Below, piece by piece: positions 1 through 64,000 of a DNA stretch of 64,000 bases (the stretch's first letter is position 1; every line of letters begins with the position of its first letter). The DNA comes from Longimicrobiales bacterium (GTDB lineage Bacteria > Gemmatimonadota > Gemmatimonadetes > Longimicrobiales > Gaopeijiaceae). The notes under the pieces are model-generated. The model was not told the origin of the DNA. It ran no database searches and saw only the letters and a program-made list of their open reading frames with translations. The translations under genes were made by a program, and so were the position numbers. The stretch is taken from the NCBI GenBank assembly GCA_028279425.1, contig JANQNV010000097.1, forward strand, positions 1 through 64,000, read 5' to 3'.

Positions 1-154
1 TTCAGGTGTTTCACGACGGCATGCACCTCCGCATCAGCCACGAAGGCGCCATGCCCGCTTCAGGAGGCTGCCGTCGACCCCGACCAGCTGCGCGTACGCC
101 TCGCGAAGGAGCGACGCCGCCGACCACTTCGCCGACGTCATGCGCGAACGCACA

Positions 155-190
155 GCGCCCCGGACGTCCCTGATGGGCGGCCCGGGGCGC
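155..190 (-). terminator. possible factor-assisted terminator hairpin
   Basis: A perfect 9-bp inverted repeat (GCGCCCCGG at 155-163, CCGGGGCGC at 182-190, 18-nt loop) lies just downstream of the coiled-coil gene that ends at 215 on the minus strand. No U-tract follows it, so intrinsic termination is uncertain. The rest of 1-214 holds no convincing gene; short open frames there have shadow-like, arginine-rich composition. Confidence 0.25.
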
Positions 191-214
191 GAAGCGTGAA
201 GCGATACGGCGTCG

Positions 215-895
215 TCAGTTACTCCCCCCCGACGAACGGAGCTGCTCGAGATCTTCGCGGAGGCTCGCCCGCACCGCCTCCAGTGCGGCCTCGAGCTCCT
301 GCACCGCCTGCTCGTCGCGCTCCGACATCGAATCACCGGTGCGCGAGAGGCGCCCCTCGAGCTCGTGCAGTTGCTTCAAGCGGACCTGAACCTGCCGGGC
401 GAGGCGCGCCTCGTTGATCTGCTGGCGGGCCTCGTCGCCGGCTTTTTCGGCGGCCGCGCGCGCCGCGGCGGCCCGGAACCGGGCCTCGTCGAGTTGAAGG
501 CGCGCCCGCTCGACCTGCGCCTCGATCGACGCCCGCCGCTCCAGAACCGCGGCCCGATCGAGCTCGAACTCCCGCTCGAAGCGTATCCGAGCGAGCTCCG
601 CCCTCTCCATCGCCTCCTCGACCTTGCCCTCGATCTCCTGGACGTCGAAGTGGGCGCTGGTGCAGCGTGCACTCGACCCGGAGCGGATCTGAATGGTGCG
701 CGTCGAAACGGCGGCCGACCCCGACGAGAGCCGCACGACCACTCGCGGTGAAGCTTTAGAGGCACAAACCACCTCGACCCGCTCGGCCTGCCGCTCCTCG
801 GAGGCCGACACGAGCGCGGTGGTCACCCCCGAGCCGACCAACGCCCCTCCGGCGATGCACGCTACCGCCACCGCATCCGTTCCCCAACGTCCCAT
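215..895 (-). CDS. membrane-anchored or exported coiled-coil protein of unknown function
   Basis: A protein of 226 aa that I do not recognise. The first 35 residues are hydrophobic (VAVACIAGGALVGSG), consistent with a signal anchor. Residues about 35-90 are polar and Ser/Val-rich. From about 90 to the end it is Ala/Glu/Arg-rich heptad-like sequence, almost certainly a long coiled coil. The start at 895 is chosen because AGAGGTGGAGC lies directly before the ATG; an in-frame extension to 1000 has no such site. It follows the PIG-L gene on the same strand after a 141-bp gap, so it may be the last gene of that transcription unit. The role is unknown; the architecture suggests an envelope structural or adaptor protein. 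Confidence 0.6.
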   Translation of the reverse strand: MGRWGTDAVAVACIAGGALVGSGVTTALVSASEERQAERVEVVCASKASPRVVVRLSSGSAAVSTRTIQIRSGSSARCTSAHFDVQEIEGKVEEAMERAELARIRFEREFELDRAAVLERRASIEAQVERARLQLDEARFRAAAARAAAEKAGDEARQQINEARLARQVQVRLKQLHELEGRLSRTGDSMSERDEQAVQELEAALEAVRASLREDLEQLRSSGGSN

Positions 896-1036
896 GCTCC
901 ACCTCTGCTCTCGGGGCCCCAGGCCCGAACGAATCCTCGACCGCGCCCATTCGCGGCCGATCCCACTCGTACACCACCCGCCTATCATCTGACGCGCCAC
1001 CTCGCGGGAGGGTTGCGCGCGGCAAGTCCAACGGCG

Positions 1037-3721
1037 CTAGCGCCAGTCCTCCGCCTTCAGCGACACCAGGTTGGCGAAGAGGCGATACGCCCCCGCCACA
1101 CCGGCCGGGAACTGCCGAAAGAACGAGATTCCCGTGTATACGTACACCCCGTCTCCGTACGGCGCCACAAGAAGCGAGCCCCGAGTCGGCTCCTCACCCG
1201 GGTCGACGAACTCGAGCTGCGGCTGGAACGTCGGGTCCCAGTCGGCCAGGAAGTACAATCCCCGCTCCTGGACCCAACCGTCGAAGTCGCGCTCCGTCAG
1301 CGCGTTGGGACCCTGGATCACGGGGGACTCGGGATCGACGAAGGCGACGGGCGAGGCCTCGTCGGTGACGCGGGGTGCACCCCGGCTCCCCGGGCTTCGC
1401 ATCGCCACTTCGTAGGGTGCGAACCCACCCGCGGGGTACTCGAATTTATTGTACTGCACGACCACCGTACCGCCCGATCGGGCGAACTCGAGGATGCCCT
1501 CGTTCACCGCAGCCACGTCGGGACGGGTCTCGTACACGCGGATCCCCAGCACCAGCGCATCGAAGTCGGCGTAGTCGGAGGCCTGGATGCGCTCGGGAGA
1601 AAGCACCTCCACGTCGACGCCCATCTGCTGCAGGGCCAACGCTCCGTCGTCGCCCGAACCCATGATGTAGCCCACCTTGAGCCCCTCGGCCGCACGCACG
1701 GGCACGACCGTGACGCGGGTCTCGGAGGTGTCGAAGAAGGCGGTGCGCTCGATGTGGGGATACTGGATGAGGGAGTATCCCTCGTCGTACCGGCGACCGT
1801 CGTCGAGGGTGGCGACCGCCCGGAACACGTGCCGCCCTTCGGCTGCCCCGTCGGGAGTCACGCGAAAGGTCACCGATCGGCTTTCGGCGGGACCTTCGAA
1901 GGCGAAGGGGATCTCCTGCGGTTCGACACGCCAGCCCTGGGGAACCTCGAGTTGGAGGGCTCCGCGGCTGCCGGCGGCGGCTTCGCCACGCACCTCGACG
2001 CTGATGTCGCGGGTTTCGGTCAGTCCGGCGGGCCAGACCGTCACCGCCGGACGGGTGGCCACGGACACGGCCGGGACCACGAGCACCGGCTCGGTGAACT
2101 CGCCCAGCGCCTTGTCGACCCCGACGTAGCGGGCGTCGCGGCGCACCTCGAAGGGCACCGCTCCCACCTCGGGCAGTTCGATGACGGCCTCGACGTGCGC
2201 GCCGATCACCGGGGGTGAGAAGGGCAGGGCCCACAGGCGGGTGTCGTCGGGCCATCGATACAGCTCGCCGTCACGCGCCTCCGTTCGGAAGTACAGCCGG
2301 CTGAGATCCGCATCCATCGGCACCACAACGCGGTAGAGGTCGCGCCTCACCTCGCCGGGCGCGAGCTGCCCTGCCGCCGACTCCTGCACCGAGGTATTCC
2401 ACGTCGAGGGAATCGACAGGCGGGGCCTGACCTCGGAGACCGTGAAGGGCCCTCCGTTCCACGTCTCGACCCGAACCGTCACCGTATCGCCGGGCACGAC
2501 GAGATCGTCGTCGGCGACGGCCCTCACCAGCACGCCGGCCGACTCGAGCATCGCCGAGGTGACCCGCTCGGTACGGGGAGCCAACGCCTGGGCCATCGCG
2601 GAGGCCCCCTCGACACCTTCTGCGCCGACCAATCCCTCCTGGAGGGCGAGGAGCGCCGACCCCAGCGGTGGCGCGGCACGCGACGGGTCGAGGGCCGAGA
2701 GACGTGCCGACGCCTCGTCCACGTGCGCTCGGTACCGCTCGAGCGAGGCCGTGACTTCGGCGGCCACCGCCTCGGGAAGCCCCTCGACCTGCCCCACCAG
2801 CGTCGTGTCGACACCGGCGAAGAAGCCCCCGTCATCGGCAGCGTCGAGACCGGGCGCCACCGAGATCAACGTCAACTGCGACCCGCGCGATCCGAAGGGC
2901 TGGCCGACCCCCATGTCCTGCGACCGATGCTGACTGCGCGAGTCCATCGCGAGCTGAAAGCTGGAGCGGCCCAGGACGGGATCGTACCGACCGGTCTCGA
3001 GGGTGAAGGTTTCGCCTTCGGGAAGACCACGCGTGCGGCGATACAGCTTGGACACCTGCCACGGCTCGAGACCGCGTTCGAACTGTTCGGGGAACCGCGC
3101 TGGGTCGGCGGCCGCCGCGAACGCCTCGCGCGCCATGATGCCCGCCGCCTGGTGCTGACCGTGACCGTCGGCCGGAGTCCCGGCGAAGACCGAGACGATC
3201 ACCTGGGGCCGGAAGTTGCGCACGACCCAGACCACATCGTGGAGGAGCTCCTCGCGGGGCCACTTCCCGAGCGACTCGTCGGCCGTCTTCGAGAAGCCGA
3301 AATCGAAGGCACGTGTGAAGAATTGCCGACCTCCGTCGAGGCGTCGCGCCGCTACCAGTTCGCCCGTGCGGACGACGCCCAGACCTTCGAAGAGCTCAGG
3401 GCCGATCAGGTTCTGGCCCCCGTCTCCTCGGGTCAGCGAGAGGTAGGCGGTCTCGGCGCCCATCCCGCGTGCAAGGGCCGTCAGCAGCGACGTGTCTTCG
3501 TCGTCGGGGTGGGCCGCGATCATCAAGACACGCTTCACGCCGTCCAGCTGCCGGAGCGCGAGCGCGGCCCCCGTCACGCCGCGATCCAGTTCGTCCTGCG
3601 CGGCGAGTGTCGGTGGCGCGACCAGGGCCGCACCCAGCGTGATCGAAAGGACGGCGGCGCCCGCGAGGGGACGGGCGCGCCGAAGGGTGGGAGTACCGGA
3701 CGCGGTCGAGGCTGCACGCAT
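1037..3721 (-). CDS. secreted PIG-L (LmbE-like) family deacetylase
   Basis: An 894-aa protein with an N-terminal signal peptide (hydrophobic residues about 18-40, probable cleavage near TLA-AQ). The LmbE/PIG-L metal site AHPDDE is at residues 70-75, and a second histidine motif GHGQHQAAG lies about 145 residues further on. This family hydrolyses N-acetyl or similar amide groups on sugar-like substrates using zinc. The catalytic domain is only the first third; the remaining ~550 residues resemble the long beta-rich and glutamine-amidotransferase-like C-terminal region seen in large Bacteroidota/Gemmatimonadota members. The start at 3721 gives a proper signal peptide and lies 10 bp after the permease stop. 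An upstream in-frame extension would run through the permease gene. It is co-oriented with the nucleoside-type importer, so substrate release outside the cell followed by uptake is plausible but inferred. Confidence 0.85.
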   Translation of the reverse strand: MRAASTASGTPTLRRARPLAGAAVLSITLGAALVAPPTLAAQDELDRGVTGAALALRQLDGVKRVLMIAAHPDDEDTSLLTALARGMGAETAYLSLTRGDGGQNLIGPELFEGLGVVRTGELVAARRLDGGRQFFTRAFDFGFSKTADESLGKWPREELLHDVVWVVRNFRPQVIVSVFAGTPADGHGQHQAAGIMAREAFAAAADPARFPEQFERGLEPWQVSKLYRRTRGLPEGETFTLETGRYDPVLGRSSFQLAMDSRSQHRSQDMGVGQPFGSRGSQLTLISVAPGLDAADDGGFFAGVDTTLVGQVEGLPEAVAAEVTASLERYRAHVDEASARLSALDPSRAAPPLGSALLALQEGLVGAEGVEGASAMAQALAPRTERVTSAMLESAGVLVRAVADDDLVVPGDTVTVRVETWNGGPFTVSEVRPRLSIPSTWNTSVQESAAGQLAPGEVRRDLYRVVVPMDADLSRLYFRTEARDGELYRWPDDTRLWALPFSPPVIGAHVEAVIELPEVGAVPFEVRRDARYVGVDKALGEFTEPVLVVPAVSVATRPAVTVWPAGLTETRDISVEVRGEAAAGSRGALQLEVPQGWRVEPQEIPFAFEGPAESRSVTFRVTPDGAAEGRHVFRAVATLDDGRRYDEGYSLIQYPHIERTAFFDTSETRVTVVPVRAAEGLKVGYIMGSGDDGALALQQMGVDVEVLSPERIQASDYADFDALVLGIRVYETRPDVAAVNEGILEFARSGGTVVVQYNKFEYPAGGFAPYEVAMRSPGSRGAPRVTDEASPVAFVDPESPVIQGPNALTERDFDGWVQERGLYFLADWDPTFQPQLEFVDPGEEPTRGSLLVAPYGDGVYVYTGISFFRQFPAGVAGAYRLFANLVSLKAEDWR

Positions 3722-3731
3722 GGTGGTCGGT

Positions 3732-4664
3732 CTACTCGTCTTCGCGAGGCCACGGAAGGGCGAGGGCGGCGGGAGCGCGCGAGCGCCCCACCCACCCCGC
3801 GAGGGCGGCCAGGGTGAGGATGTAGGGAAACGCAAGGAAAAGCTGATACCCAATGTCGAGCCCCAGGGTCTGCAGGGCGAACTGGAGCGCCGAGGCGGCG
3901 CCGAAGAACAGCGCCGCCGCGAGCACCAGGAGTGGATTCCAGCGACCGAGCACCACCACCGCGATGGCGATGAAGCCCTTTCCGGCGCTCATCCCCTCGG
4001 CGAAGGTGCCCGTGTGGGCGAGGGCGAGGTGGGCGCCGGCGACCCCGGCGAAGGCCCCGGCGGCGAGACAGGTCCAGGCACGCGTCCAGCGCACCCGGAC
4101 CCCCGCGGCCGCCGAGGCGCCGGGATCCTCGCCCACCGCACGGACGTCGAGACCCCACCGCGTCCGGAAGAGGAACCACCACAGCGCCGGCGCGAGGAGA
4201 TAGGCGAGATAGGTGGTCGGGGCCTGATCGAAGAACACCGACCCGAGGCCCGGAACCCCAGACAAAAGCGGCACCGCCCAGGGGTCGAGCGTAGGTAGTG
4301 TCAGCGCCGTCCCGGTGGCGCCGAACCGGGTCTGATAGATCACCGACGTGAAGCCCAACCCCCCGAGGGTCACCGCCGTGCCCGTGATGATCTGGTCGGT
4401 GTTCAGGACCACGACGAAGAGCACGAACACCGCCGCGACGACGAGTCCGGCGACGGCTCCGACGGCGACCCCGGCTCCCGCCGACCCCGTCGCCAACGCA
4501 CCCAACGCACCTCCGAGGGCGCCCGCGATGATGGAGCCCTCCAGGCCGATGTTGATGACGCCGGCACGCTCCGACAGCGTTTCGCCCAGCGCCGCGAGGG
4601 CGAGTGGCACCCCGAGACGGACCGCCGCCTCGAAGAAGGCGATCGCCGCCGCAACCTCAAGCAC
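3732..4664 (-). CDS. ABC transporter permease, BMP/nucleoside type (second subunit)
   Basis: A 310-aa polytopic inner-membrane protein of the branched-chain-permease superfamily (BPD_transp_2). It shows the family signature near residues 28-45 (LSERAGVINIGLEGS) and roughly eight hydrophobic segments. It resembles the YufQ/NupQ-type second permease of nucleoside importers that use a BMP-family binding protein. It overlaps the other permease gene by 8 bp, which implies co-translation in a four-gene transporter operon. The exact substrate cannot be read from sequence; purine nucleosides are the best-studied ligands for this family. Confidence 0.9.
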   Translation of the reverse strand: MLEVAAAIAFFEAAVRLGVPLALAALGETLSERAGVINIGLEGSIIAGALGGALGALATGSAGAGVAVGAVAGLVVAAVFVLFVVVLNTDQIITGTAVTLGGLGFTSVIYQTRFGATGTALTLPTLDPWAVPLLSGVPGLGSVFFDQAPTTYLAYLLAPALWWFLFRTRWGLDVRAVGEDPGASAAAGVRVRWTRAWTCLAAGAFAGVAGAHLALAHTGTFAEGMSAGKGFIAIAVVVLGRWNPLLVLAAALFFGAASALQFALQTLGLDIGYQLFLAFPYILTLAALAGWVGRSRAPAALALPWPREDE

Positions 4665-5703
4665 CGCCCGACTCCCGCTGACGCACGGTGCGACGCACCA
4701 CGCGGTCGACCACGAGTACGCTGAGGATCACGAGCGCCTGGATCCCCTCGACCCAGGCCGCAGGCACGCCGGCGTCGCGCTGCATGGCCGACGCCCCGCC
4801 TTCGAGGACGCCGAAGATGAAGGCGGTACCGACGACCCCGAGGGGATGAAGACCCGCGAGGAGGGCCACGGCGATGGCCGTGTAGCCATGACCCGGCGAC
4901 AGGCCTTCATAGAGAACGTACGTCACACCCGAGATCTGGACGCCCCCGGCCAAACCCGCCAGCGCCCCCGAGACGAGGAAGGCACCGGCCACGACCCGGA
5001 GGACCGGAATCCTCCCAGCGACGCGAGCGGCGTCGGGAGAGGCGCCGGCAGCACGCACGAAGAAGCCCGCACGCGAGTACCGGGTGGCGAGCCAGAGCAC
5101 CACCGCCAGGCCGAGTGCGACGGCGAACCCCGCGTGCAGTCGGCTGCCCGGCCACACGATCGGAAGGCGGGCCGCATCGGCGATCGACGCGGTCTGCGGG
5201 AAGACCCCACGCGGCTCCTGAAGCGGCCCGTGCACGAGCCAGGCCGCCAGATCGATGGCGACGAAGTTGAGCAGAAGGGTGGTGATCACCTCGCCGACGC
5301 CCAGTCGCAGCTTCATCCAGGCCGGTATCGCGGCCCATGCGGCTCCGGCCGCCAGGGCCGCCATCAAGGGTGCGGCAACGGCCATCGCGGCCGGCCACTC
5401 CCCGACCTGAAGCCCCACCCAGACCGCCGCCACGGCCCCGGCGTACAACTGCCCCTCGGCTCCGATATTCCATACGCCCGCCCGAAACGCGAGCGCGACG
5501 GCCAGGCCCGTGAGCAGGAGGGGTACCGTGCGGACCAGCGTGATGGACAGAACCGCTCCCCGCGAACCCAACGCCCCACCGATCAGGGCGCCGAAGGCCT
5601 CCAGCGGAGGGTATCCCCCGATCGCAAGGGCCAGCGCCGCCAGGGCGAGCGTGATCACGAGTGCGGCGATCGCAGAGACGAGCGGAAGCCAGCGGCCCAT
5701 CAC
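4657..5703 (-). CDS. ABC transporter permease, BMP/nucleoside type (first subunit)
   Basis: A 348-aa membrane protein similar to YufP/NupP permeases, with the family motif FRAGVWNIGAEGQLYAGA near residues 75-90 and about nine hydrophobic segments. It forms the heterodimeric channel with the following permease. The start is GTG at 5703 (GTGA overlap with the ATPase stop) or the ATG three bases later (TGATG). Either start places it in tight translational coupling with the ATPase gene. Confidence 0.9.
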   Translation of the reverse strand: MMGRWLPLVSAIAALVITLALAALALAIGGYPPLEAFGALIGGALGSRGAVLSITLVRTVPLLLTGLAVALAFRAGVWNIGAEGQLYAGAVAAVWVGLQVGEWPAAMAVAAPLMAALAAGAAWAAIPAWMKLRLGVGEVITTLLLNFVAIDLAAWLVHGPLQEPRGVFPQTASIADAARLPIVWPGSRLHAGFAVALGLAVVLWLATRYSRAGFFVRAAGASPDAARVAGRIPVLRVVAGAFLVSGALAGLAGGVQISGVTYVLYEGLSPGHGYTAIAVALLAGLHPLGVVGTAFIFGVLEGGASAMQRDAGVPAAWVEGIQALVILSVLVVDRVVRRTVRQRESGGA

Positions 5704-7190
5704 GTCGTCCCCTCGAGCATGAGTGCGCCGATTCCCTCTCGGTTCTGCGCCTCCCGGGGAACCTCGATCAGACGACCACGAATGAGGACCACCACGCGAT
5801 CCGAGAGCGCGAGAATCTCGTCGAGATCGGTCGACACGAGGACGACACCCGCGGGATCCGCGGCCTCGGTTCGCTCACGAAGCACCCCGTGCACGAACGC
5901 CGCACCCGCGACGTCGAGCCCACGGGTGGGGTTCTCCGCCACGATCAGCGGCGGACGACCCTCGAGCTCACGGGCTACGACCAGTCGCTGCTGGTTCCCG
6001 CCCGAGAGGCTCGATGCGCGCGCACGCGGCCCCGCGGTGCGGATTCCGTAGGCCTCGATCGCAGCACGAGTGCGCTCGGCCACCGCCCTCCACCGCAGGA
6101 GTGCACCCGCCCGGTAGCGCTCGTCGCGGTGAAGTCCGACGGCCATGTTGGACACGAGATCGAACGAAGCCACGAGTCCCTCGCGGCGACGATCCTGAGG
6201 GATGAAGGCGGGCTCCTCCGGCACCTCCGCCCGGCCCACCTCGGGCTCGAGCCGACCCGCCAGAACCAGACAGAGCTCACGCTGGCCGTTGCCTTCGACC
6301 CCCGCCACACCCACGATCTCGCCGGCATGCACCATGAGATCGACCTCGCTGAGCGCCGGTCGCTCGTGTGGCCCCGCCAGGCCGACTCCCTCCAATCGCG
6401 CCACGGTCGCCCCTCGGGCCCAGGCATCGGGTCGCTCCGCCACGGTGACCGGTGCGGAGCCGACCATGGCGACCGACAGGACGCGTGCATCGACCTCGGC
6501 CCGCGCGGCCTCCATCACGGTGCGCCCACCGCGCAGCACCGTGATGCGGTCGGCCACTGCGAGCACCTCGTCGAGCTTGTGCGCGACGAGGAGTACGGCT
6601 CTGCCCTCGTCGGCGAGGCGCCGGAGGAGCTGAAGCAGCCCCTCCACCTCGCCCGGGGCGAGAACCGCCGTCGGCTCGTCGAGCACCAACACCGAGGGGT
6701 CGCGCAACAGGACCTTGAGCACCTCCGCCCTCTGGTGGTCGCCCACACCCAGAGACGACACGAGCGCATCGAGGGGGACCTCTAGGCCCACGCGAGCCGC
6801 GAGCAGCTCGGCTTCGTGCCGGAGGGCCTCGAGGTCGAGTCGCCAGGGCGAGCCCCGCTCCAGTCCGAGCGCGAGATTCTCCAGTACCGTCATCGCCTCG
6901 ACGAGGGCGAAGTGCTGATGCACCATGCCGACGCCCCGGCGCCACCCGTCGCGCGGAGAGCCGATCCGAACGGGCCGCCCGTCGATCTCGATGGTCCCGG
7001 AATCGGGCTGGATGCGTCCCGAGAGGGTGGAGAGAAGGGTCGTCTTGCCGGCCCCGTTTTCCCCGAGAATGGCCGTCACCTCACCGGCGTGCGCGTCGAG
7101 CCGTGCATCGTCGAGAGCGACGACCCTGCCGTACCTCTTCTTCAGTCCCCGGACCGAAACCCGAGGCGGTCGGTCGGACCCGCCGATCAG
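5700..7190 (-). CDS. ABC transporter ATPase with two nucleotide-binding domains (YufO/RbsA type)
   Basis: A 496-aa protein if started at CTG 7190. NBD1 has an A-loop tyrosine (KKRYG, about residue 20), Walker A GENGAGKTT (43-51), a degenerate signature around GVGDHQR and Walker B VLVLDEPTAVL. NBD2 has a degenerate Walker A (GVEGNGQREL) and an intact signature LSGGNQQR, the usual asymmetry of sugar/nucleoside importers. No ATG, GTG or TTG exists in frame between the upstream stop and a GTG at 7079, and starting there would remove the A-loop and the first beta strand. The only sensible start is the CTG that overlaps the TGA of the binding-protein gene (CTGA), preceded by GAGGGG five bases away. 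It energises the two downstream permeases. Confidence 0.88.
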   Translation of the reverse strand: MIGGSDRPPRVSVRGLKKRYGRVVALDDARLDAHAGEVTAILGENGAGKTTLLSTLSGRIQPDSGTIEIDGRPVRIGSPRDGWRRGVGMVHQHFALVEAMTVLENLALGLERGSPWRLDLEALRHEAELLAARVGLEVPLDALVSSLGVGDHQRAEVLKVLLRDPSVLVLDEPTAVLAPGEVEGLLQLLRRLADEGRAVLLVAHKLDEVLAVADRITVLRGGRTVMEAARAEVDARVLSVAMVGSAPVTVAERPDAWARGATVARLEGVGLAGPHERPALSEVDLMVHAGEIVGVAGVEGNGQRELCLVLAGRLEPEVGRAEVPEEPAFIPQDRRREGLVASFDLVSNMAVGLHRDERYRAGALLRWRAVAERTRAAIEAYGIRTAGPRARASSLSGGNQQRLVVARELEGRPPLIVAENPTRGLDVAGAAFVHGVLRERTEAADPAGVVLVSTDLDEILALSDRVVVLIRGRLIEVPREAQNREGIGALMLEGTT

Positions 7191-8257
7191 CCGATCCCCT
7201 CTTCGACGACCGGCACGCTGGGCACCTCGAGCGTCCCCGCCCGGATCGAGTCTCCCGCCACTCGGATCCGATCGATCAACCCGGGAGCGATCTGGTCCAG
7301 CACCGCGGGATTGGGCACGAAGTCGACCACACCTTTGGAGGAGCCCTCGTAGACCGGAGCCCCTCCGAGCTCACCGGCCTGCAGACCCCGGGCGACGGCC
7401 AGGAACGCCCTCGGCATGCGCAGCACGGCACTCCCGAGCGTCACCTCGGGCGCGATGTCGTTCTGATCGCGGTTCATTCCGAGGACCCAGGTCGTCCGGC
7501 CATCCGCGGTCGCCTCGCGCGCCGCCTGGAAGACGCCGAACGACGCTCCGTCGAGGTTGTGGATGAGGACGTCGGCTCCGCGCCCGATCTGGGCCACGGC
7601 CGCCTCCTTGGCTGCCGCCACATCGGTCCAATCCCCCGTGAAGGACTCGAGAACGGTCACATCGGGGCGCACCGCCTTCGCCCCCGCCTCGAACGCCAGG
7701 AAGGTGCCCTGGACCGGCGGGATCTCCACCCCCCCGACCATCCCGACCACCCCGGATTCGGTCATGCCGGCCGCCATCATTCCCGCCTGATAGCTGGCCT
7801 CCCACAGGAGGAACACGATCGGGACCACGTTATCGCCCACTCGTCCCCCACCGCTCACGGCGATCATCATGTCGGGGAACTGAGGACCGACCCGCATCGC
7901 GGCATCCTGATACTCGTACCCGTGGGCGAAGACCAGATCGTAGCCCTCGGCTCCGTAGGCCAGAAAGGCCTCGTCGAACTCGGTCGGGGAGCGGGTCTGC
8001 TGATGGCTCACCTCGGCGCCGAGCGAGTCACCGATCATGAGCAAGCCTTCATAGGCACCCGCATACCAGCCGGCATCGCTGACGGGGCCCGCCGTGAGGA
8101 GAGCGACCCGAAGCGACGCGGACGGCGACCCTGGAGCCGACCCATCCGCACCGTCGGCATCGGCGTTCGAACCGCCGCACGCTCCGACAGACAGGAGTGC
8201 TCCGACCAGGGCCGAAACCCGGGCGATCCGGCGAGATGACCGGCAAAACAGGCGCAT
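7187..8257 (-). CDS. BMP family substrate-binding lipoprotein
   Basis: A 356-aa lipoprotein: an N-terminal positive region (MRLFCRSSRR), a hydrophobic core and the lipobox LSVGAC with Cys at about residue 27. It is followed by a Ser/Asp/Gly-rich linker and a PBP1-type periplasmic-binding fold (VALLTAGPVSDAGWYAGAY, then DLVFAHGYEYQDA). The BMP/PnrA/Med family binds nucleosides, mainly purines, and delivers them to a permease pair. It is the first gene of the operon, followed by the ATPase through a CTGA overlap. The 154-bp upstream gap carries two GC-rich hairpins. Confidence 0.9.
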   Translation of the reverse strand: MRLFCRSSRRIARVSALVGALLSVGACGGSNADADGADGSAPGSPSASLRVALLTAGPVSDAGWYAGAYEGLLMIGDSLGAEVSHQQTRSPTEFDEAFLAYGAEGYDLVFAHGYEYQDAAMRVGPQFPDMMIAVSGGGRVGDNVVPIVFLLWEASYQAGMMAAGMTESGVVGMVGGVEIPPVQGTFLAFEAGAKAVRPDVTVLESFTGDWTDVAAAKEAAVAQIGRGADVLIHNLDGASFGVFQAAREATADGRTTWVLGMNRDQNDIAPEVTLGSAVLRMPRAFLAVARGLQAGELGGAPVYEGSSKGVVDFVPNPAVLDQIAPGLIDRIRVAGDSIRAGTLEVPSVPVVEEGIG

Positions 8258-8326
8258 GATGCGACCCTCGTGGACCTACGTCGTCGATGGACCGGCCCCC
8301 TCGCCGGTCAGATGGACGATCCCGTA

Positions 8327-8365
8327 CCCCCAAAGGGGGGTGCGGGGTGCCGCCCCGCGGGGCGG
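8327..8365. terminator. tandem GC-rich hairpins between NSS transporter and BMP gene
   Basis: CCCCC-aaa-GGGGG (8327-8340) is followed by a perfect 16-bp palindrome CCGCCCCGCGGGGCGG (8350-8365). They sit 3' of the NSS transporter gene and 5' of the BMP lipoprotein gene on the minus strand, so they could stop read-through between the two units. No U-run is present. Confidence 0.35.
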
Positions 8366-8411
8366 GGCGAACCGGCGGCCAACCCGGGGCGCCGGTCCGC
8401 GCTGGCGAGCG

Positions 8412-9788
8412 TCAGCCGCCGAAGGTCGTCATCAGAGTCGAGAAGGCCCGACGTCCCGTCCAGAAGACGACGAAGCCGATGATCGGCGGCATCACGAACT
8501 TCACGAACAGAAGCATGGTGGGCACGACCGACGCGAACAGCCCGGAGGCTCCGTCTACCATCTCGCTCACCGGATCGCGCATCCGCCAACCTACGAACAG
8601 CGTCATCCCGAGAGCACCCACTGCAAGGAACCACTCCGTCACCGAGTCGATGACGCCGAGAGCGTCGAGCGAGGTCGCCGGAATCAAGCCCACGAGCAGG
8701 ATCAGGACGCCCGCGCCGATGGCCGCGGATCGTCGGGTGATCTTGAACTCGTCGATCATCGAGGCGGTGACCACCTCGAGCAGGGAAACGGCCGACGTGA
8801 TCGCCCCGACCGTCAGCGCGAAGAAGAAAGCGATACCCACCACGCGACCGACCGACCCCATCTCGACGAACGCACCAGGCAGCGCGATGAAGAGGGCCCC
8901 TACCGTGCTTTCGCTGACCTGGCTCTGTAGCCCCAGGGCCGCGATGACCGGAAAGACCACCAACCCGGCCGTGAAGGCCACCCCGAAGTCCGAGAAGGCG
9001 ATGGTCGTCGCCTCGCGGTTGAGATTCTCGTGTCTGGACAGATACGAGGCGAAGGTGAGCATGGCCCCCATGCCCAAGCTGAGCGAGAAGAACGCCTGCC
9101 CGCCCGCCTCTGCGAGGGTGTCGGGATTGAGCAGCTCCGAGAAGGACGGCGCCAGGTAGAACGAGTACCCCTCGCCCGACCCGGCCAGCGAGGCGGCCCA
9201 CACGGCGAGACCGATCACGATCGTGAACAAGACGGGCATCAGGATCAGAGAAGCCTTCTCGATCCCCTTTTCCACACCCACGCTGACGATGGTGACCGTC
9301 AACACCATGAAGGCAATGTGATAGACGATGGGCGCGATGCCCGTGGTCACCTCGTTGAAGTATGCGCCCGGGTCGGCGGCGAATCCCGTGAGGATGCCCT
9401 CGATGCCATACCGAACCACCCACCCGGCGATCACCGAGTAGTACGAGAGGATCAGGAAGCCGGTGAGAACTCCGAGGAAGCCCACGATGGGCCACATGCC
9501 CCCACCCTCTCGGCGCATGGCCCCGATGGGCGAAAGCCGGGTGCGCCGCCCTACCGAGAACTCGCAGAGCATGAGGGGGATACCCAGAACCAACGTCAAA
9601 ACCACGTACAGCGTGACGAAGGCCGCACCTCCCCCCTCGGCCACGCGATAGGGAAAGCGCCACATGTTGCCCAAGCCGACGGCGCTTCCCACGGCGGCGA
9701 GAATGAATCCGATGCGTGTGCCGAAGAGCTCGCGCTGGATCGAGTCCGCTCCGTGCTTCTGAACTTCCACGTCGATGGGATCTGCCAC
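8412..9788 (-). CDS. sodium-dependent transporter, NSS (SNF) family
   Basis: A 458-aa secondary transporter. It shows the NSS hallmark in TM1 (GFILAAVGSAVGLGNMWRFPY), which carries the Na+ and substrate backbone ligands, and about 11-12 hydrophobic helices in the LeuT-like arrangement. It imports amino acids or related amines with Na+; the substrate is not predictable. The start is GTG at 9788 because GAGGAG lies 7 bases upstream; longer in-frame extensions run into the regulatory region of the divergent aconitase-like gene. Confidence 0.92.
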   Translation of the reverse strand: MADPIDVEVQKHGADSIQRELFGTRIGFILAAVGSAVGLGNMWRFPYRVAEGGGAAFVTLYVVLTLVLGIPLMLCEFSVGRRTRLSPIGAMRREGGGMWPIVGFLGVLTGFLILSYYSVIAGWVVRYGIEGILTGFAADPGAYFNEVTTGIAPIVYHIAFMVLTVTIVSVGVEKGIEKASLILMPVLFTIVIGLAVWAASLAGSGEGYSFYLAPSFSELLNPDTLAEAGGQAFFSLSLGMGAMLTFASYLSRHENLNREATTIAFSDFGVAFTAGLVVFPVIAALGLQSQVSESTVGALFIALPGAFVEMGSVGRVVGIAFFFALTVGAITSAVSLLEVVTASMIDEFKITRRSAAIGAGVLILLVGLIPATSLDALGVIDSVTEWFLAVGALGMTLFVGWRMRDPVSEMVDGASGLFASVVPTMLLFVKFVMPPIIGFVVFWTGRRAFSTLMTTFGG

Positions 9789-9918
9789 GTCGTCTCCTCT
9801 TCGGGGACCACACTCGCGAACGCGGTGCGCGAGGCTCGTATTTGGGGCATCCGACGATCCGCCGTCAAGGAACGCCACAGCCTGTTCTTGTGCCCTCCCG
9901 CGCCGATCCCGCATCTTT

Positions 9919-9960
9919 GGAGGTCTAGCCTGGCCGGCCGGAACCCGTGTCGGCCGGCCG
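9919..9960 (+). promoter_or_regulatory. Shine-Dalgarno plus 9-bp hairpin before the aconitase-like gene
   Basis: GGAGGT at 9919-9924 is too far from the ATG at 9961 in linear distance. Between them is a perfect hairpin, GGCCGGCCG (9932-9940), 10-nt loop, CGGCCGGCC (9951-9959). Folding that stem would leave about 9 nt between GGAGG and the ATG. The repeat is read directly; its use in translation is inferred. Confidence 0.4.
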
Positions 9961-12075
9961 ATGTTTCTCAGACCGAATCCGTTGCCCATGGACGATTTGA
10001 CTCGGCGCCCGGTGTCCAAACGCCCCTCCGTTCTCCGCTTCGAAGGACGGATCCTCTACCTCGCCGACGACGCGGCGCTCATGCGGCGCCAGCTCATCGA
10101 CGGGGCAGACCTCGAGCCGAGCCCCGAGCTTCACGCCAAGCTGCGCGATCAGATCTCGACCGACGAGATCACCCCGGCCTACATCTGCTACTTCTACGAC
10201 GAAACCCTCGGCGAATTCCCCTACCTCGGCCTACGCACACGGGATCTCGAGTCGGGCGATACGGTCGCACCGGTCGAGCGGGGTTCGGTCAAGTCGGGCG
10301 GGTTCGTCTGCTCCGTGGCCGGGAAGCGCCGAGGGAAGGGCAGTAGCCGCGAGCAGTCCCCCTATGCCGAGTTGATGGCGGGGATCCAGGTCGTCGTCGG
10401 CGAGAGCATCGAGCGGATCTACAACGAGAACTGCCAGAATCTCGGGATGCTGACCACGACGGACCTCGGGATCGTCGACCGGATTCGCGCCGGTGAGGAG
10501 ATCCCGCTGTCGGTGTTCACCGAGGGCAAGGACGAGATCACCCGCCAGATCATCGAGTACGGTGGGCTGTTCGAGTTCAACATCGCGCGTCTCCAGGGCA
10601 AGGTGTCGCTGCCGGTACCGGAGAGCGTGGACTCCAACGCGGCGGCGCGCCCCATGTCGGTGGGCGAGAAGATCTTCGCCCGTCACTGGGTGGTCGACGC
10701 CGCCACCGAGACCGTCGGCGTACCCTGGGTGAAGCCGGGTGAGTCCGGCTTCTTCCGAACCGATGTGCGCTTCAGCCACGAATACGTGACCCCGATGAGC
10801 GCCATCTTCTTCGAGCAGAAGGTGGGCACCGACGGTCGAGTGAACGCCCCCGACAGCGTTCTGTTCTTCCGCGACCACCTGACCTTCCTGCACAAGGCCA
10901 TGAGCCAGGAGCGCATCGAGCAGGGGCTCCTGGACGTCGCCAACCAGCTCGAGGTGAAGCAGCGGGAGTTCGCCGAGAAGCAGGGCATCACACTCTACGG
11001 CGAGCAGAAAGGCCATGTGATGGGCTCCGAGGCGATCTGTCACTCGAAGATCCTCGAGGAGTACGCCGAGCCGGGCATGCTCATCATCGGCTCCGACTCG
11101 CACACGCCACACGCGGGCGCCATCGGTTGCATCGCCTTCGGCGTGGGGACGACGGCGATCTTCAACTCCTGGATCACCCGTGACGTCCGGGCCAGCGTGC
11201 CGAAGAGCTTCAAGGTCGTGATCTCGGGCACTCCCCGCGACAACGTCACGGCCAAGGACTACATGCTGGAGATCCTCCGTCATCCGTACATCCGCGACGG
11301 GCACGCGATCGGCCAGATCATCGAGTACGCCGGCCCCGCCGTCGAAGCCCTTTCGGTCGACGAGCGCGCGACCATGACCAACATGGCCGCCGAGGTCGGA
11401 GCCTTCACGGGCATCGTCGCCGCCGACGACAAGACCGTGGAGTACCTCGTCACCGAGCGGGGCATGGACGAGGCGCGCGCCCGGTCGCTCGTCGAGGGCA
11501 TGCAATCCGACCCCGGCGCCGAATACGTCAAGATCATCGAAATCGATGCGTCGACGATCGAGCCGATGGCAGCGCTCCCCGGAGACCCCGGAAACGGCGT
11601 CTTCGTACGCGAGCTCGAGAAGGAGCCCATCCGGGTCGAGATCGCCTACGCCGGCTCGTGCACGGCGGGAAAGAAGGAAGACATGGACATGTACGCGACC
11701 GTCTTCCGCGACGCCGAGGCACAGGGCCTCAAGGTGCACGCCGACGTGGAGTGCTTCATCCAGTGTGGCTCGATCGAGGTCCGCGAGTACTGCCGGGAGC
11801 AGGGGTATCTCGACCTATTCGACCGCATGGGCGCCAGCTTCATCGAACCCGGATGCGGTGCCTGCATCAACGCAGGTCCCGGTGTGACGAGCGATCCCGA
11901 CCAGATCAGCGTCAGCTCGCAGAACCGCAACTTCCCGGGGCGTTCGGGACCGGGACAGCTCTATCTGGTGTCACCCTACTCGGTCGCGGCGAGCGCCGTG
12001 GCGGGGTACGTGACGAAGTGGGAGCCGGGCGGCCGCTTCGAGCCTATTGCACCGCGTCGCCTGGCCACCGTGTGA
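9961..12075 (+). CDS. aconitase-superfamily hydro-lyase, swivel domain N-terminal
   Basis: About 704 aa (or 695 from the ATG at 9988; the start is uncertain). Numbering from 9988, residues ~15-190 form a LeuD/aconitase swivel domain with the substrate-binding GKGSSREQ motif (116-123). The catalytic [4Fe-4S] domain follows, with GSDSHTPHAGAIG, the first ligand motif AGSCTAGKKEDM and the Cys pair in PGCGACINAGPG. Family members reversibly dehydrate and rehydrate hydroxy-acids (citrate/isocitrate, isopropylmalate, homocitrate, methylcitrate). Swivel-first order occurs in AcnB, but AcnB also carries an N-terminal HEAT-like domain that is missing here. The exact substrate is therefore open. The stop overlaps the GTG of the cupin gene (GTGA). 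Confidence 0.85.
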   Translation: MFLRPNPLPMDDLTRRPVSKRPSVLRFEGRILYLADDAALMRRQLIDGADLEPSPELHAKLRDQISTDEITPAYICYFYDETLGEFPYLGLRTRDLESGDTVAPVERGSVKSGGFVCSVAGKRRGKGSSREQSPYAELMAGIQVVVGESIERIYNENCQNLGMLTTTDLGIVDRIRAGEEIPLSVFTEGKDEITRQIIEYGGLFEFNIARLQGKVSLPVPESVDSNAAARPMSVGEKIFARHWVVDAATETVGVPWVKPGESGFFRTDVRFSHEYVTPMSAIFFEQKVGTDGRVNAPDSVLFFRDHLTFLHKAMSQERIEQGLLDVANQLEVKQREFAEKQGITLYGEQKGHVMGSEAICHSKILEEYAEPGMLIIGSDSHTPHAGAIGCIAFGVGTTAIFNSWITRDVRASVPKSFKVVISGTPRDNVTAKDYMLEILRHPYIRDGHAIGQIIEYAGPAVEALSVDERATMTNMAAEVGAFTGIVAADDKTVEYLVTERGMDEARARSLVEGMQSDPGAEYVKIIEIDASTIEPMAALPGDPGNGVFVRELEKEPIRVEIAYAGSCTAGKKEDMDMYATVFRDAEAQGLKVHADVECFIQCGSIEVREYCREQGYLDLFDRMGASFIEPGCGACINAGPGVTSDPDQISVSSQNRNFPGRSGPGQLYLVSPYSVAASAVAGYVTKWEPGGRFEPIAPRRLATV

Positions 12076-12446
12076 GCAAACAACCGCCTCGGGTGCTCAA
12101 CCTCGAGCACGCCTTCGAGCGCGTCGAGGGCCTGTGGACGCCTCACGTTGCGGCCGATCTCAACGGACAACAGATCAAGTTGGCCCGCGTGCATGGGACC
12201 TTCGATTGGCACGCGCACGACGACGAAGACGAGGCGTTCCTCGTCGTTCGAGGACGGCTCCGGCTGGAGTTCGAGTCGGGGGTGCGTGAGCTCGGGCCCG
12301 GCGAGTTGTGTGTCGTCCCGCGCGGCGTTCGCCACCGCCCGGTCGCCGATGACGAGTGCCACATCGTGATGTTCGAACCGGCGGGGACGGTAAACATCGG
12401 TGACGCCCCGTCGACGCGTACGGTGACCGAGCTTCCACGGGTCTGA
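12072..12446 (+). CDS. small single-domain cupin protein
   Basis: A 124-aa cupin_2 protein. Motif 1 is present as HGTFDWHAHDDEDEAFLVVRG and motif 2 as LGPGELCVVPRGVRHRP, giving a probable metal site of two His, Glu and His. The GTG start at 12072 overlaps the preceding stop by 4 bp. It is followed after 2 bp by the dehalogenase-like gene, so the three form one operon. Single-domain cupins range from sugar isomerases to mannose-6-phosphate-binding or regulatory proteins; no specific function can be assigned. Confidence 0.85.
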   Translation: MSKQPPRVLNLEHAFERVEGLWTPHVAADLNGQQIKLARVHGTFDWHAHDDEDEAFLVVRGRLRLEFESGVRELGPGELCVVPRGVRHRPVADDECHIVMFEPAGTVNIGDAPSTRTVTELPRV

Positions 12447-12448
12447 GC

Positions 12449-13327
12449 GTGTCGCCCGCGGGCTTCCGACCCGACCCTCGGCTCTTTCCCTTCGACTCCA
12501 GGTGGTTCGACCACGAGGTCGGCCGGGTCCACTACATCGACGAAGGGAGCGGACCCGCGATCCTCTTCCTCCACGGCAACCCCACGTGGAGCTTTCTGTA
12601 TCGCGGGATCGTCATCCGACTGCGCAAGAAATACCGCTGCATCGCCGTCGACTACCCCGGCTTCGGACTGTCGGCCCGGCCCCCGTCGTACGGGTACCGG
12701 CCGGCGGATCATGCCCAGGTCGTGGCCGATCTCGTTCGTCACCTCGATCTGCGGGAGTTGACGATCATGGGGCAGGATTGGGGCGGCCCGATCGGGATGC
12801 GCGTCGCCGTCGACGAGCGTCAAAGGCTCCGGGCCCTCGTCATGGGCAACACCTGGTTCTGGCCTGCCCGGGGCCGAGCCATGAACGCCTTCGGCTACCT
12901 GCTCGGAAGTGCCCCGGCCCAGTCCCTACTGCGAAGCCACAACCTGTTCGTCGAGCGTTTGATGCCCCTCGGCGTCCTGCACCCACTCGCTCCGGAGGTC
13001 CTGGCGCAGTATCGCGACGCGCAGGCGAGCGAACGGGGCCGGGAAGGTGTGGCCGAACTACCCCGCCAGGTCACCGCCGCGGCGAGTTGGCTCGCGGAAC
13101 TGGAGGCAGACGTCGAGGGCACCCTGCGCGATGTGCCCCTGCTCCTCACCTGGGGCACGCGCGACCCGCTCTTTCCGCCCTCGCACATGGACCGATTCCG
13201 CCTGGCCTTCGATGAGGTGTCGATCACCCGCCTCGAGGCGAAACACTACATCCAGGAAGACGCCCCGGGCGAAATCGCCCAGGCGATCGACGAGTTCCTC
13301 AGCGTGTCGGGTTCCCCTTCGACGTAG
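12449..13327 (+). CDS. haloalkane dehalogenase-like alpha/beta hydrolase
   Basis: A 292-aa alpha/beta hydrolase. The oxyanion/halide region is HGNPTWSF (42-49), and the nucleophile elbow GQDWGG places Asp110 next to Trp111, the halide-stabilising pattern of haloalkane dehalogenases. The catalytic acid is likely the Asp of GTRDPLFPP and the base His is in AKHYIQ. Asn44 and Trp111 would bind halide. Fluoroacetate dehalogenases and epoxide hydrolases share this fold, so substrate class is a prediction. It starts with GTG 2 bp after the cupin. Its 3' end overlaps the convergent hemY gene by 29 bp. Confidence 0.85.
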   Translation: MSPAGFRPDPRLFPFDSRWFDHEVGRVHYIDEGSGPAILFLHGNPTWSFLYRGIVIRLRKKYRCIAVDYPGFGLSARPPSYGYRPADHAQVVADLVRHLDLRELTIMGQDWGGPIGMRVAVDERQRLRALVMGNTWFWPARGRAMNAFGYLLGSAPAQSLLRSHNLFVERLMPLGVLHPLAPEVLAQYRDAQASERGREGVAELPRQVTAAASWLAELEADVEGTLRDVPLLLTWGTRDPLFPPSHMDRFRLAFDEVSITRLEAKHYIQEDAPGEIAQAIDEFLSVSGSPST

Positions 13328-14723
13328 AGATCGTATCCACCCGGCGCTCGGAGAGAATCGCCTCGGCGACCTCCCGACCGCGGCTCCAGCACGAAGGGAC
13401 CGATGGTCCGCTCCCGGCGTAGCTCCCGGCCAGGTGGATCCCCGGGTTCGCTGCCTCCATGCGCTCGAGCGTGTTGAGACGGTCGACGTGACCGAACTCC
13501 ATCCGCGGAATCGCATGCGTCCAACGCGCGACGTAGCGGAGCCCGGGCGCGCTCGACGCTCCAAGAATCTGTTCGTGCTGTCCGTGCACCAGGTCGACGA
13601 GTTCGGAGTCCGACAAGCCAGCGAGTTCCGGGAACCGGGCCCCACCGACGAAGGACGTGGTCTGCACGAGATCTCCGACGGCCCGGCTGTCGAAGAGCGA
13701 ACTCATCCACAAAATGCCGAGAACCGGACGACGCTCTCGCGAGGGAATCAGCATCCCGAATCCATCGAGGGGGTGTGCGACCTCGGATCGACGATAGGTG
13801 AGGTGGACCGTCGTAACGGGGCTGTACGGGATGTCGCGCAACACGCGCGCCCCCCCCGTCGAGATGCCCTCCACCAGGTCGGCGGCCACCGGGGCAGGGA
13901 CCGCGAGGACCACGGCTGACGTCGCGATGGTGCGGCCCTCCGAGCCGATGACCCATCCGCCGTCGGTGCCGGGTTGGATCATCGTCGCGGGGCTGCCGGT
14001 GTGCACCCGATCTTCGCCGATGGCCTCGGATAGCGCTCGAGGCCAGGCGGCCAGACCGCCCGTGAAGCTGAACAGCTTCGACCGGACGCGCGGCCGGGCG
14101 GACTTCTTCTTGCCGGACCGTCGGCCGGCCCTCACGCGCGAGACCGCCCATCGGGTGAGGCTACCGTGTTGCCGCTCCGCCTCGAGCAGCTTGGGAAACG
14201 CGGCTCGCATCGAAAGGGTGGTCGGATCTCCCGCGTGTACTCCGCTGACAAAGGGATCGAGCATACGGTCGGCCACCTCGTCGCCGAGGCGTCGACGCAC
14301 GAAATCGTCGGCGCTTTCGTCTCCTCCCGGACCCGGGGGCGCGAACGGCTCACCGAAGAGTTTCAGCTTGCCCCGCCACGAGAGAGCCTTCGTCGTGAGC
14401 AGACTGAGCGGACCGCCCGGAAGCTCCACGGCCCGCCCATCCACGACGATGAACCGCTTCTTACCGCCCGACCCGGCCACCTCGATCGCACCGTCGAGCC
14501 CGATGCTCGAGAGGTGCTCGAAGAGCTCCGGGTCGCGACTATGGATCGTCTGCGGACCCAGATCGACCGTGTGGCCGTCGATGGATTCGCTGCGCAGCGC
14601 CCCCCCGACCCGGTCTCCCGCCTCGAGCACCTCGACATCGACCCCCTGCTCTCGCAGTCGGTGGGCACAGGCCAGGCCGGCGATTCCGGCCCCGATGACG
14701 ACGACTTCACGGCGGTGTGACAT
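13299..14723 (-). CDS. hemY: protoporphyrinogen oxidase, FAD-dependent (HemY type)
   Basis: A 474-aa flavoprotein with an N-terminal FAD-binding dinucleotide fold (VVVIGAGIAGLACAHRL, residues 8-24), the second flavin motif VLEAGDRVGGALRS and a C-terminal FAD motif around GIHLAGSYAGSG. It oxidises protoporphyrinogen IX to protoporphyrin IX using O2 in characterised HemY enzymes. Loss of flavin-site residues is not apparent; a Lys/Arg-rich insertion (SGKKKSARPRVRSK) sits in the middle. It is the last gene of bchJ-bchE-hemN-hemY, 6 bp after hemN. Other amine-oxidase-fold enzymes are possible, but length and the hemN neighbour favour this assignment. Confidence 0.88.
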   Translation of the reverse strand: MSHRREVVVIGAGIAGLACAHRLREQGVDVEVLEAGDRVGGALRSESIDGHTVDLGPQTIHSRDPELFEHLSSIGLDGAIEVAGSGGKKRFIVVDGRAVELPGGPLSLLTTKALSWRGKLKLFGEPFAPPGPGGDESADDFVRRRLGDEVADRMLDPFVSGVHAGDPTTLSMRAAFPKLLEAERQHGSLTRWAVSRVRAGRRSGKKKSARPRVRSKLFSFTGGLAAWPRALSEAIGEDRVHTGSPATMIQPGTDGGWVIGSEGRTIATSAVVLAVPAPVAADLVEGISTGGARVLRDIPYSPVTTVHLTYRRSEVAHPLDGFGMLIPSRERRPVLGILWMSSLFDSRAVGDLVQTTSFVGGARFPELAGLSDSELVDLVHGQHEQILGASSAPGLRYVARWTHAIPRMEFGHVDRLNTLERMEAANPGIHLAGSYAGSGPSVPSCWSRGREVAEAILSERRVDTISTSKGNPTR

Positions 14724-14729
14724 AGGGCT

Positions 14730-16169
14730 CTACACGGTGCTGGAGAAGGTCGGACGATCGGCCGAATCGACGAGGTAGGCGTCGAAGACCGATGCGATGT
14801 TGCGGAGGAAGAATCGGCCCGTCGAGGTGACGTCCCACCCGGTGGCGGTGCGCTCGAGGAAGCCTTCTTCGACGTATGGAGCGAGTCCCGGCAGGTCGCG
14901 GGCAAACAACTCGGCCATGGGCGCACCGAAGGGTTCGCTCGTGAGATCGTCGGGCAGCTCGAGGTTGCACATCAAGTGCTGGATCACGTACGACCTCACC
15001 TGGTCGTCGAGACTCAGCCGATGTCCGCGCACGATCGGGAAGTGCCCCGCCTCGAGGGACTCCTCCCAATTCTTGATGCGCGGATCGTTCTGGACGAAGC
15101 GACCCGCCAGGCAACCGATCCCGCTCATGCCGAAAGCCACCTGGTCGGGCGCGGCATGGGTCGTGTAGCCCATGAAGTTGCGCAGCAGGCGACGCTCCCG
15201 CGCGGCCACCGACAGCTCATCGTCGGGAGTCGCGAAGTGGTCGAACCCGATCCACTGATATCCCGCCTCCTCGAACACCTCGACAGTGTCCAGAAACAAG
15301 CCGAGCTTGGCTCGGTTGTCCGGCAAGCCGGTCGCGTCGACCGCCCGCTGGATCCGACGGACCTGAGGGAGGTGTGCGTAGCTGAAGGTCGCGATCCGAT
15401 CGGGCGCGAGCTCCACCACCCGGTGCAGGGTGCGGGCGAAGCTCTCCGAGGTCTGGTACGGGAGTCCGTAGACCAGATCGAAGTTCACGCTTTCGAAGCC
15501 CGCCGTCCGCGACCACTCCAGTAGGGACACGGTGTCGGATTCGGGCTGAATCCGGCCGATCGCGACCTGTACGCGATGGTCGAAGTCCTGCACCCCCATG
15601 CTGATGCGGTTGAAGCCCAGGCGCTTCAACAGCGGCGGCTGAGACGCCGTCGCCACCCGTGGATCCATCTCGATGCTGACTTCGGCGTCGGCCTCGATGT
15701 GGAACGCCGACTCGAGCATCCCGAACAGGCGCGCCGTCTGCGCATCGGTGAGAAAATTCGGTGTGCCCCCACCCCAGTGGATCTGACTCACCGAGCGACC
15801 CACACCGATACGGTCCACCACCCCCTCGATCTCCCACGACAGCCGCTCGATGTATCGATCGACCACCTCGGCGCGGTGTCCCGCGATCGCATTACAGCCG
15901 CAGTAGTAACAGCGCTTGCCGCAGAACGGGAGGTGCACGTAGACCGACAACGGCTGATCGGGAGCATCCCCCGCGTCGTCGAGGGCGTCCACGTATTCGG
16001 CCTCGCCGAACTCGGCATCCCAGTACGGCACCGTGGGGTAGCTCGTGTATCTCGGAAGCGCCTTGGCGTGGCGCTCGATCAGCCCGAACAACTCCTCACG
16101 CTCGGGGCTTTCGTGCGGGGGCGGCGGTTCGAAGCCCAGCCCCCCCCGCCCTACCGAGGGAAGGATCAT
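14730..16169 (-). CDS. hemN: oxygen-independent coproporphyrinogen III oxidase
   Basis: A 479-aa radical SAM enzyme that decarboxylates two propionates of coproporphyrinogen III to give protoporphyrinogen IX without O2. True HemN features are visible: RYTSYP at 40-45, and the HemN-type cluster motif C83-xxx-C87-xx-C90-x-C92 ([10 protein letters not shown]), followed by [10 protein letters not shown] and SMGVQDF. Many HemW heme chaperones lack the fourth Cys and the RYTSYP segment, so HemN is favoured. It overlaps bchE by 4 bp and is followed by hemY, so the operon covers consecutive steps up to protoporphyrin IX. Confidence 0.93.
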
Positions 16170-18103
16170 GTGTCGTCGTCCATCGTGGTCAGGAGGGCCG
16201 ACTGCCTCTTCGCGCGCGCACGCTGCCTCGCGAAGCCGCGCGGATCGAGGAACTCGTCGATGCGGTCTTCACCCAGGAGCTCGACGGGATCGTACTCGTC
16301 GACGGCATCGGCCACCCGGTTGGGTACTGCGGGTCTGCGCGAGGGGCCGTCCATCTGCACCGTCACGCGGTTCGCATCGACGTGGCGCGCGCCGTTGCCG
16401 TTCGAGTGCCCGTTGGAATGGCCATTGCTGCCGGCCCTGTCGGCGACGCCCGTGCCGTTCACCAGCGGAAGAGAGCGCCCGACCGGCTCGCCGTTCTTCC
16501 CGGTCGCGGGGCCACCGCCGCAGACGGTGACACCCGCCTGGGAGACGGGACGACTCCGCTCGGAAGCCGGCTTCTTGTTGTACATGCTGCCGACCTTGGG
16601 CCGCCTCTTCTCGGCGTCCTTCAGTTCCTCCTGCGTGAGCACCTTCGACTCGTCGAACTTGAAGTCGACGTTCTTCTGGCCGATGAAGCCGACTCGGCCG
16701 AGGTCGTAGAAGCGCCGTTCGAAGCTCGACTTCAGGAACGCCTTGAGGCATCCCAACATGTACTTCCGCTTGTAGCGGTCGCGGATCCACGGATAACTCA
16801 GGAAGCTGCGCCGCATGTAGAAGCGCCGGTAGTTCTTCATCACCCCGGCGAGCACCTCGCCCCGGGTCATGGTCTCGGGCTTCATGATGGGCGTGACGAA
16901 GTTGTAGCGCGCGTAGTCGCGCACCTCGACCTTGTCACCGAGGTCTTCGAACAGGTCGGAGAAGGGCCAGGGCGTGTACATGTTCCAGTTCACCATGTCG
17001 GCGCCCCAGTCCATCGCCCACTTGTAGGTGTCCTCGATCGTCTCCGGCGTCTCGTTTTCCATACCGATGATGAACTGCGCCTCGGCGACGATGCCGTGTT
17101 TCTTCAGCAGCTGGATCGCCTTCTTGTTCTGCGCGATCGTGGTTTCCTTGCGGAAGCGCTCGAGGTTGAGCTGGGCCGAGGCCTCGGTGCCGAGCGAGAT
17201 GTGAATCAGGCCGGCCTTCCGGTAGAGCGGAAGCAGGTCCTCGTCGCGAAGAATGTCGGTCACGCGGGTGTTGATCCCCCAGTGGACCCCGAGGTCCCGG
17301 TCGATGAGCTCCTCGCACAAGGCGACGAACTTCTCGCGATTGATGGTGGGCTCCTCGTCGGCGAGGATGAAGAAGCCGACGCCGTGGTCCTTCACCAGCG
17401 TTTCGATCTCGTCGACGAACTCGCGCGGGTCGCGCGTCCGGTACGTGCGCCAGAACTTCCACTGTGAGCAGAACGAGCAGGTGAAGGGACACCCGCGCGC
17501 ATAATTCGGGATCGCCACACGCTGGCCCGTGGGGATGTAGATGTACTTGTCCCACTCCAGGATGCTCCAATCGGGAGCGAGGTCGTTCAGATCCTGGATC
17601 GGCGGGTTCGCGGGCGTCGCCACCACCTCGTCGCCGTCGCGGAATGCGATGCCGCGGATCGAGCGGCGGTCACGATGATACCGGCCTTCCTCGACCGCGC
17701 GTACGACGTTGACCAGGATCTCTTCGCCCTCGCCGCGTACGATCAGGTCGATCCACGGCGACTCCGTGAGCACCTGTCCGTACATGAAGGTCGCGTGGGT
17801 CCCGCCGAGGATCGTGACGGCCTCGGGGTGCACCTTCCGGGCGAGTTCGAGCGTCTCCTGTGCCTTGTAGATGCTCGGCGTGATGCAGGTGCACCCGATG
17901 ATGTCCGGGGCGGACCCTTCGCGCAGCGCGGCCTCGAGCGCCTCGTTGGAGAGGTCGTTCGTCATCGCGTCGATGAAAGAGACGTCGTGATACCCGGCCT
18001 TCTTCAGCGCGCCGGTGAGATAGGCGACCCAGGCGGGGGGCCAATTCCCTGCGATCTCGGCGCCGCCGGAGTGGTAGTTCGGGTGGATCAGGACGATGCG
18101 CAT
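16166..18103 (-). CDS. bchE: anaerobic Mg-protoporphyrin IX monomethyl ester cyclase
   Basis: A 645-aa B12-dependent radical SAM enzyme. It forms the isocyclic E ring of (bacterio)chlorophyll using water-derived oxygen, converting Mg-protoporphyrin IX monomethyl ester to protochlorophyllide. The N-terminus ([19 protein letters not shown], residues 7-25) is the diagnostic BchE opening and starts the cobalamin-binding domain. The radical SAM motif is C205-xxx-C209-xx-C212 (CPFTCSFC), followed by [14 protein letters not shown] and [10 protein letters not shown]. Similarity to purple-bacterial BchE, judged from memory, is high throughout the first ~500 residues. Start 18103 follows GGAGGACAC and overlaps bchJ by 16 bp; a longer in-frame extension would cover all of bchJ and is rejected. 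Unusual: residues about 515-645 are a low-complexity tail (Asn/Gly/His/Ser repeat 558-571) beyond the usual end. Confidence 0.95.
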
Positions 18104-18807
18104 GTGTCCTCCGTTGGGACGTCTTTCGTGGCGTGAGAGGGCAAAGGGGCGAGCACGATCCGGAAGCGGCACCGTTCGGCGCCGGTTGCGGTGCAGGCCT
18201 CTTCGGTAACGCGGGCCTTCGACGAAACGAGGGCGCGGACGAGCGTCTCGACCGCGCGCGCGTAGTAATCCCCCATGGGTCGTCCGGCCTGCGCCGTGAC
18301 GCACACCAAGGAGGGAGCGAGGGTGAACTCGGCGCCGTCCGGAGTCATCCGGGCCGTGAAGTCCGAACTGCCGGCGAAGGTCCAGGCGTGCCGGCGGATG
18401 GCGCTCAACAGGACTCGGAGCGAGAGGCGCGCCGGGAGCAGGCGCAGCCCGAGCCGCACGAATCCGGGGATTCGGTGGCGTAGGACGTAGCGGCCGGTGC
18501 CCACCCCACTCGCGGCGAGAATGCCCTCGGCATCCTCCGTTTCGAGCTCTTCGAAGAGCACCTTCACGAGTCGGGCGAAGAAGTGCTCCTCGACCATATC
18601 GCGGGGGAGCGGGTCGGGCAGCCCTGCGCGCGCGGACAGGTGGATGGCCCAGCCCGGACCCATCCGCTCCCGGAGCGCGGCGACCGTTTGAATCAGCGTG
18701 TTCGGTCCGACTCGGCTCGTAAGCGCACCACGATCGGCGACACCCGGAGACGACGAACGGGCGTCCCGCTCGTTGGAACGAAACGTCGATTTCACAGCAA
18801 CCTGCAT
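18088..18807 (-). CDS. bchJ: BchJ-like V4R-domain protein (bacteriochlorophyll biosynthesis)
   Basis: A 239-aa protein with a V4R (4-vinyl reductase) domain in its C-terminal half: [29 protein letters not shown], then a Cys-containing end [17 protein letters not shown]. The N-terminal part ([15 protein letters not shown], about residues 38-52) matches the opening of BchJ proteins. BchJ was named for 8-vinyl reduction, but the real reductases are BciA/BciB, and BchJ is thought to be an accessory or substrate-handling protein. It is the first gene of the operon, overlapping bchE by 16 bp, which supports a role with BchE. Alternative: a generic V4R hydrocarbon-binding protein, unlikely in this context. 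Confidence 0.85.
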
Positions 18808-18845
18808 ACTTCACCCCATGAAGGGGACGGGAGGGTCCGTGAGTG

Positions 18846-18879
18846 TAAATACTACTTGACGTCAAGCATTGTCAACACC
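18846..18879 (-). promoter_or_regulatory. bchJ-bchE-hemN-hemY promoter with symmetric operator-like palindrome
   Basis: Read on the minus strand, TTGACA (18877-18872) and TATTTA (18853-18848) are separated by 18 bp, a good sigma70-type promoter. The spacer holds the perfect palindrome CTTGACGTCAAG (18857-18868). TGT (18846-18848) and ACA (18877-18879) are placed symmetrically about its centre, so each arm reads TGT-N12-ACG. The PpsR/CrtJ consensus is TGT-N12-ACA, so each arm differs at one base. The symmetry is read directly; regulation by a PpsR-like or other dimeric repressor is inferred. Confidence 0.6.
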
Positions 18880-18970
18880 TCGATACGGCCGGTGAAACGA
18901 ACACGATCCGCCCCCCGCGGGTACCGAAGTGCTCAAGCCCGATCCACCTCACCTCCAGCACTCTTCTGCC

Positions 18971-19567
18971 ATGCTCAAATCCAGGTCTTTCGGAAGCCTT
19001 CTCGCCGTCGGGCTCCTCGCCCTTCCGGCCGGTCTCCACGCTCAGAATGCCGACGCCTGCTTCTTGCGCGGGGCTACCGTCGAGCAGGCCGCGGAGCGCC
19101 CGAGTCCGCTCGGCGTCGTGGCCATCCCGATGGGTGACGCCGAGGCGACGCTCTGCTACGGCCGTCCCTCCGCCAAGGGCCGCGAGATGGTCGGCGGCCT
19201 CGACCCGTTCGGTAACCCCTGGCGCCTCGGCGCCAATGAGGCGACCGCCATCCACCTGCCGTTCGCGGCCACCATCGGCGGCGTCGCCGTCGAGCCCGGG
19301 TCGTATTCGATCTACACGATCCCCAGCGAGAACGAGTGGGAGTTCGTGGTCAACGGGTCGGCCGAGCGGTGGGGCGTGCCGATCAACGAGGGCGTCCGGG
19401 CCGAGGACATCGGCAGCTTCACGCGTTCGGTCGCCGCGCTCGACGAGTTCGTCGAGACCTTCACCATCAGTTGGGAGGCCCACGGTGAAGGCATGGGTCA
19501 CCTCGTGATGGACTTCGAGAACCGGCGCGTCGAGGTACCGATCCACATGGCGGGCATGAACCACTGA
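18971..19567 (+). CDS. secreted DUF2911 domain protein
   Basis: A 198-aa exported protein with a signal peptide (hydrophobic residues ~8-20, cleavage near LHAQNAD). The rest is one DUF2911 domain, with the typical motifs [45 protein letters not shown] and VNGSAERWG. The function of the family is unknown; it is common in Bacteroidota and Gemmatimonadota. The start at 18971 puts the signal peptide at the N-terminus; an upstream in-frame ATG at 18929 would only add a polar extension. It is transcribed divergently from bchJ. Confidence 0.85.
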
Positions 19568-19634
19568 TGCCGCGGAGGGTGCCGGAGGCCGCATCAGGCC
19601 TCCGGCATCGCCCTCGCGCCAGGAGAAAAACACG

Positions 19635-20741
19635 ATGAAGTGGTCATGGCGAATCGGTCGGCTGGCGGGGATCGATGTGTTCATGCACATGACCTTCCCC
19701 CTGCTCCTCGCCTGGGCTGGGCTGCAGTACTACCGCATTCGCGCCGATCCGGCGGACGTCATCGTAGGTCTGGCCTTCGTGGGCATGCTGTTCGCGATCG
19801 TGGTGCTCCACGAGTTGGGACATGCCCTGATGGCCCGTCGCTTCGGAATCGGGACGAGCGACATCACCCTGTTGCCCATCGGGGGCGTCGCGAGGCTGAT
19901 GCGCATGCCGGCCGATCCCCGCCAGGAGCTCCTGGTCGCCCTGGCCGGCCCTGCCGTCAACGTGGGCCTGGCCGTCCTCCTGGGTTTCGTGCTGTTCGTC
20001 TTCACCGACGGCGGAGTGAGCGGAGGCATCGACATCCTGTTCGGCAATCCGCTGGTCAACCTCTTCTGGGTCAACGTCGGTCTGGCCGTCTTCAACATGG
20101 TGCCGGCCTTTCCGATGGACGGCGGGCGTGTTCTGCGGGCGGTACTGGCCATGCGGCTCGACTTCGCCCGGGCGACTCGAATCGCCGCGACGGTCGGTCA
20201 ACTCCTGGCCGTCGTCTTCGGGATCTTCGGGGTGATGGGCAACCCGATCCTCGTACTGATCGCAATCTTCGTCTGGATGGGGGCCCAGGCCGAGGTACGA
20301 GCGAGTCGTGGCACGCGACAGGTGCCCGACGTCCCGGTCCGAATGGCGATGATCTCCGACTTCCGGAGGCTCGGCCCCCACGACTCGTTGGGCGCTGCGG
20401 CCCACTACGCGCTCAGCGGCGTTCAGGGCGACTTCCCTGTGGCCGCGAACGGCCAGTTGGTCGGCCTCCTCTCGGCGACCCAGCTGGCCGCCGGACTGCG
20501 CGGTGTCGGCCCCAGCGGAACGGTCGAGCAGGTGATGGAGCGTCCGGTCGCGACGGCCGACTCGGACGAACCGATCGAAACGGCGTGGGCGCGGCTACAG
20601 GCGAGCGGTCAGCCCTGCCTCCCCGTCCTGACCGCGGGCATCCTCGTCGGACTGATCACCCGCGAGCAGCTCCAACGGGTGTTCCAGTTGCAGAGTGCGG
20701 TGGGAGAACACGCCCGGGCCGGCGCACAACGGCCGATCTGA
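19635..20741 (+). CDS. site-2 protease family (M50) membrane metalloprotease with CBS domains
   Basis: A 368-aa membrane protein. The zinc motif HELGH (59-63) lies in a transmembrane helix, and the third ligand is in NMVPAFPMDGGRVLRA near residue 155. About six hydrophobic segments make up residues 1-220. The C-terminal ~120 residues form a CBS pair (MISDFRRLGPHDSLGAAAHYAL; VMERPVATADSDEPIETAW). This SpoIVFB-like class cleaves membrane proteins within the bilayer, and the CBS pair suggests control by an adenine nucleotide. AGGAGA lies 8 bases before the ATG. Confidence 0.93.
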   Translation: MKWSWRIGRLAGIDVFMHMTFPLLLAWAGLQYYRIRADPADVIVGLAFVGMLFAIVVLHELGHALMARRFGIGTSDITLLPIGGVARLMRMPADPRQELLVALAGPAVNVGLAVLLGFVLFVFTDGGVSGGIDILFGNPLVNLFWVNVGLAVFNMVPAFPMDGGRVLRAVLAMRLDFARATRIAATVGQLLAVVFGIFGVMGNPILVLIAIFVWMGAQAEVRASRGTRQVPDVPVRMAMISDFRRLGPHDSLGAAAHYALSGVQGDFPVAANGQLVGLLSATQLAAGLRGVGPSGTVEQVMERPVATADSDEPIETAWARLQASGQPCLPVLTAGILVGLITREQLQRVFQLQSAVGEHARAGAQRPI

Positions 20742-20836
20742 AGCACGAGGGCGCGCTCCACCCAGCAGGCTGCGACGCGCACTCGGGCCCCCGAAAACAC
20801 CTGAACGGCCATAGGGCCTGTCCCTCCTTACACGGC

Positions 20837-20852
20837 GTCCTACTCGTAGGAC
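20837..20852. terminator. inverted repeat between convergent M50 and XRE genes
   Basis: GTCCTAC-TC-GTAGGAC is a perfect 7-bp inverted repeat in the 153-bp gap between the convergent ends of the M50 protease gene and the XRE gene. It is suitable as a bidirectional stop or as a binding site; the 2-nt spacing favours a protein site over an RNA hairpin. Confidence 0.3.
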
Positions 20853-20874
20853 AGCACTGCCGCGCAACGCGTGC

Positions 20875-20884
20875 TCTAAGCCGC
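20875..20884 (+). repeat. left copy of 10-bp direct repeat flanking the island
   Basis: TCTAAGCCGC, identical to 25082-25091; with one extra base both copies extend to GTG(C)TCTAAGCCGC. It is a possible target-site duplication or attachment core. Confidence 0.45.
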
Positions 20885-20894
20885 TTGCGATCAA

Positions 20895-21410
20895 TTACAG
20901 GGACGGATCCTCGCTGAGGCCCCTTGCTGGCCTGGACTTGGCACGGACGACCGATCGTCTACCCCTTACGTGACGCGCATAGCGTGCATCTACGAGGCTC
21001 TCGTACAGATCCGGGGACGGTGACGAACCCGTGGCCAATAGAGTCGAAACGACTGCCTGGATGGCAGCGCGAGTGGCCTCCCAAAGCAGACCTTCGGGGA
21101 CTCGCTCCATTTGCGCGTTCAAGGTGGCCTTGAGGTGGCGGATCTCAGCCGTTTCACGCGGTCTACCCTCGCAGGTATGGTCGAAAAGCTCTAGCTGAAG
21201 CGCGCCGGCAAGGAGCTCATCCCAAGGAACCTGCAGAGCGACGGCGAGTCCTTGCACGGTCCGCCTGTGGGGCGTCCGGGTTTCGCCAGAGAGAATGCGC
21301 CAGAGCGTAGTCCGCCGAATTCCTGCAGCCTCGGACAGTTCGACTTGCGAAAGCTCGAGGTCTCGCATCCGCCGCAGAATCACGTCGACATTGATCGGTC
21401 GAGATTTCAT
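20895..21410 (-). CDS. XRE-family helix-turn-helix transcriptional regulator
   Basis: A 171-aa protein with an N-terminal HTH_3 domain at about residues 9-65 (RMRDLELSQVELSEAAGIRRTTLWRILSGETRTPHRRTV), the Cro/cI-type DNA-binding fold. The C-terminal ~100 residues have no recognisable domain; a Leu/Ala-rich helical segment (WEATRAAIQAVVSTLL) may mediate dimerisation. It is divergent from the small ORF/C39-like/lipase genes, with 258 bp of AT-richer DNA between, the usual layout for a regulator controlling an accessory operon and itself. Confidence 0.88.
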   Translation of the reverse strand: MKSRPINVDVILRRMRDLELSQVELSEAAGIRRTTLWRILSGETRTPHRRTVQGLAVALQVPWDELLAGALQLELFDHTCEGRPRETAEIRHLKATLNAQMERVPEGLLWEATRAAIQAVVSTLLATGSSPSPDLYESLVDARYARHVRGRRSVVRAKSRPARGLSEDPSL

Positions 21411-21428
21411 ACGCCTAGCCTCTCGTCA

Positions 21429-21482
21429 GTAACACCGAGTTTGAAGTTGCGTTGCAGCATTTTATGTGAGTACAAGTGTTAC
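21429..21482. promoter_or_regulatory. divergent intergenic region with GTAACAC/GTGTTAC inverted pair
   Basis: The 258-bp gap between the XRE gene and the island operon (21411-21668) is AT-rich compared with its surroundings. GTAACAC (21429-21435) and GTGTTAC (21476-21482) form a perfect 7-bp inverted pair 40 bp apart, a plausible operator pair for the XRE regulator. I see no strong -35/-10 pair here. Confidence 0.3.
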
Positions 21483-21668
21483 GCATACTGGACTTCGTTA
21501 GCTACATGTTGCAATATACCCGTAGGCCCGAGGGTGTGTCGGCTGTGCACGGAAACACCGGGCAGGGTTGACGATGACCCAGTCAGACGCAGATCTTACG
21601 CGCTCTTTCTCCGTTATGCCCCCGGTCGCTTCACCCGGCCTTCTCCGCGGGGACCTCTAACATCTAGG

Positions 21669-21899
21669 ATGCCATCTATGACTGACCGGCACGAAGAAGA
21701 CCTTCGCAGCTTCGTCTTGAACGAGTTGGGCCACCGAAGGTCTCAAGTGCAGGAGGGTCAAATCGCGAATGACCACCGCTCTCGAGTGGAAGGGTCAGGC
21801 CCCGGCTACGTGGCCGACACAGTCGCGGACACTCAACGCGCCGTGGTTCCCTCGGACGCAGATCTCCTGTGGCAGGCAAACTCGCGAGGATCCTCCTAG
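21669..21899 (+). CDS. small hypothetical protein of the island
   Basis: A 76-aa protein (or 73 aa from the ATG at 21678) beginning with MTDRHEEDLRSFVLNELGHRR and rich in charged residues. It has no signal peptide or membrane segment and I do not recognise it. It lies 45 bp before the papain-like gene on the same strand, so it may be a co-transcribed partner or a leader ORF. Evidence that it is coding is limited to position and an open frame. Confidence 0.35.
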   Translation: MPSMTDRHEEDLRSFVLNELGHRRSQVQEGQIANDHRSRVEGSGPGYVADTVADTQRAVVPSDADLLWQANSRGSS

Positions 21900-21944
21900 T
21901 CGCGTAAGCTGTTGGCGGCCCCGGTCCCTTCACTCACCGCCAGC

Positions 21945-23735
21945 ATGTCCGCAACTCCGTCGCAGGATCTGAGGTTCGTCCGATTCACCAAGAGTTCATC
22001 AGTTCTTGGGTTGATCGAAGGACAAATGCCCAGGAGTATGGAGGTGTCCGACCTTTCGGGCGCCAAGCGCGTTTGTCGCTACCTCGGCGGTGCCTTAAGG
22101 CGGCACTCGTGCAGGGCTGTGATGATCGAGGGTCACTATATTGACCGTGATCACATGGATGACCACTCGGTCTACCACTCATCTGCTCTGTCAGCGCCGC
22201 CCAACTACTGTCAGAGACTTCACTTCTTCAACATCTCGGAAGGCGAACTGGTCACCCGCCTGAACCAGCTTCACGCCACTCCGCGCAAGTCAAGATCAAC
22301 GGCCCTCTCGGCTTTCTCGGATGAGCACTACATCGGGTTTTCGGTCATCCGCCCGCTACGAACGAGTCCTTTTGGGCGGACTGTAATCCGCCCGCTTCCG
22401 AACCCTGACCTGATAGTCACGCCAGCTCCTCCCAAACCGGTCGCCAACGAGTTGGAGGGGTGGTACATCCAGAAGCCGCGTAAGCACTTTGTACACGTCT
22501 GGGGGCTAACGCTCCGCGTGCGCGGGGTGGCGTGGCAACAACAGGACTCTGGCGTAAGCGCATGTGCTACGATGGCGGTCTGGATGACCCTGCAACAGAT
22601 GGGTTCTCAGGAGCAGATCGGCTTCGCCTCCCCCGCCGCAATCACCCTTGAGGCTGGGTCAAGTGCTCTGCCATTCGGGAGGGTCTTCCCGTCAGAGGGG
22701 CTGACATCAGGACAGATGGCGCGTGCCTTGAGCCAGTTTGGGTTGCCGCCGAAGTGGATTCGCACGTCAAGTCAGTCCCGTACTCTGCAGTTGATCGGGG
22801 CCTCCCTGCGCTCGAGGATTCCCCCCATCCTCCTGCTGGATGACGAACCGAACGGACGTCGACACACTGTGGTCGCGGTCGGCCTAGTTCGCGGTCAGCC
22901 ACCGAGCGGCAAAGGCCGGCACACTGACTTCGCAGAATCGGTAGCAGGCGTCCTCGTACACGATGATCGCGTGGGTCCGGATGTCTTTTGTGCCTTCTCT
23001 TTTCCCAGCAACCAGGCAAGGAACGACCTGGCCGACAGCCTAGAGTACCGCTCACCCCCATCCACGGCCTCAGACAGTTGCTCCGCCAACTCGGGCCGGG
23101 ACGGGCGGCTTGGGTCACGAGGGCTCGGTCAGGTTCCTTCGACGGGACTACAAATCTGTGTGGACGACGAAGGCGTCCAACGGTTTCTTGACCCGAACGG
23201 GATGACGAGCAGTGATGGTGCAGTTTCCGCCGACATACTCAAGCGGTTCGAATCATGGAAGATCAAGGCGCTACTTGTCCCCTTGCATGGCAAGATCAGA
23301 GTCGCGTTCCCAGGCCTTCTCGCTCTTCGGGCACGACTCGAATTCGCGCTCGACTTACGGAGTGATGAGAGAGGCGCTAAATGGCAGACAAGCACCCACT
23401 CGGGTGTCTTCTACGTAAGCCGGGGTCATCGCTACGTAGCGCAGATGCTTGACCGTGTCTCGGATCCATCCCAGGTCGCCGAACAGACCCGACAGTGGAT
23501 TCTGCCGAGGTATCTTGGAGTCTTGACCTTCCGATTCGGCGGCGAGGTCCAGATGGAAGTGCTAGTCGACACTACGTCCGCACCATACGATCCTCAGATT
23601 TCCCGCGTCGTCCTCTACTCAGAAGATTGCTCCTCTGCACTGACTGCCAAGGTGTCCCAGACCGTCAGGCGGACTGAGAGCCCCTTAAGCAACGTTCCCC
23701 TCGACATCTTCGGCTGCAAGTCGGCTAGGGACTGA
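21945..23735 (+). CDS. papain/C39-like cysteine peptidase-fold protein
   Basis: A 596-aa cytosolic-looking protein. Its central part (about residues 190-330) matches the C39-like peptidase pattern: a Gln/Cys segment QQQDSGVSACATMAVWM, then RIPPILLLDDE, the probable base His in RRHTVVAVGLV and an Asp in GVLVHDDRVGP. The N-terminal ~150 residues (MIEGHYIDRDHMDDHSVYH, then RLHFFNISEGEL) and C-terminal ~200 residues are unfamiliar. The family cleaves peptides or processes Gly-Gly leaders when part of transporters, but no ABC domain is present. Start ATG 21945 is preferred; a TTG at 21912 is also in frame. Its stop overlaps the lipase start by one base (TGATG), so the two are translationally coupled. 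Confidence 0.6.
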   Translation: MSATPSQDLRFVRFTKSSSVLGLIEGQMPRSMEVSDLSGAKRVCRYLGGALRRHSCRAVMIEGHYIDRDHMDDHSVYHSSALSAPPNYCQRLHFFNISEGELVTRLNQLHATPRKSRSTALSAFSDEHYIGFSVIRPLRTSPFGRTVIRPLPNPDLIVTPAPPKPVANELEGWYIQKPRKHFVHVWGLTLRVRGVAWQQQDSGVSACATMAVWMTLQQMGSQEQIGFASPAAITLEAGSSALPFGRVFPSEGLTSGQMARALSQFGLPPKWIRTSSQSRTLQLIGASLRSRIPPILLLDDEPNGRRHTVVAVGLVRGQPPSGKGRHTDFAESVAGVLVHDDRVGPDVFCAFSFPSNQARNDLADSLEYRSPPSTASDSCSANSGRDGRLGSRGLGQVPSTGLQICVDDEGVQRFLDPNGMTSSDGAVSADILKRFESWKIKALLVPLHGKIRVAFPGLLALRARLEFALDLRSDERGAKWQTSTHSGVFYVSRGHRYVAQMLDRVSDPSQVAEQTRQWILPRYLGVLTFRFGGEVQMEVLVDTTSAPYDPQISRVVLYSEDCSSALTAKVSQTVRRTESPLSNVPLDIFGCKSARD

Positions 23736-25069
23736 TGACAGCTCAGCCCCCTCGAGCACTTGTAGTATTCATCCCTGGCTTGCTGGGTTCGGTGCTTGAA
23801 GACGATCAGGGGGTGATCTGGGGAACCCCAAGGATGCTTGTAAACCTCTTGCGCAAGGAGAGGCTGCGAGGACGGCTCGCCTTCGATCCGAATAGGCCAT
23901 GCCATGCTAGTAGGATGGTGGAGATACCAGTGGCCCTAGGCCCACTATTTCGCCTCTCGAATCGTGTGGGGTACGGACACGTCCGCGGTCGCATTCAGTC
24001 GATATTGCAACTGGAGTGGGGACGGCTTGGTGGCCAAAAACCGGCCGGCGCCCTCTACTTTCCTTACGACTGGCGGCGAGACCTTCGCGAGGTCTCTCGG
24101 GACCTCGAATCGGCAATACACACGAGCCTCCGCGTCAGGAGCGACTACCAGGGCTCGGCCGTTTCGAGGGTGGTTTTAGTCGCCCACAGCATGGGCGGGC
24201 TCGTCGCTCGCCATTTCGCCTCCACGAAGGCTGGAAGGGAGTTGGTGTCGGCGGTGATTTCTCTTGGTTCACCCTATTTGGGCGCGACAGCAGCTCTTAC
24301 TGCACTACACTTCGGCAAGGTCGTCCCTGGGATAGGCGATCTCTCAGATGCTATCCGCACTATGCCTTCCATCTACCAACTGCTTCCACGCTATCGGAGT
24401 TTGCAATCTGATGATGGGGAGGCTTTCTATGAGGGCACCGAGGGCTTGGATTCGTCCCTCTTCGAAGCGGCCGACCGCTTCCACCAAGAGATGCGCCGAC
24501 CGCTGAGTGGCGACACGACATGGTTGGCCGTCGCCGGCACCGGACTCGCAACCCGTTTCAAAGGCGAAATCGTCGAGACGGACGGCGCCCAACGCTTCGC
24601 CGAGAGGGAGCAGTCAAGTGGTGACGGCATTGTCATCAACGAGTCCGCAGCACCAAGGCTTAGAGGTATCCGGTCGCCAGAGACGATTTCGGCGATGGTA
24701 CCTCATGGCGTCATGCAGGCGAGTCGGCACGTCTGGGACGGCCTTTCGCTTACGATCAGACGCCTTGCCCTAGGCGAGGAGGAGATTCCGTATCGGGGAG
24801 ACTCCTCGCCGATGCCTAAGCCCACGAGCATATTCCGCGTTCAGGACGCGCCCGTTGCCGGATCCCCAACGCGTATAGCGGTCAACGCCGCTGGTGCCGG
24901 CTCGTTAGAGGTGAGTAGCGAAAAGGGAGACCCGCTCAGCCTTGAGTTCGGCCCGGGCGCCTCTACCCTTGAGGTAATTGGCCTAGAGGCAGGAATACAC
25001 GTCTTCCGTTGCAGGATCTCAACGGAGCCGCAGCTAGACGAGCAAACCATTGAGGTATTGACTCCATAG
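23735..25069 (+). CDS. LCAT/PDAT-like lipase or acyltransferase (alpha/beta hydrolase)
   Basis: A 444-aa protein. The opening VVFIPGLLGSVLEDDQGVIWGTP and LYFPYDWRRDLREVSRDLE are typical of lecithin:cholesterol acyltransferase-like hydrolases. The nucleophile elbow is VAHSMGGLVARHF (Ser near residue 151), the acid is in SSGDGIVI and the His in MVPHGVMQ, so the triad appears intact. The final ~90 residues look like a small beta-sandwich. There is no signal peptide, so it would act on lipids or acyl esters from the cytosol, or be delivered by a partner. It is coupled to the papain-like gene. Confidence 0.75.
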   Translation: MTAQPPRALVVFIPGLLGSVLEDDQGVIWGTPRMLVNLLRKERLRGRLAFDPNRPCHASRMVEIPVALGPLFRLSNRVGYGHVRGRIQSILQLEWGRLGGQKPAGALYFPYDWRRDLREVSRDLESAIHTSLRVRSDYQGSAVSRVVLVAHSMGGLVARHFASTKAGRELVSAVISLGSPYLGATAALTALHFGKVVPGIGDLSDAIRTMPSIYQLLPRYRSLQSDDGEAFYEGTEGLDSSLFEAADRFHQEMRRPLSGDTTWLAVAGTGLATRFKGEIVETDGAQRFAEREQSSGDGIVINESAAPRLRGIRSPETISAMVPHGVMQASRHVWDGLSLTIRRLALGEEEIPYRGDSSPMPKPTSIFRVQDAPVAGSPTRIAVNAAGAGSLEVSSEKGDPLSLEFGPGASTLEVIGLEAGIHVFRCRISTEPQLDEQTIEVLTP

Positions 25070-25081
25070 CGGTTTGCCGTG

Positions 25082-25091
25082 TCTAAGCCGC
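25082..25091 (+). repeat. right copy of 10-bp direct repeat flanking the island
   Basis: TCTAAGCCGC, identical to 20875-20884, placed between the lipase stop and the 3' end of tRNA-Val. Confidence 0.45.
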
Positions 25092-25101
25092 ATTCGGCTA
25101 G

Positions 25102-25174
25102 TGGTCGCTGCAGGACTCGAACCTGCGACATCTACGATGTGAACGTAGCGCTCTACCAGCTGAGCTAAGCGACC
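25102..25174 (-). tRNA. tRNA-Val (CAC anticodon)
   Basis: A 73-nt cloverleaf on the minus strand. Acceptor GGTCGCT pairs with AGCGACC. The D arm is GCTCAGCTGGTAGAGC, the anticodon arm CTACG-TTCACAT-CGTAG gives CAC (Val, GUG codons), and the T arm is GCAGG-TTCGAGT-CCTGC. CCA is not encoded. The 3' end faces the low-GC island. Confidence 0.95.
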
Positions 25175-25218
25175 TACGCGAGAGCCGCACCACCCCAGAA
25201 GGATGGAGCGGCCCTCGA

Positions 25219-25291
25219 TACCCCCACGGGGACTCGAACCCCGGTCTCCGCGCTGAGAACGCGATATCCTAGGCCACTAGACGATGGGGGC
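25219..25291 (-). tRNA. tRNA-Glu (CTC anticodon)
   Basis: A 73-nt cloverleaf on the minus strand. Acceptor GCCCCCA pairs with TGGGGGT (one G-U pair). The D arm contains GTCTAGTGGCCTAGGA, the anticodon loop TTCTCAG between CGCG stems gives CTC (Glu, GAG codons), and the T arm is CGGGG-TTCGAGT-CCCCG. It lies 44 bp upstream of tRNA-Val and is probably co-transcribed with it. Confidence 0.95.
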
Positions 25292-25319
25292 GTCTACCCT
25301 CGGAATTCGAGGGACCCCA

Positions 25320-25347
25320 AATCTACCCGGGCCCCTCCGGGTGTCAA
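25320..25347 (-). promoter_or_regulatory. promoter of the tRNA-Glu/tRNA-Val unit
   Basis: On the minus strand TTGACA (25347-25342) and TAGATT (25325-25320) are 16 bp apart, about 28 bp before the tRNA-Glu 5' end. The spacer is GC-rich, as is usual for stable RNA promoters in high-GC genomes. Confidence 0.6.
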
Positions 25348-25491
25348 CACCCTGTGGCGAGGCCACTTCCGGCACCGACGCCGACTTCGACGAAGGCGTG
25401 GGGCCGTCGACTCGACTCGGATCCGATCGACGCCTTCGGGGTTTCCGAGCGTTCGCTGGTTGAAGACGCACACGAAATTCATGGACCCCAT

Positions 25492-25776
25492 ATGCTCCTC
25501 AACGATGATTCGATCCAGGACTGGATCGCCGCCCGAAACGGGTGGTCGGTAACCGACGGTCAGCTCACGAAGACGTTCGCGTTTCCCGCCTTCCGAGACA
25601 GCATCGTCTTCGTCAATCGAATCGCGACCCTCGCCGACGAGGCCGACCACCATCCCGACATCGATGTACGCTACGACCAGGTACAGATCGGGCTCTCGAC
25701 GCACTCCGAGGGTGGGATCACCGACAAGGACACGGCCCTCGCCGAGCGAATCGACTTCGCCACCTCGAATCGCTGA
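25492..25776 (+). CDS. phhB: pterin-4a-carbinolamine dehydratase
   Basis: A 94-aa protein that fits the PhhB/DCoH family in length and sequence: WSVTDGQLTKTFAFPAFRDSIVFVNRIA, then the signature EADHHPDIDVRYDQVQIGLSTHSEGGIT, containing the catalytic His pair and the downstream His. It dehydrates 4a-hydroxytetrahydrobiopterin, recycling the pterin cofactor of aromatic amino-acid hydroxylases; no hydroxylase gene is nearby. The ATG at 25492 gives the usual family length. Confidence 0.92.
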   Translation: MLLNDDSIQDWIAARNGWSVTDGQLTKTFAFPAFRDSIVFVNRIATLADEADHHPDIDVRYDQVQIGLSTHSEGGITDKDTALAERIDFATSNR

Positions 25777-25792
25777 AGCGTCGCCGGCGCGG

Positions 25793-28117
25793 TCAGAATT
25801 CGAAGCTGAAGCCGAAGAACGGTAGCAGGCCGGTGCCGTCGATCGGACGGCGTCCGTTGGCGAACTCGGGGTCCTGGGTGTAGGTGAATCCGATCTCGTT
25901 GGTACGATTGAGCACGTTCTGGACATCCAGAAAGACGCGGCCGTTCCACCCCCCGAAATCGAGCGTGCGCTCGAGCCGCACGTCGAAGCGGGCGTAGGCC
26001 GGGGTTCGTTCGTCACCGATGCGGTCCCAGTCCGGCACACCGCGGCCCGTGCGCGCGAATTCCGCCTCCGACCGATCGGCGTCGAAGGGGGTGAAGGGCC
26101 GCCCGGAAAGCACGCGGAGCTTCGTACCGATCTCCCACTTTGCGCTGGGGCGCACCCCGGCGGTCAGGTCCAGTGCGTGCCGTACGTCCCACGAGGAGGG
26201 TCGATACACGCCGTCCAACCCCGTGAATTCACTGCGCGACCAGGTGTAGGCCCCGAGCAGGTACACTCCACCCGCCAGCTTCCGCTGCGCGAAGAGCTCC
26301 AATCCGTAGGCGCGCCCCTCGCCCTCGGGGACGAGTGGCTCGCCCCCGATGAAACCGTAGTCGCCCCCGAGATTGGCGAGTGAGATCCTGGGATCGTCGC
26401 GCAGCACCGGGTAGCGGTCGTATCGCTTCACGAACCCTTCGGCTTTCAGCTGCAACGCCTCACTGCGCCGCCAGGTGACGCCGGCCACCCCCTGCACATT
26501 CCGAATCGGACGCAGACCCCGATTCACGAGCGCGCCATCTTCCTGAATCGCCACGGACAGCAGCGACGGGTTCTGGTGAAAGAGGCCTACGGCCGTCGAT
26601 AGCGTCCACTTCGGTGACACGTCGAGTGACGCGCCGACCCTGGGCGACACCGACAGCCCTTCCTCGACGAGGCCATCGTGGTCGAGCCGACTCCCGGCCG
26701 TGATCGCCAGCCGCTCGTCGAGCACCCGGACGACCGCCTGCGCAAAGAGCCCGGAGCGCCAACCGCCGACTCCGCCGCGCGACACGACGTCGCGCTCGAA
26801 GGCGGTGCCGGGTGTGGACGCCTGAAACAGATCGAGGTCGAGCGTGGCCCGCGTCATCTCCGCACCCACCTCCACATCGACCCGCGGGCTCAGCCGTAGA
26901 TCGGCCTCCACGCGCACGGGCAGGGTGGCTTCGGTCGAACGATTTCGGAGTACCTCGGTGCCTTGACCGTCGAGATCGCGAAACCGGTAGTCGGTCCACG
27001 ATCGACTCACCGCGAGCCGCGCCACGCCGGAGCCGAGTTGGCGCTCCCAGGTCGCTCCAGACGTCCAGCTCTTCTGGTCGTTGTCGAGCACGCGATCGAA
27101 GATTTCCTGGTTTTCGATATCCCCCAGATCCGGCGAGACGAGGTCGAAGTCGTCGATCGCGCCGAGTCCCATCACGACGATCCGATCGCGCTGCGACGGA
27201 AACACCTCGAGTCGGGCCTGTGCGTCCCAGTAGTCGGGGCGAATGGGCAGACCCAGCGCCTCGAACAGGAACTGCAGGTAGGAGCGACGCACCGAAAAGA
27301 GCCAGTTCCCCGACCCCGAGCCGACGGGACCGTCGAGGGTGAGCCCCGCCTCCGCCGCCCCCAGCGTCACATCGCCGCGCACCCCATCGGGTGTTCCCGG
27401 GCGACTGTCGATCACCAGCACCGACGAGAGGGCATCCCCGTACCGCGCCGGGAATCCGCCGGTATAGAACTCCGTCTCGCGAATGAAGTCGACATTGACG
27501 AGGCCCAGCGCTCCCCCGGTGGCACCCTGCGTCGCGAAGTGATTGATCTGGGGGACCCGGATGCCGTCGAGGATGTAGGCGTTCTCGCCAGGTCCCCCGC
27601 CCCGCACCAACAGGTCGTTGCGGTTGTCGACCCCCCCGATCACTCCAGGCAGCGAGAGGAGCGTGCGCGAGATGTCCTGGAGGCCGCCCGGCGTGCGACG
27701 CACCTCTTCGGACGACAACAACACGGCCGAGACGGGGGCCGAAGGGGGCACCGCGAAGGCATCGGCCCCGACCGTGATCCCCTCGACCTCGATCGCCGTC
27801 GGACGCATCTCGACGAGGGCGAACGTCGGCCGACTCGATTGTACGACGAGGTCGGAGACGATGACCGGCGAGTACCCCAGGTACGTGACGCGAACGGCCA
27901 CGACCCCGGGCTCGAGCCCCGGGATCCGAAAGCGTCCCTCCGCGTTCGACAGCCCACTCGTCTCTACCGCGCCGCCGATGATTTCGACGACGGCTCCCGC
28001 CAGAGGGGCGCGCGTGGTCCGATCCAGCACCTGCCCGTCGAGAACACCCGTCTGCGCAAACACCGGCGCCGGGATCAGCAGAACGAGGGTCGCGATGAGC
28101 CAACAGGGGATACGCAT
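25793..28117 (-). CDS. TonB-dependent outer-membrane receptor with carboxypeptidase-regulatory-like N-domain
   Basis: A 774-aa protein: signal peptide (residues 1-22, PAPVFAQ), a carboxypeptidase-regulatory-like beta-sandwich (GVLDGQVLDRTTRAPLAGAVVEI, about 24-105), a plug domain (LLSLPGVIGGVDNRNDLLVRGGGPGENAYILDG) and a beta-barrel ending in an aromatic C-terminus (FFGFSFEF). It would import a large ligand across the outer membrane with energy from TonB. The ligand is unknown. No cobalamin riboswitch or Fur-like box is evident in the short upstream gap. Confidence 0.9.
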   Translation of the reverse strand: MRIPCWLIATLVLLIPAPVFAQTGVLDGQVLDRTTRAPLAGAVVEIIGGAVETSGLSNAEGRFRIPGLEPGVVAVRVTYLGYSPVIVSDLVVQSSRPTFALVEMRPTAIEVEGITVGADAFAVPPSAPVSAVLLSSEEVRRTPGGLQDISRTLLSLPGVIGGVDNRNDLLVRGGGPGENAYILDGIRVPQINHFATQGATGGALGLVNVDFIRETEFYTGGFPARYGDALSSVLVIDSRPGTPDGVRGDVTLGAAEAGLTLDGPVGSGSGNWLFSVRRSYLQFLFEALGLPIRPDYWDAQARLEVFPSQRDRIVVMGLGAIDDFDLVSPDLGDIENQEIFDRVLDNDQKSWTSGATWERQLGSGVARLAVSRSWTDYRFRDLDGQGTEVLRNRSTEATLPVRVEADLRLSPRVDVEVGAEMTRATLDLDLFQASTPGTAFERDVVSRGGVGGWRSGLFAQAVVRVLDERLAITAGSRLDHDGLVEEGLSVSPRVGASLDVSPKWTLSTAVGLFHQNPSLLSVAIQEDGALVNRGLRPIRNVQGVAGVTWRRSEALQLKAEGFVKRYDRYPVLRDDPRISLANLGGDYGFIGGEPLVPEGEGRAYGLELFAQRKLAGGVYLLGAYTWSRSEFTGLDGVYRPSSWDVRHALDLTAGVRPSAKWEIGTKLRVLSGRPFTPFDADRSEAEFARTGRGVPDWDRIGDERTPAYARFDVRLERTLDFGGWNGRVFLDVQNVLNRTNEIGFTYTQDPEFANGRRPIDGTGLLPFFGFSFEF

Positions 28118-28204
28118 GACGGACCTCGCGACGGGGCGCGACCCGAGGGCGGATTCGAGAGGGATTCAGGGCGGCCGTTCGCTACCCGCGAAACGCTCTC
28201 GGGA

Positions 28205-28927
28205 TCACCCTCCGCGGCTTTCGAGGAACTCGCGGATGCGGTTGAAGACGTCGGCGTCGTCGAGTAGGCCCGCATGGGTGGGGCAACAGATCTCTTGATC
28301 CGGCACACCGGGTATCGCACCGCTCTCAGGAGGCAGGATGTGAAGGTCGAGCGGAGTTCGAATCGTCAGCGCCTCGACCCCGTGGGGCACCGGCCTGCCC
28401 TCGGTGAGCGTAAGAAGGAAGTCGCTTCCGGGATACATCTCCCTCGCCCCCTCACCCCACGCCACGAGCGACGAATAGGTGCCGAAGTGCGGGGTCGCGA
28501 GAAACACGACGCGCCGCACGTCGGCCACCGGTGAAGCGCGGTGTCTCAGATGGTACCTCACGGCGAGCCCCCCCATCGAATGGGCGACGATATCGATCCT
28601 GTAGCGGCCCGTCGCGGCGCGCAGGGCCGCCGCCGCGCGGGCGATCTCACGGGCGTGCTCGCGGTTGCTCCCGACCGGGTCTCGAAAGACGACGACGCCG
28701 ACTGTCGCCGGCGGCCACCCGGCCCCCACGAAACGGTCCCGCAGCGGAGATAGTTCGTCGAGGCCGTCGCCCCACCCCGGCACCAGCAGCACCGGGTTGC
28801 GCTCGACCACGACACTCTCCGCACCCCACGTGGTTTCGGTCGTCTGGGCGACGACCCCGGCCGGAATCCCACAGACCGCCAGGACGCATGCGGCGAGGCC
28901 GAGACCTCGACGTGGCCCGGGCCTCAC
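28205..28927 (-). CDS. secreted lipase-like alpha/beta hydrolase
   Basis: A 240-aa protein with a signal peptide (MRPGPRRGLGLAACVLAVCGIPAGVVAQ). VLLVPGWGDG forms the oxyanion region, the nucleophile elbow is DIVAHSMGGLAVRYH (Ser near residue 120), and FLATPHFGTYSSL is typical of bacterial triacylglycerol lipases (LipA/EstA-like). The catalytic His is probably in CCPTHAGLLDD. It overlaps the upstream class III aminotransferase gene by 4 bp. Confidence 0.8.
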   Translation of the reverse strand: MRPGPRRGLGLAACVLAVCGIPAGVVAQTTETTWGAESVVVERNPVLLVPGWGDGLDELSPLRDRFVGAGWPPATVGVVVFRDPVGSNREHAREIARAAAALRAATGRYRIDIVAHSMGGLAVRYHLRHRASPVADVRRVVFLATPHFGTYSSLVAWGEGAREMYPGSDFLLTLTEGRPVPHGVEALTIRTPLDLHILPPESGAIPGVPDQEICCPTHAGLLDDADVFNRIREFLESRGG

Positions 28928-30279
28928 GGGGGCCGCCGTGCCACCGCCGCCACCACCTCCGCCACGGCGCGTACGGCGTGCTCGACCTGGTCCGGGCTCA
29001 GCCCGACCGGAGGAGACAGCTCCACCACGGCCCCCGAGGCACCCGCTGGAAGCGTGATCACACCCCGAGTCAGCAGCTCCTGCGCGGCTTCGACCCCCGC
29101 CGCCGCCCGCGGCCCTCGTCCCGGATCACGGATCTCGATGCCGACCAGGAGTCCCAACCCACGTACCTCCACGAGCCCTTCGTCGACCAATGCGCGCAAG
29201 TTCCGGCGCAAGCCCGTAAGCAGCTGTTCACCGAGCGCTCGGGCTTCGTCAGGCAGGCCCGCGCGCACCCGGGCCAGCGCGGCCTCCGCCGCCGCACACG
29301 ACGCCGGATGCCCCAGGAAGGTGCTCGTGTGGAGGGCCTCCCCATCCGACTCGGGCCAGGCATCCATGATGGGCGAGGGGGCGACGCAGGCGCTGATGGG
29401 TACCCCGCCACCCAACACCTTGCCGAGGCAGACGATGTGGGGGCGCAGTCCCACTAGATGTGAGGCCAGGACCGCCCCGCATCGGCCGAGGCCTGTGTAG
29501 ATTTCGTCGGCCACGAGGATGAGTCCGTGCCGCTCCACCCGCTCCATGAGCGCATCCGCCCACCACCGCGGCACCGGTCGAACCCCGGCCCTGGCCTGCA
29601 CGGGCTCGAGGACCACGGTTCCGATCGGCCCGCTCGTGGGCGGGTCGTCGAGCGCTCGATCGAGCGCCGCGATCGCCTCGGCCCGCGCGCGGCCTCCGGC
29701 GTCACCGCGTGGGAAGGGCAGGTGGGTCACTCCGTCGAACAGGCGCTCCAGTACGGGCCTTCGAAACGCGGCTCGCGAGGTGACCGACAATGCGCCGACC
29801 GTCAGCCCGTGGTAGCCTCCCTCGAGGGCGAGAATCCCGGGACGTCCGCTGGCGAGGCGAGCCGTCTTGAGGGCGATCTCGACCGCCTCACTGCCGGAGG
29901 TCGCGAGCACCGAGCGGGCGTCGTCGAACGGGACGATCTCGGCGAGGGCTTCGAGCAACCGGACCTTGGCGATCGGTGGGTGCACATCGCCCATGCCGTG
30001 GAGCAACTCTCGCGCCTGGCGATCGAAGGCCGCAACGACATCGGTGGGCGAGTGGCCGAGCAACGAGACCCCGAACGCCGAGGTGAGATCGAGAAACACG
30101 TTGCCGTCCGCATCGCGCACGTTCGCCCCGCGAGCGGACTCCCAGAAGACGGGAAACGCCTCCGAAAGGAAGGTGACGTTGCGCGACTCCACCGCCCGGA
30201 GGCGCCGACCGAGCGCCCTCGAAGCGGGCCCCGGTACGGCGGTGACCAGGCGAGGAAGGAGGCGTCCGAAGCTATCCAT
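28924..30279 (-). CDS. class III PLP-dependent aminotransferase
   Basis: A 451-aa enzyme with the class III (ornithine/4-aminobutyrate-type) fold. Visible elements are DADGNVFLDLTSAFGVSLLGH, ATSGSEAVEIALKTAR (phosphate-binding), EGGYHGLTVGALSVT, LVADEIYTGLGRCG (Asp contacting the pyridine N) and the PLP lysine in VCLGKVLGGGVPISA. The amino donor cannot be determined. It forms a two-gene unit with the following secreted lipase (4-bp overlap), an unexplained pairing. Confidence 0.88.
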   Translation of the reverse strand: MDSFGRLLPRLVTAVPGPASRALGRRLRAVESRNVTFLSEAFPVFWESARGANVRDADGNVFLDLTSAFGVSLLGHSPTDVVAAFDRQARELLHGMGDVHPPIAKVRLLEALAEIVPFDDARSVLATSGSEAVEIALKTARLASGRPGILALEGGYHGLTVGALSVTSRAAFRRPVLERLFDGVTHLPFPRGDAGGRARAEAIAALDRALDDPPTSGPIGTVVLEPVQARAGVRPVPRWWADALMERVERHGLILVADEIYTGLGRCGAVLASHLVGLRPHIVCLGKVLGGGVPISACVAPSPIMDAWPESDGEALHTSTFLGHPASCAAAEAALARVRAGLPDEARALGEQLLTGLRRNLRALVDEGLVEVRGLGLLVGIEIRDPGRGPRAAAGVEAAQELLTRGVITLPAGASGAVVELSPPVGLSPDQVEHAVRAVAEVVAAVARRPP

Positions 30280-30341
30280 GGAGTCTTCCTACACCGCGCC
30301 GCCGGGAAGGGTGTGGACCCCCCAACCGGCCGAGGCCTCAG

Positions 30342-31250
30342 TCAGTCGCCCCCGTCGCCGGTCAGCTGATCCTGGGCGACCATGCCCATGGCATGGTAGC
30401 CCATGTCGACGTGCAGCGTTTCGCCCGTGATCGCCGCCGCGAGCGGGGAGACGAGAAAGGCCGCCGCGCGTCCCACGTCGTCGGCGGTGTTGCAGGCTGG
30501 GAGGGCGGCGTTCTGCTCATAGTACTCGACCATGTTGCCGATCGAGCCGATCGCCTTCGCGGCCCGCGAGGCCAGCGGACCCGCGCTAATCGTGTTGACC
30601 CGGATGCCGTATCGGCGGCCGGCCTCGTACGCGAGGGTGCGCGTGTCGCTCTCGAGGGCCGCTTTGGCCGAACTCATCCCTCCTCCGTACCCGGGAATCA
30701 CCCGCTCGCCGGCCAGGTACGAGAGCGACACGACCGAGCCCCCCGGCCGCATCAGAGGCGCGAAGCGCTGAACCATGCTGACCATCGAATACGCGCTGGC
30801 GCTCAAGGCGGCGAGATAGCCGGCGCGGGTCGTCTCGACCAGCGGGTTCGACACCTCGGGTCCATTGGCCAGCGAGTGCACGACGACGTCCAGGCAGGGC
30901 GTACCGAAGTCGGCGACCATGGCGTCGGCCACACCCTGAATCGAAAACCCGGACAGCCCCCGGTAGCGCTTGTCGTCGCTCAACTCGGCCGGAACGTCGT
31001 CGTCGGTGTCGAACAGGGCATCGAGCGGGTACACCTTCGCGATCTCCCAACTCCCTCCACCCTCGAGGCTGAAGTCGAGGCGCTCCCTCTCGCGAAGTCG
31101 ATTGAAGATCCGGAGCACGGGAGGCCACGTGCCCACACACACCTCGGCCCCTGCAGAAGCGAGGGCGCGGGCGATCGCCCACCCGTAGGAGTTGTCGTCG
31201 GCTACACCGGCGACGAACGCGCGCTTTCCCTGGAGATCGATCGAGAGCAT
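30342..31250 (-). CDS. fabI: enoyl-[acyl-carrier-protein] reductase, plant/apicomplexan-like FabI
   Basis: A 302-aa short-chain-dehydrogenase-type enzyme for the last step of fatty-acid elongation (NADH-dependent reduction of trans-2-enoyl-ACP). The N-terminal nucleotide motif is GVADDNSYGWAIARAL. The active-site region YLAGERVIPGYGGGMSSAKAALES carries the Tyr and Lys. An insertion after beta-2 (PPVLRIFNRLRERERLD) makes it longer than E. coli FabI (262 aa) and resembles plant and apicomplexan reductases. Confidence 0.93.
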   Translation of the reverse strand: MLSIDLQGKRAFVAGVADDNSYGWAIARALASAGAEVCVGTWPPVLRIFNRLRERERLDFSLEGGGSWEIAKVYPLDALFDTDDDVPAELSDDKRYRGLSGFSIQGVADAMVADFGTPCLDVVVHSLANGPEVSNPLVETTRAGYLAALSASAYSMVSMVQRFAPLMRPGGSVVSLSYLAGERVIPGYGGGMSSAKAALESDTRTLAYEAGRRYGIRVNTISAGPLASRAAKAIGSIGNMVEYYEQNAALPACNTADDVGRAAAFLVSPLAAAITGETLHVDMGYHAMGMVAQDQLTGDGGD

Positions 31251-31308
31251 GGAGGGCAGGCTGAGGTCAGAGGGATCTCGACAAGGTAGACGGGCGGGCC
31301 GACCGACG

Positions 31309-32448
31309 TCAGTCCCCCTCGGGAGCGCCGCGGATCTTCGCGGCCACCACGAAGAGCAAGACGGCGGTCAGAGCCATGGCCAGCGCAGCGGTCTTGGTCT
31401 CGGCGCGGTCGATCGCATAGATCCACATGGCCCCGATGAGCGACATCGTCGACGCCGCCACCGTGGGGATGTTGCGCACCCGGATACCCCACACGAGGCC
31501 GAGAGCAGCAACGAGAGCGGCCATACCCGCCCAGATCTCGGCGGGCGCCTCGAGGGCCTCGGCCCCGGTGAAACCGAGGAAGAAGGTACCCAGGACCACA
31601 CACAGGGCCATGTGCGTCTCGATGACGTCCCGCTCGGCATCGCCCGAAGGAATCGACGCTCCCCATGCGGTCAGGCCGACCATGGCCAGCCACCAGACGT
31701 CGATGGCCCAGATCGTGCGATCGCTCCAGTCGAGCACCCCGGCGCCCGTGAAGAAGATCAACACCAGTCCCACGTACAACCCCGTGGTGAAGGCGATCAA
31801 CGGTCGGTGTACACCCTGATCCCAGCGGTCGCGCACCTTGAACCACAACGCCGCAAGACCCAGCAGCAGAACAGCGTCGAGCGTCCAGACGATCGGTTCG
31901 AACTCGAGACCGAGCGTGCGATCCAGGAAGAGGGCCAGGAAGACGAACAGCCCCCCGGTGTGGGCCGCGACGAGACCGACCGATCCGCGCCACGCCGAGG
32001 GTGCGAGTGCGATCGGGACGAGGAGAGCGATGACGCCCACGATCCGTGCCCCCGTCGTACCGTCGTCCCAGGCGTTGTCGGAATACACGAGCGCGAAGCC
32101 CGCGAGGTACATCCCGACGACCTGAAGCACCTCCCCGATGCGCGTCCAGCGCTCGCGGACGCCGACCATCCGACCGACCGCCCATACCGCGACGGAGATG
32201 ACACCGAGCGCGATCGTCCGCGATGCCTCCGTGAGAGCGGGCCAGGTCTGCGAAACGAACAGGGCGCCCGCGAGGAACAGCGCCACCGCTCCGGCGACCG
32301 CGGTCAGCAGTTGACCTACCCGCAGCGTGGTTTCGCCGTGTTCCGCTCGCGCCTCGGCTCGAAGCGACTGCGCGAGGGACTCCTCGATCAACCCCTTGCG
32401 CGTCCAGCGATGCAGCGCCCGCTCGACCCCTCGGTCATGACGTGCCAT
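31309..32448 (-). CDS. DUF2157 family integral membrane protein
   Basis: A 379-aa protein with a soluble N-terminal helix pair (residues 1-38) followed by about twelve hydrophobic helices. The beginning RALHRWTRKGLIEESLAQSLRAEARAEHGE followed by a polytopic region is the DUF2157 pattern. Function is unknown. The start at 32448 and the position 58 bp before fabI do not indicate a clear operon. Confidence 0.8.
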   Translation of the reverse strand: MARHDRGVERALHRWTRKGLIEESLAQSLRAEARAEHGETTLRVGQLLTAVAGAVALFLAGALFVSQTWPALTEASRTIALGVISVAVWAVGRMVGVRERWTRIGEVLQVVGMYLAGFALVYSDNAWDDGTTGARIVGVIALLVPIALAPSAWRGSVGLVAAHTGGLFVFLALFLDRTLGLEFEPIVWTLDAVLLLGLAALWFKVRDRWDQGVHRPLIAFTTGLYVGLVLIFFTGAGVLDWSDRTIWAIDVWWLAMVGLTAWGASIPSGDAERDVIETHMALCVVLGTFFLGFTGAEALEAPAEIWAGMAALVAALGLVWGIRVRNIPTVAASTMSLIGAMWIYAIDRAETKTAALAMALTAVLLFVVAAKIRGAPEGD

Positions 32449-32575
32449 CCCTACACCGTGCAGGCGAAGGGCGGGCGCGGCAAGCCTCTCGGTGGTAGCC
32501 CCCTCGGGCGCGCGCTAGCTTTCGAATACCCGAATCGACCGCCGTCGATCGAGTCCCCGATCTCCTGGAGCCCAC

Positions 32576-33853
32576 GTGTCCGACGAGCGAGGTAAACGCA
32601 CCATCGGGAGTCATCGCCTGAGCCCCGAGAGCCTGATGATGAGCTACGGGTACAGGCCGGAATGGTCGGAAGGGGCCGTGAAGCCGCCGATCTTCCAGAC
32701 ATCGACATTTGCATTCGCCACCGCCGAAGACGGCAAAGCCTTCTTCGAGGTGGCCTATGGGCTGCGGGAGCGGCGCAACGACGAAACCCTCGGGCTCATC
32801 TACTCGCGCCTCAACAACCCGTCTCTCGAGATCCTGGAAGACCGGCTGACGTTGTGGGACGGCGCGGAGGCCGCCGCCGCCTTCGAAAGCGGCATGGCGT
32901 CGATCGCCACGACCGCCTTCACCTTTCTCCGACCGGGGCAGGTCCTCGCCTTCAGCGAGCCCATCTACGGGGGTACGGAATACCTCTTCCACAACATTCT
33001 CCCGGAGTTCGGGATCGAAACCGTCCCCTTCGCCGCCTGGGAGGGCAGAGACGGTCTCGAGAGCGCGCTGGCCGCCGACGGCCGCGCCGCTCGACTGGGC
33101 ATGGTCTATGTCGAGACCCCCGCGAACCCGACCAACCGTCTCGTCGATATTCGCGCCTGCGCCGAGGTGGCCCGCGCCCATTCGACCGACGACCGGCGAG
33201 TGTTGGTCGCTGTCGACAACACCTTCCTCGGTCCGCTCTGGCAACACCCGCTGAAGCACGGAGCCGACCTCGTGCTCTACTCGCTGACCAAGTTCGTCGG
33301 GGGTCACAGCGACCTGATCGCGGGCGCGGTACTCGGCGACGAGGAGTTGATCACGCGAGTCAAGGCGACGCGCACCTTCTTCGGGAGCATGGCCGGCCCC
33401 TGGACCGGCTGGCTCCTCCTGCGCTCCATGGAAACGCTGAAGCTCCGGATGACCCAGCAGGTCGAGAGCGCCCGCGTCATCGCAGACGTGCTCGCCCGCC
33501 ATCCGAAGGTGAAGCGGGTGTACTACCCCGGACATCTCGAGCCGGACGACGCAGATTACGAAATCTTCGAGCGCCAGTGCACGAGCCCGGGAAGCATGAT
33601 CTCGTTCGACGTCGACGGCGGTGAGCCGGAGGCGTTCCGGCTGCTCAATCACCTTCAACTCATCAAGCTGGCCGTCAGCCTCGGCGGCACCGAATCGCTG
33701 GCCGAGCACCCGGCTTCGATGACCCACTCCGACATCCCGCCCGAGGCCCAGGTCCGCATGGGGATCACGGGAGCGATGGTCCGACTGAGCGTGGGGGTCG
33801 AGCATGCCGACGACCTGATCGCCGATCTGACGGCGGCGCTGGAAGCGGTCTGA
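32576..33853 (+). CDS. Cys/Met-metabolism PLP enzyme (cystathionine gamma-synthase family)
   Basis: A 425-aa enzyme. Family motifs: YSRLNNPSLEILEDRLTLWDGAEAAAAFESGMASI, EPIYGGTEYLFHNILP, VAVDNTFLGPLW and the PLP lysine in LVLYSLTKFVGGHSDLIAG, with a C-terminal VRLSVGVEHADDLIADL. Members include cystathionine gamma-synthase, methionine gamma-lyase and O-acylhomoserine sulfhydrylase; sequence alone does not separate them, so no gene symbol is given. The start is GTG at 32576. The 127-bp upstream gap shows no SAM-riboswitch-like structure. Confidence 0.88.
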   Translation: MSDERGKRTIGSHRLSPESLMMSYGYRPEWSEGAVKPPIFQTSTFAFATAEDGKAFFEVAYGLRERRNDETLGLIYSRLNNPSLEILEDRLTLWDGAEAAAAFESGMASIATTAFTFLRPGQVLAFSEPIYGGTEYLFHNILPEFGIETVPFAAWEGRDGLESALAADGRAARLGMVYVETPANPTNRLVDIRACAEVARAHSTDDRRVLVAVDNTFLGPLWQHPLKHGADLVLYSLTKFVGGHSDLIAGAVLGDEELITRVKATRTFFGSMAGPWTGWLLLRSMETLKLRMTQQVESARVIADVLARHPKVKRVYYPGHLEPDDADYEIFERQCTSPGSMISFDVDGGEPEAFRLLNHLQLIKLAVSLGGTESLAEHPASMTHSDIPPEAQVRMGITGAMVRLSVGVEHADDLIADLTAALEAV

Positions 33854-33880
33854 CGGATCGGGTGGGTCGGCCGCGGGGAG

Positions 33881-35503
33881 CTACTCGGTCCGCTGCAGAT
33901 AGCGGTGGATCGAGGAGACCACCACCGACCCCTCGCCGACCGCCGACGCCACGCGTTTGACGGAGCCGGCCCGGACGTCTCCGACGGCGAAGACCCCCGG
34001 CAGGGAGGTGTCGTACTCCCCGGCGCCCTCGCGGATGCCCGGTCCGGTGTGGATCAGCCCGTAGTCGTCCCGCTCCACGAGACCCTCGAGCCAATCCGTC
34101 GACGCCCGGGCTCCGATCATCACGAACAGCGCGGAGGCCTCGAGGTCGGTGACGCTGCCCGAACCATCGCGCATCGTGACCCGAGAGAGCATCGAGCCGT
34201 CGCCGTGCACGGCCACGACCTCCGAGTGGGTATGCAACTCGACCCGCTCGTCGCGTTCGATGCGTCGTGACAGGTACGACGACATCGTCGCCGACAATCC
34301 AGGCCCCCGCACGACGATGTGGACCCGGGAGGCGTACCGGCTGAGGAACATCGCCGCCTGGCCGGCGGAATTCCCTCCGCCGATGACCACGGCCTCGCGA
34401 CCCGTACAGAAGCGCGCCTCCAGGTCGGTGGCCGCGTAGTAGACCCCCTGTCCCTCGTAGGTCCCGAGTCCATCGATCGGCAGCCGCCGGTACTGGAGCC
34501 CCGTGGCGAGCACGACCGAGCGGCCGCGGACGCACCGCTCGTCGTCGAGGGCGAGTTGGAATTCGCCATCCCTGCACTTCAGGCCCGTCGCCCGCCGAGG
34601 AACCGTGATCCTGGCCCCGAACTTGAACGCCTGCACAGCTCCACGGTGCGCGAGTTCGGCACCCGAGACGCCAGTCGGAAACCCGAGGTAGTTCTCGATT
34701 CGCGACGACGTGCCGGCCTGACCCCCGATCGCCGTGTCTTCGACGGCGAGCACGGAGAGCCCCTCCGACGCTGCGTACACCGAGGCCGCGAGCCCCGCCG
34801 GACCCGCACCGACCACCAGAACGTCGAAGATGCCGTCCGCATCGGCGGCGAGGTCGAGACCGAGTGCGCGGGCCAGTTGATGGGGCGAAGGATCGTCGAG
34901 AACAACCGAAGCACCCAGCACCACGACGGGACCGTCTCCACCCCGTACGTGTTCGGCCGGCAATGCACCGGGCTCGACCCATCGGTGCGGAATGCGACCG
35001 CGTTCGAGGAAGGCGAGCAGCCGAACCGTCCGGCGATCCTGCAGGGGGCCGCTCACCACCAGCCCCCCCTCACGCCACTCGAGCAGTAGCCGGCGTCGCG
35101 CAATGAAGGCCGGCACCACGACGTCGCCGATGACCGGGACGCGGGCGACGAGGTCGCGGAGCACCGGCGCAGGGACGACCCTGGCCTGGACGGCGGCACC
35201 GGCCACGCCGGCGAAGAACGTGCCCTGACCCATCAGCATGCCGAGCTCGCCGACGAAGTTGCCCTGGTCGATCCGGAGCACGACCGAGCCCGACGCCCGG
35301 TCGACGATGTCGACCGACCCCGTCTCGACGTAGACGAAGTCGTAGGCGGCGGCGCCGACCTCGAAGAGCACGTCACCCGCTTCGAATCGGCGCCGCTCCG
35401 CGTGGCGGAACAGCTCTTCGAGAAACGCTTCGTCGAGCCGTGGCCAGGCGATCCTCTCGAGGTCCGACTTCGGCGTCGAGGTGCGGTTTCCACTCGAAGA
35501 CAT
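33881..35503 (-). CDS. cyclic-nucleotide-binding domain fused to thioredoxin-reductase-like FAD/NAD oxidoreductase
   Basis: A 540-aa three-part protein. Residues ~20-140 are a CNB (cNMP-binding) domain with the phosphate-cassette-like GNFVGELGMLMGQ. Residues ~145-240 resemble a thioredoxin/glutaredoxin-like fold (LLAFLERGRIPHRWVE; VVLGASVVLDDPSPHQLARALGL). The rest is a thioredoxin-reductase-type module: FAD site VLVVGAGPAGLAASVYAASEG, NAD site AVVIGGGNSAGQAAMFLSRYA and C-terminal GVFAVGDVRAGSVKRVASAVGEGS. The redox CxxC expected between them is replaced (YYAATDLEARFC), so it cannot be a normal thioredoxin reductase. Start 35503 overlaps the antiporter stop by one base (TGATG). Confidence 0.85.
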   Translation of the reverse strand: MSSSGNRTSTPKSDLERIAWPRLDEAFLEELFRHAERRRFEAGDVLFEVGAAAYDFVYVETGSVDIVDRASGSVVLRIDQGNFVGELGMLMGQGTFFAGVAGAAVQARVVPAPVLRDLVARVPVIGDVVVPAFIARRRLLLEWREGGLVVSGPLQDRRTVRLLAFLERGRIPHRWVEPGALPAEHVRGGDGPVVVLGASVVLDDPSPHQLARALGLDLAADADGIFDVLVVGAGPAGLAASVYAASEGLSVLAVEDTAIGGQAGTSSRIENYLGFPTGVSGAELAHRGAVQAFKFGARITVPRRATGLKCRDGEFQLALDDERCVRGRSVVLATGLQYRRLPIDGLGTYEGQGVYYAATDLEARFCTGREAVVIGGGNSAGQAAMFLSRYASRVHIVVRGPGLSATMSSYLSRRIERDERVELHTHSEVVAVHGDGSMLSRVTMRDGSGSVTDLEASALFVMIGARASTDWLEGLVERDDYGLIHTGPGIREGAGEYDTSLPGVFAVGDVRAGSVKRVASAVGEGSVVVSSIHRYLQRTE

Positions 35504-36459
35504 CAGAAACGAACCAGCCAGACGCACGCCGCCAGGTACGCAACCAGCAGGATGCTCCCTTCCCAGCGGCGGACCTGGTGCGCCATCCGGGTCACCGGAA
35601 ACGCGAGAATCGACAGAGCCAGCACGGCGGGGAGCTCGGCGCGGATGATGCTCGAGTCGACCGCGATCGGCGACACGGTCGAGGTGATCCCGAGGATGGC
35701 GGCGATATTGAAGACGTTGGACCCGATGATGTTGCCGACGGCGATGTCGGACTCCTTCCGCATGGCCGCGACCAGCGCCGTGGCGAGCTCGGGCAACGAC
35801 GTCCCGACGGCGACGATGGTGAGGCCGATGACCAGATCCGGGACGCCGAAGGCATGGGCGATGAACTCGGCCGACAAGACGATCGCCCGCCCACCCATGA
35901 CCAGACCGATCGATCCCCCCACGATCAAGGCGAGGCTGCCGGCGATCGTCTTGAAGTCGGGCGACACCTTTTCGGCGAATACCTCGAACTCGCCCTTCAC
36001 CTCGTCCTTTTCGGTGTCGACCGCGCGGTTGATGAACAGCAGGTAGCAGCCCAACACGATGATCAGCATGATGCCGTCGCTTCGGCTGAGCGCTCCGTCG
36101 AAGAGCAGCGGAAACAGCAGAAGGGTGACCGCGATCATGACCGGGATCTCACGGCTGACGACCCGACCCGCGACCTCGAGAGGGCGCACCATCGAGGTGA
36201 GCCCGAGAATCAGCCCGATGTTGGCGAGGTTCGACCCCATCACGTTGCCCATCGCCAGATCGGGGTTCCCGCGCAGCGCCGCGACGAGGCACACCACCAA
36301 CTCGGGAGCCGACGTACCCATCGACACGACCGTCAGGCCGATGACGATGGGAGACACACCGAGAGCGCCGGCGAGGCGGGTGGCGCCGCGCACCAGCCAT
36401 TCGGCTCCGAAGTAGAGGACTCCAACCCCCATCCCCAGGAGAACGAGGTTGGCGATCAT
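35503..36459 (-). CDS. calcium/sodium antiporter, CaCA family (YrbG-like)
   Basis: A 318-aa membrane exchanger with the two alpha repeats that form the ion site: VIGLTVVSMGTSAPELVVCLVAALRGNPDLAMGNVMGSN (about 42-80) and VIGLTIVAVGTSLPELATALVAAMRKESDIAVGNIIGSN (about 212-250). Ten hydrophobic helices with an acidic cytoplasmic loop between halves (DTEKDEVKGEFEVF). It exchanges Ca2+ for Na+ or H+. It overlaps polX by 4 bp upstream and the CNB fusion by 1 bp downstream, so the run polX-antiporter-CNB oxidoreductase is one transcription unit. Confidence 0.93.
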   Translation of the reverse strand: MIANLVLLGMGVGVLYFGAEWLVRGATRLAGALGVSPIVIGLTVVSMGTSAPELVVCLVAALRGNPDLAMGNVMGSNLANIGLILGLTSMVRPLEVAGRVVSREIPVMIAVTLLLFPLLFDGALSRSDGIMLIIVLGCYLLFINRAVDTEKDEVKGEFEVFAEKVSPDFKTIAGSLALIVGGSIGLVMGGRAIVLSAEFIAHAFGVPDLVIGLTIVAVGTSLPELATALVAAMRKESDIAVGNIIGSNVFNIAAILGITSTVSPIAVDSSIIRAELPAVLALSILAFPVTRMAHQVRRWEGSILLVAYLAACVWLVRF

Positions 36460-38219
36460 GCGCGCCCCGACAACCAGCCGACCACCTCATCGGCCGAGCG
36501 CGTGTTGAGCACGTGCTCCCGGGCGAGCCAAGCCCGACGAGCCTGCTCGACCCCGAATCGCATCACATCGAGCCCCCGCACGTCATGGGCGTCGGAGTTG
36601 ACGACGATCTTCACACCCCGTTCGCGCGCACGCGCCAGGTACCGGTCGTTCAGATCGAGCCGTCGCGGGTGCGCGTTGATTTCCACGGCGACGTCGTGCT
36701 CGGCGCAGGCCGCCAACACGGCATCGACGTCGAGAGGGTAGGGCTCGCGACGACCCAGCAGGCGACCCGTGGCGTGGCCCAGGATGTCGACGCCGCCGTG
36801 CTCGATGGCCCGCACGATGCGCGCCGTCATCGCGGTGCGGTCCATATCCATGAAGGAGTGCACCGAGGCGACCACCACATCGAGCTCGGCGAGGATGTCG
36901 TCGGGCTGATCGAGCGATCCGTCCTTCATGATGTCGACCTCCTGGCCGCGCAGCACGCGGATGCGGGCGCCCACCCGACTCTGGACCTCTTCGATCTCCT
37001 GCCACTGCTCGCGAACGCGCGCGGGGGTCAGGCCCCCGACCATCGTGACCGCCTGGGAATGGTCGGTGATCGCCACGTATTCGTAGCCGCGCTCGATGCA
37101 TGCCTCCACCATCTCGAGAATCGACGCTTTGCCGTCGGTCCAGGTGGAGTGCATGTGGAGATCACCGCGCAGATCTCCGGCCTCGAGGAGCTGCGGGAGT
37201 GCGTCGTTGCGGGCGGCGTCGATCTCCCCCCGATCCTCCCGGAGTTCCGGGGGAATCCACACCAGACCCAGCGCCCCGAACACCTCCTCTTCGGTGGAGC
37301 CGCCCCGTCGAATGCCGCCGTCCTTCGCGAGGCTGTCGGGATCGACACCCTCGGGCACCTCGAACACGCCCCACTCGTTGATGCGAAGCCGTTGCTTCAC
37401 ACCGAGCGTGCGGAGGTGGACGTTGTGCTCCTTGGAGCCTGTGAAGTAGTGCAGGGCGGCGCCGAACGAAGTCCGTGGTACGACCCGGAGGTCGACCGAG
37501 AGACCCGAACGCAAAACCACGTTGCCCTTCGTCGACCCGGACGCGTCGACCCTCACGGCGCCGTCGTACCGCGTGAAGTGTTCTACGACCGGAGTCCCGT
37601 CTCCGTCGAATGCGGCCAGCAGGTCGAGATCACCGATGGTCTCTCGCCCGCGGCGCCAACTCCCCGCCACCTCCACCCGCGCCACGCCAGGAAGCTCCCG
37701 CATCCACGCGAGAAGCGACTGCACGTAGGGCTCCACCTCGGAGCGGAGAAAGCGCCCTCGATGCTTGCGATGGTCGTCGATGGCCCGAAGCATCTTGTCG
37801 GCGCTCTTCGCCCCGAAGCCCTTCAAACGCTGGACCGACCCCTTCTCGATCTCCGACTGCAGCCCCTCGACCGACTCCACCCCGAGTTCGTCGTAGAGCT
37901 TCTTCGCCTTCTTGGGTCCCACCCCGTCGAGTCGGGTCAACTCGGCGAGCGTCCGCGGCACCTCTTCGATGACCGCATTGAGCGTCGAAAGCTGCCCCGT
38001 TTGGAGGAGTTCGCGAATGTGGGCGTCCATCTCCTTGCCCACACCCTGGAGCTCGGTCAGGTCATCGCCGAATTCGACCATGTCCTGGAGAGACCGCGTG
38101 AGGGCCTCCACCGTACGTACGGCGTTCCGATACGCTCGGATCCGAAACGGGTTGGCGCCCTGGATTTCGAGCAGATCGGCGGTCTCGCGAAGTGTGCGCG
38201 CGATGTCGAGGTTCTCCAC
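36456..38219 (-). CDS. polX: DNA polymerase X family protein with PHP domain
   Basis: A 587-aa PolX. N-terminal helix-hairpin-helix region (about 1-140; LQGVGKEMDAHIRELL, LDGVGPKKAKKLYDELG), a Pol beta-like palm with GSWRRGRETIGDLDLLAA (about residues 186-203; the metal-binding Asp pair), and a C-terminal PHP phosphoesterase domain (GDLHMHSTWTDGKASI near 355, ITDHSQ, EINAHPRRLDLND, NSDAHDVRGLD). Bacterial PolX fills gaps and its PHP domain gives 3'-5' exonuclease activity, used in base-excision repair. It lies 23 bp after ligA, and ligase and polymerase fit one repair unit. Confidence 0.95.
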   Translation of the reverse strand: MENLDIARTLRETADLLEIQGANPFRIRAYRNAVRTVEALTRSLQDMVEFGDDLTELQGVGKEMDAHIRELLQTGQLSTLNAVIEEVPRTLAELTRLDGVGPKKAKKLYDELGVESVEGLQSEIEKGSVQRLKGFGAKSADKMLRAIDDHRKHRGRFLRSEVEPYVQSLLAWMRELPGVARVEVAGSWRRGRETIGDLDLLAAFDGDGTPVVEHFTRYDGAVRVDASGSTKGNVVLRSGLSVDLRVVPRTSFGAALHYFTGSKEHNVHLRTLGVKQRLRINEWGVFEVPEGVDPDSLAKDGGIRRGGSTEEEVFGALGLVWIPPELREDRGEIDAARNDALPQLLEAGDLRGDLHMHSTWTDGKASILEMVEACIERGYEYVAITDHSQAVTMVGGLTPARVREQWQEIEEVQSRVGARIRVLRGQEVDIMKDGSLDQPDDILAELDVVVASVHSFMDMDRTAMTARIVRAIEHGGVDILGHATGRLLGRREPYPLDVDAVLAACAEHDVAVEINAHPRRLDLNDRYLARARERGVKIVVNSDAHDVRGLDVMRFGVEQARRAWLAREHVLNTRSADEVVGWLSGRA

Positions 38220-38242
38220 TCAGCTCGCCTCCATCGCGAGCG

Positions 38243-40303
38243 TCACGGCGGAACCTCGACGCCGGCATCCTCGAGCAATTGCACGAACTCGTCTTCGGAG
38301 AGGACCGCGAGCCCCAGCTCGACCGCCTTGTCGTACTTCGATCCCGGGTCGGACCCCGCCACGACCCAGTCGGTCTCGGCACTGACCGACGACACGGCAC
38401 GGGCGCCCGCGGCCTCGACGAGCTTCTTGGCGGCCGCGCGGGTCAGTCGGGCCAGCCCCCCGGTGAAGACGAACTTGCGGCCGGCGAGCTCCGTTTCGGC
38501 CGGTGCCTCGGGCGGAATCGGGGCCACACCCCGCTCGAGGATGTGGTCGATCGCCCGGGCATTCGCCGGCGTCGTCAGGAAGTCGCGGATCGCCTCCGAC
38601 ATCACCGGCCCGATACCCGGTACCGAGGCGAGTGTCTCGGCGTCGGCGGAGCGGATCGCCTCGAACGAGCGGAAGTGTAGCGCAAGGTCTCGCGCCACGG
38701 TCACACCGACCTCCGGAATCCCGAGTCCGTGAAGGAAGCGGCGCAACTCGACGCTCTTTCGCCGCTGGATTCCGTCGACGAGGTTGGCCGCCGATTTGTC
38801 GGCGAATCCCGGAAGCCCCACCAGGGCCGAGGGCTCGAGGTCGAAGAGGTCGGCCAACTCGCCGACGAGGCCGCGGTCGACCAGAAGAGCTGCGGTTTCT
38901 TCGCCCAGACCCTCGATGTCGAGCGCGTTGCGGGCGCCGAAGTGTACGATTCGGCCCTTCAGCTGGGCGGAGCAACCGAACCGGTCGGGACACACGGTGC
39001 GCGGACCGTCATCGATGACCATGGCGTCGCAGGCAGGGCACCGTGCCGGCATCCGAAACGGCTCGCCGCGCGTCACCCCGGGCTCGTCGATGCGCTCGAC
39101 CACCTGGGGAATCACATCGCCCGCGCGCTGAATGCGCACCCGGTCGCCCTGGCGAACATCCTTGCGAGCCACCTCCTCCCGATTGTGGAGGGAGGCCCTC
39201 GAGATCGTGACCCCGCCCACCTGCACCGGCCGCAGCAGGGCCACGGGCGTGAGCACACCCGTGCGACCGACCGACACCGCGATCCGCTCGACGCGTGTCA
39301 CCTCCTTGCGGGGCTCGAACTTGAAGGCCATCGCCCAGCGCGGATGATGCGAGGTGGCGCCGAGGTCGGCACGGGCGTCGAGATCGTCGAGCTTGATGAC
39401 GACCCCGTCGATCTCGTAGTCGAGGTCGTCGCGATCGGCGTCGGTCCATCGGTGGTACTCGATGATCTCGTCGACCGTCGACACCACGCGCACGCGGTCC
39501 GGCCGCAGGAACCCCCACTGTGCGAGCGCCTCGAAGGCGTCCTGGTCGCGGCGGAAGCGATCGCCCTCGACGAGCAGCACGTCGTAGGCGAAGCACACGA
39601 GCTCGCGTTCGGCGGTCAGGCGGGAGTCGAGCTGCCGAATCGCGCCCGCGGCCGAATTCCGTGGTGACGCGTAGGGGTCGTTGCCCTTCCCGATCAGGCG
39701 CTCGTTGAACCGCTCGAAGGCGCTGACGGTCATCATGACTTCGCCGCGAATCGCGAGCCGGCGCGGGACGGCACGTTCGTCCGACCGCAGCCGGAGTGGC
39801 ACCGAGGGGATCGTGCGAATGTTGGCGGTCACATCTTCGCCGAGATGTCCGTTGCCACGGGTTACCGCGCGGGTGAGGACGCCCTCGTCGTAGACGAGCT
39901 CGATCGAGGCGCCGTCGAGCTTCGGCTCGAGCAGGTAGGTGGGAGGGGTCTCGAGCCCCTTTCGAAGTCGCTCGTCGAACCGGCGGATCGCGCTCTCCTC
40001 CTGGCTCGAATCGAGCGACAGCAGAGGGACGACATGCGCGGCGGTCTCGAAGCCCTCCTGGGGGTCGGCCCCGACCCGCTGGGTGGGCGAATCGGGGGCC
40101 CGAAGCTCCGGCCAACGCTCCTCGAGGGCCTGCAGGCTGCGGAAGAGCCGGTCGTACTCGGCGTCGGAGACGGCCGGACGACCCTCGTGGTAGTAGAGCC
40201 GGGAATACCGATGGAGCGCCTCCCGCAGTTCGCGGGCCTCGCGGGCGTCGTGCGACGACGGAGTCGCCGAGTCGGCCTGGGCGTCGACGGTACTTTCGGC
40301 CAC
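38243..40303 (-). CDS. ligA: NAD+-dependent DNA ligase
   Basis: A 686-aa LigA with normal domain order: Ia domain (YYHEGRPAVSDAEYDRLF), adenylation motif with the nucleophilic lysine in LLEPKLDGASIELVYDEG, OB fold, four-Cys zinc finger (CPACDAMVIDDGPRTVCPDRFGCSA), helix-hairpin-helix repeats and a C-terminal BRCT (LAGRKFVFTGGLARLTRAAAKKLVEAAG). It seals nicks in replication and repair. A GTG at 40303 gives family-typical length; the open frame extends further upstream but into Arg-rich sequence containing the divergent promoter. Confidence 0.96.
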   Translation of the reverse strand: MAESTVDAQADSATPSSHDAREARELREALHRYSRLYYHEGRPAVSDAEYDRLFRSLQALEERWPELRAPDSPTQRVGADPQEGFETAAHVVPLLSLDSSQEESAIRRFDERLRKGLETPPTYLLEPKLDGASIELVYDEGVLTRAVTRGNGHLGEDVTANIRTIPSVPLRLRSDERAVPRRLAIRGEVMMTVSAFERFNERLIGKGNDPYASPRNSAAGAIRQLDSRLTAERELVCFAYDVLLVEGDRFRRDQDAFEALAQWGFLRPDRVRVVSTVDEIIEYHRWTDADRDDLDYEIDGVVIKLDDLDARADLGATSHHPRWAMAFKFEPRKEVTRVERIAVSVGRTGVLTPVALLRPVQVGGVTISRASLHNREEVARKDVRQGDRVRIQRAGDVIPQVVERIDEPGVTRGEPFRMPARCPACDAMVIDDGPRTVCPDRFGCSAQLKGRIVHFGARNALDIEGLGEETAALLVDRGLVGELADLFDLEPSALVGLPGFADKSAANLVDGIQRRKSVELRRFLHGLGIPEVGVTVARDLALHFRSFEAIRSADAETLASVPGIGPVMSEAIRDFLTTPANARAIDHILERGVAPIPPEAPAETELAGRKFVFTGGLARLTRAAAKKLVEAAGARAVSSVSAETDWVVAGSDPGSKYDKAVELGLAVLSEDEFVQLLEDAGVEVPP

Positions 40304-40380
40304 GAACGCTTCCGGGTCGGGAGGAGCGGTCAGAATGACCCGTAAGGTGGCGAATCGGCGCCGTAGCGTACACTCCCGCG

Positions 40381-40410
40381 TTGCGTGGCTCGCCGGGCAA
40401 CGCCTATATC
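40381..40410 (+). promoter_or_regulatory. possible promoter of the amidohydrolase gene
   Basis: TTGCGT (40381-40386) and TATATC (40405-40410) are separated by 18 bp, 89 bp before the amidohydrolase ATG, in the 196-bp divergent gap with ligA. TATATC stands out in an otherwise GC-rich region. Confidence 0.4.
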
Positions 40411-40499
40411 TGCCAGCCGAGCCTTCCTCCCCGATTCCCGTTCGCGCAACGCCGGCCCGCGGCCGCTCGCCCGTTGCGCCGCCCTCCCCGAGGTTCACC

Positions 40500-42137
40500 A
40501 TGAAGACGTCCGCGATCTGGTTGCGCTCCGTGGGATTTGCCGCCGCCCTGCTGCTCCCCCTCGCCGCGTCGGCCCAGATGGAGCCCACGACCCGACGCGG
40601 GGCTGACGAGGGCGGCGGGCCCTACGAACGCCTGATCATCCGCGGGGCCACGATTCTCGACGGCACCGGGGCGCCTCCGCAGGGACCGGTCGACATCGTG
40701 ATCGAGAACGATCGCATCACGAGCATCCGTTCGGTGGGGTACCCCGGGGTCCCCATCAACCCCCGGTCCCGGCCCGATGGCGCCGACCGGGTGATCGATT
40801 GGGAGGGTCGCTGGGTCTTGCCGGGCTTCGTGGACATGCACGCACACACGGGCGGAGCCACGAAAGCGCCGCAGGCCGAGTACACGTACAAGCTCTGGCT
40901 CGCCCACGGAATCACGACGTCGCGAGGTGTCGGCCACGGCCCGGTCAACTGGGCCCTCCGCGAGAAGGCACTGTCGGAACGCAACGAGATCGTCGCCCCG
41001 CGCATGTTCACGTACGCCCGACCGGGGGAGGGATGGAGAGGGGGGCCCGTGAACTCGCCGGAGCAGGCGCGAGCCTGGGTCCAGTTCATCGCCGAATACG
41101 AGGTCGACGGCGCCAGAGTGGATGGGTTGAAGCTCTCGGGCCCCAACATGGATCCCGAGGTCTTCGAGGCCCTCGTCGACGAAGCGGAGAAGCACGGCCT
41201 CGGCACCGTGGCCCACCTCGGCCAGACCCACGCCGCCCGGATGACGGCGCTCGACGCGGCCGAGGCCGGGCTCGACATGATGACCCACTACTACGGCCTC
41301 TTCGAGTCGCTCCTGACCGACTACACCATCCAGGACTGGCCTCTCGACTACAACTACAACAACGAGCAGCACCGGTTCGGGCAGGTGGGTCGACTGTGGG
41401 AACAGAGCGTCGAGCCCGGGTCGGACGAGTGGGACGCCCTCATCGATCGCTTCCTGGAGCTCGACTTCGGGATCGATCCCACGATGACCATCTACGAGGC
41501 CAGCCGCGACGTGATGCGGGCGCGAGAGGCCGAATGGCACGACGAATACACCCTCCCGTCGCAGTGGGACTTCTACCAGCCGTCACGTGTGGCGCATGGT
41601 TCCTACTGGTTCTACTGGACCTCCGAAGACGAGTACCACTGGAAGCAATTCTACCAGAAGTGGATGCAGTTCCTGAACGACTTCAAGAATGCGGGCGGGA
41701 TCGTCACGACCGGGTCGGACTCGGGCTTCATCTACAAGCTGTACGGCTTCGACTACATCCGCGAACTCGAGCTTCTACGCGAGGCGGGCTTCCATCCCAT
41801 CGAGGTGATTCGTGCGGCCACGTACCACGGCGCGCTGCAGCTCCACAAGCCCAAGGGCCTCGAGGCCGAGCTGGACTTCGGCCTCCTCCGCGTCGGGATG
41901 AAGGCCGACCTGGTCCTCGTCGAAGAGAACCCGCTCGAGAATCTCAAGGTGCTCTACGGCACCGGCGCCGTGAAGCTCAACGACGACACCGGTGAGGTGG
42001 AGCGGGTCGGGGGCATCCGATACACCGTGAAGGACGGTATCGTATACGACGCCCGACAACTTCTCGAGGACGTGCGCGAAATGGTGCGCGCAGCGAAGAA
42101 CCAGACGTCGGTCAGCGACCGGAGCGAGGGCGACTGA
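40500..42137 (+). CDS. secreted amidohydrolase-family metal-dependent hydrolase
   Basis: A 545-aa exported enzyme: signal peptide (MKTSAIWLRSVGFAAALLLPLAASAQ), N-terminal beta-sandwich (ILDGTGAPPQGPVDIVIENDRI), metal motif GFVDMHAHTGG, further ligand His in TVAHLGQTHAARMTAL and MTHYYGLFE, Asp in VTTGSDSGFIYK, and the C-terminal beta element GLLRVGMKADLVLVEENPLENL. Such enzymes hydrolyse amide or related bonds (imidazolonepropionase/prolidase-like); substrate is unknown. The ATG at 40500 is chosen because it places the signal peptide correctly. Confidence 0.88.
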   Translation: MKTSAIWLRSVGFAAALLLPLAASAQMEPTTRRGADEGGGPYERLIIRGATILDGTGAPPQGPVDIVIENDRITSIRSVGYPGVPINPRSRPDGADRVIDWEGRWVLPGFVDMHAHTGGATKAPQAEYTYKLWLAHGITTSRGVGHGPVNWALREKALSERNEIVAPRMFTYARPGEGWRGGPVNSPEQARAWVQFIAEYEVDGARVDGLKLSGPNMDPEVFEALVDEAEKHGLGTVAHLGQTHAARMTALDAAEAGLDMMTHYYGLFESLLTDYTIQDWPLDYNYNNEQHRFGQVGRLWEQSVEPGSDEWDALIDRFLELDFGIDPTMTIYEASRDVMRAREAEWHDEYTLPSQWDFYQPSRVAHGSYWFYWTSEDEYHWKQFYQKWMQFLNDFKNAGGIVTTGSDSGFIYKLYGFDYIRELELLREAGFHPIEVIRAATYHGALQLHKPKGLEAELDFGLLRVGMKADLVLVEENPLENLKVLYGTGAVKLNDDTGEVERVGGIRYTVKDGIVYDARQLLEDVREMVRAAKNQTSVSDRSEGD

Positions 42138-42141
42138 CGTC

Positions 42142-42759
42142 TCAGTCGGTTTCGGTCGCCCGCCGGAACCCGGATGCGGTCAGCGGTGTGTTGGCCGCGC
42201 CGTCCGGCAAGGCCCGGAGCAACGCCCGGAATCGCGCCCTGCACGACGGGGGGACCGTGAAGGTGGCCCAGAGGCCCAGGCGTCCGCGAACGACCTCGGC
42301 GGCGGCCAGGCGCTCGAGAAGCTCGGGTGCGATCGGGATCGCGACGGTCGCACGAGGGGCGACGCCGTGGAGGTCCACGCGGAAGCTGTTGGAGGAGCGA
42401 CCGGGGTCACCCACGAAAAGCTCTCCGTCGACCTCGAGCAGGAGCTGGCGGCTGCGCGCGAGGAGACCCGGAGCGTCGGCACCATGGACTTCGAGCATCA
42501 GCGCCAATTGGTCGATCGAACCCGCGTCGCGATCGAAGCGCGCGAAGAAGGCACCGATCTGCAGGTCGGCCTCCTCTTCTCCGGCACCGCCCACCGGACC
42601 GACCTCGATCGGCGAGAGAAGGAGCGTCTGCACCTCTGGCGTGGGCCCATCGATCCATCGCACGTCCGGCGATCGCTCGGCCTCCGGCACTGCAGAGCGT
42701 ACGGCGCATCCGCCGAGGAGCGGCGCGGCGGCGAGCAGGACGAGAGTGGGACGAATCAT
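42142..42759 (-). CDS. hypothetical lipoprotein
   Basis: A 205-aa protein with a clear lipoprotein signal, MIRPTLVLLAAAPLLGGC, lipid-modified Cys at residue 18. The mature part has no domain I recognise; it looks beta-rich (LLLEVDGELFVGD, FRVDLHGVAPRATVAIPIAPELL). It converges with the amidohydrolase gene (4-bp gap) and is divergent from the class V aminotransferase, sharing the TGTTAC-box region. Confidence 0.75.
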   Translation of the reverse strand: MIRPTLVLLAAAPLLGGCAVRSAVPEAERSPDVRWIDGPTPEVQTLLLSPIEVGPVGGAGEEEADLQIGAFFARFDRDAGSIDQLALMLEVHGADAPGLLARSRQLLLEVDGELFVGDPGRSSNSFRVDLHGVAPRATVAIPIAPELLERLAAAEVVRGRLGLWATFTVPPSCRARFRALLRALPDGAANTPLTASGFRRATETD

Positions 42760-42791
42760 GATGGACCTCCTACGGTATCCTCGCCTCGGTG

Positions 42792-42902
42792 CGTTACATG
42801 AACACAGTATCGGATGTTACGCAAATGCGATGAGGCTGTTACATTAAGTCCAATCTAAACCCGATCCGGCGATGAAGGACAGCGATTTGTTTACGCTGTT
42901 AC
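42792..42902. promoter_or_regulatory. phased array of (T/C)GTTAC boxes in divergent promoter region
   Basis: CGTTAC at 42792, TGTTAC at 42815, TGTTAC at 42837 and TGTTAC at 42897 lie in the AT-rich 159-bp gap between the lipoprotein and class V aminotransferase genes. The first three are 22-23 bp apart, two helical turns. The arrangement suggests cooperative binding of a regulator. Confidence 0.45.
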
Positions 42903-42918
42903 CTGAGCCGACGCCGCC

Positions 42919-44109
42919 GTGATGGACGCAGTCGACCTTTCGCAGCTCCGGGGGGACACGCCCGCGACCTCCCACCTCGTGCACTTCAACAACGCTGGAG
43001 CGGGGCTCATGCCCGAGCCCGTCGTCGCCGCCGTGCACGACCATCTACGGCTCGAAACGCGCGTAGGTGGTTACGAGGCGGCCGACGCTGCACGGGAGGC
43101 GATCCGCGACGTCTATCGCGCGCTGGCCGACCTCCTGCACACGGACCCCTCGCAGGTGGCGATCACGGAAAACGCGACGGCTTCGTTTCAGCAGGCTCTG
43201 TCGGCGATCCCCTTCCGTGGCGGCGACCGCATCGTCACCACGCGCAGCGACTACGTCTCCAACCAGATCCAGTACCTCAGTCTCGCGCGTCGCTTCGGCG
43301 TCGAGATCGTGCGAGCGCCGGACCACCCGGACGGCGGGGTCGACCTCGCAGCCCTGGAGGGTCTCGTGCACCGGTTGCGCCCCCGGCTCGTGGCGATGAG
43401 CCACATCCCCACCAACTCGGGCCTGATCCAGGATGCCGCCGCGGTGGGTCGCATCTGTCGTGCGCGCTCGACGTGGTTCTTGCTCGATGCCTGCCAGTCC
43501 ATCGGTCAGCTCGACCTCGATCCGGCCTCGTTGGGCTGCGACTTTCTCTCGGCGACGGCGCGCAAGTTCCTACGCGGTCCGCGCGGTGTCGGTCTTCTGT
43601 GGATCTCGCAGCGGGTGCTCGACCGAGAACTCGAGCCGCTGTTCCCCGACTTGCGAGGCGCCGACTGGATCGGCGCCGACCTCTATCAGCCCGCACCAGA
43701 CGCGACGCGTTTCGAGAACTGGGAGTTCGCGTATGCGCTCGTGCTCGGCCTCGGTGCCGCCGCGCGCTATGCCATCGCGGTGGGCGTAGAACGCGGGGGC
43801 GGGCGGGCGGCGAGACTGGCCGCGTCACTGCGCACGTCTCTCTCCCGCATCCAGAGTGTGCGTGTGCTCGATCGCGGACCCCGGCTGTGTGCCATCGTGA
43901 CGATCGCCGTCGAGGGCGCCGCACCCCGCGACATCGTCACGTTTCTTCGTGACCGCGACGTGAACACGTCGTGGATGGACGCGTCGTCGGCGGTGTTGGA
44001 CTTCGCCGACAAGGAGGTCGGCGGCGCGGTGCGCCTCTCGCCCCACTACTACAACACCGACGACGAAGTGGAGCGGGTCGTCGGGCATCTCGCCGAGTAC
44101 GTGGGCTGA
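42919..44109 (+). CDS. class V PLP-dependent aminotransferase / cysteine-desulfurase-like enzyme
   Basis: A 396-aa enzyme (GTG 42919 or ATG 42922). Class V features: HFNNAGAGLMPEPVVAAV at the N-terminus, ITENATASFQQAL, LLDACQSIGQLDLDP (Asp contacting PLP) and the PLP lysine in LSATARKFLRGPRGVGLLW. The active-site loop Cys typical of desulfurases is not evident, so it is more likely an EgtE-like lyase or an aminotransferase than a true NifS/SufS. It precedes the ECF sigma gene by 28 bp. Confidence 0.85.
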   Translation: MMDAVDLSQLRGDTPATSHLVHFNNAGAGLMPEPVVAAVHDHLRLETRVGGYEAADAAREAIRDVYRALADLLHTDPSQVAITENATASFQQALSAIPFRGGDRIVTTRSDYVSNQIQYLSLARRFGVEIVRAPDHPDGGVDLAALEGLVHRLRPRLVAMSHIPTNSGLIQDAAAVGRICRARSTWFLLDACQSIGQLDLDPASLGCDFLSATARKFLRGPRGVGLLWISQRVLDRELEPLFPDLRGADWIGADLYQPAPDATRFENWEFAYALVLGLGAAARYAIAVGVERGGGRAARLAASLRTSLSRIQSVRVLDRGPRLCAIVTIAVEGAAPRDIVTFLRDRDVNTSWMDASSAVLDFADKEVGGAVRLSPHYYNTDDEVERVVGHLAEYVG

Positions 44110-44137
44110 TGGTCGAACGAGTGCCGGGCCACCCCCC

Positions 44138-44761
44138 GTGAAGAAGTCGTCTCCGCGACGCGTACTCAGAGACGAACCCAAGACGGGAGTCGGTTTGCAG
44201 CCCGAGGTCGAGAAGGAGTTGATCCTCAAGTGTCGAAGCGGAGATCCCCGTTTCTACGAGCCCCTGGTCCGAGCCTACGAAGGCCCGGCGATGCGGGTAG
44301 CCGTAGGTATGCTGGGGCACCCCGACGACGCCCACGACGCTGTCCAGGAAGCCTTCGTGAAGGTGTACCGAAGCCTGGACCGCTTCGACGTGAAGCGGAG
44401 CTTCGGACCGTGGTTCTTCCAGATCCTGCGCAACCAGTGCCGGGACATGATCCGCAGCCGCCAAGCGAGGGGACGCATGGAAACGGTCGATGAACGGCTC
44501 GAGGCCCGCCCGGCCGACGAAGAGTCCGGTCCCGAGCGCGCCCTGCAGAAGTCAGCCGCTGGAGAGGTGCTCTGGAAGGGGCTGGAAAAGATCGGAGCCG
44601 AGCACCGCGAGATCCTGGTGCTGAAGGAACTCGAGGGATTTCGATACAACGACATCGCCGAGATCCTGGAGATTCCCGAGGGAACCGTAGCGAGTCGTCT
44701 GTTCCACGCACGTCGCGCGTTGAAAGACGCTCTCGAAGCCATGGGGATCTCGTATCCCTGA
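44138..44761 (+). CDS. ECF-family RNA polymerase sigma factor
   Basis: A 207-aa sigma factor. Region 2 (FYEPLVRAYEGPAMRVAVGMLGHPDDAHDAVQEAFVKVYRSLDRFD, then FGPWFFQILRNQCRDMIRSRQA) binds the -10 element. Region 4 (IGAEHREILVLKELEGFRYNDIAEILEIPEGTVASRLFHARRALKDAL) is the -35-binding HTH. It starts with GTG and is followed 6 bp later by a small membrane protein that is probably its anti-sigma factor. Confidence 0.93.
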   Translation: MKKSSPRRVLRDEPKTGVGLQPEVEKELILKCRSGDPRFYEPLVRAYEGPAMRVAVGMLGHPDDAHDAVQEAFVKVYRSLDRFDVKRSFGPWFFQILRNQCRDMIRSRQARGRMETVDERLEARPADEESGPERALQKSAAGEVLWKGLEKIGAEHREILVLKELEGFRYNDIAEILEIPEGTVASRLFHARRALKDALEAMGISYP

Positions 44762-44767
44762 GGAGGA

Positions 44768-45193
44768 ATGGTGCGCCCGACCGTGAGTAGTGAAGACCTG
44801 ATGCGATTTCTCGACGGCGAGTTGCCGCCGGAGGAAATCGCCCGGGTCGAGGACGCGCTGGAGCGCTCGACGGAGCTCCAGCGAGAGTTCCGGATCTTTC
44901 AGGCGCTACGAGACGATGTGAGCGGATTGTCGTACGATCCACCCGCCCATACGTCGGTTTGGGACGGTGTACAACGCCGGCTGACCCGACCGCTCGGGTG
45001 GATTCTGTTCGTCTCCGGGGCGATCCTCTGGATGGCGTACGGTGGATGGGTATTCGCGACGTCGGCGGCGAATCCCGTAGAAAAGCTCGCAGTGGGAGCC
45101 CTCACCATCGGATTCTTCATTCTTCTCGGCGCAACGGTGAGTGAGCGGCTCCGAGAGTGGCGTACTGACCCCTACAGGGACATCCAGCGATGA
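44768..45193 (+). CDS. putative anti-sigma factor, membrane protein
   Basis: A 141-aa protein. The N-terminal ~60 residues (EDLMRFLDGELPPEEIARVEDALERSTELQREFRIFQALR) have the helical anti-sigma/zf-HC2-like layout, but the Zn motif HxxxCxxC is absent. Two hydrophobic helices follow (LGWILFVSGAILWMAYGGWVFA; LAVGALTIGFFILLGATV), giving membrane anchoring. Placement directly after the ECF gene, with GAGGA before the start, supports a role in sequestering that sigma factor. Its stop overlaps the ybjQ-like gene by 4 bp. Confidence 0.75.
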   Translation: MVRPTVSSEDLMRFLDGELPPEEIARVEDALERSTELQREFRIFQALRDDVSGLSYDPPAHTSVWDGVQRRLTRPLGWILFVSGAILWMAYGGWVFATSAANPVEKLAVGALTIGFFILLGATVSERLREWRTDPYRDIQR

Positions 45194-45513
45194 TCCTCGT
45201 TACCAGCCCCGACGTCCCTGGACGCAGCATCGAGCGCGTGCTCGGTCTCGTGCGCGGAAACACGATTCGCGGCCGCCACGTCGGCCATGACTTCCAGGCC
45301 GTCCTTCGCAACATGGCCGGCGGTGAAATCAAGGAATACACGAAGATGATGGCCGAAGCCCGGGAGCAGGCCATCGACCGGATGGTCGACGAGGCGCGGG
45401 CGCTGGGCGCCGACGCCGTGGTCGCTCTGCGCTTCCAGACGTGCGAGATCATGAAGGGTGCGGCCGAGATGCTGTGCTACGGGACTGCCGTCACCTTCCG
45501 CGACGAGGAGTGA
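45190..45513 (+). CDS. YbjQ/UPF0145 family protein
   Basis: A 107-aa protein with the family pattern VTSPDVPGRSIERVLGLVRGNTIRGRHVGHDF...EIKEYTKMMAEAREQAIDRMVDEARALGADAVVALRF. YbjQ proteins form small oligomeric beta-rich assemblies of unknown function. It overlaps the anti-sigma-like gene by 4 bp and the PBP4 gene by 4 bp (GTGA), so sigma/anti-sigma/YbjQ/PBP4 are one operon, suggesting an envelope-related regulon. Confidence 0.9.
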   Translation: MILVTSPDVPGRSIERVLGLVRGNTIRGRHVGHDFQAVLRNMAGGEIKEYTKMMAEAREQAIDRMVDEARALGADAVVALRFQTCEIMKGAAEMLCYGTAVTFRDEE

Positions 45514-46955
45514 GGGCACGAGCCTCGGGGCTGACGCCCCTGCTGATTCTTCTCGCTGCGGCCTCACCGGGGTCGAGCCAGCTGAGTGCAGACCTCGACG
45601 CGATGTTCGACACGGCGCCGTTCGACGGGATGCACATCGGTGCCATGGTGGTCGACGTCGAGTCGGGCGAACGGCTCTACGCGCGGAATCACGCCAGGCG
45701 ATTCGTGCCGGCCTCCAACCAGAAGATCCTGAGCACGATCGCCGCGCTCGAGGAGTTCGGTCCCGACTACCGGTTCCAGACCCACGTACTGGCCGAAGGC
45801 CCGCTCACCGACGGGATCCTCGTCGGAAACCTCGTCGTGGCCGGCAGCGGGGATCCGACCCTGTCTCGGCGCTACTACGATTCCGCCGAGACCCCCCTGA
45901 TCGAACTGGCCCGGCAGCTGCGCTCGGCTGGACTTCGCCGCGTGCGCGGCGACCTGCTGATCGACGCCGTCGGCTGGGACTCCACCCGGGTCGAGCCCAC
46001 GTGGATGTGGGGTGACCTACCCTACGCCTACGCCGCCGCGGCCGGACCCTTCGTGATCTCGGAGGGCATGGTCGAGGTCGTGCTCCGTGCCGGCGATCCG
46101 GGCTCTCCAGTTGCGGTCGCCTGGACGCCGGTCGGCCACCCGGATCGCATCACCTCCTCTGCGCGGTCGGTGGCTTCCGACTCCGCCGACCTCGATGCCC
46201 GCCTTCGCGATGATTTCGCCGGCGTCGAGGTGACGGGCACCCTCGAGGCCTTCACGAGCGACACACTCGAACTCAATGTGCAGGACCCGGATTTCGAAGC
46301 CGCGGCGGCCTTCGCCCGCATCCTCGGCGACCACGGCATCGAGATCGACGGTTCGATCGGGGTTCGACGCGAAGAACCGCTGTGCCTTGCGGGGTGCGAA
46401 GCGGTCATGCCTCTGGCCCAGCTCGAGTCTCCCCCACTGATCGACATCGCGCAGGGCGTGCTGGAGCCGAGCCAGAACTGGATGGCCGAGCAGCTGGTCC
46501 GGGCGCTCGGGACCACCGAGGAGGGACCCGCGGGCTGGCCGACCGGGACGAGGGCGATGCGACGCATCCTGCAGTCGGACTTCGGCTTGGACTCCCTCGA
46601 CCTGACGATCCGTGACGGGTCGGGCCTGTCGGCCTACAACCTCGTGACCCCACGCGCACTCGTCGGACTTCTGGAAGCCGTGCATCGCAAGCCCTGGGCG
46701 GCCGGCTACGCGAGCGCGCTGGCGGAGCCGGGCGAAGACGACAGCACGCTCTCGAACCGGCTGGAAGGTCTGGAGGGTAGGGTCTACGCCAAAACCGGCA
46801 CCATTACCCACGTCAACTCGCTCAGCGGGTACATCGACACGCTCGACGGGCGGCGGCTGGCCTTCGCGATGCTCACCAACGCCTCGGGGGTGCGCGCCTC
46901 ACACGTGCGCCGGCTCATCGATCGCGTGGTTCGCCGCCTCGCCGAGGGCGACTGA
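45510..46955 (+). CDS. dacB: D-alanyl-D-alanine carboxypeptidase/endopeptidase, PBP4 (DacB) family
   Basis: A 481-aa class C-type penicillin-binding protein. A signal peptide (residues ~7-23, LTPLLILLAAASPGSSQ) exports it to the periplasm. The three active-site motifs are present: S69-xx-K72 in PASNQKIL, SxN in EPSQNWMAEQL and KTG in YAKTGTITHVN. It trims or cleaves peptidoglycan stem peptides. GTG 45510 overlaps the preceding stop. Its presence in an ECF operon suggests cell-wall maintenance as part of the sigma factor's output. Confidence 0.92.
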   Translation: MRARASGLTPLLILLAAASPGSSQLSADLDAMFDTAPFDGMHIGAMVVDVESGERLYARNHARRFVPASNQKILSTIAALEEFGPDYRFQTHVLAEGPLTDGILVGNLVVAGSGDPTLSRRYYDSAETPLIELARQLRSAGLRRVRGDLLIDAVGWDSTRVEPTWMWGDLPYAYAAAAGPFVISEGMVEVVLRAGDPGSPVAVAWTPVGHPDRITSSARSVASDSADLDARLRDDFAGVEVTGTLEAFTSDTLELNVQDPDFEAAAAFARILGDHGIEIDGSIGVRREEPLCLAGCEAVMPLAQLESPPLIDIAQGVLEPSQNWMAEQLVRALGTTEEGPAGWPTGTRAMRRILQSDFGLDSLDLTIRDGSGLSAYNLVTPRALVGLLEAVHRKPWAAGYASALAEPGEDDSTLSNRLEGLEGRVYAKTGTITHVNSLSGYIDTLDGRRLAFAMLTNASGVRASHVRRLIDRVVRRLAEGD

Positions 46956-46962
46956 TCCGGCT

Positions 46963-47844
46963 CTACTCCGCGCTGGCCTCCAGGCCTGCCACGAGCGCCG
47001 CCCTCGTCGCCCGGTAGCCCTCCTCGAGGAAGTACTGGGTTTCATCGAAGTCGAAGGTGCCGTATCCCTCGAGACGCGGTCGCACCATCAACAGAGGTGG
47101 TTCCGACCAGTGCGAGATCAGGTCGGCGCGCTTTCTCCAGCTCATGATCGAAAAGACCCGCTGGTGGATCGCGATCAGGCCGTTTTCGCGCACACGATCG
47201 GCGGGGCTGCGCCGTCCCGAACCCACGTCGACCCCCACCAACCCGCTCGCGCCCAGCTGCGAGGCACGCGCGAGCCCCAGTGTGTGCTCGACGCCGCCGT
47301 CCACGAATGTCCGACCCTCGACCGTCAGGGGTGGGTAGAACACCGGGAGTGCCGCCGACGCGTAGAGGGCGTCCTCGAGCGAGACGCTGGTATCGGCCCC
47401 GGGGCCGAACCACACGGTCTCACCATTCTCGAGATCGACGGCGTTGACCTGAAGGGGGAGCGTCAGGTCCTCCCAGCGCTGAACCGGCAACACGGCCCGG
47501 ATGAAGGCGCGGAGAGGCTCGCCGAGAAGCAGCGATTCCTGTCGGATTCCGTTGAACGACAGCGCCCGTCGATTGATGCGCGCGATGTCGCCGCGCCGGA
47601 GAGCGAACGCCAGAGGGGCGAGGTCGGCCCACGACATGCCACCCGCCAGGCAGGCACCCACGAGGGCGCCGATCGACGTACCGACGATGCCCGAGATCTC
47701 CACGCTCGCCTCGTCGAGGGCCTGCCACGCTCCGACGTGCGCGAGACCCTTCAAGCCACCACCTCCCAGGACCAACCACGGGTCGGCGCCGAGTGGGTCG
47801 AGCGGCCCGGGGGTCCAGGTGACACGCTCCGGGTGGTCGTTCAC
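46963..47844 (-). CDS. patatin-like phospholipase
   Basis: About 293 aa from a GTG at 47844. The patatin Ser-Asp dyad elements are present: oxyanion loop VLGGGGLKGLAHVG, nucleophile GTSIGALVGACLAGG and DGG in RTFVDGGVEHTLGL. Bacterial relatives (RssA-like) hydrolyse acyl esters at the inner face of the membrane. The open frame extends upstream to 48090, but that stretch is Arg/Ser-rich and overlaps the suf promoter, so I reject it. It converges on dacB with a 7-bp gap. Confidence 0.85.
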   Translation of the reverse strand: MNDHPERVTWTPGPLDPLGADPWLVLGGGGLKGLAHVGAWQALDEASVEISGIVGTSIGALVGACLAGGMSWADLAPLAFALRRGDIARINRRALSFNGIRQESLLLGEPLRAFIRAVLPVQRWEDLTLPLQVNAVDLENGETVWFGPGADTSVSLEDALYASAALPVFYPPLTVEGRTFVDGGVEHTLGLARASQLGASGLVGVDVGSGRRSPADRVRENGLIAIHQRVFSIMSWRKRADLISHWSEPPLLMVRPRLEGYGTFDFDETQYFLEEGYRATRAALVAGLEASAE

Positions 47845-47985
47845 GCGCGCAGAGGGCGCGAAGACGCCACTTCTGGAGCGCGGATCCGGCCGTCGCCGAA
47901 CCGTTGCACGCGCGATGGACCCTGCCCTCCGGGTGCGGGTAGAGAGCCGTCCCTCGACGACGATGGTGCGGAACGAACGTTTCCG

Positions 47986-48014
47986 TTGACCGTTTGTCGA
48001 GGGATTTCTACCTT
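47986..48014 (+). promoter_or_regulatory. promoter of the suf operon
   Basis: TTGACC (47986-47991) and TACCTT (48009-48014) are spaced 17 bp apart, 60 bp before sufC. The surrounding DNA is AT-rich for this genome. A weak dyad (ATGA...TCAT, about 48017-48033) lies just downstream; it does not match the known IscR or SufR consensus well. Confidence 0.5.
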
Positions 48015-48073
48015 GATGAAATCTGGAATCATTCTTGTTAAACGCGCCTCCCAACCGCTTGCCGGAGTAACGC

Positions 48074-48856
<783 letters not shown>

Positions 48857-48906
48857 TCGACGCCGCCTCGAACGCTTTCGCACGCCCCACAGAACTGGTG
48901 TGAGCC

Positions 48907-50322
48907 ATGCCTCAGAATGAAGTCATCCACGATCTCGCCCTCGACGACTACAAGTACGGATTCGTCGACGAAGAGAAGCACGTCTACCGCACCCAGCCCG
49001 GCCTGAGCGAAGAGGTCGTGCGCCAGATCTCGGCCCAGAAGGAAGAGCCGGAGTGGATGCTGGAGTTCCGACTCAAGGCGCTGAAGATCTACGAGTCGAA
49101 GCCCATGCCCGAGTGGGGCGGCGATCTGTCGACGCTCGAGGAGACGCTCGACGAGATCTACTTCTACGTGCGCCCGCAGGACCGTATGGAGCGCTCGTGG
49201 GACGACGTGCCGGAAGACATCAAGAACACCTTCGAGAGGCTCGGGATCCCGGATGCCGAGCAGAAGGTGCTGGCCGGCGTCGGGGCGCAGTACGAGTCCG
49301 AAATGGTGTACCACTCCCTCAAGAAGGAGTGGGAAGACAAGGGCGTGATCTTCGATTCCATCGAAGACGGCTTGAAGAACCACCCGGAGCTGTTCCGGAA
49401 GTACTTCGGGACGGTGATCCCCTCGGCCGACAACAAGTTCTCCGCCATGAACTCGGCCGTGTGGTCCGGAGGTTCGTTCGTCTACATCCCCAAGGGCGTT
49501 CACCTCGAGACCCCCCTCCAGGCCTACTTCCGGGTCAACCAGGAGCGTATGGGGCAGTTCGAGCGCACTCTGATCATCGCCGACGAGGGGTCGCGTGCGC
49601 ACTACATCGAAGGGTGCACGGCGCCGACCTACAGCACCGAGTCGTTCCACTCCGGCGTGATCGAGATCGTGGTCAACGAAGGTGCGCACTTCCGGTATAC
49701 CACGATCCAGAATTGGTCCAACAACATGTACAACCTCGTGACACAGCGAGCGTTGGTGCAGAAGAACGCGACCATGGAGTGGCTCGACGGAAATCTGGGC
49801 TCGAAGCTCACGATGAAGTATCCGTCGTGTTACCTCATGGGCGAGGGCGCGCACGGCAACATTCTGTCGATCGCATATTCGGGTGACGGACAGCATCAGG
49901 ACACCGGCGGCAAGGTGGTCCACGCCGCCCCGCACACCACCTCGTCGATCGTGTCGAAGTCGATCTCGAAGGGCACGGGGCGCAGCACCTATCGAGGCCT
50001 CTGCAAGGTGTACGACGGGGCGATCGGCTCGAAGTCCAACGTCGAGTGCGACGCGCTGTTGATCAACGAGACGTCGCGCACCGACACCTACCCCTACATC
50101 GAGATCGAGGAGAACCGCTCCAACATCGGACACGAGGCCACCGTCTCGAAGGTCGGTGACGAGCAACTCTTCTACCTGATGAGCCGGGGGATGGACGAGG
50201 CCGAGGCGATGGCTCTGATCGTTCGCGGATTCATCGAGCCGATCGCGAAGCAGCTCCCGCTGGAATACGCCGTGGAGCTGAACCGCCTGATCGAGCTCGA
50301 GATGGAGGGGTCGGTCGGCTAG
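48907..50322 (+). CDS. sufB: Fe-S cluster assembly scaffold SufB
   Basis: A 471-aa core scaffold subunit with the conserved stretches [74 protein letters not shown] and [25 protein letters not shown]. It receives persulfide sulfur and assembles [4Fe-4S] clusters with SufC and SufD. BchE, HemN and the aconitase-like enzyme in this window all need such clusters. Confidence 0.97.
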
Positions 50323-50384
50323 ACCGCCCGATCCGCCTCGCTCATCCCGCGCACTGCGACCCGTATCCCGACCTGAACCCGACC

Positions 50385-51722
50385 ATGGCTGAACGCACCG
50401 ATATCGAGGGAGTCAACTCCACCTTCCACGGCGACGCCGTCCGTGCCCGGAGCGAAGGGGAGCCCGCCTGGCTGGTCACCCGCCGCGCCCACGCGTGGGA
50501 CGTGTACGAGGCGACGCCGCTCCCCACCACACGTCTGGAAGAGTGGCGCTACACCAATGTGTCGCGCGTCCTCGATCTCGATGCCCTTCGGCTCGGCTCG
50601 TCGACGGCACTTCCCGACGATCCATCGTCGTATCCGGACCGACTCCGCGCCACGATGGCCGAAGATCGCGAGGCGGCCGGCCACCTGATTCTCGTCGACG
50701 GGGCGGTGGTACATACCGATATCCGCGAGGACCTCGCGTCGCTGGGTGTGGTGCTCAGCTCGCTCCGCGACGCGGTCGCCTCGCACCCGGAGTTGGTCGA
50801 GAAGTACCTTGCGACCGAGGCGGTACCGGCCGAAGAGGGCAAGTTTGCCGCGCTCAATGCCGCGCTCTGGACCGACGGCATCTTCCTGCACGTGCCCAAG
50901 GGGGTACGACTCGACAAGCCAGTCCGGGTCACCCGCTGGGTGAGCGAGTCGGGCGTTGCGTGCTTCACCCGCACGCTGATCGTCGCCGACTCGACGAGCC
51001 AGGTGTCGTACGTCGACGAGGTGATGTCAGACGACTTCGAATCCCAGACGCTGGTGTCGTCGGCCGTCGAAGTGATCACGGCCAACGGTGCTCAGGTTCA
51101 GTACGTCGCTCTTCAGCGGCTCGGCCGCGGCGCCTTCTACCAGTCGCAGCAGCGCACGCTGGCGGCTCGGGACTCCACGCTCGACACGCTGAACGTCAGC
51201 CTGGGTGCCAGCATCAGTCGTGTCGACTTGAACGCCCGCCTGCTCGGCCCCGGGGCCAACAGCGACATGCTCGGTCTCTACTTCGGAGACGCCGATCAGC
51301 ACTTCGATCACAACACGAGCCAGGACCACGTGGCCGCACATGCCCGCAGCGACCTGCTCTACAAGGGGGCCCTGGACGACGAGAGCCGCGCGGTGTTCCG
51401 CGGGATCATCCGCGTGCACCCCGGGGCGCAGCACACCGACGCGTACCAGACGAACCGCAATCTCCTGCTTTCCGAAGACGCTCGGTCGGACTCCCTCCCG
51501 AACCTCGAGATCGAGGCCGACGACGTGAAGTGCTCGCACGGTGCGACCGTGGGGCAACTCGACGACGAGCATCTCTTCTACCTCATGAGCCGGGGCCTCC
51601 CGCGCGAGAAGGCCGAGCGGCTCGTCGTCATGGGGTTCCTGGGGGAGGTGCTCTCGCGACTTCCGCTGGGTGGTGTGGTCGAGAAGGTGACACGGGCCAT
51701 CGAAGAAAAGCTCAGGAGCTAG
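50385..51722 (+). CDS. sufD: Fe-S cluster assembly protein SufD
   Basis: A 445-aa partner of SufB/SufC. Typical features are LEEWRYTNVSRVLDLD near the N-terminus, ALWTDGIFLHVPKGVRLDKPVRVTRW in the middle, and the C-terminal [67 protein letters not shown]. It starts 62 bp after sufB and ends 8 bp before the Rieske gene. Confidence 0.96.
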   Translation: MAERTDIEGVNSTFHGDAVRARSEGEPAWLVTRRAHAWDVYEATPLPTTRLEEWRYTNVSRVLDLDALRLGSSTALPDDPSSYPDRLRATMAEDREAAGHLILVDGAVVHTDIREDLASLGVVLSSLRDAVASHPELVEKYLATEAVPAEEGKFAALNAALWTDGIFLHVPKGVRLDKPVRVTRWVSESGVACFTRTLIVADSTSQVSYVDEVMSDDFESQTLVSSAVEVITANGAQVQYVALQRLGRGAFYQSQQRTLAARDSTLDTLNVSLGASISRVDLNARLLGPGANSDMLGLYFGDADQHFDHNTSQDHVAAHARSDLLYKGALDDESRAVFRGIIRVHPGAQHTDAYQTNRNLLLSEDARSDSLPNLEIEADDVKCSHGATVGQLDDEHLFYLMSRGLPREKAERLVVMGFLGEVLSRLPLGGVVEKVTRAIEEKLRS

Positions 51723-51730
51723 TCGACATC

Positions 51731-52042
51731 ATGGCGGAATGGACGCGCGTCGCGGCGGTTACCGACGTCGAACCTGGCACGTTCAAGGCGCTCGCGGCCG
51801 GTCGCAGGCGGATCGTACTGTGCAACGTCGACGGCGACTTCTACGCGCTGCGTGATCTCTGCTCGCACGATGATCTGCCGTTGTCGAACGGGGATCTCGA
51901 GGGGAGCGAGTTCGTCTGTATCCACCACGGGGCGAGATTCGACGTGTGCACGGGGCGCGCCCTCTGCCTGCCGGCGATCCAGCCGGTCACGACGTACGAG
52001 ACCGAGGTGCGCGACGGCGACGTCTTCGTTCAGGCGGGATGA
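51731..52042 (+). CDS. Rieske-type [2Fe-2S] ferredoxin in the suf operon
   Basis: A 103-aa soluble Rieske ferredoxin. The cluster ligands are C-x-H (LCSHDDLPLSNGDL) and C-xx-H (EFVCIHHGARFDVCTG), as in biphenyl-dioxygenase-type ferredoxins. It sits between sufD and sufS, and its stop overlaps the sufS start (ATGA), so it is made together with the assembly machinery. It may supply electrons for cluster assembly or be a preferred client; the role is inferred. Confidence 0.93.
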   Translation: MAEWTRVAAVTDVEPGTFKALAAGRRRIVLCNVDGDFYALRDLCSHDDLPLSNGDLEGSEFVCIHHGARFDVCTGRALCLPAIQPVTTYETEVRDGDVFVQAG

Positions 52043-53277
52043 GCACCCGTCCTCTCGATCCGGCAGCCATTCGAGCCGAGTTCCCGGCCCTCGCCCAGTC
52101 CGTGCACGGGCATCCGCTCGTCTATCTCGACAACGCGGCCACCAGCCAGAAGCCGAGGGCCGTATTGGAGGCGTTGGAGGGCTACTATTCCTCCGACAAT
52201 GCCAACGTTCACCGCGGAATCCACGAGCTGAGCCGTCGCGCCACCGACGCCTACGAGGCCGCCCGCGCCCGGGTCGCTGGGTGGATCGGGGCCGCTAGCC
52301 CCAACGAGGTGGTCTGGACGCGCGGCACGACCGAGGCGCTGAACCTCGTCGCCTACGGATGGGGGCTGGACCACGTCGGCGAGGGCGACGAGATCGTGCT
52401 GTCGGTTCAGGACCACCACTCCAATCTGGTGCCGTGGCAGCTCCTCGCGCAGCGTCGCGGCGCTCGTCTGCGCTACATCGAGATCGACGACGAGGGCCGT
52501 TGGCAGCTCGACGATCTCCCGTCCCTGCTGGGCGAACGCACGCGGATCGTGGCCGTGTCGCACGTCTCGAATGCGCTCGGCACGGTCAATCCGATTCGCC
52601 CGTTGATCGACGAGGTGCGTCGACTCTCCCCGGCCGTGGTCGTCGTCGACGGCGCCCAGGCCGTACCGCACCTTCGGGTCGACATGACGCAGATCGGCGC
52701 CGACTTCTACGCCTTCAGCGGCCACAAGATGTGTGCGCCCACGGGCATCGGTTGCCTGTGGGGCCGAGCCGAGCTCCTCGACGAGATGTCGCCCTTCCAG
52801 GGGGGTGGCGAGATGATCTCGATCGTGGACCGCGACATGAGCACCTGGGCCGCCGTTCCGCACAAGTTCGAGGCCGGGACACCCAACATCGCCGGCGCCG
52901 TGGGTATGGGCGCCGCCATCGAGTGGCTGTCGCATTTCGACGACGGAGCCGTGCTCGAACACGAACAGCAGCTGTCGGCGTACGCCGTGGAGCGGTTGTC
53001 GGCGATCCCGGGCGCGACCGTGTTCGGCCCCTCCAATGTGGCAGAACGGTCGGGGGTGGTGCCCTTCACCCTCGCGAGCGCGCACCCGCACGACATCTCG
53101 ACGATTCTCGACACACAGGGTGTAGCGATCCGCGCTGGACACCACTGCGCGCAGCTGGTGATGAAGCGCTACGGCACTCCGGCGACCGCCCGGGCGTCGT
53201 TCTACCTCTACAACACGCGAGACGACGTCGATCGACTGATCGAAGCACTCGAGACCGTCGAAGACATCTTCGGCTGA
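52039..53277 (+). CDS. sufS: cysteine desulfurase SufS
   Basis: A 412-aa group II class V aminotransferase-fold enzyme that takes sulfur from cysteine. Motifs: YLDNAATSQKPRAV, NVHRGIHELSRRAT, SVQDHHSNLVPWQ, VVDGAQAVPH, the PLP lysine in FYAFSGHKMCAPTGIG, and the active-site cysteine in the RAGHHCAQLVMKRYG loop. Together with SufU it replaces a SufS/SufE pair. Confidence 0.96.
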   Translation: MSTRPLDPAAIRAEFPALAQSVHGHPLVYLDNAATSQKPRAVLEALEGYYSSDNANVHRGIHELSRRATDAYEAARARVAGWIGAASPNEVVWTRGTTEALNLVAYGWGLDHVGEGDEIVLSVQDHHSNLVPWQLLAQRRGARLRYIEIDDEGRWQLDDLPSLLGERTRIVAVSHVSNALGTVNPIRPLIDEVRRLSPAVVVVDGAQAVPHLRVDMTQIGADFYAFSGHKMCAPTGIGCLWGRAELLDEMSPFQGGGEMISIVDRDMSTWAAVPHKFEAGTPNIAGAVGMGAAIEWLSHFDDGAVLEHEQQLSAYAVERLSAIPGATVFGPSNVAERSGVVPFTLASAHPHDISTILDTQGVAIRAGHHCAQLVMKRYGTPATARASFYLYNTRDDVDRLIEALETVEDIFG

Positions 53278-53323
53278 CGGGTCTTCGTCGCGCCTTCGTC
53301 GCCTCCGTCCTACATTCGGTGGT

Positions 53324-53782
53324 ATGGAGACTCCGCAGCTCAATTCGCTCTACCAGCAGCTCATCCTCGAGCACTATAAGAAGCCCCGCAACAAGGGCGA
53401 GTTGGCCGATCCGACGGCCGAAATCCACATGCGCAATCCCACCTGCGGCGACGAGGTGAACCTCTACCTGCGGGTCGAAGAAGGGATGGTGGTCGACGTC
53501 GGCTTCACCGGCCAGGGATGCTCCATCTCGCAAGCCTCCGTCTCCATGATGACGCAGAAGCTCAAGGGCACTTCGGTCGACGACGCCGTTCAGCTCGCCC
53601 AGAAGTTCACCCGCATGATGCACGGCGACGCCGATGCCGCGCGCGATCGAAGCCTCGGCGACCTTCGGTCTTTGCAGGGCGTCTCGAAGTTTCCGGTGCG
53701 GATCAAGTGTGCACTCCTGGGCTTCGATGCGCTGCAGGAGGCGCTCAAGGCCGAGGCCGCGGTAGAGGGGTCTCGACCCTGA
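53324..53782 (+). CDS. sufU: SufU sulfur-transfer protein
   Basis: A 152-aa IscU-fold protein of the SufU subgroup: YQQLILEHYKKPRNKGEL, then Zn-ligand/active Cys in NPTCGDEVN, GQGCSISQASVSMMTQKLKG and RIKCALLGFDAL. SufU proteins accept persulfide sulfur from SufS through a zinc-bound Cys exchange. The extended insertion between the second and third Cys (about 60 residues) is usual for SufU and not for IscU. It ends with TGA inside a CTGA overlap with the next gene. Confidence 0.95.
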   Translation: METPQLNSLYQQLILEHYKKPRNKGELADPTAEIHMRNPTCGDEVNLYLRVEEGMVVDVGFTGQGCSISQASVSMMTQKLKGTSVDDAVQLAQKFTRMMHGDADAARDRSLGDLRSLQGVSKFPVRIKCALLGFDALQEALKAEAAVEGSRP

Positions 53783-54336
53783 CGGGCACACCGGTGTTCT
53801 CGGCTCACGTACCGGGCACACCGGTGGGCACGGTCAAGATCTGGGCGACCGACCGCGGGCTTCGCCGACTCGACTTCCGGGAGGGGCCGGACCTCGCGAG
53901 ACCCGGCGAACTGCTCTCGGCCAAGGCCGCTCCTCCCTTCCTCGATCGGGCGCTCGCCGCGCTCGGAGCCTACTTCGACCGCACGATCCGGGTGTTCGAC
54001 GTTCCGCTCGACCTCGGCTCGGTCACGGATTTCCAACGACGGGTCTGGGAGCACCTGCGCGAAATCCCCTATGGCCACGTAACGACCTATGGCGATGTCG
54101 CCAAGGCCCTCGAACTCGGGCCGGCGGGCGCGCGGGCCGTCGGGCAGGCCGTCGGCGCCAACCCCTTGGCCATCGTCATCCCCTGTCATCGCGTGGTGGG
54201 CTCCGACCTTGCGCTGCACGGGTTCAGCGGCGGACTTCCGCGCAAGGCGGCACTCCTCCGCCTCGAGGGCGTTGAGGTCGACGGAGAAGCCGCCACGAGC
54301 AAGGTGCATCCCGAGGTTCTTCGGCTTCCCCTGTGA
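53779..54336 (+). CDS. ogt: methylated-DNA-[protein]-cysteine S-methyltransferase
   Basis: About 185 aa. The catalytic motif IVIPCHRVVGSD contains the methyl-acceptor Cys. It is preceded by FQRRVWEHLREIPYGHVTTYGDVAKAL (the DNA-binding helix-turn-helix with Arg finger) and followed by GFSGGLPRKAALLRLEGV. It repairs O6-alkylguanine by a suicide transfer. The start is uncertain: CTG 53779 overlaps the sufU stop and has GAGGGG 8 bases upstream, while GTG 53794 is the first canonical start but lacks a good ribosome-binding site. No suf-related function is expected. Confidence 0.9.
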   Translation: MTGTPVFSAHVPGTPVGTVKIWATDRGLRRLDFREGPDLARPGELLSAKAAPPFLDRALAALGAYFDRTIRVFDVPLDLGSVTDFQRRVWEHLREIPYGHVTTYGDVAKALELGPAGARAVGQAVGANPLAIVIPCHRVVGSDLALHGFSGGLPRKAALLRLEGVEVDGEAATSKVHPEVLRLPL

Positions 54337-54440
54337 GTCCACCGATGCCCGACGACCACCATGCGGTTTTCTGGGACCTCATCGCCCGCCATCGCGCCGC
54401 CGACCCGAGAGTCGGAGAGGGCACGATCATGGGGGGCCGA
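54333..54440 (+). pseudogene. truncated 5' fragment of a small TfoX/YjbR-like gene
   Basis: A GTG (overlapping the ogt stop as GTGA) or ATG 54345 opens MPDDHHAVFWDLIARHRAADPRVGEGTIMGG, which reads like the conserved N-terminus of small proteins of the type F-x-L...DPxVxxGTMMG. After about 35 residues the similarity stops and the frame runs into the antisense strand of the next gene. The remainder of the gene seems to be lost, probably at a junction near 54440. Identification is from memory of the family pattern. Confidence 0.35.
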
Positions 54441-54465
54441 CCGGCAGGCCGGACACCTTACTCGC

Positions 54466-54482
54466 CGAAGGAATCGCCTTCG
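54466..54482. terminator. hairpin between convergent ogt fragment and MDR gene
   Basis: CGAAGG-aatcg-CCTTCG, a 6-bp stem with 5-nt loop, in the short non-coding stretch 54441-54518 between convergent units. There is no long U-tract on either strand. Confidence 0.3.
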
Positions 54483-54518
54483 TCGGGTAGTCCCCGAAGA
54501 ACGCCTCGGCCGAGGCCT

Positions 54519-55769
54519 CTACGGCTCGAGCAATACCTTCACCGACTTCCACTTGCGGCGGTTGGCGGCCACGGAGAGCGCTCGACGGAACTCCGTGAGC
54601 GGGAACACGTGCGTGACCATGTCGGCAACCGGTGTGCGGGTCTCGACCAACAGGTCGTGCGTGATGTCGAAGGTGTGACGTGCCTCGCCCCGGAAGTGCT
54701 CCAGCCCATAACCGGTGAAGCCTTTCACCTCGATCTCCCGCGCCCAGACGAAGGTCAAGTCGATCTTCTTCAGCTCCGCGGCGCATCCAAGCATCACGAT
54801 GCGGGCGCGGGGACGCGCATAACGTAGCGACTGCGCCAACGTCTGGCGGCTGCCCACACAATCGAAGATCAGGGGGAAGCCACCGTCGGCGTACACCTCG
54901 TCGCCGACCAGCGGCATGTACGCCGACGCCCCCGTGTCGATCATCGCCTGACGGGCCTCGTCGCCCGGCGACACCAGGGTACTCGCGCCCATCGTCCGGG
55001 CCAGCCGTCGCTCGTGCTCACGCTTGACCTGCGACACGATTTCGCCTTCGAAGCCGGTCGCGCGCAGCGCCCAGATCGCGCCCATGGCGATCGGGCCACT
55101 GCCCAGGACGAGTACGGGCGCGCCCGGGTCGACGATCGGGGTATTGAGCACCGCATGCATCCCGATCGCCAAAGGCTCCATCAACGCCGCGGTCCGATCC
55201 TCGAGCGACTCGTCGACCGGAAACAGCTGTGAACGGTGAACGATGACTTCCTGGCCCCATCCGCCCGGCATCGATCGGTGATAGCCCTGGATGGTACCGG
55301 GCGCGAAGCTCTGTCCGGCCACCTGCGTCGGCCCCTCCTCACCGGCCTTCTGGCAGGTTGCGTTCCACCCCACGCAGCAGGAGTCACACCACTCCGCCCT
55401 CTTGAATCCGCGCACCTGACAATGGATGAACGGATCCACCGTGACTCGTTGTCCGACTTGGACTTGATCGACATGGGCGCCCACCTCGGCCACGCGCCCG
55501 AGGATCTCGTGGCCCAGCACCGCGGGGAACGAGCCGAAGGGCTCCATCGCGGGGCTCGCCGAATACGTCAGATTGCCGATGTCGGTGCCGCAGATACCGG
55601 CGAAGACGACCTCCAGGCGCACCCACTCCGGTCCGGGAAGCTCCAGAGGCGGATGGTCGACGAGCTTGACGCCACTGACGGCCCCGAACAGGACCGACTC
55701 GGTGACCCGGCCGAGCGACTTGGCCAACAGAAACCGCGGAACCGATACGTCGAACGAAACAGCCTGAAT
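54519..55769 (-). CDS. zinc-dependent MDR-family alcohol dehydrogenase
   Basis: About 416 aa. GroES-like zinc-site elements: FAGICGTDIGNLTYS (catalytic Cys), VLGHEILGRVAEVG (His-Glu) and a Cys-rich structural-zinc region between FIHCQVRG and the CDSCCVGWNATCQ segment. The Rossmann fold follows: VLVLGSGPIAMGAIWALRATG. The substrate is unknown. Start: relatives begin with M-x-A-V/L-x-F-DVSVPRF, which here aligns with an ATT codon at 55769 preceded by GGAGGG; a CTG at 55802 overlapping the GNAT stop (CTGA) is the alternative. No in-frame ATG or GTG exists upstream of conserved sequence, and the only TTG lies inside it. Confidence 0.85.
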   Translation of the reverse strand: MQAVSFDVSVPRFLLAKSLGRVTESVLFGAVSGVKLVDHPPLELPGPEWVRLEVVFAGICGTDIGNLTYSASPAMEPFGSFPAVLGHEILGRVAEVGAHVDQVQVGQRVTVDPFIHCQVRGFKRAEWCDSCCVGWNATCQKAGEEGPTQVAGQSFAPGTIQGYHRSMPGGWGQEVIVHRSQLFPVDESLEDRTAALMEPLAIGMHAVLNTPIVDPGAPVLVLGSGPIAMGAIWALRATGFEGEIVSQVKREHERRLARTMGASTLVSPGDEARQAMIDTGASAYMPLVGDEVYADGGFPLIFDCVGSRQTLAQSLRYARPRARIVMLGCAAELKKIDLTFVWAREIEVKGFTGYGLEHFRGEARHTFDITHDLLVETRTPVADMVTHVFPLTEFRRALSVAANRRKWKSVKVLLEP

Positions 55770-55798
55770 GGGACCCTCCGGCGCGCCGGGAAACGAGG

Positions 55799-56998
55799 TC
55801 AGAACTCGTCGAGCAGCCGGACGTCGTAGAGGCCGAGGTTCGCCTCCCATTCCGGCGGCGGGGTGTGCTGACCGGGCAACCGCCCTTCGAGCAGCAGGCC
55901 GGTCACCTCGCCGATCGACAATACTCCGTTCTTGTTGGGAGACAATGCCGCGTCGACCCGTCGCCCGGCTTCCCACTGCCCCTGGTTGTCCGAGAGCACG
56001 GGGTCGCGCACCTGCATGCTGGTCGATAGTCCAGCCGGCACCCCCATCGGCGGGGCGGCGTCGGCGCCGAGGACCGATGCGAGGTCGATGATCCGGAACA
56101 TCGGTCCGCGGAGAATGGCCGCGGAATGGAACCACAGTCCGCGAGTCATCGACGACGAGGCCGTGCGCGGATGCGCCAGGCGTCGGTGGAATCTCTCGCC
56201 GGGCAACGCGTCGTAGGTGATCCGCCCCCACTGGTCGCGCTGCACCGACAGCCACCCCAGGAGCCCGAGATACGCTTCGCGGTCTTCGGCGACGAGCTCG
56301 AGCACCCGTAGCCGCGAACGTTCCGGCGCTCCTCCCCGACCCCGAACCACCACGTAGCCGCTGGTCGTGCCGCGGGGATTCCGATGGATGTAGAGGTAGG
56401 TCCCGATCTTGTCGAGAAACGACCACATGCGCTCGGTACGCGCGATCAACCCGTTGCTGGTCGCCGCCACTCGAGCATAGACGGCGCGCGCCTCGTCACG
56501 ACCGGTGTCGGGGGCCCGCTCCACCCGATCCCATCCCGGATACATGGCCAACTCGGCTGGCTGAAACCGGTAGCGGTGCAGCTCGCCGCCGAGCACGTAG
56601 CCCAGTTCTCGGTAGAACGAGGTGCGGAAGGGGAAGAGCGCCGACAAGGCGTCGCCTCGCTCCTTGGCCATGTGGAGCGCCTGCGTGCACATGCGTCGAC
56701 CGATGCCGCGACGTCGGAAGTCGGGTGCCACGGCCACGCCGGCCAACCCCATCGTGGGAAGCTCTCGGCCCCACAGGTGGGTGGTCAGGCGATACGTGCG
56801 CAACGCCCCCGCCAATCGCCCGTCGAACTCCGCTACCCAACAGTCGCTGAGGTCGCCGAATACGAGTCCCTCGCGCAGCTCGCGGTCACGCCGCTCCACG
56901 GGCTTCTCGGGAAACGCCTCGGCCCACAACGCCGCCATGGCCGGAATATGGTCTTCACCCGCCGGCTGGAGGGTGATCTCGATTCTTGGTTTGGACAT
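55799..56998 (-). CDS. GNAT family N-acetyltransferase, Eis-like
   Basis: A 399-aa protein. Acetyl-CoA motif A is AGVAVAPDFRRRGIGRRMCTQALHMAKERGDALSALFPFRTSFYRELGY (about residues 95-145). The tail after residue ~290 resembles the SCP2-like domain of Eis-type acetyltransferases, which acetylate amines on aminoglycosides or proteins. Substrate not determined. It precedes the MDR gene, which starts inside or just after its stop codon. Confidence 0.82.
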   Translation of the reverse strand: MSKPRIEITLQPAGEDHIPAMAALWAEAFPEKPVERRDRELREGLVFGDLSDCWVAEFDGRLAGALRTYRLTTHLWGRELPTMGLAGVAVAPDFRRRGIGRRMCTQALHMAKERGDALSALFPFRTSFYRELGYVLGGELHRYRFQPAELAMYPGWDRVERAPDTGRDEARAVYARVAATSNGLIARTERMWSFLDKIGTYLYIHRNPRGTTSGYVVVRGRGGAPERSRLRVLELVAEDREAYLGLLGWLSVQRDQWGRITYDALPGERFHRRLAHPRTASSSMTRGLWFHSAAILRGPMFRIIDLASVLGADAAPPMGVPAGLSTSMQVRDPVLSDNQGQWEAGRRVDAALSPNKNGVLSIGEVTGLLLEGRLPGQHTPPPEWEANLGLYDVRLLDEF

Positions 56999-57132
56999 GG
57001 CTGAAGAGTAGGACGATGTTCAGCGGCGGTCCACGGGTGGCAGGCCCCGGACCGCGCCTCACGGGGACGGGTACAGAACCGTTACGGTGCCAGACTCCCC
57101 AGGCCCCAGCGTCAGACTCCAAGGGAGGTCGG

Positions 57133-58407
57133 ATGGACGCGGTCATCGTCGCAGGCGTGCGCACGCCCTTCGCCCGGGCCGGGACGGCCTTCAAGCGCCT
57201 CAGCGCCATCGAACTGGGAGAAATCGCCGTTCGAGAGCTGCTCGATCGGTCCGGGCTCCCGGGCGAGCAGGTCGATCATCTGGTGTACGGCACCGTCGTA
57301 CACGATCCCCACGCGCCCAACATCGCGCGCGAGGTGGGCCTCGCCACACTGCCCCACTCCGTACCGGCCACGACGGTTTCCCGTGCCTGCGCCACCGCCA
57401 ACCAGGCGATCGCCGACGCCGCCAACCTCATTCAGGTGGGCTACGCCGACGCCGTGATCGCGGGGGGCGCCGAGTCGCTGTCGCACATCCCGATCATGGT
57501 GTCCGACCCGCTGTCGGAGGCGCTCGTGCAGGCGTCGAAGGCGAAGTCGGCCGGGACCCGCGTGCGAGCCCTCACCTCGATTCGGCCTCGCGACCTCCTG
57601 CCGCAGCAGCCTCGAATCGCCGAGCCCACCACAGGCGAAACGATGGGCGAATCGGCGGAGCGGATGGCGAAGGAGAACGCCATCTCCCGCTCCGATCAGG
57701 ACGCTTGGGCTCTCCGCTCGCATCGCCTCGCGGCGGCCGGTACCGAAGACGGCCGACTCACCGACGAGATGGCCCGCGTGTACGTGCCCCCGCGTTTCGA
57801 GGGGGTCGTGGAGCGCGACAACGGTGTCCGCACCGACACCTCGGCGGAGAAGCTCGCCGATCTGAAGCCGGTCTTCGACCGCCGCTACGGAAGCGTCACG
57901 GCGGGCAACGCCTCACCCCTCACGGACGGCGCTTCGGCCTTGCTCCTGATGCGCGAGGAGCGAGCACGGGCCGAGGGGCTGCCCGTGCTCGGTCGCATTC
58001 GGAGCTACGCCTTCGCCGCTCTCGATCCGTCGGATCAACTTCTCCAGGGGCCCGCGCTGGCAGCGCCGATCGCGCTGGAGCGGGCCGGCCTGTCGATGGC
58101 CGACATCGGGCTGATGGAGATGCACGAGGCCTTCGCCGCCCAGGTGCTTTCGAATCTGCAGTGGCTCGACAGCGAAGCGATCGCGCGCGAACGACTCGGC
58201 CGGACCACCAAGGTGGGGCACCCTCCGATCGACCGGATCAACGTCATGGGCGGTTCGCTCGCGATCGGCCATCCCTTCGGGGCGACGGGAGGGCGGCTGA
58301 CCGTGACCCTGCTGAACGAGATGGCCCGACGAGACGTCGAGTTCGGTTTGGTGACGGTATGCGCCGCCGGCGGCCTGGGCTTCGCGATGGTGCTGCAGCG
58401 CGGCTAG
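57133..58407 (+). CDS. acetyl-CoA acyltransferase (thiolase), FadI/FadA-like
   Basis: A 424-aa thiolase. N-terminal AVIVAGVRTPFARAGTAFKRLSAIELGEIAVREL; nucleophilic Cys in VSRACATANQAIADA (near residue 87); His in LMEMHEAFAAQVLSNLQW; second Cys in VTVCAAGGLGFAMVLQRG with GHPFGATGGR before it. It cleaves 3-ketoacyl-CoA in beta-oxidation, in pair with a FadJ-like subunit that is not in the window. GGGAGGT is 4 bases before the ATG at 57133. Confidence 0.93.
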   Translation: MDAVIVAGVRTPFARAGTAFKRLSAIELGEIAVRELLDRSGLPGEQVDHLVYGTVVHDPHAPNIAREVGLATLPHSVPATTVSRACATANQAIADAANLIQVGYADAVIAGGAESLSHIPIMVSDPLSEALVQASKAKSAGTRVRALTSIRPRDLLPQQPRIAEPTTGETMGESAERMAKENAISRSDQDAWALRSHRLAAAGTEDGRLTDEMARVYVPPRFEGVVERDNGVRTDTSAEKLADLKPVFDRRYGSVTAGNASPLTDGASALLLMREERARAEGLPVLGRIRSYAFAALDPSDQLLQGPALAAPIALERAGLSMADIGLMEMHEAFAAQVLSNLQWLDSEAIARERLGRTTKVGHPPIDRINVMGGSLAIGHPFGATGGRLTVTLLNEMARRDVEFGLVTVCAAGGLGFAMVLQRG

Positions 58408-58424
58408 CCGACTCTACCGCGGCC

Positions 58425-58895
58425 CTACAACCCCCCGACGACGGCGCGAATCGCGTCGAAATCCGGGAGAACCGAATCGTCCGGATCGGTCCACGCGTAC
58501 CGGACGCGGCCCTCGGGGTCGACGACGAACGCGGCACGATCGGCCACGCCGTCCATCCCGAAGTAGTCGCGATTCAGCACGCCGAACGACTCGGCGACCG
58601 TCTTGTTGAAGTCGGAGAGCAGCGGGAACGCCGCCCCGGCTTCTTCTGCGAACCGAGCCAGCACGAACGGCGAATCCACGCTGATGCCGACCACCTTCGC
58701 CCCCAGCGACTCCCAGCTCGACCAGTCCTCTGCGACTCGGCACACCTCATCGGTGCAGACCGAGGAAAACGCGAGGGGGAAGAACAAGATCACGAGCGGC
58801 GCGCCAGCCTGGTAGCTCGCGCGCTCTACGGGGGGCTGGCCGATGCGCCAGGTGAGTTCGAAGTCGGGTGCGGCGGAGCCGGGCTGAAGAATCAT
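58425..58895 (-). CDS. peroxiredoxin (AhpC/TSA family, AhpE-like)
   Basis: A 156-aa thioredoxin-fold peroxidase. The peroxidatic Cys is in VILFFPLAFSSVCTDEVC, with a second Cys four residues later, so it is 2-Cys in a CxxxC arrangement rather than the BCP pattern. VVGISVDSPFVLARFAEEAGAAFPLLSDF and RAAFVVDPEGRVRYAWT are normal for the family. It reduces peroxides with a thiol partner. It overlaps the upstream membrane-protein gene by 4 bp and converges on the thiolase gene. Confidence 0.9.
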   Translation of the reverse strand: MILQPGSAAPDFELTWRIGQPPVERASYQAGAPLVILFFPLAFSSVCTDEVCRVAEDWSSWESLGAKVVGISVDSPFVLARFAEEAGAAFPLLSDFNKTVAESFGVLNRDYFGMDGVADRAAFVVDPEGRVRYAWTDPDDSVLPDFDAIRAVVGGL

Positions 58896-59401
58896 GTCGC
58901 GGCGATTTCGGCAACGGGAAAGGGTCGTCCTGACACGCTCCGGACTCGGTCCGCGAGCTGTTCGGGATGTGGACTACCAACGTAGATCTGCGACCCATCG
59001 CTGCGATGCAGCACGAGCGCTCGTTTCCCGCGCGCGGTCCACGCCTGCTTCACCCCGAACCCACGCACCCCCCACCCGCCGAACTCCCGCAGAGGCCGAT
59101 ACGTCACCGGTTCGAGCCGGTCGATCTCGTCGTAGCGAACCGACTTCTTGATCCACCCGACCCGTCCCAGCGACAGCCGCATCGAGTCCGTGAACAACTC
59201 GATCCGAAGTCCCCCGAACACGAGCTCCACGAGGACTCCGAGAGATACGACCGCGGCAATGATCACACTCGGCAGCGCACCCTCGCTGGGCGGATTCGTC
59301 AGCAGCCCCCACGTGGCCGACCCGACGGCGCCCCACGTGAGGATTCGGGCCCAGGGGGCGAGCGCTTCGAACTCGCTATGTCGTGGGGTCTTCGCGTCCA
59401 T
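58892..59401 (-). CDS. membrane protein with PH-like (DUF304-type) domain
   Basis: About 169 aa. Two hydrophobic helices (WARILTWGAVGSATWGLL; ALPSVIIAAVVSLGVLVELVF) are followed by a soluble beta-rich segment (LSLGRVGWIKKSVRYDEIDRLEPV, ALVLHRSDGSQIYVGS) that resembles bacterial PH-like domains. Function unknown. The ATG at 59401 is preferred; the GTG at 59407 and longer extensions are also open. Confidence 0.7.
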   Translation of the reverse strand: MDAKTPRHSEFEALAPWARILTWGAVGSATWGLLTNPPSEGALPSVIIAAVVSLGVLVELVFGGLRIELFTDSMRLSLGRVGWIKKSVRYDEIDRLEPVTYRPLREFGGWGVRGFGVKQAWTARGKRALVLHRSDGSQIYVGSPHPEQLADRVRSVSGRPFPVAEIAAT

Positions 59402-59514
59402 CACCACACCTCTGCATTCGATATCCGGCCCGCCCTCTCCAACACCCGCGACGCCGCGAGGCGTCGAGGCGGACCACACATGGCCGGCTGGGGAAATAGA
59501 GTCGCGACGGCGGG

Positions 59515-61077
59515 ATGTTGCCAGCCCTCGACCGCTCCCACCAGAATTCGCCTCGTCCGTCGTCCACCCTCACCCGACAGCCCATCGATACTTCGTACCG
59601 CCCCGCTCAGCGCTGGGGCCTCTGGGCTGGCCCAGGGGCGGCCGTGCTCTTCGCGCTGGTACCGGGACCGGCGTCCCTCGCTCCGGAGGGGTGGCGCACG
59701 GCCGCCGTGGCCACGTGGATGGCCATCTGGTGGATGACCGAAGCCGTGGCGATTCCGGTTACGGCCCTCCTCCCGCTGATCCTCCTGCCCGCGCTCGGCA
59801 TTCTGTCCATGCCCGACGCCGCCGCCCCCTACGCGAGCGACCTCATCTTTCTCTTCATGGGGGGCTTCTTCCTGGCTGTCGCCATGGAGCACCACGGACT
59901 CCACAGGCGCGTCGCGCTCTCGATCGTGGCCGCCGTCGGGACCGGTCCCCGTCGTCTGGTTCTGGGATTCATGCTGGCGACGGCCTTCCTCTCGATGTGG
60001 ATCAGCAACACGGCGACCGCCGCGATGATGCTGCCGATCGGCGTCGCCGTCGCCACCCTGTTCGGCGCGCAGTCGAGCGAGGGGTCGGCGGGAGACGGAA
60101 GCCAGGGTCCCTTGGGTGTGTCACTCATGCTGGGCATCGCGTACGCCTCGTCGATCGGAGGGGTATCGACCCTCATCGGCACCCCGCCCAACGCCGTGCT
60201 CGCGGGCGCGGCCGAGGAGCTGCTCGGCGTCGAAATCGGCTTCGGCCAGTGGATGATGGTCGGGGTACCCGTCGCCGTCGTCATGCTGCCCCTCACCTGG
60301 TTCCTGCTCGTGAGTGTGTTGCACCCCCCAGGCGAGGTCCGGGGCGACGCCGCTCGGCTCCTGGCCGATGAACGGGCCGCACTCGGCCCCCGGTCGCGCG
60401 GTGAGACGGTCGTCGGCACGGTCTTCATGCTCACGGCGCTGGCGTGGATCCTGCGAGCCCCCAAGGAACTGGGCACCTTCACCCTCCCCGGTGTGACGAC
60501 CTGGCTTCCGAACGTGCGTGACTCCACGATCGCGATGGCCGGGGCCATGCTGTTGTTCCTGATCCCCCTCGATCTGCGCCGCGGGCGTTTCGTGCTCGAG
60601 TGGCCGGTCGCTCGGCGGATCCCCTGGGGCGTCCTCGTGCTGTTCGGCGGGGGGCTGTCGCTCGCGCGCGCGATGGATCGCAGTGGGCTCGCCGCCTGGA
60701 TCGGAGGAGGGGTCGAGAGCCTCGCAGGCGCACCGCCGCTCGTCCTGTTCCTCATGGTGGCGCTGCTCTTCGTCTTTCTCACGGAAGTCACCTCCAACGC
60801 CGCCACCGCCACCATGGCGATGCCGATCATGGCCGGGGCCGCGCTCGGGCTGAGTCAGGCGCCGCTCCCCTTCATGGTGACCGCGGCGCTCGCCTCGTCG
60901 ATGGCCTTCATGCTCCCGGTGGCCACGCCGCCCAACGCCATCGTCTTCGGCTCGGGCTTGATGTCGATTCAGCAGATGGTCAAAGCTGGATTCTGGCTCA
61001 ATCTTCTCTCGGTTCTGGTCGTAACGCTGACGGCGACCTTCGTGGTGTCGTTCGTGTTCGCACAACTCGGGCCATGA
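59515..61077 (+). CDS. divalent anion:Na+ symporter (DASS/SLC13 family)
   Basis: A 520-aa transporter with about 11-12 membrane helices and both substrate/sodium signatures: SMWISNTATAAMMLPIGVAV, with SNT, and SSIGGVSTLIGTPPNAVLAG in the first half; EVTSNAATATMAMPIMAG and FMLPVATPPNAIVFGSG in the second half. It takes up dicarboxylates, sulfate or phosphate with Na+. The first ~30 residues are Pro/Ser-rich and poorly conserved, so the true start could be downstream. Its stop overlaps the next gene (ATGA). Confidence 0.92.
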   Translation: MLPALDRSHQNSPRPSSTLTRQPIDTSYRPAQRWGLWAGPGAAVLFALVPGPASLAPEGWRTAAVATWMAIWWMTEAVAIPVTALLPLILLPALGILSMPDAAAPYASDLIFLFMGGFFLAVAMEHHGLHRRVALSIVAAVGTGPRRLVLGFMLATAFLSMWISNTATAAMMLPIGVAVATLFGAQSSEGSAGDGSQGPLGVSLMLGIAYASSIGGVSTLIGTPPNAVLAGAAEELLGVEIGFGQWMMVGVPVAVVMLPLTWFLLVSVLHPPGEVRGDAARLLADERAALGPRSRGETVVGTVFMLTALAWILRAPKELGTFTLPGVTTWLPNVRDSTIAMAGAMLLFLIPLDLRRGRFVLEWPVARRIPWGVLVLFGGGLSLARAMDRSGLAAWIGGGVESLAGAPPLVLFLMVALLFVFLTEVTSNAATATMAMPIMAGAALGLSQAPLPFMVTAALASSMAFMLPVATPPNAIVFGSGLMSIQQMVKAGFWLNLLSVLVVTLTATFVVSFVFAQLGP

Positions 61078-63656
61078 AGCGCGAAACTCCACGGGCCCCG
61101 ACGGGGCCATCCGCCAAGCGTAGAGGTGGATTCCACCCGGTCACGGCGCGGATCGATCGGCGCCCGGTCGCGTGGCGGGCGACCCTGTGCCGATGGGCTG
61201 CGCTCTTCGCTCTGGTCGGGACTGCACCCGGATGCGAGCAAGCGGGGTTGGGGTTCCGGTCGGTCACCGTGGAGCTGGCGCCCTCGCCGATCGAGCTCGA
61301 TGCGATCGGCGCTTCCGTCCAGGTCGACGTGCAGGTGATCGACGGGCGGGGGCAGGGCGTGGTGGGTGCGCGGCTGACCTACACGACGGCCGACCCGACG
61401 ATCGCCACCGTCGACGATGCCGGCCTCGTGACCGCCGTGTCGGCGGGCTCCACCAGGCTCGACGTGGTGGCGACCGGGCTCGGCTTCATCGAGGCCCGCG
61501 CCTCTGCAGCGATCGAGGTCGACCCCGTCGTTGCCGCGCTCGAGGTCCTGGGCGGGACTGGACAGAGCGGAACCGTGGGTGAGCCCCTGTCGGACGTGGT
61601 GCGCGTGCGCGCGACGGACCGACTCGGCTCCGGGGTGCCGGGTCGGCTCGTGACCTTCGACGCCGCGATCGACGGCGGGTCGGCCGATCCGCCGAGCGCG
61701 ACCACCGACCCCCAGGGTGTCGCGACGACCCAGTGGACGCTGGGGCCCCTCGCCGGCCCGTTGCAGCAGCTGCGGGCGGCCGTCGACGGATCCGAGATCG
61801 ACGCGGTGCTGATCGAAGCGCTCGGACTCGCCGGCCCTCCGGCCGAGATCGAGGTCGTGGCGGGTGCCTCGCAGTTCGGGGTTCGTTCGACCCCCCTCCC
61901 GGAGCCGGTGCAGGTGTTGGTGCGCGACACTCAGGGGAATTCGATCGGGGGACACCCGGTCGACTTTTCGGCTGCCCTCGGCGGGGGAAGTACCGACCCC
62001 GCCACGGCCCTCACCGACCTCTCGGGCCGCGCCGAGACCACCTGGCTGCTCGGACCGATCCCGGGAGCACAAACACTGCAAGTCTCGGTCGGACCGGCGC
62101 TTGACGTCAGCGTGTCGGCGACGGCGACACTCCCCCCAGACCGGCTCCTCGCCGCCTCGGCCACCTCGATCGAAGGGGTGGTCGCCGCCCCCGTCGTCGC
62201 CGTGCCGACCGTTCGAGTCGAAGACGCGGGGGGCGCCCCGGTACCCGGCACGCCGGTGAGCTTCGAGGTAACCGCCGGCGGGGGCAGCCTCGGGGGGAGC
62301 GGCTCGCCCCCGTCCACGCGCATCACCGACGGGGCGGGGATCGCCACCGCACCGTCGTGGACGCTGGGCACGACCGCCGGAACGGCCAACCAGGTCGTGC
62401 GCGCGACGGTCGGGCAGCTCCCACCGGTTCTCTTCACGGCCACCGCACGGGCGGGGCCACCCTCCCAGGTCGTGGTGGAGGGCGGTGACGCCCAATCGGG
62501 CGCGGTGACCCTCCCTCTCCCCGCGCCGATCGGTGTCCGTGTGGACGATGCCTGGGGCAACGCCGCAGGCGGGGTCGACGTCCACTTTTCGCCCAGCGGG
62601 GGCTTCGTCACACCCACCTCGGTCGCCACCGACGCCGCGGGACGTGCCTCGGCCGCGTGGACGCTCGGCCCGGTGGCGGGAGCGTTGCGTCTGGAGATAC
62701 GTGCCGGAGGTGACGGTGGGCCCCGTGGCGAGGCCTCCGCTACCGCAACTGGAACCGCCTCGACCTGCGCACTCGACCCGGTGGGCGCCGCCTTCTCGAT
62801 CCAGATCTGCTGGGTCGGCCCCGTCGACGCGACGGTGGCAGACGCCCTCGACGGAGCCGTCTCGCGTTGGGAGCAGGTCATCGTCGGCGATCTGGAAGAC
62901 GTGACACCCAACGGCAATCACGCCTCGTGCGTGGACGGCGCGCCGTGGGTGACCGGTGCGACCCTCGACGATCTCGTGCTCTACGTGACGGTCGCACCGG
63001 TCGACGGCCCGGGCGGCGGCCTCGCGGGCGCCCTGCCCTGCTTCGTGCGTGCCTCGTCCGGGCTGCCCACCTTCGCGCGCCTTCGGGTCGATCGCGACGA
63101 TGTGGACGGCCTCGCCGCCAGTGGTCGCCTGGTCGATGTCGTGACCCACGAGATCGGCCACGCCCTCGGCTTTGGGACGCTCTGGCCGGAGGCGGGACTG
63201 CTCGTCGATCCCGCGGCGGGGAGTACGGGTGTGCCGCCGGACACGCACTTCGCGGGCGCAGGCGCGATCGCCGAGTTCGATGCCGCCGGCGGCGGCGCGC
63301 GCACCGTGGGGGCCAAGGTCCCGGTGCAGAACCGCGGGGGCGGCGGAGTGGTCGACACGCACTGGCGCGAGACCGTCCTCGGGAACGAGCTGATGACGGC
63401 AGAACTGAATGCGAGTGGCCCCAACCCCCTGAGTAGGGTCACCGTCGCGTCGCTTGCCGACCTCGGGTACGCGGTAGACGCGGACCGATCCGACGCGTAT
63501 GTAGTACCCTTCCCGAACTTTCCGTCCCAAAGTGAACGCAGTGTGCCCATCCAGGCCTTGCAGCTTCTGGACGACATCTGGTGGGGGCCGATCGGCGTCG
63601 TCGATGCCGCGGGCTCCGTCGTCGCGATTCACCGACCCCTCCCGAACAAGCCGTAG
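61074..63656 (+). CDS. large exported Ig-like repeat protein with leishmanolysin-like metallopeptidase domain
   Basis: An 860-aa protein. A basic N-terminus precedes a hydrophobic export segment (about 37-55, LCRWAALFALVGTAPGC); the Cys is lipobox-like but not canonical. A Big_2-like domain comes first (ELAPSPIELDAIGASVQVDVQVIDGRG), then four Ig-like repeats of about 100 residues (starting VLGGTGQSG, VVAGASQFG, ASATSIEG, VVEGGDAQSG) with a recurring TDxxGxAxTxWTLG element. The C-terminal ~270 residues hold a zinc peptidase motif VTHEIGHALGFGTLWPE near residue 690, with a downstream DTHWRETVLGNELMTAE, as in leishmanolysin-type proteases. It is coupled to the DASS transporter gene by a 4-bp overlap. 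Confidence 0.85.
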   Translation: MKRETPRAPTGPSAKRRGGFHPVTARIDRRPVAWRATLCRWAALFALVGTAPGCEQAGLGFRSVTVELAPSPIELDAIGASVQVDVQVIDGRGQGVVGARLTYTTADPTIATVDDAGLVTAVSAGSTRLDVVATGLGFIEARASAAIEVDPVVAALEVLGGTGQSGTVGEPLSDVVRVRATDRLGSGVPGRLVTFDAAIDGGSADPPSATTDPQGVATTQWTLGPLAGPLQQLRAAVDGSEIDAVLIEALGLAGPPAEIEVVAGASQFGVRSTPLPEPVQVLVRDTQGNSIGGHPVDFSAALGGGSTDPATALTDLSGRAETTWLLGPIPGAQTLQVSVGPALDVSVSATATLPPDRLLAASATSIEGVVAAPVVAVPTVRVEDAGGAPVPGTPVSFEVTAGGGSLGGSGSPPSTRITDGAGIATAPSWTLGTTAGTANQVVRATVGQLPPVLFTATARAGPPSQVVVEGGDAQSGAVTLPLPAPIGVRVDDAWGNAAGGVDVHFSPSGGFVTPTSVATDAAGRASAAWTLGPVAGALRLEIRAGGDGGPRGEASATATGTASTCALDPVGAAFSIQICWVGPVDATVADALDGAVSRWEQVIVGDLEDVTPNGNHASCVDGAPWVTGATLDDLVLYVTVAPVDGPGGGLAGALPCFVRASSGLPTFARLRVDRDDVDGLAASGRLVDVVTHEIGHALGFGTLWPEAGLLVDPAAGSTGVPPDTHFAGAGAIAEFDAAGGGARTVGAKVPVQNRGGGGVVDTHWRETVLGNELMTAELNASGPNPLSRVTVASLADLGYAVDADRSDAYVVPFPNFPSQSERSVPIQALQLLDDIWWGPIGVVDAAGSVVAIHRPLPNKP

Positions 63657-63660
63657 CCGC

Positions 63661-64000
63661 ATGTCATCGTCGACCCGACCCACCGGTATTCTTCCGCCGC
63701 GACGACCCGCGCGCCTCGCTCTCATGCTGGCCCTCGCTGCCGCCACCGCGACGTGCGGCGACAGCGGTCCGCCGCCGCCCAGCCCGACCAGCATCAACAT
63801 GTTTCCGGCTTCGGCCAACTTCGATGCGCTCGGCGACACCCGGAACTTCCTGGCCGCGGTGCGAGACCAGAACGGCGTCGCGATGGATGGGACCCCGGTC
63901 ACGTGGAGCTCGAGCAACCCGGCGGTCGTTTCGGTCGACGCCAATGGACGGTCCACGGCCGTGTCGAACGGGTCGGCGGTGATCCGGGCGACGGCCGGCG
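63661..64000 (+). CDS. Big_2-domain lipoprotein, truncated by the window edge
   Basis: Incomplete at the 3' end: 113 codons visible. Begins MSSSTRPTGILPPRRPARLA, then a hydrophobic stretch ending ATATCGDSG, a likely lipoprotein signal with the Cys near residue 37. A Big_2 Ig-like domain follows: INMFPASANFDALGDTRNFLAAVRD, VTWSSSNPAVVSVDANG. It starts 5 bp after the metallopeptidase stop and shows the same architecture type, so the two probably form a tandem exoprotein pair. Confidence 0.8.
   Translation, partial: MSSSTRPTGILPPRRPARLALMLALAAATATCGDSGPPPPSPTSINMFPASANFDALGDTRNFLAAVRDQNGVAMDGTPVTWSSSNPAVVSVDANGRSTAVSNGSAVIRATAG

Follow-up and report, generated by a model that had tools for sequence, protein, structure and literature searches.

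The pairing of bacteriochlorophyll and heme genes at a Gemmatimonadota locus with no photosynthesis gene beside it raises a simple question: does the locus serve a phototroph whose gene set is split, or is it a relic? In the window (the whole 64-kb stretch of DNA analysed), bchJ, bchE, hemN and hemY form a single minus-strand operon (13299-18807). The first gene, bchJ (18088-18807), codes for a V4R-domain protein that bears the annotation of a bacteriochlorophyll 4-vinyl reductase, and is followed on the same strand by bchE (16166-18103), annotated as the oxygen-independent Mg-protoporphyrin IX monomethyl ester cyclase, hemN (14730-16169), as the oxygen-independent coproporphyrinogen III oxidase, and hemY (13299-14723), as a HemY-type FAD protoporphyrinogen oxidase. 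bchJ and bchE overlap by 16 bp, bchE and hemN by 4 bp, and a 6-bp gap separates hemN from hemY; a previous sequence-only reading had given these coordinates, strand and junctions, and we re-derived them identically. The 3' end of hemY is overlapped by 29 bp by a convergent alpha/beta hydrolase gene (12449-13327, plus strand; haloalkane-dehalogenase-like, below NCBIfam cut-offs), and a divergent gene (18971-19567, plus strand) lies upstream. Both are flanks outside the operon, and both are also neighbours in G001, a genome of the same genus. The contig of the window (79,571 bp) was searched with 37 query proteins (E 1e-5), 8 from the window and 29 from the photosynthesis contigs of the same metagenome-assembled genome (MAG), some of the latter named by eye. 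The only matches were the eight window proteins themselves and one 70-residue CrtI match inside hemY; none of the 29 matched at length, and no photosynthesis gene adjoins the operon. The description of a separate tetrapyrrole locus without photosynthetic neighbours, in a member of the Gemmatimonadota, therefore holds.

All four proteins exceed curated NCBIfam cut-offs, in agreement with the gene names first given to them. BchJ passes the equivalog cut-off of TIGR02019 (159.8 bits vs 74.3) and falls slightly below that of Pfam V4R (30.9 vs 31); the vinyl reductase may be a protein other than BchJ. BchE scores 795.5 bits against TIGR02026 (cut-off 481.35), covering profile positions 1-496 of 497, and contains B12-binding (PF02310) and radical SAM (PF04055) domains, the predicted radical SAM motif CxxxCxxC being present as CPFTCSFC at residue 205; a low-complexity C-terminal tail extends beyond approximately residue 500. 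HemN reaches 500.6 bits with TIGR00538 (cut-off 324.95), with CxxxCxxC at residue 83, and HemY 271.5 bits with the protoporphyrinogen oxidase profile TIGR00562 (cut-off 97.85), with GxGxxG at residue 11. Three remote matches came from a search of solved structures; they bear the names of B12/radical SAM-type enzymes or of an oxidoreductase. Since HemN adjoins it, and a second HemY-type gene lies beside hemH and hemA on another contig of the MAG (C123), the HemY of the operon would use protoporphyrinogen rather than coproporphyrinogen, the substrate expected of CgoX. The operon genes are under purifying selection, with dN/dS values against the nearest relative of 0.13 for bchE (reference G001), 0.16 for hemN, 0.17 for hemY and 0.33 for bchJ; the neighbouring acnA gives 0.12.

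The branching pattern of our phylogenetic analysis, a quick tree with long outgroup branches, places the window protein among true BchE sequences, the point on which the sequence-only reading had staked its assignment: 81 BchE rows, the window BchE included, are split from six other B12-radical SAM proteins (SH-aLRT 98). That this protein is instead a B12-radical SAM enzyme of a different kind, with an unrelated function, is extremely improbable; other families of the superfamily do match it, but the next best, HpnR, reaches 140 bits, far below its cut-off of 650, and the protein groups with 80 other BchE sequences and is adjoined by bchJ and hemN. The nearest BchE outside the phylum are those of Myxococcota, and the Gemmatimonadota sequences fall on three separate branches. 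A single Gemmatimonadota clade (12 rows vs 67) lowers lnL by 148.3 (p-AU 7.7e-77), in a test made after the tree had been seen, leaving out the long-branch rows L146 and L143 and the six outgroup rows; a single clade is thereby rejected, but the test alone is no proof of three.

We next consider the remainder of the MAG. Other contigs carry pufLM, bchFNBHLM, bchYZ, a partial bchX, bchG, bchP, acsF, ppsR, hemLEF and a gene for a CrtI-family desaturase; the puh genes, named by eye only, are not counted here. Photosynthesis genes sit on contigs C165, C235, C38 and C61; hemL-hemE-hemF lies beside a truncated bchD that scores below its cut-off, and the PpsR gene (C165:15239-16606) reaches 415.4 bits with TIGR02040 (cut-off 275.4). 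The MAG also has hemA, a RuBisCO large subunit and phosphoribulokinase. Thus, the other bch and puf genes, whose lack had been named as evidence against phototrophy, are present, in support of the earlier suggestion that the organism is phototrophic and its gene set divided.

Taken together, we put forward, with a probability of roughly 0.8, that the operon is the oxygen-independent bacteriochlorophyll module of a phototrophic member of the Gemmatimonadota, chromosomally apart from the photosynthesis gene cluster and under predicted PpsR control. HemN would make protoporphyrinogen IX without oxygen, HemY would oxidise it to protoporphyrin IX and BchE would carry out an oxygen-independent closure of the E ring; BchJ would probably assist the pathway as an accessory protein. 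In this way the oxygen-requiring HemF and AcsF, which are encoded with the main cluster, would be doubled by HemN and BchE. HemY is usually oxygen-dependent, and for this reason the operon would not be wholly anaerobic.

The regulatory part of this proposal stems from a putative double PpsR/CrtJ operator (18844-18887), a pair of degenerate TGT-N12-ACA palindromes spaced by 8 bp, which lies upstream of bchJ at 36 bp from the start codon and has the geometry of a PpsR/CrtJ operator. It agrees with the published minimal consensus at 10 of 12 letters, and its 18/24 letters are the best double-palindrome score in the 64-kb window; in a Markov null using 8-bp spacing only, one of 60 resamples reached 18. 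Four relatives (L080, L081, L082 and L084) have a matching site at the corresponding position. However, TGTCAA/TTGACA was adopted as a longer form of the published TGT-N12-ACA half-sites after the upstream sequences of relatives had been viewed, so the scores of those loci are partly circular. Within the MAG, similar sites lie beside ppsR/bchG and bchF on C165, and the puf carriers C38 and C235 have no good double site (best 14/24). Among 80 bchE loci, two with less than 150 bp upstream were dropped and 34 of the remaining 78 score at least 17/24, distances being approximate, to projected starts. Lower scores were found in all four scored Chloroflexota, three heliobacteria, three cyanobacteria, all seven Chromatiaceae, two Myxococcota loci (L083 and L085) and many other Pseudomonadota, as well as in the three Gemmatimonas-type loci and L102, in which no good double site was found.

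In Rhodobacter capsulatus, bchC has paired TGT-N12-ACA palindromes with a spacing of 8 bp according to the reported positions, and ChIP data place CrtJ peaks at bchE that are similar with and without oxygen (PMC5362033). Rubrivivax crtI has a palindrome pair with the same 8-bp spacing, and that study describes 8-bp pairs as bound equally by oxidised and reduced PpsR, only 9-bp pairs being redox-dependent (PMC4452267). In Gemmatimonas phototrophica, an expression study reports hemN up at lowered oxygen and cluster expression left unchanged by oxygen (PMC11406998). The cluster-encoded PpsR would act on the double palindrome in front of bchJ to control the operon, which would then be switched on as oxygen falls. 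This oxygen-response step is weakened by the redox-independent binding at 8-bp spacing described for Rubrivivax.

How far is such an arrangement known from other systems? In purple sulfur bacteria (Chromatiaceae loci, and Thiocapsa bogorovii according to PMC10892978) bchE, hemN and bchJ are also neighbours. In the Chromatiaceae, however, the order is bchE-hemN-bchJ, most loci lie beside bchH, bchL, bchM and puh-like matches, unlike the window operon, and no hemY match was found in the loci examined. Myxococcota share the order bchJ-bchE with the window in four of four loci, which gave no hemN or hemY match, two of them having less than 4 kb of sequence downstream; in one (L086) an LhaA-like match lies directly downstream. 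In some Myxococcota, bchE is reported to lie outside the photosynthesis cluster (PMC10576062). Within the phylum, G. phototrophica combines aerobic acsF/hemF and anaerobic bchE/hemN in one genome (PMC7844134), as does the MAG of the window. The Gemmatimonas-type loci (L132, L138 and L139) nevertheless have the order bchE-hemN-bchJ, a BchE approximately 65% identical and on another branch, and no operator-like site. Two further Gemmatimonadota loci (L088 in G047 and L090 in G013) contain the same four genes with an operator-like site before the first, but in the order bchE-bchJ-hemN-hemY and with BchE on a separate branch; in G013 a 151-aa gene lies between bchE and bchJ.

Across 146 genomes, seven have BchE over cut-off and six of these have pufLM. 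HemN over cut-off was found in all seven, on the same contig and strand and at most 1.5 kb from bchE, and in five of the 139 genomes without BchE. HemF lies on a pufLM contig in G013 and G021 and with a chlorin-reductase match in G005. Four of the 10 genomes with pufLM have no BchE over cut-off, which counts against our proposal. At the locus level, hemN is beside bchE in 10 of 11 Gemmatimonadota loci, with at most bchJ and, in one, a further small gene between them, and the fetched flanks of the 11 gave no other photosynthesis query match. A separate bchE locus is therefore less surprising, the more so because acsF and bchE together had already been reported in G. phototrophica.

The link between operon and cluster in the present organism comes from binning alone, since the MAG is fragmented (339 contigs, 89.8% complete) and 5.8% contaminated. 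The operon might then belong to a non-phototroph, with the photosynthesis contigs as contamination of the bin. The contamination estimate is in line with this, as are two different pufLM sets on C235 and C38 (PufL 81% and PufM 72% identical), a sign that one or both of these contigs may be foreign. Yet G005, of the same genus, has BchE, HemN, pufLM, AcsF and HemF together, and together with the pufLM-positive majority of BchE genomes this makes the explanation improbable. We regard as equally improbable that the operon is a remnant of phototrophy since lost, or has heme synthesis as its only role. Its main support is G001 (20 contigs, 95% complete), where the operon is kept at the same chromosomal place and no pufLM, AcsF, BchNBYZ-type protein, HemF or HemQ was found. 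Nevertheless, the operon of G001 lies approximately 5 kb from a contig end and its cluster could sit on an unbinned contig, while photosynthesis genes are present in the MAG to which the window belongs. These genes and the dN/dS of 0.13-0.33 across the operon speak against the relic that the sequence-only reading had offered as its alternative.

In another scenario, only marginally more probable, this lineage would originally have made heme by the coproporphyrin route (HemQ), and the operon and cluster would have added a second route, through protoporphyrin IX, for bacteriochlorophyll. G001 would have lost the cluster and reused the operon as its only protoporphyrin IX route, with BchE and BchJ in a non-photosynthetic tetrapyrrole job. 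The single-contig genome G003 has no BchE over cut-off. A search there for the empty site covered approximately 0.83 of 4.10 Mb, and only one window protein, not an operon neighbour, matched at more than 45% identity over half its length. The PPDK encoded on C165 has a 71% match in G003, where the surrounding 40 kb gave no match to any further C165 protein; in G001 the matches were weak and partial.

The preferred reading, an oxygen-independent module apart from the cluster, concerns an arrangement that is largely of a known kind, both bchE beside bchJ/hemN and bchE outside the cluster being known elsewhere, and it leaves the picture of known systems unchanged. New are the inclusion of hemY in the operon, the three bchE branches in one phylum, a coproporphyrin-type heme cluster in parallel, and the retention of the operon in a congener for which no photosynthesis cluster was found. 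With three BchE branches, phototrophy in the phylum was probably assembled piecewise. Our findings suggest that phototrophic Gemmatimonadota of this group possess a modular gene set, with oxygen-dependent steps encoded with the main cluster and oxygen-independent steps in an operon of their own that has a PpsR-like operator; this predicts a facultative low-oxygen phototrophy and not one of the purely aerobic kind.

The positions read from sequence alone for bchJ (18088-18807), bchE (16166-18103), hemN (14730-16169) and hemY (13299-14723), all on the minus strand, were borne out; bchJ and bchE overlap by 16 bp, bchE and hemN by 4 bp, and hemN and hemY are 6 bp apart. In a profile search all four proteins passed curated NCBIfam cut-offs: BchJ scored 159.8 (cut-off 74.3), BchE 795.5 (481.35), HemN 500.6 (324.95) and HemY 271.5 (97.85; TIGR00562). 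BchE and HemN have intact cysteine motifs, and HemY an intact FAD motif. Beyond its profile BchE carries a C-terminal tail of about 145 low-complexity residues (16166-16600), and its total length varies among relatives from 626 to 669 aa. Nei-Gojobori dN/dS against the congener G001 was 0.13 for bchE, 0.16 for hemN, 0.17 for hemY and 0.33 for bchJ, with 0.12 and 0.21 for the flanking acnA and hydrolase genes; bchE and hemN gave 0.19 and 0.21 against locus L081, and 0.24 and 0.32 against L084. This is not a decay pattern.

The sequence-only reading had proposed a separate tetrapyrrole operon, belonging to a phototroph whose gene set is split, or else a relic. The operon stands apart on C206, a contig of 79,571 bases whose opening 64,000 form the window; searched whole, the contig yielded no photosynthesis gene beyond this operon. 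The rest of the MAG (5.44 Mb, 339 contigs, 89.8% complete, 5.8% contaminated) contains pufLM, bchYZ, partial bchX, bchLNB, bchH and acsF. Contig C165 carries acsF, bchM, bchL, bchH, bchB, bchN, bchF, ppsR and bchG, also bchP and a hemA; C38 carries pufL, pufM, bchZ, bchY and the partial bchX; C235 carries a second pufLM, a partial bchZ-like gene, a CrtI-family desaturase, RuBisCO large subunit, phosphoribulokinase and a phytoene-synthase-like protein under its cut-offs; and C61 carries a truncated bchD, under its cut-off, with hemL, hemE and hemF. The photosynthesis genes on these other contigs therefore support the first alternative, phototrophy with the gene set divided between loci, as far as the binning is trusted.

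The two pufLM sets (C235: L047, L048; C38: L049) differ, PufL being 81% and PufM 72% identical, and each is followed by a bchZ-like gene; either one of the contigs is a stray or the genome has two sets of reaction-centre genes. Adjoining the puf operon of C235, RuBisCO large subunit and phosphoribulokinase (L047:13145-18755) exceed their cut-offs, and between them lie, by eye, small subunit, CbbX, CbbY and FBPase-like genes; photoautotrophy is a possibility. On C61, a RuBisCO-like protein (L160:15604-16752) aligns with the C235 large subunit across 315 residues at about 30% identity. Phototrophy and type I RuBisCO are described for soda-lake MAGs (accessible part of PMC10581226), and SG8-23 as a second phototrophic order in Gemmatimonadota (PMC9426454, in part).

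Among 146 genomes, our own and relatives, BchE over cut-off occurs in 7, Photo_RC (pufLM) in 10, AcsF in 9, BchNBYZ-type proteins over cut-off in 10 and HemN over cut-off in 12. HemN lies within 1.5 kb of bchE in all seven BchE genomes and is present in 5 of the 139 others (Fisher p 3e-9, kinship uncorrected). Six of the seven have pufLM, the exception being G001, and 4 of the 10 pufLM genomes are without BchE over cut-off. HemF, scored like HemQ in 58 genomes, was found in five, one of them fragmented and without pufLM; HemF or HemN occurs in 4/5 pufLM genomes versus 5/53 others (Fisher p 0.0014, kinship uncorrected). The 20 contigs of G001 yielded no pufLM, AcsF, BchNBYZ-type protein, HemF or HemQ. 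This congener retains bchJ-bchE-hemN-hemY and its chromosomal setting (L167; G001:C2:1-20000). Nine more window genes accompany the operon there in unchanged order, seven flanking one end and two the opposite end, a set that lacks the window gene at 19635-20741; the site is therefore chromosomal and common to the genus.

In the best 80 of 178 bchE loci from named genomes, all four genes were found in five, bchJ leading in L080 (G001), L081 and L084, and bchE in L088 and L090 (relatives G047 and G013). Within the same 80, hemN is at the bchE operon in 10 of 11 Gemmatimonadota loci; the sequence of the eleventh, L102, stops 0.9 kb past bchE. The order bchE-hemN-bchJ, unlike the bchJ-bchE-hemN-hemY of the window, is seen in Gemmatimonas-type loci and in several purple sulfur bacteria, and a Thiocapsa table has bchJ, hemN and bchE consecutive (PMC10892978, in part). 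In G013 a 151-aa protein, by eye Rrf2-type regulator-like, lies between bchE and bchJ (L162:5675-6130, contig C32). A title-level literature search found none naming a bchJ-bchE-hemN-hemY operon in Gemmatimonadota, and an earlier printed description is possible.

The window BchE clusters with those of L080, L081, L082 and L084 and four Myxococcota sequences (9 rows, SH-aLRT 98). The nearest loci, L080, L081, L082 and L084, all catalogued as Gemmatimonadota, and the gene order common to the window and L080/G001 place the window in that phylum. BchE of L088-L090 and L102 branches together elsewhere, and that of the Gemmatimonas-type L132, L138 and L139 in a further place. A constrained-tree test rejected a single clade of all 12 Gemmatimonadota rows, while the five Gemmatimonadota rows that group with the window, its own included, are compatible with one clade (p 0.53). 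HemN from the same loci likewise forms three groups, in a quick tree with a long-branch warning. In the parts of the sources available, G. phototrophica has acsF plus bchE and hemF plus hemN, bchE and hemN were not found in G. groenlandica (both PMC7844134), and bchE is located outside the cluster in some Myxococcota (PMC10576062).

Upstream of bchJ, at 18844-18887, two degenerate TGT-N12-ACA palindromes with 8-bp spacing form a putative PpsR/CrtJ operator. The accessible text of two papers gives this geometry for CrtJ at bchC (by positions given, PMC5362033) and for Rubrivivax crtI (PMC4452267); the former also reports a CrtJ ChIP peak at R. capsulatus bchE. With half-sites extended from relatives, the pair scores 18/24, the best in the window and reached by 1 of 60 Markov resamples. 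The matching promoters score 18-20 in L080, L081, L082 and L084 and 19-20 in L088-L090, with 12 in L102 and 12-15 in the three Gemmatimonas-type loci. Two observations, from the same partial sources, count against a redox step: Rubrivivax PpsR binds 8-bp pairs equally in either redox state (PMC4452267), and CrtJ ChIP peaks are alike with and without oxygen (PMC5362033). For G. phototrophica, PMC11406998 (in part) describes one PpsR site in a cluster unresponsive to oxygen, and a responsive hemN. On C165 similar sites adjoin ppsR/bchG (19) and bchF (17); scans of C38 and C235 gave no double site scoring >14.

Contig C123 of our genome holds a second tetrapyrrole cluster (L161:2350-11026) with a second hemA, hemH, a second HemY-type oxidase and, 4 kb further on, HemQ, which marks the coproporphyrin route to heme. 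HemQ occurs in 40 of the 58 genomes, ours included (above the Pfam and slightly below the NCBIfam cut-off), and was not found in the congeners G001 or G005. The C123 cluster would be a parallel coproporphyrin-type heme route. Heme would be made by that route in this genome, while protoporphyrin IX for bacteriochlorophyll would come from HemN, HemF and the HemY of the window. The operon, in a phototrophic Gemmatimonadota MAG, is intact and forms an oxygen-independent module for bacteriochlorophyll; its kind is known, and some of its detail is new.
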